Of a stretch of 39,706 nucleotides of DNA, positions 1 through 39,706 are shown one piece after another. Source of the DNA: Desulfobulbus sp. GTDB taxonomy: Bacteria > Desulfobacterota > Desulfobulbia > Desulfobulbales > Desulfobulbaceae. Within the stretch, counting starts at the first letter, position 1. Every line of letters begins with the position of its first letter. The notes under the pieces were generated by a model, which saw nothing but the letters and a program-made list of their open reading frames with translations, was not told the origin of the DNA and made no database searches. The stretch is taken from NCBI GenBank assembly GCA_011051875.1, contig DRKI01000167.1:1-39706 (forward strand), read 5' to 3'. The translations under genes and the position numbers were made by a program.

Positions 1-218
1 GCGCCGCACTCCCTGGCCGCGCCCACGCACTCGTCCACGGTGAGCATCTGCTCCATGATCTCGCGCGGCTGGTTGATCTTGCCGCATCCCTTGCAGTGGA
101 GGTTGCAGAGAAAAAGGGGCTCGAGCATCAGGACCAGGGGGAATTTTTCCGTTCTCCTGAGCAGCCGGCCGATGATATACGCACCGATGCGTCGTTTCTG
201 TAACGCGGGGATACCCAT
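1..218 (-). CDS. hpnH: HpnH, hopanoid radical SAM protein (N-terminal part, cut by window edge)
   Basis: Only the first 72 codons are inside the window. HpnH is a radical SAM enzyme that joins a 5'-deoxyadenosyl radical to hopene, giving adenosylhopane, the first step of extended hopanoid side chains. The radical SAM cluster ligands are visible as Cx3Cx2C at residues 38, 42 and 45 (CNLHCKGCGK), with the GCGK continuation typical of HpnH rather than other SPASM-like enzymes. The N-terminus beginning MGIPALQKRR also matches the family style. The ATG has no clear ribosome binding site. It lies 112 bp downstream of the DUF116 gene on the same strand and is probably the third gene of an ispH-DUF116-hpnH transcript. 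Confidence 0.9.
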   Translation of the reverse strand, partial: MGIPALQKRRIGAYIIGRLLRRTEKFPLVLMLEPLFLCNLHCKGCGKINQPREIMEQMLTVDECVGAARECG

Positions 219-330
219 GATAAAATAGTCGCTTGCAGAGGGAAGAGGAAGAGGCTGGAAAACCAGGGGCCAGCGCCACCGCCCCCGGCCGGGCCGCAGC
301 CGAAAGCGAAGGCAAACCCGGCTAGCCCGG

Positions 331-1233
331 CTAGCCCGCCCGGGTCGTTTTCTTTTCCCGGGCTGGCTGCCCGCCCTTGACCAGGCGCATCTTGTCCAGG
401 TCCACGGGCCGGTTTTCCGGGTACCAGCGGGGATCCATGAATCTGCGGATGGCCTGTTCAAGGACGTCGAGGGGTACGTTGGTATCGAGGCAGGGCCCGT
501 GCGGCCGCAGGTTGAGGACACCGAATACCGGCAGGGGGTAGGTATCCTGGATGCCGCTGGCCAGGTCCCGTTCGCAGGCCACGGCCAGGATCATCCTGGG
601 CCGGCGCTGGACCACGATCCGGCGGGCGATGGTGCCGCCGGTGGCGATGGCCAGGTGGATGCCGTAGCGCTCGCTGAGCCCGATCAGGCTGTCGATGGGA
701 CACTTGCCGCACCGTTTGCAGTTATGGATCGAATAGGTGAGCCGCATCTTGCACCTGGAGTTCTGGAGGCAGTGCGGCATGAGCAGGAGCAGCTCTCCGG
801 GCTTGAACCGCTTGTCGGTCCTGCCCACCAGGTCGTTGTTGACCTTGACAAAGGAGGAGCGGACCTTGTCCTTGGGAATACCCAGCAGCTTGCCGACCAG
901 GATCATCAGGGGCAGGAAGAGCTTGATCGTCAGCCCCCGCATCCTGGAAAAAAGCAGCAGCGACCTGGCAAAGAGAATATTGAGCACCAGGCCCACAGTG
1001 GCCCAGATCACCAGCAGAATCAGGCTGCCGACAAGGACACTGAAAATATAGGGGGCCCAGGGATGGATGTTGCGCAGGCCGATGATCGGCAGGATAAGGA
1101 CAAGGAGAAGAAACAGGGTAACCGCGGTGCCGGCGGCGGCCACCAGGCCGATGAACAGGCGTTTCTTGGCCTTGCCCGCCTCCAGGTCCTCCCGGTCAAA
1201 TTCCTGGACCGTGGTGAGTTTGATTTCTTTCAT
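331..1233 (-). CDS. DUF116 membrane protein with cysteine cluster
   Basis: 300 residues. The N-terminal third has two strongly hydrophobic segments (roughly residues 26-52 and 62-92). A soluble domain follows with the DUF116 hallmark PHCLQ...C and then a CKRCGKC cysteine cluster near residues 155-180, which could bind a metal or Fe-S centre. The biochemical function of DUF116 is not established as far as I know. It starts 3 bp after the ispH stop codon and a GGAAA stretch inside the ispH end can serve as ribosome binding site, so it is translationally linked to ispH. Placement between an isoprenoid enzyme and hpnH suggests a role in isoprenoid or hopanoid supply, but that is inference. Confidence 0.85.
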   Translation of the reverse strand: MKEIKLTTVQEFDREDLEAGKAKKRLFIGLVAAAGTAVTLFLLLVLILPIIGLRNIHPWAPYIFSVLVGSLILLVIWATVGLVLNILFARSLLLFSRMRGLTIKLFLPLMILVGKLLGIPKDKVRSSFVKVNNDLVGRTDKRFKPGELLLLMPHCLQNSRCKMRLTYSIHNCKRCGKCPIDSLIGLSERYGIHLAIATGGTIARRIVVQRRPRMILAVACERDLASGIQDTYPLPVFGVLNLRPHGPCLDTNVPLDVLEQAIRRFMDPRWYPENRPVDLDKMRLVKGGQPAREKKTTRAG

Positions 1234-1236
1234 CGC

Positions 1237-2175
1237 TCATGTTTCCTGGAGGGCGAAATCCGGCAGTTCGGGCAGCTTGAACCGGGTGTTTTCCTCCGGC
1301 CCGTCCATCTCCCGCACCGTGGACGGTTCCCGTTGCCTCAGCCAGTCGATGACCTCTTCGACAAGGACCTCGGGCGCCGATGCGCCGGCCGTGAGCCCCA
1401 CCCGGCTCACGCCTTCAAGCCAGGCCGGGTCGATCTCATCCCGGTTGTCAATGAGATAGGCCCGGACACCCTGTTTCTCAGCCACCTCCCGCAGCCGGTT
1501 GGAGTTGGAGCTGTTCCGGGAGCCCACGACCAGGAACAGGTCTACCCGGGCTGCAAGCTCACGGACCGCGGTCTGCCTGTTCTGGGTAGCATAACAGATA
1601 TCGGTCCGGTCCGGAATATCGATTTGCGGAAACCTCTCCTTGAGCCGGGCGATCAGGTCGGCGGCGTCATCCATGCTGAGAGTGGTCTGGGTCACGTAAC
1701 CCACCCGTGTCGGGTCCGTGACCCGGAGGTCGGCAATGTCAGCCGCGCTGGAGATGACATGGACCCGGCCCAGTGCCCTGCCGCAGGTGCCCTCCACCTC
1801 AGGGTGATGCCTGTGGCCGATGATGAGGACATCGTAGCCAATCTTGTTGAGCCTGGCCACGCGACGGTGTACCCTGGTCACCAGGGGACAGGTGGCGTCG
1901 ATGACATGCAGGCCCAGCACACGGGCCTGCTCCTCCACGGACCGGGCCACGCCGTGGGCGCTGAAGATAGTGACCGATCCGCCGGGAATATCGTCCAGGG
2001 ACTTGACAAAGACCGCTCCCTTTCGGGCAAGGTTGTTGACGACATACGTGTTATGGACAATCTCGTGCAGCACATACACCGGGCTGCCGTACCTCTCCAG
2101 CGCCCTGTTCACAATGGCGATGGCCCTGTTGACACCGGCGCAGAAACCGCGTGGTTTGGCAAGAATTATTTCCAT
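1237..2175 (-). CDS. ispH: 4-hydroxy-3-methylbut-2-enyl diphosphate reductase (IspH/LytB)
   Basis: 312 residues, the normal length. IspH performs the last step of the MEP pathway, reductive dehydroxylation of HMBPP to IPP and DMAPP, using a [4Fe-4S] cluster in the cytoplasm. The three cluster cysteines are present at C12 (PRGFCAGV), C96 (DATCPLV) and C194 (DICYATQ), as are H41, H74, H124 and the catalytic E126 in HHPEVEGT. The last ~25 residues are a non-conserved tail. It is the first gene of the ispH-DUF116-hpnH group. The upstream ribosome binding site is weak. The only gene of precursor synthesis in the window, it feeds isoprenoids to the hopanoid pathway encoded around it. Confidence 0.97.
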   Translation of the reverse strand: MEIILAKPRGFCAGVNRAIAIVNRALERYGSPVYVLHEIVHNTYVVNNLARKGAVFVKSLDDIPGGSVTIFSAHGVARSVEEQARVLGLHVIDATCPLVTRVHRRVARLNKIGYDVLIIGHRHHPEVEGTCGRALGRVHVISSAADIADLRVTDPTRVGYVTQTTLSMDDAADLIARLKERFPQIDIPDRTDICYATQNRQTAVRELAARVDLFLVVGSRNSSNSNRLREVAEKQGVRAYLIDNRDEIDPAWLEGVSRVGLTAGASAPEVLVEEVIDWLRQREPSTVREMDGPEENTRFKLPELPDFALQET

Positions 2176-2260
2176 CTTTATTCGTACCGTTCTATAGTTA
2201 TTTCCGGTGGATCAGCAGCAGACTGCCGGATAGCGGCACACCGCCGCTTCCGGGTACGCG

Positions 2261-2311
2261 TTTACAATTCCCGAATAATGCCGGGGTAATGGCATCCTGT
2301 GAACGGTTACG
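2261..2311 (+). repeat. Dispersed intergenic repeat, right half (copy E1)
   Basis: The segment aligns with the right third of the full element at 9672-9826: a TTTACAA start, GGGTAATGG in the middle and the terminal GTGAACGGTTACG at 2299-2311. A degenerate left end (CGTACCGTTCTATAG) may lie at 2183-2197 just upstream of ispH, which would make the copy about 130 bp. It sits in the 462-bp gap between ispH and hpnM, in which I see no gene. Confidence 0.6.
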
Positions 2312-2380
2312 CTTCCGGCATCCCCTGGCACAGCCGGGAACCGACCTCCACCTTGCCCCTCCGGGGCGGTTGCCATCACT

Positions 2381-2392
2381 GATAATCATTAT
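2381..2392. promoter_or_regulatory. Fur-like box candidate between ispH and hpnM
   Basis: GATAATCATTAT is a palindromic AT-rich island in GC-rich surroundings and matches the inner hexamers of the Fur consensus. A TATAAA follows at 2423-2428 on the plus strand and could be the -10 of an hpnM promoter, though I find no good -35. Iron control of this locus is only a suggestion. Confidence 0.35.
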
Positions 2393-2434
2393 GCTGATGT
2401 ACCCCATACACGGCAAGATTGGTATAAAAAAAAT

Positions 2435-2592
2435 CGTAGCCGATCACGGGACCTCCAAGTACCCCGGATCAACACAGGACTTGGAAGCGGTTGCAGGGCG
2501 CCACGGCTGTGCGTGATCGGACTTCCCGATTATACACCCCGTCTATCGGGAGGTTCGGGCGCGTCCGGAGGGGGTGCCCTGTGAACACTTAC
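2435..2592 (-). repeat. Dispersed intergenic repeat, full copy (E2)
   Basis: Read on the minus strand this 158-bp stretch aligns end to end with 9672-9826 (plus). Shared blocks include the GGGCACCCC left end, ACGCGCCCG, a central ACGGGGTGTAT, GATCAC-CGCAG, TGCAACC, CAAGTCCT and the right end CCCGTGATCGG-TAC. The two termini form an imperfect inverted repeat (GTGTTCACAGG against CGATCACGGG). The plus-strand end of this copy carries GGAGG 9 nt before an in-frame GTG (2581) that could extend HpnM by 19 residues. Confidence 0.85.
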
Positions 2593-2637
2593 AAAAAAAC
2601 AGCCGGACCAGCGGCACAACATAACAGGATCCACGCC

Positions 2638-3255
2638 ATGAAGCATCTGGTTTTCCCCATTGTCTTTTTCCTTGCCCTCACCATGACGGCATCCTGCCCG
2701 GCCGGCCCGTCTCCCGCGCCCGGCGAGGCGACCCGTGTCATCGAGACACTGAACAGCGCGCTCCTTGACTGCATGAAGAAGGGTGAAGAACTCGGGTTCA
2801 GGGGGCGCTGCGCGCTGCTGGACCCGGTGATGCGCAAGTCGTTCTTCTACGAGTTCATGGTCAGGAAATCCACCGGATCCTTCTGGAAAAAACTGGATCC
2901 CGCCCGGAGGAAGGAACTGCTGGACAGATATATCACCTGGTCGGTGGGCACCTATGCAAACCGTTTTGCCCATTATCGGGGCCAGCGGTTTTCCATCATC
3001 GACAGCCGGCCGCTCCGGGACCGCTACGTCAAGGTGACCTGCCGGATCACAAGGCCGGAGAAAAAGCCCCGTGATCTTAGCTATATCCTTGTCCCCCATG
3101 ACGGGAAATGGATGATCATCGATATCCAGGTCGAAGGCGTGAGCCAGCTCTCCCAGACCAGGTCCCAGTTCAGATCCATACTCAAGAAGGAGGGAATCGA
3201 CGGCCTGCTCAGGATCCTTGACGAAAAGATCGAGAAGCTCGAGGCAAAGGACTGA
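2638..3255 (+). CDS. hpnM: HpnM, MlaC/Ttg2D-family periplasmic lipid-binding protein
   Basis: 205 residues from the chosen ATG, with a hydrophobic signal peptide (residues ~3-18) ending near a TASC sequence that is a poor lipobox, so a periplasmic soluble form is likelier than a lipoprotein. The mature part has the MlaC/toluene-tolerance fold signature: a helical N-terminal half, then the region around YANRFAHYRGQRF and the beta-rich section with YILVPHDGKWMIIDIQVEGVS, where these proteins enclose a phospholipid. HpnM members accompany hopanoid genes and are thought to shuttle hopanoid or other lipid across the periplasm. It is transcribed toward hpnN and the two genes end 60 bp apart. A GTG start at 2581 inside repeat E2 is an alternative. 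Confidence 0.88.
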   Translation: MKHLVFPIVFFLALTMTASCPAGPSPAPGEATRVIETLNSALLDCMKKGEELGFRGRCALLDPVMRKSFFYEFMVRKSTGSFWKKLDPARRKELLDRYITWSVGTYANRFAHYRGQRFSIIDSRPLRDRYVKVTCRITRPEKKPRDLSYILVPHDGKWMIIDIQVEGVSQLSQTRSQFRSILKKEGIDGLLRILDEKIEKLEAKD

Positions 3256-3315
3256 TCCGCCGATCCTCACCGCGGCCGTCCATCCCGGCCCCTGCCATGG
3301 TCCACGGCTGGGGCA

Positions 3316-5976
3316 TCACTGCTTTTCAGCATTCTTTCTCCCGGTCGCGAATGGACCATACAGTTCCAGCCAGGCCGGCAGAACGATCAGGGTACAGACA
3401 ATCATCATGGTGACGCTCAGGGTGAGCAGCCTGCCCATGCTGGCCGTTCCGGCGTGGTGCATGAACGACAGGGTGCCGAAACTCATCACCGTGGTCAGTG
3501 AGCTGAAGAGCACGGCCCGGGCCGTGGAGGTCTCCAGGACATGGGTGAGCCGGCCATGCACCTCCCGTACACGGTGCAGGACATGGATACCGGAATCCAC
3601 CCCGATTCCCAGGAGCAGGGGAACGACGATGATATTGGCGAAATTGAACGGGACGCGCAGGAGCACCGCCGCGGCCACGGTATAGCAGAGGGCCAGCATG
3701 AGTGGCGCCAGCACCAGGAACACCTCGGTCCAGGTCCGCATGGTCAGGCGCAGGAAGAGCCCGATCAGGACAAAGGCCAGGATCGAAGCGTTGCGAAAGG
3801 CCCTGACAATGGTCTGCCCCGCCTTGAGCACGGTCACCGGCTGGTCGGTGGCCGAAGGAGCGATGGCGGTGACCGCGCTGACAAACCGCTCCAGGTTCTG
3901 CCGATCCCTGAGGTCGCGACTCGGAAAGACCTGGATCCGGTACTGGTGATCGGCCGAGACGTAACGGCTGACCAGATCGCGGGGCAACCGGGCCAGGGTG
4001 ACCGGCCGGGCCTCCATCAACCTGTTCAGGCGCCTGATCAGGGCACCGAGATCCGGAAGCAGGGCCTGCTCCAGCCGGTCGAAGATCTCCCTTGCCTGTG
4101 CCGGCCCGGCAAGCCGCTGCTCGATCCCGTGCACACTGTCGGCCAGTGCCGTTACCTTCCCCCGCACCTCCCTGTTCATCCCGTCTTCCGCCAGGCGCCG
4201 GTCCAGGGCCCCGGCAAGGGCGGCCAGGGCTTCCCGATCCCGCCGGTAGCGCTCAGGGGCCGGCATCCTGTCAGCGGCAGGAGCAGGCGGCATGGTCAGG
4301 GCCATGTCCTCGATCAGGGCCAGTTTCTCCTCCTGGCGGGCCGGCACAAAATCATCAATGGTAATGGCCGCGCGCACCTCGGGCAGGGCCCTCAGCCGTC
4401 TGGCAAGCCGCTGCGCCTGCTGCCGGCCCGGGGCCAGGACCGAGATGGTCCAGGGCGTGGCATGGTCATCGGCAAAGAGACGCATGGCGGTCTGCACGGC
4501 CGGCGAGTCCTGGTCTGACATGTTGAAGGGATTGGTATCAAAAGTAATGCGCGGCAGGAGCAGCAGCGAAACCAGGAGGGCCGCGCCGGCCACAGCCAGG
4601 ATGGGCCGCGGATAGCGAACCAGCCAGCGCGCGGCAGAAGCGCCCATGGCCAGGGGCAGGAGCTGTTTCCTCTCTTCGGGTAACAGTGCCATGAGAGCCG
4701 GCAGCACGGTAATGGAGGCGAGAAAGATGAGAAACATGCCGGTACCGGAGATAAGGCCCAGCTCCGAGGCGCCGACATAGGCCGTGGGCACAAAGGCGTA
4801 AAAGCCGATGGCCGTCGATATGGCGCACAGGAGCAGGGTATTGCCGGTTGCCGAGACAGCCTCGGCAATGGCGTCCATGTGTGGCCGGCCCTGGAGGAGC
4901 AACTCCCTGTAGCGGAGAAAGATCTGGATCCCGTAGTCGATTCCCAGGCCGATGAAGAGGACCACGAAGGTGACCGATATCATGTTGAGCTGCCCCACCA
5001 CCAGAATGGCAAAGCCGATGGTCCAGGCAAGGCCCACGGCCAGGGTGAAGAGACCGGCCAGCACAAGGCGCAGGGAGCCCAGTCCCAGGTAGAGCACGAT
5101 ACCCACCAGGACAAAGGAGACCAGCGAGGCGATGGTGATGTCATGGCGCACGCTTCTGAGGTCTTCCCAGTTGATCACCGGCTTGCCGGTGATGCTGATC
5201 CCGGCTCCGAACCGGTCGGCAAGCCGAAGATCCCGCGCTGCCTGGCGGATGGCGGCCACCGCCCGCCCGGCCGGGTGACCCCTGCCCTCCCTGTTCGGCT
5301 GCAGGAGAATGAACTGGTTTCCGGCATCTCCTTCGCGGCCGGTCATGACCAGGGACTGCCAGTCCATGTGGACGGTCCTGCCGGTCCCGACCGCGGAGAA
5401 CACCTGTGCCAGCCGCTCAAAAAGAACGAGAATCCCACTGTTTTCCTCCAGGGACAACTCCTGCCGGTCAACGATCTTCGTGAGCACCGAAAACAGGCCT
5501 GAAAGGGAAAAATCCCTGGACAGCAGTGCCAGGAATGGCTGCATCTCCGCCAGCCGGTCTCCCAGCGCCTCAAGCTGTTCCGTGCTGAGGTAGAGCAGGC
5601 CGTTCCGGGCAAAAAAAGGACCTCCGCCCGGCACGTAGACCGAGTGGAACAGGTTTTTTTCACGGGCCAGGCGCCGGGCGAGCAGATCCCTGGCCTGGCG
5701 GACCTGTTCCTGTGAATCCCCATGCACGACCACGACCACGGTCCCCACCAGCTGCGGAAATTCCTGGTGAAATTTCTTTACGTCCCGGCGAAAGGAAAGC
5801 TTCTCCGAGATCATCTCGGTAAGATCGGTGTTGATCCGGAAATTCCGGGCCGTGAAATAGAGCAGCACCCCTGTACCGCAGAGGATCAGCAGCAGGAGAA
5901 CCAGGCCGTGGCGCTGCACCCATCGCACCCACCAGACCGGCAGGCAGGGAGTATTGTCTCGCAGGCATTTCAGCAT
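3316..5976 (-). CDS. hpnN: HpnN, hopanoid-associated RND/MMPL transporter
   Basis: 886 residues, the usual RND half-length duplication: one TM segment at ~24-41, a periplasmic loop to ~280, a five-helix bundle to ~440, then a second copy ending in another bundle at ~725-875. The characteristic TM4 motifs appear in both halves, GLGIDYG at 343-349 and GIGVDSG near 790. HpnN proteins move hopanoids from the inner to the outer membrane. An upstream in-frame GTG (6013-6015) would add 13 residues, but the ATG at 5976 gives the MLKCLRDN...WVQRHG start typical of the family; neither has a clear ribosome binding site. It follows hpnL by 78 bp on the same strand, so the two are probably cotranscribed. 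Confidence 0.92.
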   Translation of the reverse strand: MLKCLRDNTPCLPVWWVRWVQRHGLVLLLLILCGTGVLLYFTARNFRINTDLTEMISEKLSFRRDVKKFHQEFPQLVGTVVVVVHGDSQEQVRQARDLLARRLAREKNLFHSVYVPGGGPFFARNGLLYLSTEQLEALGDRLAEMQPFLALLSRDFSLSGLFSVLTKIVDRQELSLEENSGILVLFERLAQVFSAVGTGRTVHMDWQSLVMTGREGDAGNQFILLQPNREGRGHPAGRAVAAIRQAARDLRLADRFGAGISITGKPVINWEDLRSVRHDITIASLVSFVLVGIVLYLGLGSLRLVLAGLFTLAVGLAWTIGFAILVVGQLNMISVTFVVLFIGLGIDYGIQIFLRYRELLLQGRPHMDAIAEAVSATGNTLLLCAISTAIGFYAFVPTAYVGASELGLISGTGMFLIFLASITVLPALMALLPEERKQLLPLAMGASAARWLVRYPRPILAVAGAALLVSLLLLPRITFDTNPFNMSDQDSPAVQTAMRLFADDHATPWTISVLAPGRQQAQRLARRLRALPEVRAAITIDDFVPARQEEKLALIEDMALTMPPAPAADRMPAPERYRRDREALAALAGALDRRLAEDGMNREVRGKVTALADSVHGIEQRLAGPAQAREIFDRLEQALLPDLGALIRRLNRLMEARPVTLARLPRDLVSRYVSADHQYRIQVFPSRDLRDRQNLERFVSAVTAIAPSATDQPVTVLKAGQTIVRAFRNASILAFVLIGLFLRLTMRTWTEVFLVLAPLMLALCYTVAAAVLLRVPFNFANIIVVPLLLGIGVDSGIHVLHRVREVHGRLTHVLETSTARAVLFSSLTTVMSFGTLSFMHHAGTASMGRLLTLSVTMMIVCTLIVLPAWLELYGPFATGRKNAEKQ

Positions 5977-6054
5977 ATCAGTTGCCACCGGTGGAAAACT
6001 TCGGAGTCCGGGCACCGGAGAGGGGGTACACGAAGCATTGCCAGGTGTGCCCTG

Positions 6055-7038
6055 TTACCTGTTGCGCTGACGCCACCCGGTCTCCGCCCTGGCCCACCAG
6101 GCAAGACCCGGCAGACCGACCGCAAACTCCCTGAACCGCTTGGCCAGGGCCAGGGCCATGACCTCCTGCGGGGCAAGACCGAGCAACGATCCCACGAGCA
6201 GAAGGCCGCCATCCTGGACGCCCAGGCCGCCGGGAACGACAAAGGCGGCGCTGCGGAAGGCGGTGGCGATACTCTCGAGCACAATGGCCTGGGCCGGCGA
6301 CAGGGGAACGCCGGAAAAATAAAAAAAGAGCCAGTTCTCGCCGGACTTGCTGATCCATCCCAGCAGCCGCCAGAGCAGGCAGAAAAAGAGCTGCGAGCGC
6401 CGGGAGTAGATCTCGTTGATCCTGGCATCCAGGTCGCGGGCATTGCTGACCAGGGTGACGGCCTGTTCCTCTTTCAGTATCCTGCCCAGCTTGCGGGCCG
6501 CGAATCCGAACAGCCCGGCCTTCTGGCTCAGGAAAAAACAACAGAGCACGGCCAGGGCCACGACAAGACCGATCAAGATTCCCGACGTGTCCCGGCTCAG
6601 ACCGGCCTCGAGCAGGAGCAGGGCCAGGCCGAGCAGGGTGAACAGGGCCTGGGTGAGCAGGCCGATGGTGAAGTCAACCATCACCGTTCCGCCGGCCTCG
6701 CCGGACGTCCGGCCGATCCTGTTCACCAGGCGGGCGCGGACGATATGTCCGCCCACCTGGCCAACGGGAAAGAGGGTGTTGACCGATTCCGCCACCCAGC
6801 GGGCCAGGACCAGGTCAACAAAAGGCGGCCTGGTATGCCGGACAAAAAGCTGCCTCCAGCCCCGGGCATCGACCATGATGGGCAGGATGCGGAAGGCCGC
6901 CAACCAGAAAATGTTCCAGCCGACGAGCGTAAAGACAGCGACGATCTCCCCTATCCCGGCGCGGACCAGGAGCCAGGCCAGGAGACCCAGGCCGAGCAGC
7001 GTGCCGGCAATGGTGGTGGCACGAAGTCTCCCTGTCAT
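6055..7038 (-). CDS. hpnL: HpnL-like multi-pass membrane protein (lysylphosphatidylglycerol synthase TM family)
   Basis: 327 residues, mostly membrane-embedded, with about eight hydrophobic helices. It belongs to the UPF0104/LPG-synthase TM family: the SVNTLFPVGQVGGHIVRARL segment near residues 85-104 and the AAFVVPGGLGVQDGG segment near 275-290 are the conserved family loops. Members next to hopanoid genes are called HpnL; the activity is unproven and may be lipid flipping or transfer. The start is set by AGGAG eight bases before the ATG at 7038; an upstream in-frame start would add 28 residues without such a site. It is the first gene of an hpnL-hpnN unit. Confidence 0.85.
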   Translation of the reverse strand: MTGRLRATTIAGTLLGLGLLAWLLVRAGIGEIVAVFTLVGWNIFWLAAFRILPIMVDARGWRQLFVRHTRPPFVDLVLARWVAESVNTLFPVGQVGGHIVRARLVNRIGRTSGEAGGTVMVDFTIGLLTQALFTLLGLALLLLEAGLSRDTSGILIGLVVALAVLCCFFLSQKAGLFGFAARKLGRILKEEQAVTLVSNARDLDARINEIYSRRSQLFFCLLWRLLGWISKSGENWLFFYFSGVPLSPAQAIVLESIATAFRSAAFVVPGGLGVQDGGLLLVGSLLGLAPQEVMALALAKRFREFAVGLPGLAWWARAETGWRQRNR

Positions 7039-7223
7039 GCCTCTCCTGTCAGAACACGGGGTACGGCCCCGGACCGGCCGGAAAAAGAACAGGAAGATTG
7101 CCGCATATCTTCTCCATGGCAAAGAGATTTCCGGTGACCGGCGATACCCGGTGCCCCAAAAAACAGGATGCAGACCGTCGCCGCCCTTGACGGCGATGGC
7201 CTTTTACGGCCATATTGCCAGAT

Positions 7224-7298
7224 CGTACCGGTTCACCGGCACCCCATATATCAGGGAAGCTTGATCAGATGAAGATGGGCTGCCGGTGAACCATTACG
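7224..7298. repeat. Short inverted-repeat form of the dispersed element (E3)
   Basis: Two ends of the dispersed repeat face each other with only 31 bp between them: CGTACCGGTTCACCGGCACCCC-type sequence at 7224-7245 and the matching GGGCTGCCGGTGAACC-ATTACG at 7277-7298. The arms pair almost perfectly over about 20 bp, so the transcript of either strand would form a strong hairpin. It lies in the 364-bp divergent gap between hpnL (minus) and the sulfotransferase gene (plus); apart from it I see nothing coding there. Confidence 0.8.
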
Positions 7299-7402
7299 CC
7301 AGGACAGCACTGCCGGAACCTGATACAGCTGCCCTCCGCCAGAGCGGCATGGCTGGATCAAATTCCGGGTTCCACCCTCAATCTTCCGCCTCCTTTCTGA
7401 CC

Positions 7403-8530
7403 ATGTATCTTCATTACCCGACACTGTTCCGGCTGATACGGCTCTCCTTTTCAAGGAAATACTTCTCGCCGCGGCACGCAACCCTGGTGTTCCTCTTCCT
7501 GGTCCCCTTTTTCATCCTGCGCCTCTTTGTCTGGTGCATGCGCCTGCTGGACCATCTCTTCTTCCCGGCCTTTCGCAGGCAGCCCCTGCACGCCCCCCTG
7601 TACATCATCGGCAACCCGCGCAGCGGCACCACCTTCAGCCACCGGCTGCTGGCCCTGGACGGGCAGTTTGCCTGGTTCAAGCTCTACCACACCATCTTTC
7701 CGGCCATCACCTGCTACAAGCTCTTTGCGCTTGCCGGCCGGGTCGACCGGCTGCTGGGCAGCCCGGGCCGCCGCATCCTGTCGGTTATCAGCAACCGCGG
7801 CTTCAAGGGCTGGGAGACCATCCACCGGACCGGCCCGGAAAAGGCCGAGTCGGACGAGATGCTCTTCATGTTCGCCATGCTCAGCCCGCTGCTGGGCCTG
7901 CTCTTTCCCTTTTTCAGGGAAATGGACGCGGCCATGTTCGTCGACCGGATGCCGGAGCGGGAGCGGAAAAAACTGATGGCCTATTACAAGAGCTGCCTGC
8001 AGCGGCATCTCTATGCCACCGGGCCAGACAAGATCCTGCTGCAGAAGGTGGCGCTCATCGCCGGCCGCCTCGACACCATCCACTCCCTGCTGCCGGACAT
8101 GCGCATCGTCCACCTGGTCCGCCATCCCTACGAGTCGATCCCATCGCTGATTTCCATGTTCGAGGTGACCTGGAAGAGTCTCGCCCCCCGGGCCCGGGAG
8201 AACAACAGGGCCTGCCGGGAACTGGCCGAACTGATCTGCGACTATTACCTGCACCTGCATGAACTGGAAAAGGATTTCCCGGCGGACAGGCTGCTCAAGA
8301 TCCGTTACGAGGAGCTCGTTGCCGATCCGCGGGCCACGGTGCACAGGATCTACCGCGCCTTCGGCATGGAGGTGCGGCCCGATTTCGATTCCCGGCTTGC
8401 AGAGGAAACAGGACGGGCCAGGAAGTACCGGAGCAGGCACCGCTACTCCCTCGAACAGTACGGCCTGAGCCGGGAGATGATCCGCAATCGGCTGCAGCCC
8501 ATCTTCGAGGAATATGCATTTTCCGACTAA
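7403..8530 (+). CDS. Membrane-anchored sulfotransferase family protein
   Basis: 375 residues from the ATG at 7403. A hydrophobic segment at ~28-47 anchors the protein, followed by the PAPS-binding 5'-phosphosulfate loop at 70-77 (GNPRSGTT) and the 3'-phosphate loop (IVHLVRHPYESIPS) near residues 233-246, the two hallmarks of the Sulfotransfer_3 superfamily. It would transfer sulfate from PAPS to a hydroxyl group; the acceptor is unknown. An in-frame ATG 39 codons upstream falls within or next to repeat E3 and is unlikely. Its last bases overlap the end of hpnA: the CTAA at 8527-8530 contains both stop codons. Its place between hpnL and hpnA makes a lipid or hopanoid acceptor worth considering. 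Confidence 0.85.
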   Translation: MYLHYPTLFRLIRLSFSRKYFSPRHATLVFLFLVPFFILRLFVWCMRLLDHLFFPAFRRQPLHAPLYIIGNPRSGTTFSHRLLALDGQFAWFKLYHTIFPAITCYKLFALAGRVDRLLGSPGRRILSVISNRGFKGWETIHRTGPEKAESDEMLFMFAMLSPLLGLLFPFFREMDAAMFVDRMPERERKKLMAYYKSCLQRHLYATGPDKILLQKVALIAGRLDTIHSLLPDMRIVHLVRHPYESIPSLISMFEVTWKSLAPRARENNRACRELAELICDYYLHLHELEKDFPADRLLKIRYEELVADPRATVHRIYRAFGMEVRPDFDSRLAEETGRARKYRSRHRYSLEQYGLSREMIRNRLQPIFEEYAFSD

Positions 8531-9534
8531 GGGGTTCCGGCAAGGCGCGCCCGGTGCCAGGCCACGGTGTCGCGGATGGATTCCTCGAGCGGCCGCGGCC
8601 GGTGACCCAGGGCCCGCCAGGTCCAGGAGCCGTCAAAGGCCATGGAACGGCGGCAGAGCCGGACCCCGGTCACCGAGCTTCTCGGTCGGCCGCCGGTGAT
8701 GCGGCAGACCGTCTCCTCCAGGTAGGCCCAGGCCAGGGCCACGAGCCAGGGGACCTTCAGGCCGGGACAGGGCCGGCCGCTCTCCCGGCTCAGGTACTGG
8801 AAAAACTCGATAATCTTCAGGTTGTAACCCGAGAGGATGTAGCGCCGTCCGGGCCGGCCGCGTTCCGCGGCCCGCAGGTGCCAGATGGCCATGTCGCGCA
8901 CATCGGCGAAGTTGAGCATGCAGTCCAGGTAGCCCGGTATCCTGCCCTGCAGAAAATCCGATACCATGCGGCCGGGCGGGGTCAGGTTCCGGTCGCCGGG
9001 ACCGATGGGCAGGGTGGGGCAGACGACCACCGCATCAAGCCCCTCGTCCGCGGCCCGGAACACGGCCTGCTCGGCCAGGAACTTGGAGCGGCAGTAGGGC
9101 CCGAGCATATCCTCGAGCCTGGGCCGGGCATCCTCGGTCACGGGCAGGTTGCCCCGGGTGGGCGCCAGGATGGACTCGGTGCTGGTAAAGACCAGCCGCA
9201 GCTCGCCCGCCTCCCGGATCGCGGCCAGGACATTGCGGGTCCCCTGGTGATTGAGCCGTTCAAAGACCGAGGGATCGCGGTCCCAGAGCATGGGGGTGCC
9301 GGCCAGGTGAAAGACGGTCCGGCAGCCCTGCATGGCGCGGACGAGTCCGTCCCGGTCCATGATGTCACCCTGCACCATCTCCCGGGGCTGCAGCTCCAGC
9401 TCCCCCGGATAGACCGCCCGGTCAAAGACCCTGACCTCTTTTCCCTGCCGAAGCAGTTCCTGCACCAGGTGGCTGCCGATGAACCCGCTGCCGCCGATGA
9501 CCAGGCATGGTGGCGATGAAGATTGCGCTGTCAT
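8527..9534 (-). CDS. hpnA: HpnA, hopanoid-associated sugar epimerase (extended SDR)
   Basis: 335 residues. The Rossmann nucleotide-binding motif GGSGFIG is at 14-20, the catalytic Tyr-Lys pair is Y147-K151 (YCRSK) and serines/threonines of the active site are in FTSTES around 117-121. This is the NAD(P)-dependent epimerase/dehydratase family that accompanies hopanoid genes (HpnA); a related 3-beta-hydroxysteroid-dehydrogenase-like enzyme cannot be excluded from sequence. It converges on the sulfotransferase gene and the coding regions overlap by 4 bp. No strong ribosome binding site precedes the ATG. Confidence 0.88.
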   Translation of the reverse strand: MTAQSSSPPCLVIGGSGFIGSHLVQELLRQGKEVRVFDRAVYPGELELQPREMVQGDIMDRDGLVRAMQGCRTVFHLAGTPMLWDRDPSVFERLNHQGTRNVLAAIREAGELRLVFTSTESILAPTRGNLPVTEDARPRLEDMLGPYCRSKFLAEQAVFRAADEGLDAVVVCPTLPIGPGDRNLTPPGRMVSDFLQGRIPGYLDCMLNFADVRDMAIWHLRAAERGRPGRRYILSGYNLKIIEFFQYLSRESGRPCPGLKVPWLVALAWAYLEETVCRITGGRPRSSVTGVRLCRRSMAFDGSWTWRALGHRPRPLEESIRDTVAWHRARLAGTP

Positions 9535-9671
9535 ACCAGAAAAGAGAAAAAAGTGCGGCCGGCAGGTCGCACCCCTTCTGCCGCCCCTTGTTTTTCATCC
9601 CGGCTTCAGCCGGTATTCCCACAGGTGATCCTGATCCAGCCTGCAGCGGCCAACTCCTGGCGGATGCGGCC
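9535..9671. other. Non-coding stretch upstream of hpnA
   Basis: No supported gene. It contains a small perfect palindrome around 9600-9614 (CCGGCT-TC-AGCCGG) resembling a REP-type hairpin. Any hpnA promoter must lie here or inside the adjoining repeat, but I see no convincing -35/-10 pair. Confidence 0.4.
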
Positions 9672-9826
9672 AAGCGGTTGCAGAGCACCCCATCCGCACG
9701 CGCCCGCACCACCCGGTATACGGGGTGTATGCTTGTGAAGCTCGATCACCCGCAGCTGTGGTACCGTGCAACCCTTTACAAGTCCTCTATTAATTCAGGG
9801 TAATTGGATATCCCGTGATCGGTTAC
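9672..9826 (+). repeat. Dispersed intergenic repeat, full copy (E4)
   Basis: About 155 bp and the best reference copy. It runs from GCGGTTGCAGAGCACCCC at the left to CCCGTGATCGGTTAC at the right and aligns along its whole length with the minus strand of 2435-2592. The right third also aligns with 2261-2311 and 21793-21865, and the left end with 20513-20549. No open reading frame is shared between copies, which argues for a non-coding element. Confidence 0.85.
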
Positions 9827-10141
9827 CCATGCGGCACCAAGGTACTACGTTTCCCGCCAGAGTCAAGAAAAGACACTGCTCCGGACCATCCCTTTTCGGC
9901 CGCGGTTGTGGTGAACCAGGTCCGACACCACCGGGTGACCTCGCCTCCTCCCACAGGGGCCGCGCCGATCTTTCCGGAAAATCCGGCAGGATCCGGGCTT
10001 TCATTTCTGCGGATGTTACCGTTTTGTTACCACGCAGTGGGTACGCTGAATACAAATCACCGCAGACGGCATCCCTCCGGGCGGGCTCTCCTGTGTCGCC
10101 TGATCCGCCCGGTGCCCTGGATCGACAGCGAGGTATACCCG
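9827..10141. other. Non-coding leader region of the propeller cluster
   Basis: I find no supported gene here. A TTGTTA at 10024-10029 followed by the AT-rich GAATACAAAT at 10048-10057 might be a weak promoter for the cluster starting at 10142, but the spacing and -10 fit poorly. Confidence 0.35.
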
Positions 10142-10372
10142 ATGATCAGACTCCCGGCGGGCCGGAAAAACGGCCCCATGGACAAGGCAGCGGAACGGTT
10201 GCGCCAATTTGAAGAGGCCCGGCTGCCGCCGGAGGAGGAGAACGGGCCGCCGGTGGACGAGACAGACGCCGGCAGGAAAAGGCCCGGCAAAAAGCCGCGA
10301 AAAGACAGGCCGGAGCCGCCACCGGACCCGGCCGGTCGTGGAGAGGATGAACCTGCCAGCCGGAAAGACTGA
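10142..10372 (+). CDS. Small charged, Pro-rich hypothetical protein
   Basis: 76 residues from an ATG preceded by GAGGT about 8 bases upstream; another in-frame ATG lies at 10178. Residues 13-30 could form a short helix (MDKAAERLRQFEEA), and the rest is rich in E, K, R, P and D and looks disordered. No family is recognised and there is no signal peptide or membrane segment. It ends 23 bp before the propeller gene and is probably its operon leader gene. Low complexity in GC-rich DNA makes chance coding possible, but the position and codon bias favour a real gene. Confidence 0.5.
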   Translation: MIRLPAGRKNGPMDKAAERLRQFEEARLPPEEENGPPVDETDAGRKRPGKKPRKDRPEPPPDPAGRGEDEPASRKD

Positions 10373-10382
10373 GTCACACCAC

Positions 10383-10390
10383 AGGAGGTG
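10383..10390 (+). promoter_or_regulatory. Strong ribosome binding site of the propeller gene
   Basis: AGGAGGTG five bases before the ATG at 10396 is a near-perfect anti-SD match. It fixes the start of the 839-residue protein and suggests high translation. Confidence 0.8.
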
Positions 10391-10395
10391 ATCGT

Positions 10396-12915
10396 ATGAG
10401 ACTGCCCAGAGAAGTCCGGAACGTGATTGACGAGACCATGCGAGGCAAACCGATCTACCGCGAGCCGGGTGGCAAGGTGCTCCGGAGGCTGCAGCTCTTT
10501 GAAGAACAGCGGGGCATCGAGATGGCATCCTTTGCCCGGGAGATCGAGCCGGGGGAGACCGGCGCGGTACAGAAGGAAAAAGGGGGAAAACTGACAGGGG
10601 AGGAGGTCGCCAGGCTCTACATCGCTGGCGCCAGGGCCCTGGAGGAGGGAGCCGTTGCAGAGGCCGGGAAGGAAGAGCAGGCAGCGCCGCCACCGGCTCC
10701 GGCCAGGCCCGTTGCCCCGCCCCCCAGGTGGCGGCCCCTGGGACCGATCCGGATCCCCGGGGGACAGACCTACGGCTCCAGTCGCATCGATGTCTCGGGT
10801 CGCGTCGCCGCCATTGCCATCGACCCGACCGATCCGGCTCATATCCTCTGCGGAGCAGCGGCCGGCGGCATCTGGGAGACCAGGAACAGCGGCCGCAGCT
10901 GGTCCCCCCGCACCGATCACATGCCCTCCCTGGCGACCGGCGCCATCGCCTTTGATCCCATCTCCCCCAATATCGTCTACGCCGGCACCGGCGAGGGCAA
11001 CTTCTATGCCCGGCTCGGCGCCGGTCTCCTGCGCTCGACCAACGGCGGCACCGGCTGGTCGCTGCTCACCGACACCCCCTTTGTCGGCCAGGGCTTCTAT
11101 GATCTGAGCATCGACCGGAACAACACGGCCAACCTGCTTGCCGCCACCACCGGCGGTCTCTACAAGTCCACGGACAGCGGGCACAACTGGACGCGCCGCC
11201 GCTCGCGGAAGACCTGGAAGATTTCCAGGGCCGGCGCCGGCTCATCCGAGATCCTGGCCGCATGTTCCGACGGCCTCAAGGTCTCGACCAACAACGGCCA
11301 GACCTGGGCCGGCGTGACCCTGCCCGGAGCGCCCGCGTCCTGGAGCCGGCTGGCAGTGGATCATGCGGCCGTAAGGCCGGAGATCGCCTATGCCTTCGGC
11401 GCCTCTGGCGACACGGTCTACCTGTACCGGCGCAATGCCCGCGGCACCTGGCACCGTATCGCCACGCCCTCGGATCTCGGCCCCGGCCAGGCCTGGTACG
11501 ACTGGTTCCTCGCCGCCGCCCCGGACCGCGAAGATCAGGTCTACCTGGGCGCCATCCATGCCCACCGGGGCGACCTGTCAGGATCGACATGGACCTGGAT
11601 CAACATCTCGTCAAAGCGCTCCGGCGATTCCATTCACCCGGACCAGCATGCCATCGCCTTTCATCCGACCAACCCGGCCGTGGTCTTCATCGGCAACGAC
11701 GGCGGCCTGTACCGGTCACGTGACCGCGGCATCTCCTGGCAATCCCTCAACACCAACCTCACCATCACCGAGATAGAGTACATTGCCCAGGATCCCGGAT
11801 CGTACCGGTGGCTCATGGGCGGCACCCAGGACAACGGCACCATCCGCTTCCGCGGCAGCCCGGTCTGGGACCATATCGCCGATGGAGACGGCGGCGACTG
11901 CGCCGTCAACTCCGTCAACCCGGACTCGGTCTTCCATTCCTACTACGGCATGGGCCTGCAGCGCTCGGACAACAGGGGCGACTCCTGGGGCGGATTCATC
12001 CAGAACGGCCGCAACCGGCCAGGCTACCGGGCCCTGTTCTACCCGCCCATGGAGGGACGGGGCAACACCATCGCCCAGGCAGGCCAGAGCGTGTTCATCT
12101 CCCGGGACAACGGCGACTCCTGGACCGAGATCGCCCTGGCCGGCAATCCCGTTGCCAGCGCCATGCACATGCCCACGCCGGACCTGGTCTTCGTCGGCAC
12201 CACCGACGGCCGCATCTTCCGCATCCGCTGGACCGGCTCGTCCTGGAGCGCGGCCACGGAACTGACCAGGCCGAGGAATAGCTGGATCAGCGACCTGCAT
12301 GCCCATCCGCGCAACACCAACCGGCTGTGGGCGACCAGTTCCAGCCTGGGGAACGGAAGGGTCTTCCGCTCCGATGACGGGGGCGCTACCTGGACGGACC
12401 GCACGGCCGGCCTGCCAGGGCTGCCCATCAATGCCGTCGAGGTGGATCCGGGCAATGCCGACCGGGTCTGGGTGGCGGCGGACGTGGGGGTCTACCAGTC
12501 CTTCAACGGCGGCGCCAGCTGGCGACCTTTCGCCAACGGCCTGCCCAACGTCCTGGTGGCGGACCTGCTCTACCACCCCCAGGCAAGGGTACTCAGGGCA
12601 GGCACCCGGAACCGCGGCGTCTGGGAGATCGACGTCAACGGCACCCTGGCCAGGCCCATCTGCGGCCGGCAATGGACCGGCAGCCTCGGGCCGCGCCAGT
12701 CGCGGCGCTGGTTCACCTTCAACTGGCCGGCGACCTGGTCCATGGCCTGGACCGTAATGCCGACCAGCGTCCGCAGGGGGGCCCCGCAACTGAGCTGGGA
12801 TGTCGCCATCGAACGGGCGGATGCCGAGCATGTGACCTACTGGATCACGGTCAAGAACCTGACAGACACCACTGTCCGGTTCGAAGGCCGCTATTGCATC
12901 CTCAGTTTCCGTTAG
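10396..12915 (+). CDS. Large Asp-box (BNR/sortilin-like) beta-propeller protein with C-terminal accessory domain
   Basis: 839 residues. Residues 1-90 are charged and helical, 91-110 a Pro/Ala linker, ~112-750 a multi-blade propeller and 756-839 a separate domain. At least nine Asp-box-like motifs are visible, for example RNSGRSW (~163), STNGGTGW (~214), STDSGHNW (~258), STNNGQTW (~297), SRDNGDSW, SDDGGATW and SFNGGASW. Such propellers occur in sialidases, sortilins and xyloglucanases; I see no complete sialidase arginine triad, so a binding or scaffolding role is as likely as hydrolysis. No signal peptide or membrane segment is visible, odd for a fold that is mostly extracellular. The C-terminal domain is duplicated as a separate gene at 13036. 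Confidence 0.85.
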   Translation: MRLPREVRNVIDETMRGKPIYREPGGKVLRRLQLFEEQRGIEMASFAREIEPGETGAVQKEKGGKLTGEEVARLYIAGARALEEGAVAEAGKEEQAAPPPAPARPVAPPPRWRPLGPIRIPGGQTYGSSRIDVSGRVAAIAIDPTDPAHILCGAAAGGIWETRNSGRSWSPRTDHMPSLATGAIAFDPISPNIVYAGTGEGNFYARLGAGLLRSTNGGTGWSLLTDTPFVGQGFYDLSIDRNNTANLLAATTGGLYKSTDSGHNWTRRRSRKTWKISRAGAGSSEILAACSDGLKVSTNNGQTWAGVTLPGAPASWSRLAVDHAAVRPEIAYAFGASGDTVYLYRRNARGTWHRIATPSDLGPGQAWYDWFLAAAPDREDQVYLGAIHAHRGDLSGSTWTWINISSKRSGDSIHPDQHAIAFHPTNPAVVFIGNDGGLYRSRDRGISWQSLNTNLTITEIEYIAQDPGSYRWLMGGTQDNGTIRFRGSPVWDHIADGDGGDCAVNSVNPDSVFHSYYGMGLQRSDNRGDSWGGFIQNGRNRPGYRALFYPPMEGRGNTIAQAGQSVFISRDNGDSWTEIALAGNPVASAMHMPTPDLVFVGTTDGRIFRIRWTGSSWSAATELTRPRNSWISDLHAHPRNTNRLWATSSSLGNGRVFRSDDGGATWTDRTAGLPGLPINAVEVDPGNADRVWVAADVGVYQSFNGGASWRPFANGLPNVLVADLLYHPQARVLRAGTRNRGVWEIDVNGTLARPICGRQWTGSLGPRQSRRWFTFNWPATWSMAWTVMPTSVRRGAPQLSWDVAIERADAEHVTYWITVKNLTDTTVRFEGRYCILSFR

Positions 12916-13035
12916 GCCGGCAGCCGCTGCCGGCTGAACCGACAATAAGCGCCGGAGCAGGACCGGGAAACCACGGACAGGTATCCGGAAGGACCCGGGA
13001 TTGCCCGCCCTCCGGCCACAACCAGGGAGATCCCC

Positions 13036-13293
13036 ATGAGAACCGGAGTACAATGGACAGGAACCATCGGCCCCAGACAGACCCGTCGCTGGTTCACCTA
13101 CAACTGGTATTCAGGATGGCATGTACACTGGTCCATGATGCCGACCTCGCCGCGCCGGGGCGCGCCACAGCTCGACTGGGACGTTGCCGTGGAACGGGCC
13201 GGGTCGGATCGCTGCACCTACTGGATCACCGTGAAGAACCTGACCGACAGGCAAGTGACCTTCGAAGGCCGTTACACGATCATGAACAGCTAG
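13036..13293 (+). CDS. Stand-alone copy of the propeller's C-terminal domain
   Basis: 85 residues, start fixed by AGGGAG seven bases before the ATG. It is clearly homologous to residues 756-839 of the propeller protein: shared blocks are QWTG, GPRQ-RRWFT, MPTS, RRGAPQL, WDVA-ERA, TYWITVKNLTD and FEGRY. Tryptophan- and aromatic-rich with alternating polar and hydrophobic residues, it looks like a small beta-sandwich, perhaps a carbohydrate- or protein-binding module; I do not recognise a named family. There is no signal peptide. It sits 120 bp after the propeller gene in the same direction. Confidence 0.85.
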   Translation: MRTGVQWTGTIGPRQTRRWFTYNWYSGWHVHWSMMPTSPRRGAPQLDWDVAVERAGSDRCTYWITVKNLTDRQVTFEGRYTIMNS

Positions 13294-13301
13294 GAGAGAC
13301 C

Positions 13302-13649
13302 ATGAGAATCATCATCGAGATCGACGCGGAAGAAAACCGGGGCGCCAGGACCACCGGGCCCCTGGCAACCGTGACAACCGGCGGCCGGAACGAGGCGATG
13401 CGACCGGTGGCGGTGCCGGAGAGCGAGACAGGGGGCGGAGAGATCGAGACGCTGAGCGCCGGTCCGGCGCCGTCGCTGCCGGGACAGGAAGAGGAGGTGA
13501 CGCCGCAGGAGGGGATGGCCGCCGAGACGGCAGCCGCCACGGGGCCGGCACCGGAACCGGGCCTGCCGCCCCGGGAGGAAGCCGCCCTCCGGGCCGACGA
13601 GACCGCGGGCGGCCTGTCGGCAGGTGCCGCTCCCGAAATCGTGGAGTAG
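13302..13649 (+). CDS. Glu/Ala/Pro-rich low-complexity hypothetical protein
   Basis: 115 residues, starting 8 bp after the previous stop with GGAGAG in the gap, so translational coupling is likely. Residues 1-10 (MRIIIEIDAE) resemble a beta strand; the rest is acidic and Ala/Gly/Pro-rich and is predicted to be disordered. No homologous family recognised. Like the 76-residue protein at 10142 it is charged and unstructured, so the cluster is flanked by two such proteins. Confidence 0.6.
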   Translation: MRIIIEIDAEENRGARTTGPLATVTTGGRNEAMRPVAVPESETGGGEIETLSAGPAPSLPGQEEEVTPQEGMAAETAAATGPAPEPGLPPREEAALRADETAGGLSAGAAPEIVE

Positions 13650-13688
13650 AGTGACGGCGGCCATGCACCCCACTGGAAAGAAGAGACG

Positions 13689-14387
13689 TTGATCGTCCTG
13701 GCGCTCATCGTGGCGACCCTCTCCTTCACCCTGTCGGCCTCGGCGGGCCTGGGCGGGTCGCTCATCCTGGTGCCGGCCATGTCGATCCTCCTCGGCTCCA
13801 GGGAAGGCATCGCCATCGCCGCACTCCTGCTGGGCATCAACAATATCTTCAAGGTCTGGGCCTACCGGCAGACCATCCCCCTGAAGGCGGCCCTGGGGAT
13901 ACTGGTCCTGACCATGGCCGGCGCCGCCCTGGGCGCCGGCCTGATGGTGACCGTTCCCGAACGCTGGGTGGACGTGGCCATCATTGTCAGCTTTACCCTC
14001 AGCTTCCTGGTCGAATCCCGCCGGTGGTTTGCGGTGCGACGGATCATGGCCCTGTTCTTTGCCTTTTTCGCCGGCGCCTTTTCCGGGTTCTCGGGCACAT
14101 CAGGTCCCCTGAAAGGTGTGGCCCTGCGCAGCCTGGACCTGGAACGAATGTACTTTGTCGGCGCCGCCTCCATAGTCTCCCTGGCCGGGGATGCGGTCAA
14201 AGCCTCGATCTTTATCCACTCCTCCCTGGTCAACGCCACCACGCTCACCATCCTGGTCTCCGCGGTTGCGGTCATGCCGCTTGCCGTCTCCCTGGGCCGC
14301 CTGATCAACGAAGAGATCGGGGAACGCTCCTACGCCGCCCTCTTCTGGACCGTGATGGCCGGCTATACGGCAAGGCTCATCTTTTGA
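13689..14387 (+). CDS. TSUP (TauE/SafE) family membrane permease
   Basis: 232 residues with about seven hydrophobic helices. The N-terminal SASAGLGGSLILVPAM and the mid-protein FAGAFSGFSGTSGPL loop are the duplicated glycine-rich signatures of the TauE/SafE sulfite/sulfonate exporter family; the substrate cannot be read from sequence. The start appears to be TTG at 13689 behind a purine-rich GGAAAGAAGAGA; an ATG further upstream runs into a stop. It lies 39 bp after the preceding gene and may belong to the same transcript. It converges on the Sel1 gene with a 10-bp gap. Confidence 0.85.
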   Translation: MIVLALIVATLSFTLSASAGLGGSLILVPAMSILLGSREGIAIAALLLGINNIFKVWAYRQTIPLKAALGILVLTMAGAALGAGLMVTVPERWVDVAIIVSFTLSFLVESRRWFAVRRIMALFFAFFAGAFSGFSGTSGPLKGVALRSLDLERMYFVGAASIVSLAGDAVKASIFIHSSLVNATTLTILVSAVAVMPLAVSLGRLINEEIGERSYAALFWTVMAGYTARLIF

Positions 14388-14397
14388 CCGCTTTTCG

Positions 14398-15237
14398 TCA
14401 GGGCGCCGTTATATCCTGGCCGCCGCCTGCCCCCTTCTCCTGCTCCGCACGCTTTTCCCGGTTCCGTTCCACCTCCTGGTAGAGCCGGACCGACAGGGCC
14501 TGGGCCCGGGTGAGATCCTGCCAGCTCATGGCAGGCATGAGGCCGTTGCGGGCGATGGAGGCCGTGGTGTTGCCCTGGCTGGCGGCCAGGCTGTACCAGG
14601 CATAGGCCCGGACCGTATCCACCGGCGCGCCGATGCCGTTGGCATACATGAGCCCCACGTTGTACTGGGCCTGTATATCGCCTTGCAGGGCCGCCTCGCG
14701 GTAGAGGGCAAGGGCCTGCTTGAAATCCTTTTTCCCGGTCAGGCCGTTGTAATAGATAAAAGCGAGATCGTTCATGGCCGCGACACCGCCATTTTTCACG
14801 GCCAGCTCGAGCCATTTCTTCGCCTCCATGTAGTTCTGGGGCACACCGGTGCCGCGCAGATACATGGCGCCGATGATGGTCAGGGACTCGGCCGTGAAGC
14901 GGCCGTTCTGCGCAGCGCGGAGGAACCACTTGAAGGCCTCGCGCCGGTTCTTGTCCGTCCCCAGGCCGCGGTAGTACATTCCGGCAACGATGAACTGGGC
15001 CTCGGCATCACCCAGTTCCGCTGCTCTCAGATAGAGTTTCAATGCCCTGGCACGGGAGCGCGGCACTCCGAACCCGGTGTAGTAACGGTAGGCCTGGACC
15101 ATGAGGCGCTGCAGGTCGCGGGTCCGGGCAGCAGGCTGCGCCGGAACGGCTGCAGCCGCCACGAGCCAGGCGAGCAGGAACATGGTCAACCCGGTCATGA
15201 TCGGCCGGGTACGAAAAAAAAGAAAAACCTGTTGCAT
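14398..15237 (-). CDS. Sel1-repeat (TPR-like) exported protein
   Basis: 279 residues with a signal peptide (hydrophobic residues ~15-31, then AVPAQP). About five Sel1 repeats follow, each with the A-x6-G-x-G-V/T-x-K/R-x8-W/Y-x2-A-A pattern: for example LGDAEAQFIVAGMYYRGLG and QGDIQAQYNVGLMYANGIG. Sel1 proteins are periplasmic or surface scaffolds for protein interactions. The tail after ~245 is charged and coiled-coil-like. No clear ribosome binding site precedes the ATG; a second in-frame ATG lies 13 codons in and would give a shorter signal peptide. Function is not predictable from context. Confidence 0.88.
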   Translation of the reverse strand: MQQVFLFFRTRPIMTGLTMFLLAWLVAAAAVPAQPAARTRDLQRLMVQAYRYYTGFGVPRSRARALKLYLRAAELGDAEAQFIVAGMYYRGLGTDKNRREAFKWFLRAAQNGRFTAESLTIIGAMYLRGTGVPQNYMEAKKWLELAVKNGGVAAMNDLAFIYYNGLTGKKDFKQALALYREAALQGDIQAQYNVGLMYANGIGAPVDTVRAYAWYSLAASQGNTTASIARNGLMPAMSWQDLTRAQALSVRLYQEVERNREKRAEQEKGAGGGQDITAP

Positions 15238-15254
15238 GAAGCACCGACCGGCAT

Positions 15255-15281
15255 GGCCGGACCAGGTTTCCTGGTCCGGCC
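15255..15281. repeat. Perfect 12-bp inverted repeat with 3-nt loop
   Basis: GGCCGGACCAGG-TTT-CCTGGTCCGGCC is a perfect palindrome 18 bp upstream of the Sel1 gene. No T-run follows on either strand, so it is not a standard terminator; it could be a structured leader, an operator or a REP-like hairpin. Confidence 0.85.
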
Positions 15282-15325
15282 TCTCTGCGAGTTACGAAAA
15301 TACCCGCCACCCTGTGCTCCCGGGG

Positions 15326-15376
15326 GCTGGTCTTTTCGGCCAAACCGGCATGCCCGCCGAAGCGGGCACGACCAGC
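15326..15376. repeat. Nested inverted repeat downstream of the radical SAM gene
   Basis: An outer stem, GCTGGTC (15326-15332) with GACCAGC (15370-15376), encloses a perfect hairpin TGCCCGCCGAAGCGGGCA (15351-15368). On the minus strand the inner loop is TTCG, the extra-stable tetraloop. It lies about 90 bp beyond the stop of the radical SAM gene and may stop its transcription or protect its 3' end. Confidence 0.75.
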
Positions 15377-15463
15377 AATCAAAAATCACCAGCGCGGCTT
15401 TTTCTCCGGAACACCGGCAGCGGCGGGAGGCCGGCGCCAGGAGGACATTCTCTCCTTGCGGGC

Positions 15464-16429
15464 CTACAGGCCAAGCCGGCGGAAAAGGCTGCTCCAGTCC
15501 CGCTCGTCCAGCCGGTGCAGGCCGGCCTGGCGGGCCAGTTCCCGGGCCTGGTGGTACTCGTCGGCAGTGAGAGGACGGTTGATCTCCGGATAGTCCGCCG
15601 CCCGCGCGCAGGGATGGTACTGGTCCATGATATTGACATAGGTGGCAGGCGATATCTCCCCGGCCAGAAACCGCATGATCTCCCCGGTCTCGTCGAGCCG
15701 GCCAGGCATGACCAGGTGACGGACCAGCAGGCCGCGGGTCGCGAGCCCCCTGCTGTCCAGCTCCAGGTCGCCGACCTGCCGGTGCATCTCGCGCACGGCG
15801 GCGCGCACGACAGTGGCATAGTCTTTCACCCCGGTGTAGCGTGCCGCGACCTCATCGGACCAGAACTTGACATCCGGCATGTAGATATCGACAATGCCGT
15901 CCAGCAGGTGCAGGGTCTCCACGCTGTCATAGCCGCTGGTGTTGTAGACCAGGGGTATCCGCAGGGACTCCGCGGCAATGGCCAGGCCCTCGAGGATCTG
16001 CGGCACCACGTGCGAGGGAGTCACCAGGTTGATGTTGTGACAGCCCCGTTGCTGCAGATCGAGCATGACCGCCGCCAGCTGGTCACCGGTGGCCGCATCC
16101 GGGGCGCTGTCACCCAGGGTATCGGCATGGCTGATCTCCTCGTTCTGGCAGAAGACACAGAGCAGGTTGCAGCCGGAAAAAAAGATGGCGCCCGAACCGT
16201 TTTCTCCTACCAGCGGCGATTCCTCGCCGAAATGGGGGCCATAGCTCGCCACCCGCGCCCGGGCCCCGATCCGGCAGACGCCGAGTTCACCCTGCAACCG
16301 GTCCACGCCGCAGCGGCGCGGACAGACCCGGCACGGAGCCAGCAGGGCCCGGGCCTCGTCCGCCCGCCGCCGCAGCGTGCCGGCGCTGTGGAGGGCACGA
16401 TAGGCAGCCTCTTTTTTCGTTTTTGCCAT
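15464..16429 (-). CDS. PflX-type radical SAM protein (pyruvate formate-lyase-activating-enzyme homologue)
   Basis: 321 residues. An N-terminal cysteine cluster (CRVCPRRCG...GVC, residues ~33-52) is followed by the radical SAM motif SGCNLLCVFCQN (Cx3Cx2C) near residues 85-96, then a partial TIM barrel. This is the COG1313/PflX type of glycyl-radical-activating-enzyme homologue, whose substrate is unknown. The ATG at 16429 is preferred over the TTG two codons earlier. No glycyl radical enzyme lies nearby, so its target is not evident. It is divergent from sdhC, 115 bp apart. Confidence 0.87.
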   Translation of the reverse strand: MAKTKKEAAYRALHSAGTLRRRADEARALLAPCRVCPRRCGVDRLQGELGVCRIGARARVASYGPHFGEESPLVGENGSGAIFFSGCNLLCVFCQNEEISHADTLGDSAPDAATGDQLAAVMLDLQQRGCHNINLVTPSHVVPQILEGLAIAAESLRIPLVYNTSGYDSVETLHLLDGIVDIYMPDVKFWSDEVAARYTGVKDYATVVRAAVREMHRQVGDLELDSRGLATRGLLVRHLVMPGRLDETGEIMRFLAGEISPATYVNIMDQYHPCARAADYPEINRPLTADEYHQARELARQAGLHRLDERDWSSLFRRLGL

Positions 16430-16544
16430 TGTCAATCCATACTGAAAAGAATACAGTCCAACTGTTGGCCGGTGTCAGGGTGCCGTAACGAGGCACAGGC
16501 CGTTCACCGTCACCTCATTCCCGCAATCGAACCGGAACAGAGCT

Positions 16545-17198
16545 ATGTCGTGGTTCATTGAAACCTGTACCTCTTCACTTGGCAAGAAGTATATCATGGC
16601 CGTGACCGGCCTCCTGCTCGGCGGCTTCCTCCTGGTCCATGCCGCGGGCAACAGTTCCATCTTCTGGGGTCGGAACGCGTTCATCTCCTATGCCGTCCAT
16701 CTCCACTCGCTGGGCGTGCTGGTCAACATCTTCGAGGTCATGCTCCTGGCCGTCTTCCTGGTCCACGTCTCCACCGGTCTTGTCCTGTTCCTGGAAAACA
16801 GGAACACGCGGCCCAGCCGCTACCAGGTGGAACGCAGCGCCGGCGGCCGAACCTGGGGTTCCAGGACCATGCCCTATACAGGCCTTGTCATCCTGGCCTT
16901 TCTCCTGCTCCACCTGGCCAACTTCCACTTCACGGACCATGACCTGCCCATTGCCGATATCGTGACCCCGATCCTGTCCAACCCGTTCTATACCCTGCTC
17001 TATGGCATCGGCATGGCGGCCCTGGCCCTGCACACCAGTCACGGCTTCTGGTCCCTGTTCCAGAGCCTTGGGATCAACCATCCCCGCTATGACCGGGCCA
17101 TCCGGTTCCTGGCCTGGCTTGGCTGCGCCCTGATCATCGGCGTGTTCACCTGCATCCTCCTGCTCATGCTCCTGGCCGGCGGCTCCCTGCAACCCTGA
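16545..17198 (+). CDS. sdhC: Succinate dehydrogenase/fumarate reductase cytochrome b subunit (class B, dihaem)
   Basis: 217 residues with five membrane helices, the single-anchor architecture of class B enzymes. Histidines suited to bind two haems b are H32, H52/H54, H74, H123 and H163/H166, all within or next to helices. It anchors the SdhAB catalytic subunits and exchanges electrons with menaquinone. GGAACAG lies a few bases before the ATG. Gene order C-(VOC)-A-B matches class B enzymes of epsilon- and deltaproteobacteria apart from the insertion. Confidence 0.93.
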   Translation: MSWFIETCTSSLGKKYIMAVTGLLLGGFLLVHAAGNSSIFWGRNAFISYAVHLHSLGVLVNIFEVMLLAVFLVHVSTGLVLFLENRNTRPSRYQVERSAGGRTWGSRTMPYTGLVILAFLLLHLANFHFTDHDLPIADIVTPILSNPFYTLLYGIGMAALALHTSHGFWSLFQSLGINHPRYDRAIRFLAWLGCALIIGVFTCILLLMLLAGGSLQP

Positions 17199-17248
17199 CC
17201 CCGGCCCGACAGAACAGCAATCCACCCAAAACAAAAAATCCGAACCCC

Positions 17249-17651
17249 ATGCAAATCGACTCCCTGGACCACCTGGTACTGACCGTGGGCGACATCGAGA
17301 CGACCTGCCGCTTTTACACCCGGGTCCTGGGCATGCGGGTCGTCGAGTTCGGCAGCGGCCGTCGGGCCCTGGCCTTTGGCAGCCAGAAGATCAACCTGCA
17401 CCGGCTGCACGATACCATCGAGCCCTGTGCGGCCGTACCGCTCCCCGGTTCGGCCGACCTCTGCCTGCTCACCAGCACTCCCATGACCGAGATCCTGGAC
17501 CATCTCCGGGCCAACGATATCCGGCCCGTGGCCGGTCCGGTGGAGCGGACCGGCGCCCGCGGCCCCATCCTGTCCGTCTACCTGCGCGACCCGGACGGCA
17601 ATCTCCTTGAAATCGCCAACCCCATATCCCATTCCAGCCGAGAAGAACACC

Positions 17652-17662
<11 letters not shown>
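17249..17662 (+). CDS. VOC (glyoxalase/bleomycin-resistance) fold protein
   Basis: 137 residues, a single VOC domain with the usual paired beta-alpha-beta-beta-beta units. Metal-ligand-type residues are H8 (LDHLVLTV), H-containing NLHRLH in the middle and the terminal glutamate in [11 protein letters not shown]. The activity cannot be assigned; VOC enzymes include isomerases, dioxygenases and glyoxalases. It sits between sdhC and sdhA and its last 11 bases overlap sdhA, so it is transcribed with the respiratory enzyme. No ribosome binding site is obvious before the ATG. Confidence 0.88.
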
Positions 17663-19580
<1,918 letters not shown>

Positions 19581-19605
19581 GAAACAGGAGGCAGAGAAGC
19601 AGGAG

Positions 19606-19685
19606 ACAGGCCAGGCAGGCCTGCGGCAATAGACCTCGCCGCCTGCCGCGGGATTCCGACCCTCCCCGTGGCAGGGCCTGTTTTT
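19606..19685 (+). terminator. Candidate Rho-independent terminator/attenuator between sdhA and sdhB
   Basis: ACAGGCC at 19606-19612 pairs with GGCCTGT at 19675-19681, and the stem runs straight into TTTTT. Inside, GGCAGGC and GCCTGCC can form a second stem. This is the usual terminator layout but with a long interior, so partial termination that lowers sdhB relative to sdhA is plausible. Confidence 0.45.
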
Positions 19686-19747
19686 GTCATCGATTACGCC
19701 CCCATGCGGGCACGACTCCCGGATTACCTGATTCAGACAGAGACACC

Positions 19748-20512
19748 ATGGCAGGCAAGAAAATCACCATCACGGTCAAGATCTGGCGCCAGGTCGGACC
19801 AGAAACGGAAGGACGATTCGAGGAACACCGGCTGGAAGAGATCGACCCCGACATGTCTTTTCTCGAGATGCTCGACGTGCTCAACGAAAAGCTGACCCTG
19901 GCAGGCAGGCAACCGGTGGCCTTTGATCATGACTGCCGGGAAGGGATCTGCGGCATGTGCGGCGCCGTGGTGGACGGCATCGCCCATGGCCCGGAAGAGG
20001 AGACCACCCTCTGTCAGTTGCACATGCGTCATTTCAGGGACGGCGAGACCATCTGCATCGAGCCGTTCCGGGCTCGGGGTTTTCCCCTGGTCAGGGACCT
20101 GGTGGTGGACCGTTCCGCCTTTGACCGTATCATCCAGGCCGGCGGCTATGTCTCGGTCAATACCGGCTCGGCCCGGGACGGCAACACCATCCCCGTGGCG
20201 CAGAACGTGGCCGAGCAGGCCATGGACGCAGCCGCCTGCATCGGCTGCGGTGCCTGCGTGGCCGCCTGTCCCAATGGCGCAGCCATGCTCTTTGTCAGCG
20301 GCAAAATTTCTCAATTCGCCCTCCTGCCCCAGGGACGGCCGGAGCGCGGGCGTCGGGCCCTGGCCATGGTCAGGGCCATGGACGCCGAGGGCTTCGGCAA
20401 CTGCGGCAACGAGCGTGAGTGCGAGAAGGTCTGCCCCAAGGGGCTCTCCATCCGCAACATCGCCCGTCTCAACCGCGAGTACCTGCGGGCCGCCCTGATG
20501 GGGGACGAATAG
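19748..20512 (+). CDS. sdhB: Succinate dehydrogenase/fumarate reductase iron-sulfur subunit
   Basis: 254 residues. Three cluster sites are visible in order: [2Fe-2S] at C63, C68, C71 and C89; a [4Fe-4S] group at C164, C167, C170 and C174 ([11 protein letters not shown]); and the third group C219, C225 and C229 (ECEKVCPKG). It carries electrons from the SdhA flavin to the haems of SdhC. The frame is open far upstream but the ATG at 19748 with GACAGAGAC before it gives the family length. It lies 167 bp after sdhA, an unusually wide gap that holds the candidate attenuator. Confidence 0.96.
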
Positions 20513-20549
20513 CAAGCGTTCACAGGGCACCCCTCCGCACGCACCCGCA
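20513..20549 (+). repeat. Dispersed intergenic repeat, left end (E5)
   Basis: CAAGCGTTCACAGGGCACCCC followed by TCCGCACGCACCCGC matches the left ends of the copies at 9672 and 2592 (minus), then similarity stops. It begins directly after the sdhB stop codon. The rest of the gap to 20654 shows no gene. Confidence 0.65.
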
Positions 20550-20654
20550 TACTCATTGCTCTTCTTCCATCTGCAGCCGGGTGAAACGCTCAATCCGGGC
20601 GGGGTTCGGGCTGCGCATGGTCGGGGTTGGCTGCCGGGCCCGGGACGTCTCTGT

Positions 20655-21287
20655 TCAGACCGGTTCGGGATAGGGAAAATCCTCGTTGTTGATCAGCTTG
20701 AACATGCGCAGTTTCTTGCCTGGCTGGCTGTAGTGGTATGTCACCAGTTCCTCGATGACGGCAATCACCCGGTCCTCGTCGGCCCTCCGGACGATGCGGC
20801 GGCCCACCTTGGGATTGGCCCCCAGCTTGCCGCCCACGTAGATATCCAGCCCCACCGGCGTGCCGACAATGCCGATATCCGTGGTCATGGGACCGGAACA
20901 GGCCGCAGTGCAGCCGCTGATGGCGATCTTGATCTTGGGCTTGATCTTCTCCCAGCCATGAAAATGGGCATCGATCCTGTGCGCCAGGGCAAAGGTATCG
21001 AACTTGCCCAGCTTGCAGTGGGGCCGGCTGACGCAGGTCTTGGCCAGGGGAAACTTGACCTGCCCCTTGAAACGGGCTCCCCTGGCCGCCAGTTCCTTCA
21101 TGATCGCGTCCCGGTCGTTCTCCCTGACCTCGAGCAGGCGGATATTCTGGGTCGTGCTCAGGTAGACGGTCAGGTTGTAGCGGCGGACCACGTCGGCCAC
21201 GGCCTGGAAAAAATCAGGTTCCACCAGGCCGGCGGTCCTGAGAATGGTCAGTGATGCTGTCTTGTCCTCTGCTGTCCTGTCCTCCAT
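20655..21287 (-). CDS. Small assimilatory-type siroheme sulfite reductase
   Basis: 210 residues from the ATG at 21287, chosen because AAAGGAG lies eight bases upstream; an in-frame start nine codons earlier has no such site. The siroheme/[4Fe-4S] motif is complete: C85-x5-C91 (CVSRPHC) and C126-x3-C130 (GCTAAC). The protein has only one ferredoxin-like/siroheme half, as in the low-molecular-mass monomeric sulfite reductases of Desulfovibrio-type sulfate reducers, unlike the ~550-residue assimilatory enzyme or DsrAB. It would reduce sulfite to sulfide, with an unknown electron donor and physiological role. It stands alone and converges on sdhB. Confidence 0.88.
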   Translation of the reverse strand: MEDRTAEDKTASLTILRTAGLVEPDFFQAVADVVRRYNLTVYLSTTQNIRLLEVRENDRDAIMKELAARGARFKGQVKFPLAKTCVSRPHCKLGKFDTFALAHRIDAHFHGWEKIKPKIKIAISGCTAACSGPMTTDIGIVGTPVGLDIYVGGKLGANPKVGRRIVRRADEDRVIAVIEELVTYHYSQPGKKLRMFKLINNEDFPYPEPV

Positions 21288-21295
21288 TGCGGTAA

Positions 21296-21302
21296 CTCCT
21301 TT
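21296..21302 (-). promoter_or_regulatory. Ribosome binding site fixing the sulfite reductase start
   Basis: AAAGGAG on the minus strand, eight bases before the ATG at 21287. It lies downstream of the earlier in-frame start, which therefore is not favoured. Confidence 0.75.
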
Positions 21303-21505
21303 TGTGCTTGTCAATACCTCGTTTCCCGGTTTCTGCGATCAACTTGCCTGGTGATCCTGTCCCCGCGCGCGACCGGACCCCTGCCCCCCTGCCGGACCCC
21401 GGCGATCGCCACTGCCCTGTTGCGGGGCTCCTGCCCTGAACATTCACATGACCGCGGGCGCAAGCTCCTGTCTCCACTCCCCTGTCACCCTGCTTCCGGC
21501 TCCAA

Positions 21506-21534
21506 CCTGTACGAGAGGACGAATTTCTTGTCAA
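21506..21534 (-). promoter_or_regulatory. Possible sigma-70 promoter of the sulfite reductase gene
   Basis: Minus strand: a perfect -35 TTGACA (21529-21534), 17-bp spacer, and a weak -10 TACAGG (21506-21511). It would give a leader of about 210 nt. I could not match that leader to any riboswitch I know. Confidence 0.3.
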
Positions 21535-21792
21535 GCCCAAAGAGAGGACCGGGGCCGCCGGAGTACACATCCCTGCCCCCTGCACGACAGCATTACCCTT
21601 TGACCTTTGGCGAAAGCTGGGCTATCCTGTGGGCGAATCATTATCATTTCGCAAATTGGCACAGGCACCCCGTCTCTGCACGGTCGCACCGGCCCGCATG
21701 GCGCGGCCTGCGTCGGACCGGCACGCCTGCACAGATGCGGTGCCCAGGATCAACCCACAACCTCGATACTGCGAAAACAACGAGTTGCAAGC
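21535..21792. other. Non-coding stretch between sulfite reductase and SYLF genes
   Basis: No supported gene. Together with 21303-21505 it forms a gap of about 600 bp that holds only the possible promoter, a Fur-like box and part of the dispersed repeat. Confidence 0.5.
21633..21652. promoter_or_regulatory. Fur-like box candidate
   Basis: GCGAATCATTATCATTTCGC contains the ATCATTATCAT core of a Fur site flanked by GCGAA/TTCGC arms. It could act on the SYLF gene 240 bp downstream or, less likely, on the sulfite reductase gene. Confidence 0.35.
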
Positions 21793-21865
21793 CTGGTGAC
21801 ACCCTGCAACCGCTGACAAGTTCTGTCGTTATTCAAGGTGATTGCATATCCCGGGCGCTGTTACG
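21793..21865 (+). repeat. Dispersed intergenic repeat, right half (E6)
   Basis: Aligns with the right half of the copy at 9672-9826: CTGCAACC, GACAAG, TTATTCAAGGTGATTG and CATATCCC, then a divergent but recognisable GTTACG end. It ends 26 bp before the SYLF start codon. Confidence 0.75.
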
Positions 21866-21891
21866 TACCGTTGACCGGAGGAGACTGAAAC

Positions 21892-22596
21892 ATGCCATCC
21901 ATGATCCGCACCCTCATCATCCTGTTTATCCTGCTGTCGACCTGCCTGCTGCCCTGCCACCGTTCGCGGGCCGGTGACTTCGGCAAGCCGGAGGAACTGG
22001 TGGCCAAGGCCACGGCCGTCTATAAGAGCTTCATGCAGGATCCCAACATGTCCTGGTTCCGGGAGCATGTGGTCAAGGCCAAAGGCATTTTCATCGTCCC
22101 GCAGATGCTGCGCGGTGGATTTATCATCGGCGGATCGGGTGGCTCCGGTATCCTCTGTGCCCAGGATTTCGACTCCGGCCGCTGGAGCTACCCGGCCTTT
22201 TATACCATGGGTTCGGTTTCCCTCGGCCTCCAGGTCGGGGCCGAGGCATCGGAAATCATCCTCCTGGTCATGACCGACAAGGGGCTCAACGCCATGCTGA
22301 GCACCGAGTTCAAGCTGGGCGGAGACGTCTCGGTGGCCGCCGGACCGGTCGGAGGCACGGCCAAGGTCCAGACCGCCGACATCATCGCCTTTGGCCGCTC
22401 CCAGGGGGTTTTCGGTGGGGTTTCCATCGAGGGCGCGGTCATCGCACCAAGGTCGGCCTGGAACATGGAGTACTATGGTGCCCCGGTGAGCCCGGCCGAC
22501 ATTCTCATCCGGCAGAACGTGGCCAATCCCCAGGCCGATCCCCTGCGAAACGCCCTGCCCAGGCCGGGACCGCGGGTCCGGCCGCTGGGGACCTGA
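21892..22596 (+). CDS. SYLF (Ysc84-type) lipid-binding domain protein, exported
   Basis: 234 residues with a signal peptide (hydrophobic residues 6-21, then HRSRAG). The remainder is one SYLF/DUF500 domain: KAKGIFIVPQMLRGGFIIGGSGGSG near residues 62-86, the SLGLQVGAEASEIILLVMT strand region and the VAAGPVGGTAK loop are family signatures. SYLF domains bind phosphoinositides and actin in eukaryotes; bacterial roles are unclear, probably outer-membrane or periplasmic lipid binding. GGAGGAG before the ATG fixes the start. It is followed after 3 bp by the DUF3124 gene, so the two form an operon. Confidence 0.9.
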   Translation: MPSMIRTLIILFILLSTCLLPCHRSRAGDFGKPEELVAKATAVYKSFMQDPNMSWFREHVVKAKGIFIVPQMLRGGFIIGGSGGSGILCAQDFDSGRWSYPAFYTMGSVSLGLQVGAEASEIILLVMTDKGLNAMLSTEFKLGGDVSVAAGPVGGTAKVQTADIIAFGRSQGVFGGVSIEGAVIAPRSAWNMEYYGAPVSPADILIRQNVANPQADPLRNALPRPGPRVRPLGT

Positions 22597-22599
22597 ACC

Positions 22600-23115
22600 A
22601 TGGTCCGGGCTGTCTGGCACCGCCGCCTGGCGTCCGCACTCATTCCCTGCCTCTTGCTGGTCCTGTCTCCGGCCCTGTGGGCGGAAGAATGCGGGGTCGG
22701 GCCCTGGCTTGCCCAGACCATCTACGTACCACTCTACTCTCATATTTACGCCGACCAGCGGTTCAAGAACAAACCCTTTGCCCTGACCGCCACCCTGTCC
22801 ATCCGCAACACCGATCCGGACAGGCCCCTCACCCTGCTCTCCGTGGACTTCTACGACTCGAACGGCAAAATGCTGCGGGCCTATGTCGGCAAACCGGAGG
22901 CCATCGCCCCCCTGGCCTCGATCCGCTACGTTGTGCGGGAAAACGAGCTGCAGGGCGGCTCCGGCGCAAAGTTCCTGGTCCGCTGGCAGGCGGACCGGCC
23001 CGTGACCGCGCCCATTGTCGAGTCCATCATGATCGGCACCAAGATGCAGCAGGGAATCTCCTTTATCTCCCGTGGCCAGGTGATCCGGGGCAAGAGGGGG
23101 AAATGGGACCGGTGA
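22600..23115 (+). CDS. DUF3124 exported protein
   Basis: 171 residues. A signal peptide ends at PALWA|EE. The rest fits DUF3124: QTIYVPLYSHIY near residues 39-50, then LTATLSIRNTDPDRP, VDFYDSNGK and the late GGSGAKFLVRWQA. The strand-rich pattern suggests an immunoglobulin-like beta-sandwich. Function unknown. GGGGA from the end of the SYLF gene serves as ribosome binding site. Pairing with an exported lipid-binding protein points to envelope maintenance. Confidence 0.88.
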   Translation: MVRAVWHRRLASALIPCLLLVLSPALWAEECGVGPWLAQTIYVPLYSHIYADQRFKNKPFALTATLSIRNTDPDRPLTLLSVDFYDSNGKMLRAYVGKPEAIAPLASIRYVVRENELQGGSGAKFLVRWQADRPVTAPIVESIMIGTKMQQGISFISRGQVIRGKRGKWDR

Positions 23116-23214
23116 AATGCACCCACGCCCTGCTGATGACGGCCACTGCTCCGCACGGACCGGGAACGGGCCGCCACCTACTCTGACACCATCAAAGACA
23201 ACCGGCTGACCGAT

Positions 23215-24015
23215 ATGCACTGCCTCTTCCGCCTTCTTGTCCTCCTCTTCTCTCTCCTGGCTGCAACCGGCTGCGCGGACAGGACCGCCGGCGGGCCAGC
23301 CGCACCGGGCCCCGCCACCCTCCGGGTGGGTATCACCACCAATGCCCGGCCCATGGCCTTCCGGGAGGCCGGCAGGGTCAGCGGACTCGAGGCCGACCTG
23401 GCCCGCGGCCTGGCCCGTTCCATGGGCAGGGAGGTCCGGTTCGTCGAGCTGTCCTGGCAGGAACAGATCCCTGCCCTGACCTCCGGCCGCATCGACATCG
23501 TCATGTCGTCCATGAGCATGACCCGGCAACGGAGCATGCTCCTCGACTTCACCGATCCCTACATGGTTACCGGCCAGATCGGCCTGGTACGGCTGAACGA
23601 GTACAATCGCTTCAGCAACGGTTTCACCGATCTGCTCCGGCCGGCCATCCGCATCGGCACAGTCCGGGGCACCACCGGCGACACATTCATTGTCCGGAAC
23701 ATCGCCCGGGTCCGCCCGATCCGGTTCCGCGGCGTGGAGCAGGGAGTCCGTGGTCTGCTGGACAACAAGATCGACGTCTTTGTCTATGACCTGCCCATGA
23801 ACCTCTACTACGGCGCCCTCTATGGCGACCGTGGCCTGAAGCCCGTGCTGGTGCCCATGACCAGGGAAAAACTGGCCTGGGGCGTACGACACGGGGACCG
23901 TGCACTCCTGGAGCAGGCCAACAGCTACCTGGCCCGGATCAGGCAGAGCGGCGACCTGCAGAAGATGATCGAACACTGGATCCCGTTCTACAGGAATCTC
24001 CATGATGCCAGGTGA
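23215..24015 (+). CDS. Extracellular solute-binding lipoprotein (SBP_bac_3 type)
   Basis: 266 residues with a lipoprotein signal: hydrophobic residues 4-17 then LAATGC, Cys20 being the lipidation site. The rest is a type II periplasmic binding fold of the amino-acid-binding family: LRVGITTNARPMAFRE, GLEADLARGLA, then ITSGRIDIVMSSMSMT-like and DFTDPYM-like segments, and the C-terminal MIEHWIP. No permease or ATPase genes are adjacent, so it may feed a distant transporter or act as a sensor input, for instance to the Cache sensor downstream. 99 bp after DUF3124 with no clear ribosome binding site. Confidence 0.87.
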   Translation: MHCLFRLLVLLFSLLAATGCADRTAGGPAAPGPATLRVGITTNARPMAFREAGRVSGLEADLARGLARSMGREVRFVELSWQEQIPALTSGRIDIVMSSMSMTRQRSMLLDFTDPYMVTGQIGLVRLNEYNRFSNGFTDLLRPAIRIGTVRGTTGDTFIVRNIARVRPIRFRGVEQGVRGLLDNKIDVFVYDLPMNLYYGALYGDRGLKPVLVPMTREKLAWGVRHGDRALLEQANSYLARIRQSGDLQKMIEHWIPFYRNLHDAR

Positions 24016-24059
24016 CAGGAGGCAGGATCCCTGGTGCCGCGCAGGCAGACTCCAGCGCC

Positions 24060-24077
24060 CCGGAGACTGGACTCCGG
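24060..24077. repeat. Short inverted repeat after the solute-binding protein gene
   Basis: CCGGAG (24060-24065) and CTCCGG (24072-24077) form a 6-bp stem 45 bp after the stop codon. No T-run follows, so terminator function is doubtful. Confidence 0.35.
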
Positions 24078-24145
24078 CAATGTGTCTCTGACCTGAATTG
24101 AGGATCGTACCCGCCTCCAGCCAAACAGAAAATAAATAAATCTAA

Positions 24146-24321
24146 CCCGCATGTTTCACAAGCGACCTGCTGCAAGGCCCGAAAACACCATGCCTGCCGC
24201 GTCACAGCGCAAAAAGGATTCCTCGGCATAGGTCACAATATGTCTGCGGTTCTTTTCGCCTTGTTCCTTGCATTCATGGCATTTTCAGGCCTTTCGCGAC
24301 GACCTTTGTGAAATATGCGGG
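24146..24321. mobile_element. MITE-like palindromic element, 176 bp
   Basis: The ends are CCCGCATGTTTCACAA (24146-24161) and, read on the minus strand, CCCGCATATTTCACAA (24321-24306): 15 of 16 match. The similarity goes on inward: AAGGCCCGAAAACACCATG on the left corresponds to AAGGCCTGAAAATGCCATG on the right, so the whole element is an imperfect inverted repeat with no coding capacity. The end sequence resembles transposon termini I have seen in proteobacterial genomes, possibly IS1380-like, but I cannot confirm the family. I see no clear target duplication. An ATG at 24268 lies in its right arm. Confidence 0.8.
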
Positions 24322-24339
24322 CCAACCAGAGCACTCTTC

Positions 24340-25932
24340 ATGTCCAGCATGGCCGGTCAACACACCAGTAAAAAAGCCGCTTCTTCATTCCGTACATCAT
24401 CGGTTCTCGTACCCCTGGCCGGATTTCTCCTGATCCTGCTGGCAATGAACACCTACCAGTACCTCCGGGTCAAGGACGACCTGGCCACCACTGTGATCAA
24501 CGAGATCAGGAACAACGAACTGGCCGAGCTGAAGTCTTTTTTCGAAAACCTGGCCTCCAAGCTGAACATGGTTCACGACTGGGGGAAGAACGGGGTCCTG
24601 GACGCCGACGACATCGTCGCTCTCAACCGGAAATTCATGCCCCTCATCGGGCGCCAGGCACCGGTGAGCGGCCTGCTCCTGGCTGATGACAAAGGCAACG
24701 AATACTTTCTCTATCGGGACAAGGAAGGGTGGATCACCCGGGTCAGCTCGCTCCGGGACGGGGGCACCAGGATGGTTTTCAGGCGCTGGCGCACGCCGGA
24801 CCAGGCCGGGGAACAGTGGGAGAAGACCAGCGCCTATGATCCACGCAAACGGCCCTGGTTCCATGCGCCCGCAGACGGCGGAGTGCGCTGGACCCCGGTC
24901 TACACCTTCTTCGAGACCGGCAAGAAGGGGATCACCGCATCGGTGGTCTGGAACAGGCCCGACGGCAGAGGCTTCATGGTCTTTGCCATGGACATTCCCC
25001 TGGCCAATATGCGGACCATCCTGACCCGGCTGGCTGAAAAACGGCCCGGTATCCTCTTCCTTGCCAACACAACCGGCACCATCGTGATCAGCTCCGGCGG
25101 ACAAACCGCCACCGGAGACGTCCGGCCCGCACCAAACTCCCCTGCCCCGGCCGCTGCCATAACCCGGCAGTGGCTGGCCGGCGGGCGGCCCGTGAAAAAA
25201 CCGCTCACCGTCCAGGTGAACGGCCAGCCCTGGGTCGCCTCGCTCCAGCCTCTGAGCTCGGCACAGAGCCAGTTCTGGGTCGGGGCCGCGGCGCCGGAGC
25301 AAGAACTTCTCTCCCGGCTCAACGAGACCCTGTTCCGGGTGGATACCGTGGACGTCCTGGTGGCCCTGGCAGGCGGCCTGTTCCTCTTCTTTCTGGTCTG
25401 GCGCACCGGCGGACACCGGGCACCGGAACAGCCGCCACCCCTGGAGCGGCTGCGCCGCTGCATCGCCCGGGGCGAGGGCGCGGAGATCGAGTTCAAATCC
25501 ACGGTACGGACCAACCTGAAGAGCGGCAAACCGGGCAAGGAGATCGAGCTGGCCTGGCTCAAGGCCGTGGTCGCCTTTCTCAACTCCGACGGCGGCACCC
25601 TGCTGCTCGGGGTCAATGACGATGGTGTCCTGGTCGGTCTTGCCGCAGACGGATTCGCCAACCCGGACAGGTGCCTGCTCCACGTCAAAAACCTGCTCAA
25701 CCAGCACATCGGCGCCGAGTTCGCCCGCAGCCTGGAGGTCACCCTGGTCGAAGACGGAGACCGGCAGGCCGTGCTCATCGAATGCAGACCCGCCACCGGG
25801 CCCGTGTTTCTGAAGATCGGCAAGAACGAGGAATTTTATATCCGCTCCGGTCCCTCCTCGATCAAGCTCTCACCCAGCCGCATGGTCAGCTACATCCTCC
25901 AGAACCGCAACCCGGCCACCGGCAGCACCTGA
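24340..25932 (+). CDS. Membrane sensor: Cache domain fused to AlbA_2/Schlafen-type domain
   Basis: 530 residues from the ATG at 24340. TM1 is ~22-36; an extracytoplasmic region ~45-330 contains the Cache-domain motif DPRKRPWF (167-174) and a second small sensing section; TM2 is ~337-354. The cytoplasmic part ~375-520 is an AlbA_2 (Schlafen-like) domain: GAEIEFKSTVR, FLNSDGGTLLLGVNDDG (413-429) and the late EFYIRSGPSS. AlbA_2 domains are linked to nucleic-acid binding or ATP-binding regulators. An earlier in-frame ATG at 24268 lies inside the MITE-like element, so I reject it; neither site has a clear ribosome binding site. The 3' end is 4 bp from the converging ABC gene. Confidence 0.87.
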   Translation: MSSMAGQHTSKKAASSFRTSSVLVPLAGFLLILLAMNTYQYLRVKDDLATTVINEIRNNELAELKSFFENLASKLNMVHDWGKNGVLDADDIVALNRKFMPLIGRQAPVSGLLLADDKGNEYFLYRDKEGWITRVSSLRDGGTRMVFRRWRTPDQAGEQWEKTSAYDPRKRPWFHAPADGGVRWTPVYTFFETGKKGITASVVWNRPDGRGFMVFAMDIPLANMRTILTRLAEKRPGILFLANTTGTIVISSGGQTATGDVRPAPNSPAPAAAITRQWLAGGRPVKKPLTVQVNGQPWVASLQPLSSAQSQFWVGAAAPEQELLSRLNETLFRVDTVDVLVALAGGLFLFFLVWRTGGHRAPEQPPPLERLRRCIARGEGAEIEFKSTVRTNLKSGKPGKEIELAWLKAVVAFLNSDGGTLLLGVNDDGVLVGLAADGFANPDRCLLHVKNLLNQHIGAEFARSLEVTLVEDGDRQAVLIECRPATGPVFLKIGKNEEFYIRSGPSSIKLSPSRMVSYILQNRNPATGST

Positions 25933-25936
25933 GCCG

Positions 25937-27739
25937 TCACTCCCCCTGTTCCAGGCCTTTCAGCTCCTGACGCACCAGGTCGCTGTAGATGCCGCCCGCG
26001 GCCATCAGGTCCCGGTGGCTGCCCTGCTCCCTGATGCGTCCCCCGGCCATGACCACGATCCGGTCCACCCGGCGGATGGTGGAGAGGCGGTGCGCGATGA
26101 CCAGCGATGTCCGGCCCCGGAAGGCACGGCTGACGGCCTCTTCGAGCAGGGCCTCGCTGGCGGAATCGATGGAGGATGTGGCCTCGTCCAGGATGAGCAC
26201 CGTGGGAGAGCGGAACATGACCCTGGCAAAACAGAGGAGCTGTTTCTCGCCCGCCGACAGATCAAGCCCGCCCTCGCCTATACGGGTGTCCAGTCCCCGG
26301 GGCAGCCGGTGCACGAAACGGGTCATGCCCAGCTCCTCCAGCAGCTCCTCCACCTCGGCCGTGCCGGCGCCGGAATCGAGCACAATGTTGGCCAGGACCG
26401 TGTCGGGCAGGAGAAAGACATCCTGGGTCACGATGCCGATGATGCGGCGCAGCGTCCGTGGAGGAAAATGGCGCAGGTCGGTCCGGTCGAGGAAGATCCG
26501 TCCCTGGTCGGGATCATAGAAGCGCAGGAGCAGGCTGACGAGAGTGGTCTTGCCTGAGCCGGTGGCGCCGACCAGGGCCACGGTCTCGCCGGCCCGGATC
26601 TCGAGATCGATATCACGGACAGCCTCCTTCCTGTGGTCGTAGCTGAAACTCACCCCCTGGTAGCGCAACCGTCCCTGCACGGGCTGCTCCTGCCAGGCCG
26701 GAGGCAGGACAGAGATCCGCGATTCCCGGTCCAGGAGCTGAAAGATCCGTTCCGCCGAGGCCATGGCCGACTGGACAATGGAATACTTCTGGGACAGCTC
26801 GCGCATGGGCTGGAAAAAGAGCCGCATGTAGGAGAAAAAGGCCACCAGCTCGCCCAGGGTCAGGCGGTGGTCGAGGATCTCGCCGCCGCCGTACCAGAGG
26901 ATAAGCGCCACAGCGGCCGAGCCCATGAACTCGGTGAACGGCATAAAGGTGCCGAAAAGCCGCACCTGGCTCAGGGCCCGCCGCAGGTACTCGTTGTTGA
27001 GTTCCCCGTACCGGCGCAGGGTCTCCTGCTGGCGGCCAAAGAGCTGAATCACGGTGATCAGGGCCACCGACTCCTGCAGGAAGCTGTTGAGCAGGGCGAG
27101 CTGGCTGCGGATGGCCCGGAACCGGTCCCGGGCCAGGCGCGAAAAGAGCGCGGTGGAGGTGATGGAGAGGGGCACAAAGACGGACATCACCAGGGCAAGC
27201 CGCCAGTTCATCCAGAAGAGGATGACCAGGATACCGATGATCTTGAGGAAATCGTTGAACAGGGTGACCATGACCGAGGTGAACATCTCGTGCATGTTCT
27301 GGATATCGTTGGTCAGCCTGGTGACCAGGCGGCCGGTGGGCTGGCCATGGAAAAAGGCCAGGTCCAGGCCCATGATGTGGACAAACAGGTCCTGCCGCAT
27401 CCGGTGCATGATGGACTGGCTCACCCATTCCAGGACCACCACCTGGACAAAGCCGCCCAGGAAGACCGTGGCCACCAGCAGGCCGTAGAAAAACGCTGTC
27501 CTGCCCAGGCCCCTGATCCGCGCCTCTGTGGCCAGCTCCGGCGCGACCATGTAGTGGTCAATGGCCCACTGCATGAGCCGCGGCAGGCTCAGGGTGGCGC
27601 CGGCCACCAGCAGGGAGAGCAGGATGGCGGCAACGAGCCAGGCCAGGTGCGGCCGACAGTAGACCAGGATGCGCCGCCAGAGGCGCAGGTCCCGGACCGA
27701 GCCGATCTGGCCCTCTTCAAAGTAGCCGTAGTTACGCAT
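25937..27739 (-). CDS. ABC exporter subunit with canonical ATPase site
   Basis: 600 residues: six TM helices (~30-320) followed by an ATPase domain with Walker A GATGSGKTT, Q-loop, signature LSAGEKQ and Walker B VLILDEATSSID with the catalytic glutamate. The LSAGEKQ variant is typical of the YheH/BmrD-type half of heterodimeric multidrug or lipid exporters. Its start overlaps the end of the partner gene by 8 bp (ATGCGTAA). The substrate is unknown. Together with the degenerate partner it should form one asymmetric transporter. Confidence 0.93.
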   Translation of the reverse strand: MRNYGYFEEGQIGSVRDLRLWRRILVYCRPHLAWLVAAILLSLLVAGATLSLPRLMQWAIDHYMVAPELATEARIRGLGRTAFFYGLLVATVFLGGFVQVVVLEWVSQSIMHRMRQDLFVHIMGLDLAFFHGQPTGRLVTRLTNDIQNMHEMFTSVMVTLFNDFLKIIGILVILFWMNWRLALVMSVFVPLSITSTALFSRLARDRFRAIRSQLALLNSFLQESVALITVIQLFGRQQETLRRYGELNNEYLRRALSQVRLFGTFMPFTEFMGSAAVALILWYGGGEILDHRLTLGELVAFFSYMRLFFQPMRELSQKYSIVQSAMASAERIFQLLDRESRISVLPPAWQEQPVQGRLRYQGVSFSYDHRKEAVRDIDLEIRAGETVALVGATGSGKTTLVSLLLRFYDPDQGRIFLDRTDLRHFPPRTLRRIIGIVTQDVFLLPDTVLANIVLDSGAGTAEVEELLEELGMTRFVHRLPRGLDTRIGEGGLDLSAGEKQLLCFARVMFRSPTVLILDEATSSIDSASEALLEEAVSRAFRGRTSLVIAHRLSTIRRVDRIVVMAGGRIREQGSHRDLMAAGGIYSDLVRQELKGLEQGE

Positions 27740-29528
27740 CGAACCGCTGCCTCTCCATCATTGCCCGGTAGAAACCGTTTTCCGCCAGGAGCTGTTCATG
27801 GCTGCCCTGGCCGCGAATAACGCCTTCTTCCAGGATCACGATCCGGTCCGCGGACGAGAGCACGTTGATCCGGTGGGAGACGATGAGCACGGTCTTCCCC
27901 TCCAGGTGGGCCCTGATCCCTGCCAGCACCCGCTGCTCGGTCTCCACGTCGATGGCCGACAGGCCGTCGTCGATGATCAGCACCGGCCGGTCGGCCAGCA
28001 GGGCACGGGCCAGGGCGATCCGCTGCTGCTGGCCGCCGGAGAGACGCACGCCGCGCTCGCCGACCATGGTCCGGTACTGGTCCGGGAATCCCATGATATC
28101 GTCATGCACCGCCGCGGCCCTGGCCGCGGCCTCGATCTCCTCCTGTCCCGCCCCGGGCCGGCCGAAACCGATGTTATTGGCCACGGTGTCGGAAAAGAGT
28201 ACCACCTCCTGTCCCACATAGGCGATCAGGCGCCGTACCGCAGCGATGGAGAGGGTATTGACATCATGGCCGTCGAGAAACAGGCTCCTGTCCGGCACCG
28301 GGTAGAGCCTGAGCAGCAGCCGGCAGAGGGTGGACTTGCCCGAACCGGTGGGACCGGTGAGACCGGTAACCCCGGGCCCGAGCTCCAGGCAGATATCGGC
28401 CAGCGCCTCCTTGTCCGCGCCCGGATAGGTGAAATGGAGATGGTCGAAGACAAAATGCGGCCGGCAGTCCGGCAGACCGCACGGCAGGTCGTCACGGTCG
28501 ATGAGCAGAGGCTGCTGGCGGAGCAGGTGATGGATACGACGCAGCGAGGTGAGCCCGCGCTGGGCCAGGTTGGTGACCCAGCCCACGGCCATCATGGGCC
28601 AGACCAGGAGGTAGAGATAACTGACAAAGGCGACAAACCCGCCCAGGGTGATGGTGGCGTGGATCACCAGCATGCCGCCGAAGTAGAGGACCAGCAGCAT
28701 ACCGATGTTGCCCACCAGGGTGGCCACCGGAAAGAGCAGCCCCTGGATGACCGCGACCCTGAGATTGCTGCGTACGTAATTCCTGCCCAGCTCGTCGAAG
28801 CGGTGCTCCTGCAGCCGCTCCAGGGTGTAGGCCTTGACCATCTTGATGGAGACCAGGGTGGTGCGGGCAAACTCGGTGAGCAGGGAGAACTGCGCCTGCA
28901 CCTGGTCGAACCGCTGGTGCAGGTGCCGCGACAGCAGCCGGGTGCAGGCCGCCAGGAGCGGCATGGGCAGCAGGGCGATCAGGGTGAGGCGGACATCGAT
29001 GAACAGCATCAGGGTAATGGCGGCCACGGACATGACCACCGCGTCCAGGGCCGCCACCAGCCCCATGCCGCAGGCCATCTGCACTGCGGACAGGTCATTG
29101 CTGGCATGGGCCATGATGTTGCCGGTGGTCCAGGAGGAGAAGAAGGCGCGGTCCATGACCATGATATGCTCAAAAATCCTCTCCCGCAGGTTCTGCTCGA
29201 GATGGCGGGAAAAACCGATGATCATGGTGCGCCAGAGGAAACGGAACAGGCCGATGCAGGCCGCGGTGAGCAGAATCAGGCCGGCCAGGAACAGGAGGCT
29301 GCGGGGGGTGGCTCTGCCCGAGGTCAGGCTGTCGACCCCGTGCCGGAGCAGCTGCGGAATGGTGAGCTGCAGGGAATCGACCAGCAGCAACGAGAAGAAA
29401 CCCAGGGCGAGCCGGGCCCGGTAGCGCCGGAATATGGGTGCCAGGAGCCGCAGGGCGGGCAGAAAACTCACCGCCGCCGGCCGGGATGACCGCCGGAGAC
29501 GGCCGGGGACAGGGATCCTGAAATTCAC
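27732..29528 (-). CDS. ABC exporter subunit with degenerate ATPase site
   Basis: 598 residues: six TM helices (~25-330) and an ATPase domain with Walker A GPTGSGKST and signature LSGGQQQR. Walker B reads VLIIDDGLSAID: the residue after the conserved Asp, normally the catalytic Glu, is Asp. That substitution is the hallmark of the inactive-site half of heterodimeric exporters such as BmrC/YheI. The start is GTG at 29528, overlapping the J-domain gene stop (GTGA), so translation is coupled. The partner gene follows with an 8-bp overlap. Confidence 0.93.
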   Translation of the reverse strand: MNFRIPVPGRLRRSSRPAAVSFLPALRLLAPIFRRYRARLALGFFSLLLVDSLQLTIPQLLRHGVDSLTSGRATPRSLLFLAGLILLTAACIGLFRFLWRTMIIGFSRHLEQNLRERIFEHIMVMDRAFFSSWTTGNIMAHASNDLSAVQMACGMGLVAALDAVVMSVAAITLMLFIDVRLTLIALLPMPLLAACTRLLSRHLHQRFDQVQAQFSLLTEFARTTLVSIKMVKAYTLERLQEHRFDELGRNYVRSNLRVAVIQGLLFPVATLVGNIGMLLVLYFGGMLVIHATITLGGFVAFVSYLYLLVWPMMAVGWVTNLAQRGLTSLRRIHHLLRQQPLLIDRDDLPCGLPDCRPHFVFDHLHFTYPGADKEALADICLELGPGVTGLTGPTGSGKSTLCRLLLRLYPVPDRSLFLDGHDVNTLSIAAVRRLIAYVGQEVVLFSDTVANNIGFGRPGAGQEEIEAAARAAAVHDDIMGFPDQYRTMVGERGVRLSGGQQQRIALARALLADRPVLIIDDGLSAIDVETEQRVLAGIRAHLEGKTVLIVSHRINVLSSADRIVILEEGVIRGQGSHEQLLAENGFYRAMMERQRFDA

Positions 29529-30529
29529 GACCGCAGGCGGATCAGCTCGTTATATGCCGCGGTCAGCTCGATGAACTGTTCGTGGTCGCCACCCTTGTCC
29601 GGGTGCAGTTCCATGGCCCTGCGCCGGTAGAGCCGGCTGATCTCTTTCTCGTTCATCCCGGCCAACTCCTGCCGGCTGATCCCGAAGATGGTGGTCGCCT
29701 CGCGCACGCTCATGCGGCGGGAAGCCTTGAGCGGCCGGTGACGACGCCGGGAATCCATGAACGAGCGGACATACTCGTCCCAGCTCCGGGCATTGGCGAA
29801 GGAGTAGTCAAAGTACATCACCAGGTAGCGGACCAGGTAGGACGGCAGAGTGTTGCGCCGGGCCATGCCCTGCCAGAAATTCTCGTCACTGTCCAGGCGG
29901 CAGATCTCGGCCAGGAAGAACTCGTCCATCTTCTCGCCGTCCAGGGCCTGGGGCATGGTCCGGGCATAGCTCTCGGTGAAGAAACGCTGCAGGTCGAAGA
30001 TGGTATAGATGTAGCTCTTGTACTCGTGCGGCCGCAGCTCCTGCTCGCGCCCGATCATGAGCTGTTCCAGTTCGTCGCGGGACTTGTTCAGCAGGACGCG
30101 GTAGAGGGCCGGAGTGCGGTCGAGCTGCCGCTGGTCCGTCATGCCGAAACGGAGAAAATGGAGCCGGCGGCGGTCAAAGACATGGGTGTCGGCGATGATG
30201 CGCGCCCGCATGGCGCGGTCGAGCGGCTTCCAGTTCCGGTTCCTGGTCCGGTTGCGGAAGGGTTCGGTCCGCTGCCGGACATAGGGATCGAGGAAGGGCA
30301 GCAGAAGCTCCTCCAGCTCTTCTTCCACTGCACGCAGCCCCTTGGCCTCGAGCTGCTCCACCAGGGCCTGGTCGATGAAAAAGGAGGAACCGCCGGGATA
30401 GAGGATGAACCGGCCCGGCCGGTCACCGAGATCGACCAGGTCACGGTTTGTGAGCAGGCCGCCGTCCCGGTAGGACTCGCGCAGGATATAATGAATTCGG
30501 TTGTTGATGAATCGACGTGCCAGGTACAT
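29525..30529 (-). CDS. J-domain protein with long unassigned N-terminal region
   Basis: 334 residues from the ATG at 30529; a TTG five codons earlier is the alternative. The C-terminal ~70 residues are a J domain with the HPDKGG motif, which stimulates an Hsp70/DnaK ATPase. Residues 1-260 are charged and mostly helical and belong to no family I recognise; a basic patch lies around RRRHRPLKASRR before the J domain. No glycine/phenylalanine or zinc-finger regions of DnaJ are present, so this is a class C J-protein. It overlaps the ABC gene by 4 bp and is the first gene of that operon, which suggests client handling linked to the exporter. Confidence 0.85.
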   Translation of the reverse strand: MYLARRFINNRIHYILRESYRDGGLLTNRDLVDLGDRPGRFILYPGGSSFFIDQALVEQLEAKGLRAVEEELEELLLPFLDPYVRQRTEPFRNRTRNRNWKPLDRAMRARIIADTHVFDRRRLHFLRFGMTDQRQLDRTPALYRVLLNKSRDELEQLMIGREQELRPHEYKSYIYTIFDLQRFFTESYARTMPQALDGEKMDEFFLAEICRLDSDENFWQGMARRNTLPSYLVRYLVMYFDYSFANARSWDEYVRSFMDSRRRHRPLKASRRMSVREATTIFGISRQELAGMNEKEISRLYRRRAMELHPDKGGDHEQFIELTAAYNELIRLRS

Positions 30530-30605
30530 GGAATCACAAATCAAGCATGGCTGAGTTTTTTGGGCCCAGCCGCAATTTGGAGAGAAAGCCGGGGTGACAG
30601 CACCC

Positions 30606-30619
30606 CGGTGAACGGTTCC
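30606..30619 (+). repeat. Right-end remnant of the dispersed repeat (E7)
   Basis: CGGTGAACGGTTCC in the 230-bp gap between the J-domain gene and the signalling operon resembles the terminal motif of the other copies, preceded by GACAGCACCC. Only the end is recognisable, so this may be chance. Confidence 0.4.
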
Positions 30620-30759
30620 CTTTCCGGATACACCGCAGGCCCGCCGGAGCAGGCGCTGTCAGCGATGAAAAGCAGCAGGCAGCCGGGCGGACACCGCAGG
30701 GCTATGCCACGGAAATCCCCTGCTTCCGGTGTTCCGCCTCCTCCTGCACCTCCTGCGGC

Positions 30760-32721
30760 TCAGACCAGGTAACGCCGGACAAGGTCCTCGACCACGTCCA
30801 GGGAAAAGGGCTTGGCCACGGCGGCGGAAAAGCCGTACTCGGTGTAATTGACCATGACCTCGTCGGCGAAATCACCGCTGATGGCCACCAGGGGGAGATC
30901 GGGTGCGAGCGCCTTGAGCTCGCGGGCAACCTCGGTGCCGTTCATGCCGCTGTCGATACGCAGGTCGAGCAGGACCAGGTTGAAGCCGCGACCGTCCGCA
31001 TCGGCCCCGTGGTACAGCTCCAGCGCTGTCTCGCCATTCTCGGCAACCTCCACCTCGCAGCCGAAGGTCTCGAACATCTTGCCGGAGATCATCCGCATCA
31101 TCTCGTCGTCGTCCATGATCAGAACCCGGCGCGGTTTCTTTATCCCCGCACCATCAAGGAGCTGCTCGGTCCAGCTGCCACAGGCCAGGTAGAGGATGAT
31201 GGTGCAGCCATCTCCCGGCCCGGACCTGATCCAGACAAAGCCGCCATGCTTCTTGACAATGGCATGGACGATGGTCAGGCCCAGGCCCATGCCCTTCTGG
31301 GCCCCTTTCTGCTTGGTGGAGAAATAGGGATCAAAGACCTGGTCGATGATGTCGGGATCAATGCCGGGGCCGGTATCGCTGATCCGGATACGGACGAATT
31401 CGCCGGGCGGGATGGGCTGATCGATATTCTCTGCCTCCTTTTCGCCGTCGACCCGGTCGATGCGCACCGAGATGCTCCCCTTTCCCGCCATGGCCTCGCG
31501 GCTGTTCTGGATGATGTTGTGGAAGACCTGCTGCATCAGTTCACTGTCCAGGTCCACCACCAGGGCGGGATCGTCCGTCTCGATGGCATAGCCGATGGCG
31601 GAGCCCTCCAGTTCCCGCACAAGCACCTGTTCGATCAGGGCCTTCAGTTCCACCCGCGACTTGGAGGGCAGGTAGTTCTCGGAAAACGTGGTGAACTGGC
31701 GGATCAGGCCGCAGGTCAGCTGCAGGGCCTTGGCCGATTCCTCCAGGAGGTGCGCCACCCGTTCCTCGCTGGTATGGACCCTCGCCATCTCGATATTGCC
31801 GTTTATGATAGTGAGCAAGTTGTTGAAATCATGAGAAATACCTGAAGCCATCATGGACATGGCATCGAGCTTCCGGATGCGTTGCAGCTCCTTTTCGAGC
31901 TGCCGCTGCCGCTGCTCGATCTCCTTGCGCCTGGAGACATCCTGCAGGATGCCGATATAGAATATTTCCCTGTCCTCGGGCACCGGCACCAGGTTGAGCA
32001 TGACCTGGCGGCCGTTGATGCGAAGGGGTGCGCCGTAGTCGAAGATGAGAGGCAGGAAGTCACCACTGGTGGCGAGATCCTCCATCCATTCCCTGATCAT
32101 GTCCGCAACCTGCGGTTCCAGGAGATCGGTGAACATGAACCCCAGCAGCCGTTCCTCGGGCAGTTCAAAGAGCCGCATGGCGGCGCTGTTGACCATCACC
32201 ACCCTACCCTGGCTGTCCAGCTCGACCACCCCCTCGGTCATGGCATCCAGGATCACCTCGTTGTGCCGCTTGCCGGTCAGCAGCTCGCGGGTCACCTCCC
32301 GTGGATGCAGTCCCTGCTTGCCCATCACCCCGGTGCGGCCGCGCTCCCCCCGGTTGAACATCTCCAGGGCCTGCAGGATGTTCTCCTTCATGGTGGCCGC
32401 CGGCCCCTTGGCGATGCAGAGATCCGCGTCCAGGTCATGGAGGTTGGTGTCATCCTCCATGGCAATGCCGGTCAGGATGACCAGGAAGATATCTTTGAGT
32501 TCAGGCGTGTTGCGGATGATGTAGGCCAGCTTGGCGCCATCTATCCTCGGCATCACCAGGTCGGTGAAGATGATATCCGGCCTGAACTCCTCCATCACGT
32601 CCAGGGCGTCCATGCCATCGGTGGCCGTGCGCAGCACACACCCTGTTTCCTCCAGGATGGAGGAGATGATCTTGAGCAGGACCGGACTGTTGTCAACTGC
32701 AAGTACCTTTGTATCACGCAT
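30760..32721 (-). CDS. REC-PAS-histidine kinase-REC signalling protein
   Basis: 653 residues and no membrane segment, so cytoplasmic. Domain order: receiver (1-120, phospho-Asp D54 in IFTDLVMP), PAS (~150-265), HisKA with phospho-His in GISHDFNNLL, HATPase with DTGPGIDPD and MGLGLTIV, and a C-terminal receiver (~535-653, LLDLRIDSGMNG). The N-terminal receiver probably accepts phosphate from the hybrid kinase encoded upstream. ATG at 32721 overlaps the single-domain regulator by 8 bp; a TTG two codons earlier is better spaced from AGGAG and is an alternative start. No output domain is present. Confidence 0.92.
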   Translation of the reverse strand: MRDTKVLAVDNSPVLLKIISSILEETGCVLRTATDGMDALDVMEEFRPDIIFTDLVMPRIDGAKLAYIIRNTPELKDIFLVILTGIAMEDDTNLHDLDADLCIAKGPAATMKENILQALEMFNRGERGRTGVMGKQGLHPREVTRELLTGKRHNEVILDAMTEGVVELDSQGRVVMVNSAAMRLFELPEERLLGFMFTDLLEPQVADMIREWMEDLATSGDFLPLIFDYGAPLRINGRQVMLNLVPVPEDREIFYIGILQDVSRRKEIEQRQRQLEKELQRIRKLDAMSMMASGISHDFNNLLTIINGNIEMARVHTSEERVAHLLEESAKALQLTCGLIRQFTTFSENYLPSKSRVELKALIEQVLVRELEGSAIGYAIETDDPALVVDLDSELMQQVFHNIIQNSREAMAGKGSISVRIDRVDGEKEAENIDQPIPPGEFVRIRISDTGPGIDPDIIDQVFDPYFSTKQKGAQKGMGLGLTIVHAIVKKHGGFVWIRSGPGDGCTIILYLACGSWTEQLLDGAGIKKPRRVLIMDDDEMMRMISGKMFETFGCEVEVAENGETALELYHGADADGRGFNLVLLDLRIDSGMNGTEVARELKALAPDLPLVAISGDFADEVMVNYTEYGFSAAVAKPFSLDVVEDLVRRYLV

Positions 32722-33082
32722 TGTCAAGCAGCTCCTTTACCGAGGTGACCAGCTCCCGGACGTCAAACGGTTTGCTGAACACCCGGTCGGCTCCCAGTTC
32801 CCGGGCCGCCGGCAGGTAGGCCTCCGGGCCGATGCGGCCTCCCCCGGAAATGGCGATGATCTTGATACCGGCATACTCCTTCTTGAGCTGGCTGATGGTT
32901 TCAAGCCCCTCCTGTTCCGGCATGATCAGGTCGGTGATGACCAGGTCAGCGGGATTCTTCTTCTGCTGTATCATCCCCTGGCGGCCGTTGGTCGCCTCGA
33001 TCACCTCGTAGCCGGCCCACTCCATGACCTGGCGAAGCAGGACACGCATCTGGTCGTCGTCATCAATGACTAGAATCCGCAT
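32714..33082 (-). CDS. Single-domain response regulator (CheY-like)
   Basis: 122 residues, a complete receiver alone: acidic pocket VIDDDD (residues 6-10), phospho-Asp D51 (VITDLIMP), a Ser/Thr switch residue in IIAISGG and the conserved Lys in VFSKPFD. It would act as a phosphate shuttle between the two kinases. It starts 2 bp after the hybrid kinase stop and overlaps the next gene. Confidence 0.93.
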   Translation of the reverse strand: MRILVIDDDDQMRVLLRQVMEWAGYEVIEATNGRQGMIQQKKNPADLVITDLIMPEQEGLETISQLKKEYAGIKIIAISGGGRIGPEAYLPAARELGADRVFSKPFDVRELVTSVKELLDNA

Positions 33083-33084
33083 GA

Positions 33085-35751
33085 TTACTCCCGGGTTGAC
33101 AAGAGTTCTCGGATGGCCGTGGCCAGGAGCCGCATGTCCAGCGGCTTGCTGAGAAAGCGCCGGATCCCCACCTTCCGCGCTTCTTCCGTGGTCACAGCCT
33201 CACTGTATCCGGAACAGAGTATGATGGGAAGATCTCTTCGAATTTTTGTTATCTCGGCGGCAAGCTGCAGGCCGCTCATCCTGGGCATGGAGTGGTCGGT
33301 GATCACCAGGTCGATGCGGTCGGCTTCGCTGCCGCAGAAGGCAAGGGCCTGTTCCGGCGAGGTGGCGGCCAGGACCGTGTAGCCGAGAAATTCCAGCATC
33401 CGGGTCCGCATCCGGACGATATCCTCTTCGTCGTCGACAAAGAGGATGGTCTCAGAACCCCTCGGCATGGCGGTGATGGAATCGGTCTCCCCAGCCCCGG
33501 CATCGTCGACCCGCGGGAAATAGACCGAAAAGACACTGCCTTGCCCCTCTTCCGACTGAACATCGATGACGCCGTCATGGGCGACCACGATACCGTGCAG
33601 GACAGCCAGGCCCATGCCGGTGCCCTCGCCCACCTGGCGGGTGGTGAAAAAGGGATCAAAGATCCGTTCCATGACCTCTGCCGACATGCCCCGCCCGCTG
33701 TCTTTCACCGTCAGGACCACGTAGCGTCCCTCTTTCAGGTCGGGACAGCGCAGCCGCTCCGCCTGGCCCGCCTCGACCTCGCGCAGGGAGATCTCGATGG
33801 TGCCGGGCCGGTCGCCGATGGCCTGGGCCGCATTGGTGCACAGGTTCATCAGGATCTGGTGGACCTGGGTCGGGTCGGCGTAGATCTGGCCGATCTCCGG
33901 CGCGATATCCGTCTTCACCTCGATATAGGCCGGCAGGGAGGAATGGAGCAGCTTGGCCGCTTCCTTGACCACCGGTGTGATCACCACGTTTTGGCGTCTG
34001 CTGGTGGACTGCCGGCTGAAGGCCAGGATCTGGCTGACCAGTTCCTTGGCCCTGGTGCCGGCCCGCCTGATGGCCTCCACGTGCTCGGCGATCTCCGGGA
34101 ACCCGAGCGATGGATCGCCGCGGCCGTCGCCCTCCCCATTCTCCCGCGGCAGCCGGTAGAGGAGCAGGTCGGCATTGCCGAGAATGGCACCAAGGATATT
34201 GTTGAAATCGTGCGCAATGCCGCCTGCAAGGGTGGCAATGGCCTCCATCTTCTGCACCTGGACGATCTGGCGTTCCAGGTTACGCTGGTGGCTGATGTCC
34301 TTGGCCGTGTAGACATAACCCACCAGTTCCCCCTCCACAGAGACCGGTGAGCAACTGACGAGAAAAGTCCGGCCCAGGAAGACCTGCTCCATCTCCGTCT
34401 CGTGAGGCCGGCCGTCCCGCCGTACCTCCATGGTCGGGCACCCCGGACAGGGGGTTTCGCGGCCGGCAAAGAGTCGGTAACAGTGGATGCCCTTGATATG
34501 GTCACGATCCCTGCCAAGGACAAGCGAGGCCGCACGGTTGGCCTTGAGGATATAGAGATCGGAATCCAGGATCAGGACGGGGTCCCTGATGGCGTCAAAG
34601 GCCCGCCTCCATTCATCGGACGACTGCTCCAGGGCACGCCTGGCGGCCCGGTGACGTTGTTTTTCCTCGCCGAGGCGCCCGGTTGTCCGGGCGAGCTCGG
34701 CCTTCACCTCCTCCAGTTCGGCCACGAGTTCCTGCTCGCGTGTATTATGTTCGCGATTCTTTTTTTCGAGCAGCCTGCCCGCCTCCGCGATCTGGTCGAG
34801 AAGACGACTGAAGCTGAAATAGAGCACCAGGCCCGAGAGCAGAAGCAGGGACAGGCCGAGACCGACGACCCGGTACAGGGCCTGCCTGCCGGCGACGATG
34901 TACGGATCCAGGTCAAGGGCGACCAGGAGACGGCCGATCTTTCTGCCCTGGGCATCCCGGAGCACGAAGGCCGGGAAAACGGTATAGAGACTGGAGTCCA
35001 CGGACACACGCCATCCGTCCTCGACAACCCTGAGGCTGTTTCCCTGGCGCAGGAAAAACCGGTCGCCGCACGGAAACAGGACCTCGTTGCCCAGCGGGAA
35101 CCGGGCATTGCCTTCCCGGCCGATCCTGAGGGCCTGTTCCCGCCTGAGCACGATGGCACAGGGCGTGCCGAGATAGTTGCGGCCCTGCTCGAGCACCGTG
35201 TTGATCCTGATGGCGAGCTGCAGGAACCCCAGGTACCGCGAGCCCTGGAACACGGGCTGGGCAATGGAGAAAAAGACACCGGACCGACCGGTCCCGAACC
35301 CGCTCATCCGTTTCCTGGTCCGGTTGACGGCAACGAATAGGGCGTGGTTTCCGGTCATGCGGTCTTCGCCCTTGTGGGGATACTGGAGATGAAAAAAGGC
35401 GGTGTCATCGGGAAGGACGAAGCACATCCGGAAAACACCGGGATTTTCCCGGTGCAACAGGTTGAACAGCGGCAGGGAAAGGCCGGCAAGGGCCTGCCGG
35501 TCGCGGCGGGCAAAGGCGTCGGTGATCCGGGTGTTGCGCAGGACCATGCTCTGGAGCCGGTTCTCGTATCGGTCACTCATCTGGTCGATGATGACCTGGA
35601 AGATCCGGTGGGCATTCTTCTCCGCCTCCTGCACGTGTTCCCGGAGATCGGCCTCCCGGCTGTGCAGCATGAGGACGATACAGCCCGCGCCGGCCGCAAG
35701 GATCACGGCCCAGACGAGCGCTATTGTCTTGCCGCGTATGGTGTGCATCAT
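33085..35751 (-). CDS. Membrane hybrid histidine kinase
   Basis: 888 residues. TM1 ~7-28, a periplasmic sensor region ~29-285 (Cache/dCache-like, ends [11 protein letters not shown]), TM2 ~290-312, a coiled coil ~325-370, a PAS domain ~380-490, HisKA with [11 protein letters not shown], HATPase with GRGMSAEV and [10 protein letters not shown], and a C-terminal receiver ~770-888 (VITDHSMP). The PAS contains [10 protein letters not shown], a CxxC motif that might sense redox or bind metal. The ATG overlaps the stop of the YvcK-like gene by 4 bp. Signal unknown. Confidence 0.92.
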
Positions 35752-38120
35752 TGTTCAGGGGCCATGGTTGTGGCTATGCGATGCCGGAAGACATGTTCCC
35801 GGAAAAAACGGATCAAACCGCTCCGCCGCTGGACCAGGCGGATCTGCTCCGGTATGAGGTTGGTAATCTCGTTGCGCATGATCGACATCTTGTATTCTAT
35901 ATTGGCGGCAAACCTGTTGTCGAGATACCAGGCATAGAAAAGGCCGAACAGCAGACCGGGCGGCGTGAACCCCTCGCGGTCATTGATGACCCGGGTATAG
36001 AGCCGCTGATCGCCGGTGGAACGGCGCATGCGGGCCAGCCGAAGGTAGATGTCCACTTCCCCGGCGGACAGGAAGCTGTCGACCTGCTGCCATTCACGGA
36101 CCAGGAGACAGAACATGCGTCCCACCTGTTCGCCGCGAACGTAGACATTCTCCATGTACTTCTTCTGCGCATAGTTGCCGAGCAGGGACTGGCCAAGGGC
36201 AACCAGGAAAACCATCTCGAACCGGTTCAGGTCCTCGGTCTGGTCGCGGCGGATCCTGATCCGGCCATCGGTGGGATCATAGAAAGAGAAGATATTGTCC
36301 CACTGCTGGCAGCGGTTCCAGCAGGCGGGATCGACCAGGGTGATGCCGCGGATGTGACGCAGGTGCTCGAGCAGGATGTCCGGGTGGCGCCAGACGATCT
36401 CGATCACCCTGTCCAGGAGCCAGCGCCGCTCACTCTCCACCAGCCGCTTGTCATAGCCCGAGCTCTCGGTCAAATGGTCCATGCTCAGGTATTGGAACTG
36501 GGTACAGATCGCCTCGTACCGGTAGCAGGGCACCTCGTGACTGCCGCTGATCACGGGGCTGAAGGCGTGGCCGCCGGGCAGGTCGGGCCGATTTTCAGGA
36601 CATGCCAGAAATCCCGTCTCCTTCAGACCCCAGAGGACACGGATGGATGTGGCCAGGGCATCGGGATCATGCTGGATCACGCCACGTTCGCGCAGGAGTT
36701 CCCTGGAAAAGATGCGGGCCTCCACCGGCTCGAAACCCAGTTCATGCACCCGGCTCCGGTCCAGGTAGATCGGCTCCTTGTCTTCGAGGGCGTAGCGCTG
36801 CAGGACAGAGCCTGGGATATCGCCGAGATCGAGACCCAGGACGTGAGAAAACAGGTCCCGGACGCCGCCGGGAATGTTGCGATGGTAGGCGAGGATGAGG
36901 TCAGAGACGTAGAACTTGCGGTCCGGCGCGTCGCGGGCCACGTCGGTTTCGCCCTTCTGGACCCAGATGTTCGCGGTCAGCACCTTGAGCGCACCGGTAT
37001 TGGCCCGGACGGCATCGGCAATGCCCGGCACCTGGAGGATGGGAATGATGGAGGTGTAGAGGCTGCCCGGGGCAAAGACCAGGATATCCGCCTCCCGGAT
37101 CAGTTCCACCACCTCGGGCAGCAGGTAGGGCTGCCGGCAGAACTCCACCTGCACGCGGTCCACGGGATAGCCCCGCCGTGCCTGGCCCGACTTGTACTCC
37201 GAGGTCACCAGGACCCCGTTGCCATAGAGCATCTGCAGGCGCGAGATGGTGGTGGTGCACGGCAGGACAGAGCCCCGCCGGACCCCGATCATGGAAGAGA
37301 ACTCGGCAAGACCCCGCATGGTGGCGGTGCGGACGAGCTGGTACCCGGCAATGAGCTGGACAGAATCGAGGGCAGGATCAAGATGGCGGTAGATGGTGCT
37401 GGCCAGCAGGAGATTGCCCAGGCACTGGGGACGGCGCAGGGTCGGCTTCAGGCGCGGGTCGCGGAACAGGCGCTCGATCAGTCCGGAAATGAAGCTGTCC
37501 AGTTCACGGGGCAGCTCCTCCCGCCAGGCGGCTGTATCCGCGAGGAGATGTTCCGGCGTGGGAGGGCAGGAGATGAAACGGTAGTTGATAATGCCGTGCA
37601 GGGCCCCGGCCACCCTGTCGCCGGCGGCATCGTCCAGGCCGTATCGTCCCTTCAGCTCCTGCCTGCGCACCGAGGCAAGCAGGACATGACGCAGATCACC
37701 CAGGGCGATCAGGGGCAGGTCCTTGAGCAGCTCGCCGGTGGAACCGCCGTCATCGGTGACGCAGACAATGGAACTGATACGGGGGAAGATCTCCTTCAGG
37801 CCGGTGAACGGCCGCTCGGGCCAGCTGTGCCGCCGTGAATCCCCGCCGATGATATTGGACAGGCCGGTGCCGCCGCCAAAGACGACCACCCTCGCCAGGC
37901 TGGGATCCAGGTCCCGGAACTGCTGTGCCAGGGCGGAAAATTCAGCGGCAAGGCGCGTCGAGGCGCAGGGAGGAGGGCCTGTCAGCAGGAGCGAGATGAC
38001 CCGTTCGGCAAAACTGCCGTCGGGCAACAGGTCAAGCGGCGTCAGTGCATGCCCTGCCAGGACCTGCAGCATCTCCTGCAGACTCGAGATATCCGGCCTG
38101 TCATCCATACCCTGTCCCAT
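35748..38120 (-). CDS. Long YvcK/CofD-like protein with unassigned C-terminal extension
   Basis: 790 residues, against about 320-450 for ordinary YvcK. Residues ~76-500 carry the family motifs: GGGTG (82-86), TDDGGSTG (122-129), GDLR (141-144), FAPGSLYTS (349-357) and KGETD. Bacterial YvcK proteins bind UDP-sugars and control cell-wall and carbon metabolism; CofD itself is a 2-phospho-L-lactate transferase of F420 synthesis, but the motifs here fit YvcK better. Residues 1-75 and ~500-790 match nothing I recognise. GGGGAGG just before the ATG at 38120 fixes the start (38108 is an alternative). First gene of a four-gene operon with a phosphorelay. Confidence 0.82.
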   Translation of the reverse strand: MGQGMDDRPDISSLQEMLQVLAGHALTPLDLLPDGSFAERVISLLLTGPPPCASTRLAAEFSALAQQFRDLDPSLARVVVFGGGTGLSNIIGGDSRRHSWPERPFTGLKEIFPRISSIVCVTDDGGSTGELLKDLPLIALGDLRHVLLASVRRQELKGRYGLDDAAGDRVAGALHGIINYRFISCPPTPEHLLADTAAWREELPRELDSFISGLIERLFRDPRLKPTLRRPQCLGNLLLASTIYRHLDPALDSVQLIAGYQLVRTATMRGLAEFSSMIGVRRGSVLPCTTTISRLQMLYGNGVLVTSEYKSGQARRGYPVDRVQVEFCRQPYLLPEVVELIREADILVFAPGSLYTSIIPILQVPGIADAVRANTGALKVLTANIWVQKGETDVARDAPDRKFYVSDLILAYHRNIPGGVRDLFSHVLGLDLGDIPGSVLQRYALEDKEPIYLDRSRVHELGFEPVEARIFSRELLRERGVIQHDPDALATSIRVLWGLKETGFLACPENRPDLPGGHAFSPVISGSHEVPCYRYEAICTQFQYLSMDHLTESSGYDKRLVESERRWLLDRVIEIVWRHPDILLEHLRHIRGITLVDPACWNRCQQWDNIFSFYDPTDGRIRIRRDQTEDLNRFEMVFLVALGQSLLGNYAQKKYMENVYVRGEQVGRMFCLLVREWQQVDSFLSAGEVDIYLRLARMRRSTGDQRLYTRVINDREGFTPPGLLFGLFYAWYLDNRFAANIEYKMSIMRNEITNLIPEQIRLVQRRSGLIRFFREHVFRHRIATTMAPEQ

Positions 38121-38220
38121 GCACCTCCCCGGCACGCAACGGCCTGCCCGTTGATCCGTGGTCCGCCGCTTCCCATCCGGCCGGAGCCCGATGCCGATTC
38201 CCGGTGGCCTGTGTACACGG

Positions 38221-38263
38221 CGGATACGTCGTTTCGATCCCTGTCCCGTTCTACACGTATCCG
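38221..38263. repeat. 9-bp inverted repeat upstream of the YvcK-like operon
   Basis: CGGATACGT (38221-38229) and ACGTATCCG (38255-38263) are perfect reverse complements with a 25-bp spacer, about 100 bp upstream of the operon start. This could be an operator pair or a structured leader. Confidence 0.6.
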
Positions 38264-38287
38264 TTTCCTGGTCTGGCCGGAACAATG

Positions 38288-38318
38288 CATGCCCGCATTG
38301 CCGCATTGCGCGGGCATG
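38288..38318 (-). terminator. Hairpin downstream of mdh
   Basis: CATGCCCGC (38288-38296) and GCGGGCATG (38310-38318) form a perfect 9-bp stem 25 bp past the mdh stop on the minus strand. No T-run follows, so it may act as a 3' stabilising hairpin or a weak terminator. Confidence 0.4.
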
Positions 38319-38342
38319 GTCGTGCCTGCCTGTGCCCCGGGT

Positions 38343-39269
38343 CTACAGCCCCGTGGCCTCCATCTGTTTCGAGACTGCGGCCACCGACTCGTCCAGGGCC
38401 GCCCGTTCCTCGGCGGTCAATTCGAATTCGAGGATCCGTTCCACGCCGTTGCGGCCCAGGACAACCGGCACACCGAGAAAATAACCCGAGATCCCGAACT
38501 CGCCGTCCAGGTAGGCGGCGCACGGCATGACCCGGCGGGAGTCGGTCAGCACGGCCTCGGCCATCTCGATGGCGGCCAGGCCGGGCGTATAGAAGGCGCT
38601 ACCGGTCTTGAGATGGTTGACGATCTCGATGCCGCCCATCTGGGTGCGCCTGACGATCCTGTCAATGGTCTCTCGGTCGAGCAGGTCGGTCACCGGCACC
38701 CCGGCCACGTTGGCCAGCCGGACCAGGGGCAGCATCCTGTCGCCGTGGATGCCCATGACCAGTGCATTGACATCGGCCGGCGCCACGCCGAGCGCCTCGG
38801 CGAGAAAGGTCCGGTAGCGGGCGGAATCCAGGACCCCGGCCATGCCGATCACCCGGTTCTTGGGCAGGCCCGAGACCTTGAAGGCGGTATGGACCATGGC
38901 GTCGATGGGGTTGGTCACCACGATCATGACGCAGTCCGGTGAATGGCGGACCGCCTCCTCGGCGCACGACCTGACGATGGCCACGTTCTTTGCCAGCAGG
39001 TCATCACGGGACATGCCGGGCTTCCTGGCGAGGCCGGCGGTGATGATCACCACGTCGGACCCGGCGGTATCGCCATAGTTGTTGGATCCGGTGACCGTGC
39101 CGGCAAACCCGTCCAGGGGGCCTGCCTGCCAGAGATCCAGGGCCTTGCCCTGGGGAATGCCTTCCATCACGTCCAGGAGGACGATATCTCCAAGTCTGCG
39201 GGCCAGGGCCCAGTGGGCGGCGGTGGCACCGACATTGCCGGCACCGATGATGGTGATCTTTTTCTCCAT
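38343..39269 (-). CDS. mdh: Malate dehydrogenase (LDH-like, type III)
   Basis: 308 residues from the ATG at 39269, with AAGGAAA upstream; an earlier in-frame ATG would add 27 unmatched residues. The NAD motif GAGNVG is at 9-14, the substrate arginine of the mobile loop is in [10 protein letters not shown], and the catalytic Asp/His pair is in GVLDSARYR and MGIHGDRM. It interconverts malate and oxaloacetate in the TCA cycle, next to SdhABC in function. Transcription runs from kdsB toward mdh, with a 227-bp gap. Confidence 0.95.
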
Positions 39270-39295
39270 TGTCTCTGTTTCCTTTTTCTCTTCTG

Positions 39296-39406
39296 ACCGG
39301 CCAGGCCGGTTGCAGTCTTCAGCAGGCCATCGCGTCAGCGATGGCGCCATGGTTCATGCACGCAATAGATGATTCCTCCTGCCGTGACGCCGCCCTGCGG
39401 TGTCAC
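39296..39406. repeat. Cluster of hairpins between kdsB and mdh
   Basis: Three palindromes in 110 bp: ACCGGCCAGGCCGGT (39296-39310), GCCATCGC-GTCA-GCGATGGC (39326-39345) and GTGACGCCGC-CCT-GCGGTGTCAC (39384-39406, one G-T mismatch). None is followed by a T-run. Together they make a highly structured leader for mdh. Confidence 0.55.
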
Positions 39407-39496
39407 GCCGGGGAAGATGCGGATTTCCGTCAGGGGGTGCGCCCGCCCGGCGGGTATGCGGGTGGACCCGGGAAGAGTCCGGGACCACCTCTCATA

Positions 39497-39706
39497 TCAG
39501 TTCCCGGCAGCGGCCAGGACGGCCTCGACCCGCGCGATATCGCGCGGCGTGTCGACCTCGATGGAGTCGTGCTCGGTGAGCACCACCCGGATGGTGTGAC
39601 CATACTCCAGGGCGCGCAGCTGCTCCAGTTTTTCAAACCGTTCCCACTCGCCCTCGGGCAGGCCGACAAAGGTGAGCAAAAATCCCTTGCGGTAGGCGTA
39701 AAAGCC
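39497..39706 (-). CDS. kdsB: 3-deoxy-manno-octulosonate cytidylyltransferase, C-terminal part (cut by window edge)
   Basis: 69 residues of the 3' end. KdsB activates Kdo as CMP-Kdo for lipopolysaccharide synthesis in the cytoplasm. The sequence GFYAYRKGFL, then EKLEQLRALEYG and the ending EVDTPRDIARVEAVLAA are the family's C-terminal signatures. It shows that the organism makes Kdo-containing LPS. The N-terminal three quarters lie beyond the right edge. Confidence 0.95.
   Translation of the reverse strand, partial: GFYAYRKGFLLTFVGLPEGEWERFEKLEQLRALEYGHTIRVVLTEHDSIEVDTPRDIARVEAVLAAAGN

What the first reader, a model, noticed from the sequence alone, without database searches (positions are those of the whole stretch)
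10142..14387. Propeller protein with an orphan copy of its own C-terminal domain in one cluster
Seen: five plus-strand genes, with a charged disordered protein, an 839-residue Asp-box propeller, an 85-residue gene homologous to the propeller's last 84 residues, an acidic disordered protein and a TSUP permease. The shared blocks (GPRQ-RRWFT, RRGAPQL, TYWITVKNLTD, FEGRY) leave no doubt about the duplication. None of the soluble proteins has a signal peptide although Asp-box propellers are usually extracellular. Inference: the orphan domain may compete with, cap or multimerise the propeller, and an unusual export route is possible.
Basis: partly seen in the sequence, partly recalled or inferred. 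Interest (0 to 1): 0.75.

Follow-up and report, generated by a model that had tools for sequence, protein, structure and literature searches.

The report
Leaderless enzyme cassette with docking domains
A small mobile gene cassette, scattered through bacteria and archaea, pairs an interchangeable enzyme or propeller protein lacking an export signal with a free-standing copy of its tail domain and an acidic protein full of repeated short motifs; it looks like an undescribed molecular system whose biological job is not yet known.

Summary
In detail: five genes at 10142-14387, the 85-aa protein being 67% identical to the propeller's last 81 residues. It is no local oddity. In 76 loci from 12 phyla, archaea included, the same C-terminal domain sits on leaderless propellers, subtilases, protein glutaminases and metallopeptidases. 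A free copy follows in 65 loci; an acidic protein (MRIxIEID..., repeated [DSN][AG]Gx[AP]P motifs) follows in 72 of 73 assessable loci. In 40 host genomes the domain occurs only in this cassette: fused plus free in 36, fused only in 4. Free and fused copies are two old subfamilies, so the orphan is not a recent copy of its neighbour. Propeller-type cassettes often add an upstream gene sharing the propeller's N-terminal motif and a downstream membrane gene; in a congener all five genes are missing at the same site. The domain is a confidently predicted jelly-roll without a Pfam or NCBIfam family. Best model: both copies dock the acidic protein's motifs, assembling or restraining the head. Docking rests on conservation and one artificial read-through model; biological role unproven. 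Cargo of contractile injection systems is possible but not obligatory.

The parts
10142..10372 (+). 76-aa charged protein; upstream partner of propeller-type cassettes
   Evidence: ORF; equivalent upstream gene with AAERLRxFxxAR found by simple pattern in 12 propeller loci
10178..10231 (+). motif MDKAAERLRQFEEARLPP of the upstream protein
   Evidence: matrix from upstream genes recognises the propeller's N-terminal motif in the same place in nearly all heads
10396..12915 (+). 839-aa leaderless Asp-box (Sortilin/VPS10-like) propeller, the head protein
   Evidence: Pfam Sortilin-Vps10 E 1.6e-23, BNR above cut-off; no hydrophobic leader
10468..10521 (+). N-terminal motif GGKVLRRLQLFEEQRGIE of the propeller
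   Evidence: 0 of 200 shuffles score as high against the upstream-gene matrix
12661..12906 (+). fused copy (F) of the jelly-roll domain, propeller residues 756-837
   Evidence: profile match 136.8 bits; 67% identity to the orphan
13036..13293 (+). orphan copy (O), 85 aa, six-stranded jelly-roll domain
   Evidence: AlphaFold2 pLDDT 94.8, pTM 0.82; 65 of 76 loci have it
13302..13649 (+). 115-aa acidic protein with multiple DAG-type motifs
   Evidence: equivalent in 72 of 73 assessable loci
13302..13325 (+). conserved N-terminus MRIIIEID of the acidic protein
13455..13472 (+). motif SAGPAP
   Evidence: 110 such motifs in 60 acidic proteins, 2.6 expected in shuffles
13617..13634 (+). motif SAGAAP
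   Evidence: as above
13689..14387 (+). TSUP-family membrane protein, membrane component of this propeller-type cassette
   Evidence: TauE E 1.4e-16; found only in the two cassette genomes of nine relatives checked; TSUP or small hydrophobic ORF at the same place in many propeller loci

Best explanation
This is one member of a horizontally spread accessory cassette. Shown: a head protein without detectable signal peptide (here an Asp-box propeller; elsewhere subtilase, protein glutaminase or metallopeptidase) carries a C-terminal jelly-roll domain (F); a free paralogous domain (O) and an acidic protein with repeated DAG-type motifs follow it. Inferred: F and O are docking modules for the same ligand, most likely the motifs of the acidic protein, which bridges head and O into one complex and so holds the head assembled or restrained until it is delivered or activated. 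Inferred with less confidence: the head acts on proteins or surfaces of other cells, or after lysis of the producer, because such enzymes are usually secreted yet have no leader here. In propeller-type cassettes the upstream gene is a free counterpart of the head's N-terminal motif as O is of its C-terminal domain, and the membrane gene would anchor or release the assembly.
For: Strict linkage: in 40 host genomes the domain occurs only as the adjacent fused+free pair (36) or fused alone (4). Head exchange with constant partners across 12 phyla. Fused and free copies are old sister subfamilies that keep the same invariant W, E, R, N, Y residues, as expected for a shared ligand. The only other constant component is the acidic protein, with 110 motifs in 60 proteins against 2.6 in shuffles. 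In an artificial single chain F-O-acidic protein (Caballeronia L040, stops read as Gly) two of three motifs become strands (one plus a helix) in blocks of pLDDT about 60-71 while the surroundings are mostly below 50. Subtilase cassettes with O carry 2-4 motifs (14 loci), those without O 1-2 (5 loci). All five genes are absent as a block in congener G001. No leader in 76 heads.
Against: No binding data; the structure tool gave no coordinates or PAE, and conserved columns alone can raise pLDDT. The conserved MRIIIEID start is not predicted to pair with the domains in that model. About 9 loci have no O, so O is dispensable in some. Export, toxicity and target are unknown. The motif was defined on the same proteins used to count it.
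Confidence: 0.5

Rival explanations
1. Cargo of extracellular contractile injection systems (eCIS) or a similar one-step export device: the head is a leaderless effector, and O plus the acidic protein are its loading chaperone or loading signal.
For: Leaderless heads; T4_gp19 tube genes in 24 of 42 cassette genomes against 91 of 436 comparison genomes, Fisher p 1e-6.
Against: 18 of 42 cassette genomes have no tube gene, among them the window's own (80% complete) and congener G002 (97% complete). The excess falls to an odds ratio of about 2.6 after a rough genome-size correction. Tube genes lie far from the cassette; the one on the same short contig (L048) is 26 kb away with other genes between.
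Confidence: 0.13
2. O is a competitive decoy or cap: it occupies the acidic protein's motifs, or pairs with F, to limit the head's activity until O is removed.
For: O and F share nearly all invariant residues and would bind the same ligand; one O per head, directly downstream.
Against: About 9 loci lack O yet keep head and acidic gene; acidic proteins carry at least two motifs in 41 of 60 loci, which fits bridging better than competition.
Confidence: 0.15
3. The acidic protein is a substrate: the enzyme head, guided by F and O as recognition modules, cleaves or deamidates a precursor with DAG sites, a processing system resembling RiPP maturation.
For: Small acidic gene next to protein-modifying enzymes; repeated short motifs that could be processing sites; catalytic Cys and His intact in all 17 glutaminases checked.
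Against: The motifs contain no Gln for a glutaminase and stay the same whether the head is a protease, a deamidase or a propeller with no recognised protease domain; no transporter or other maturation gene recurs.
Confidence: 0.12
4. Ordinary local duplication of a C-terminal domain with no functional link.
For: Tandem arrangement and 67% identity in the window.
Against: Same arrangement in 65 loci of many phyla; own-locus partner is the nearest relative in only 3 of 138 rows; no copies elsewhere in 40 genomes.
Confidence: 0.02

Closest known systems
GOLD, pre-peptidase C-terminal (PPC) and Tk-SP C-terminal jelly-roll domains
   Same: Beta-sandwich of similar topology; PPC and Tk-SP domains also sit C-terminal to secreted peptidases (Z 7.8 TMED1 GOLD, 7.3-7.4 Tk-SP, 6.5 ColG collagen-binding domain)
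   Different: Z below 8 and Foldseek E above 0.05, no sequence match; known ones are on secreted proteins with leaders and have no free twin with an acidic partner
Protein glutaminase (Pfam Gln_deamidase_2), subtilase (Peptidase_S8), Peptidase_M64, Asp-box/Sortilin-VPS10 propellers
   Same: Heads belong to these families
   Different: Leaderless and tied to the new domain and its partners
EACC1 two-gene conflict system (PMC7159879)
   Same: Variable effector next to a constant component
   Different: EACC1 is a one-TM membrane domain paired with caspase-like effectors; no shared parts
Cohesin-dockerin or linear-motif scaffolds (own knowledge)
   Same: Several interchangeable enzymes brought together by repeated short elements on a partner protein
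   Different: No sequence relation; one enzyme per genome; docking not demonstrated
eCIS payloads (e.g. PMC11495950, abstract)
   Same: Proteins without classical leaders needing a loading signal; moderate genome-level co-occurrence
   Different: Not adjacent, not obligatory; PVC payloads use N-terminal signals, whereas the constant element here is C-terminal

Membership tests
Asp-box / Sortilin-VPS10 propeller (head) | Sortilin-Vps10 and BNR profiles above their cut-offs | tested here: met
   83.7 bits against 33 and 31.4 against 27
Asp-box / Sortilin-VPS10 propeller (head) | Secretion leader, usual for extracellular members | tested here: not met
   Hydropathy of first 70 residues, maximum -0.12 over 15 residues; heuristic only; not required for the fold
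PPC / GOLD domain (orphan) | Profile match to the family | tested here: not met
   No Pfam match for the orphan; among 108 copies no PPC or GOLD family in the tally
PPC / GOLD domain (orphan) | Same fold | tested here: inconclusive
   Jelly-roll sandwich, best Z 7.8, the level common for any small sandwich
TSUP (TauE/SafE) permease (fifth gene) | TauE profile above cut-off | tested here: met
   61.4 bits against 32.6
eCIS cargo | eCIS present in the same genome | tested here: not met
   No tube gene in 18 of 42 genomes, window included; G000 is incomplete but G002 is 97% complete
eCIS cargo | Physically loaded in the particle | not testable with these tools
   needs particle proteomics
Known anti-phage defence systems | PADLOC model match | tested here: not met
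   No match for eight cassette proteins
The cassette defined here | Head-F, free O and acidic MRIxIEID/DAG gene in a row | tested here: met
   Window genes 2-4
Motif-docking scaffold (works like) | Direct binding of motif to domain | tested here: inconclusive
   Read-through AlphaFold2 model only

The most novel reading that the evidence does not exclude
An undescribed, modular, horizontally transferred effector platform of bacteria and archaea: interchangeable leaderless enzymes carry a C-terminal docking domain, and a free twin of that domain plus an acidic multi-motif protein assemble, restrain and dispatch the enzyme by a route that uses no classical signal peptide.
Probability: 0.4. Interest if true: 0.88.

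Novelty: categorically new. Interest (0 to 1): 0.74.

Why it matters
A gene set that crosses the bacteria-archaea divide, swaps its enzymatic head and keeps its small partners points to a general molecular device whose parts no library searched here names. If the docking model holds it offers a compact, testable domain-motif pair (about 85 residues against about 6) and a handle on how proteases and deamidases are made and used without a secretion leader. It also gives function leads for many 'hypothetical' genes: in Haloferax mediterranei the orphan is 'hypothetical' and the acidic gene is not listed in the gene table used here.

Tried and rejected
Phage or viral origin: no hit in IMG/VR or INPHARED, one weak PHROG match to the Haloferax copy (E 0.0013). 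Solved homologue by sequence: none. Known defence system: none in PADLOC. Obligatory eCIS cargo: rejected. Recent local duplication: rejected by the tree. Conserved neighbours beyond the cassette: none recur widely (crude ORF calling). Fold kinship: Foldseek E-values all above 0.05 and VIA Z below 8, so no fold relative is claimed. N-terminal partner domains of subtilase and glutaminase cassettes: no Pfam match, so a propeptide or inhibitor role is only inferred. Papers: no description of the cassette in the open-access library; subscription journals and preprints were not searchable. A true complex prediction with PAE was not available; the read-through chain is a stand-in.

Full report
WHAT IS THERE. 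All five genes of the finding lie at the stated coordinates. The 85-residue protein matches the last part of the 839-residue propeller at 54/81 identities. The propeller matches Sortilin-Vps10, PSII_BNR and BNR; the last gene matches TauE/TSUP; the 76-, 85- and 115-aa proteins match no Pfam or NCBIfam family. The window's own genome has exactly these two copies of the domain.

RELATIVES. Congener G002 has the same five genes in the same order, with the orphan 91% identical, while congener G001 has none. In Desulfogranum marinum (G015, same family) the domain is fused to a protein glutaminase (Gln_deamidase_2, E 3.6e-32) and is again followed by an orphan and an acidic MRITIEID protein. A profile scan of 84,980 named species genomes returned 75 loci in Bacteroidota, Actinomycetota, Pseudomonadota, Chloroflexota, Acidobacteriota, Verrucomicrobiota, Planctomycetota, Thermodesulfobacteriota, Deinococcota, Thermomicrobiota, Methanobacteriota (Haloferax, Methanosarcina) and, as one partial match (L088), Bacillota. 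With the window that makes 76 loci. The scan needs exact short peptide patterns, so this is a lower bound. The cassette is rare: 4 of 299 genomes sampled from the order of Kibdelosporangium, the centre genome included.

ANATOMY. Heads cluster as Asp-box propellers (about 27), subtilases (21), protein glutaminases (17 distinct), two M64 peptidases, and two small groups (four with HELVES, three with EQGHRW) that match no Pfam model. A free copy of 83-85 residues follows in 65 of 76 loci, at a median of 19 nt after the head's stop (120 nt in the window); the acidic gene follows at a median of 13 nt. An acidic gene with a strand-like start and at least one AG motif was found automatically in 69 of 73 assessable loci; three of the other four were visible by eye (L019 and L026, L021), leaving only L078. 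In Haloferax mediterranei it starts 13 nt after the orphan but is missing from the record's gene table as held here, which is known to be incomplete. The motif [DSN][AG]Gx[APS][PS] occurs 110 times in 60 acidic proteins against 2.6 in shuffles of the same proteins; it was defined on these proteins and used to pick the reading frame, so the ratio is descriptive. No head shows a signal-peptide-like stretch.

STRICT LINKAGE. In 40 host genomes of up to 13.6 Mb the domain occurs exactly twice (one fused, one free, adjacent) in 36 and once (fused) in 4, and nowhere else.

AGE OF THE COPIES. On a tree of 138 copies the nearest row is of the same kind (fused or free) for 136, and the own-locus partner is nearest for only 3; seven label changes suffice against 46 in shuffles. 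With 82 columns inner forks are poorly resolved, but the split is plain: an old duplication inherited jointly. Fused copies follow head type (7 changes, 5 the minimum) far better than phylum (26 changes, 10 the minimum), so cassettes spread horizontally by type.

PROPELLER-TYPE EXTRAS. Upstream of propeller heads lies a short charged gene with AAERLRxFxxAR, found in 12 loci by a simple pattern. A score matrix built only from those upstream genes picks out GGKxxxRLxxFxxxRG near the start of the propeller in 24 of 25 heads, with 0-4 of 200 shuffles as high. So this propeller has a free counterpart for each of its ends. Downstream a membrane ORF is common: TSUP in the window, L014 and L035, and hydrophobic ORFs of roughly 70-95 residues in about 15 others (hydropathy only). 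In the window's genus the block behaves as a unit: in G001 the flanking epimerase and Sel1-repeat genes are still neighbours on one contig (about 82-84% DNA identity), separated by 1.7 kb that encodes an outer-membrane phospholipase-like protein (named from its sequence by eye, not tested) and none of the five genes. The TSUP gene was found only in the two cassette genomes of nine relatives checked.

STRUCTURE. With 108 rows AlphaFold2 gives the window's orphan six strands at mean pLDDT 94.8, pTM 0.82. Fold searches return GOLD, Tk-SP C-terminal, PPC and other sandwiches at Z below 8: a common jelly-roll arrangement, no kinship claimed. Two positions are invariant and sixteen more at least 90% conserved across copies, many W, E, R, Y or T, and they are the same in fused and free copies. 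To look for contact between parts I translated a stretch of the Caballeronia calidae cassette (L040) in which F, O and acidic gene share one frame, reading stops as glycine. In that artificial chain both domains stay above 90, most of the acidic protein is below 50, and two of its three motifs form short strands (residues 213-215, followed by helix 221-228, and 272-277) in blocks of pLDDT 61-71. This suggests docking but does not prove it: neither coordinates nor PAE were returned, and the two motif strands might pair with each other.

MECHANISM. Shown: gene set, linkage, two old domain families, motif repeats, exchange of heads. Inferred: F and O bind the same motif ligand, the acidic protein bridges them, and the head is thereby assembled or restrained. 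Hints: O-less subtilase cassettes carry 1-2 motifs and O-bearing ones 2-4 (5 against 14 loci); subtilase and glutaminase cassettes encode an extra N-terminal partner domain either fused or as its own gene, as would suit enzymes kept inactive in the cytosol (inference; Pfam gives these domains no name). Catalytic Cys and His motifs are intact in all 17 glutaminases and the Asp motif in 13 by pattern; the subtilase Ser motif is intact in 19 of 20. Whether the head is exported, delivered to other cells or released on lysis is unknown.

CONTRACTILE INJECTION SYSTEMS. A T4_gp19 tube gene is present in 24 of 42 cassette genomes and in 91 of 436 comparison genomes (class of Kibdelosporangium, orders of Larkinella and Duganella). 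Genome size confounds this: a rough weighted regression leaves an odds ratio of about 2.6 (sizes were listed for only part of the negatives). The window's genome and G002 have no tube gene. It is a lead, not a mechanism.

NOVELTY. No library, structure set or open-access paper searched here names the domain, the acidic protein or the cassette. The nearest idea read is a variable effector beside a constant component (EACC1, PMC7159879), which shares no part. Subscription papers and preprints were not searchable, so 'categorically new' carries that reservation.

Noticed in passing
L146:4189-5888 (G001, same genus) against window 9523-14450: The site that holds the cassette in the window holds an outer-membrane phospholipase-like gene in a congener, between the same flanking genes; the site looks variable.
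   Followed up: partly
   Followed up: partly
L010:7286-7780 (-) and heads of L022, L027, L042, L045: A conserved N-terminal domain of about 160 aa of the glutaminase cassettes is a separate gene in some bacteria and fused to the enzyme in Actinomycetota and archaea; no Pfam name.
   Followed up: partly
L040, L041, L046, L051, L068, L074, L076, L080 upstream of the head: Subtilase cassettes have a separate upstream gene of about 90-110 aa ending in AAYxKP, possibly a propeptide or inhibitor encoded apart; no Pfam name.
   Followed up: partly
L070, L072, L136 (Haloferax): Haloferax acidic proteins are about 200 aa with four motifs and an extra C-terminal helical stretch (MDYEAIVSGTVEEVKDRV...); that of H. 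mediterranei is absent from the gene table used.
   Followed up: no
L085:5285-5605: A third copy of the domain lies downstream in a Verrucomicrobia cassette.
   Followed up: no
L019:7947-8252: The orphan gene of Larkinella punicea is split by a stop codon, a decayed copy or a sequencing error.
   Followed up: no
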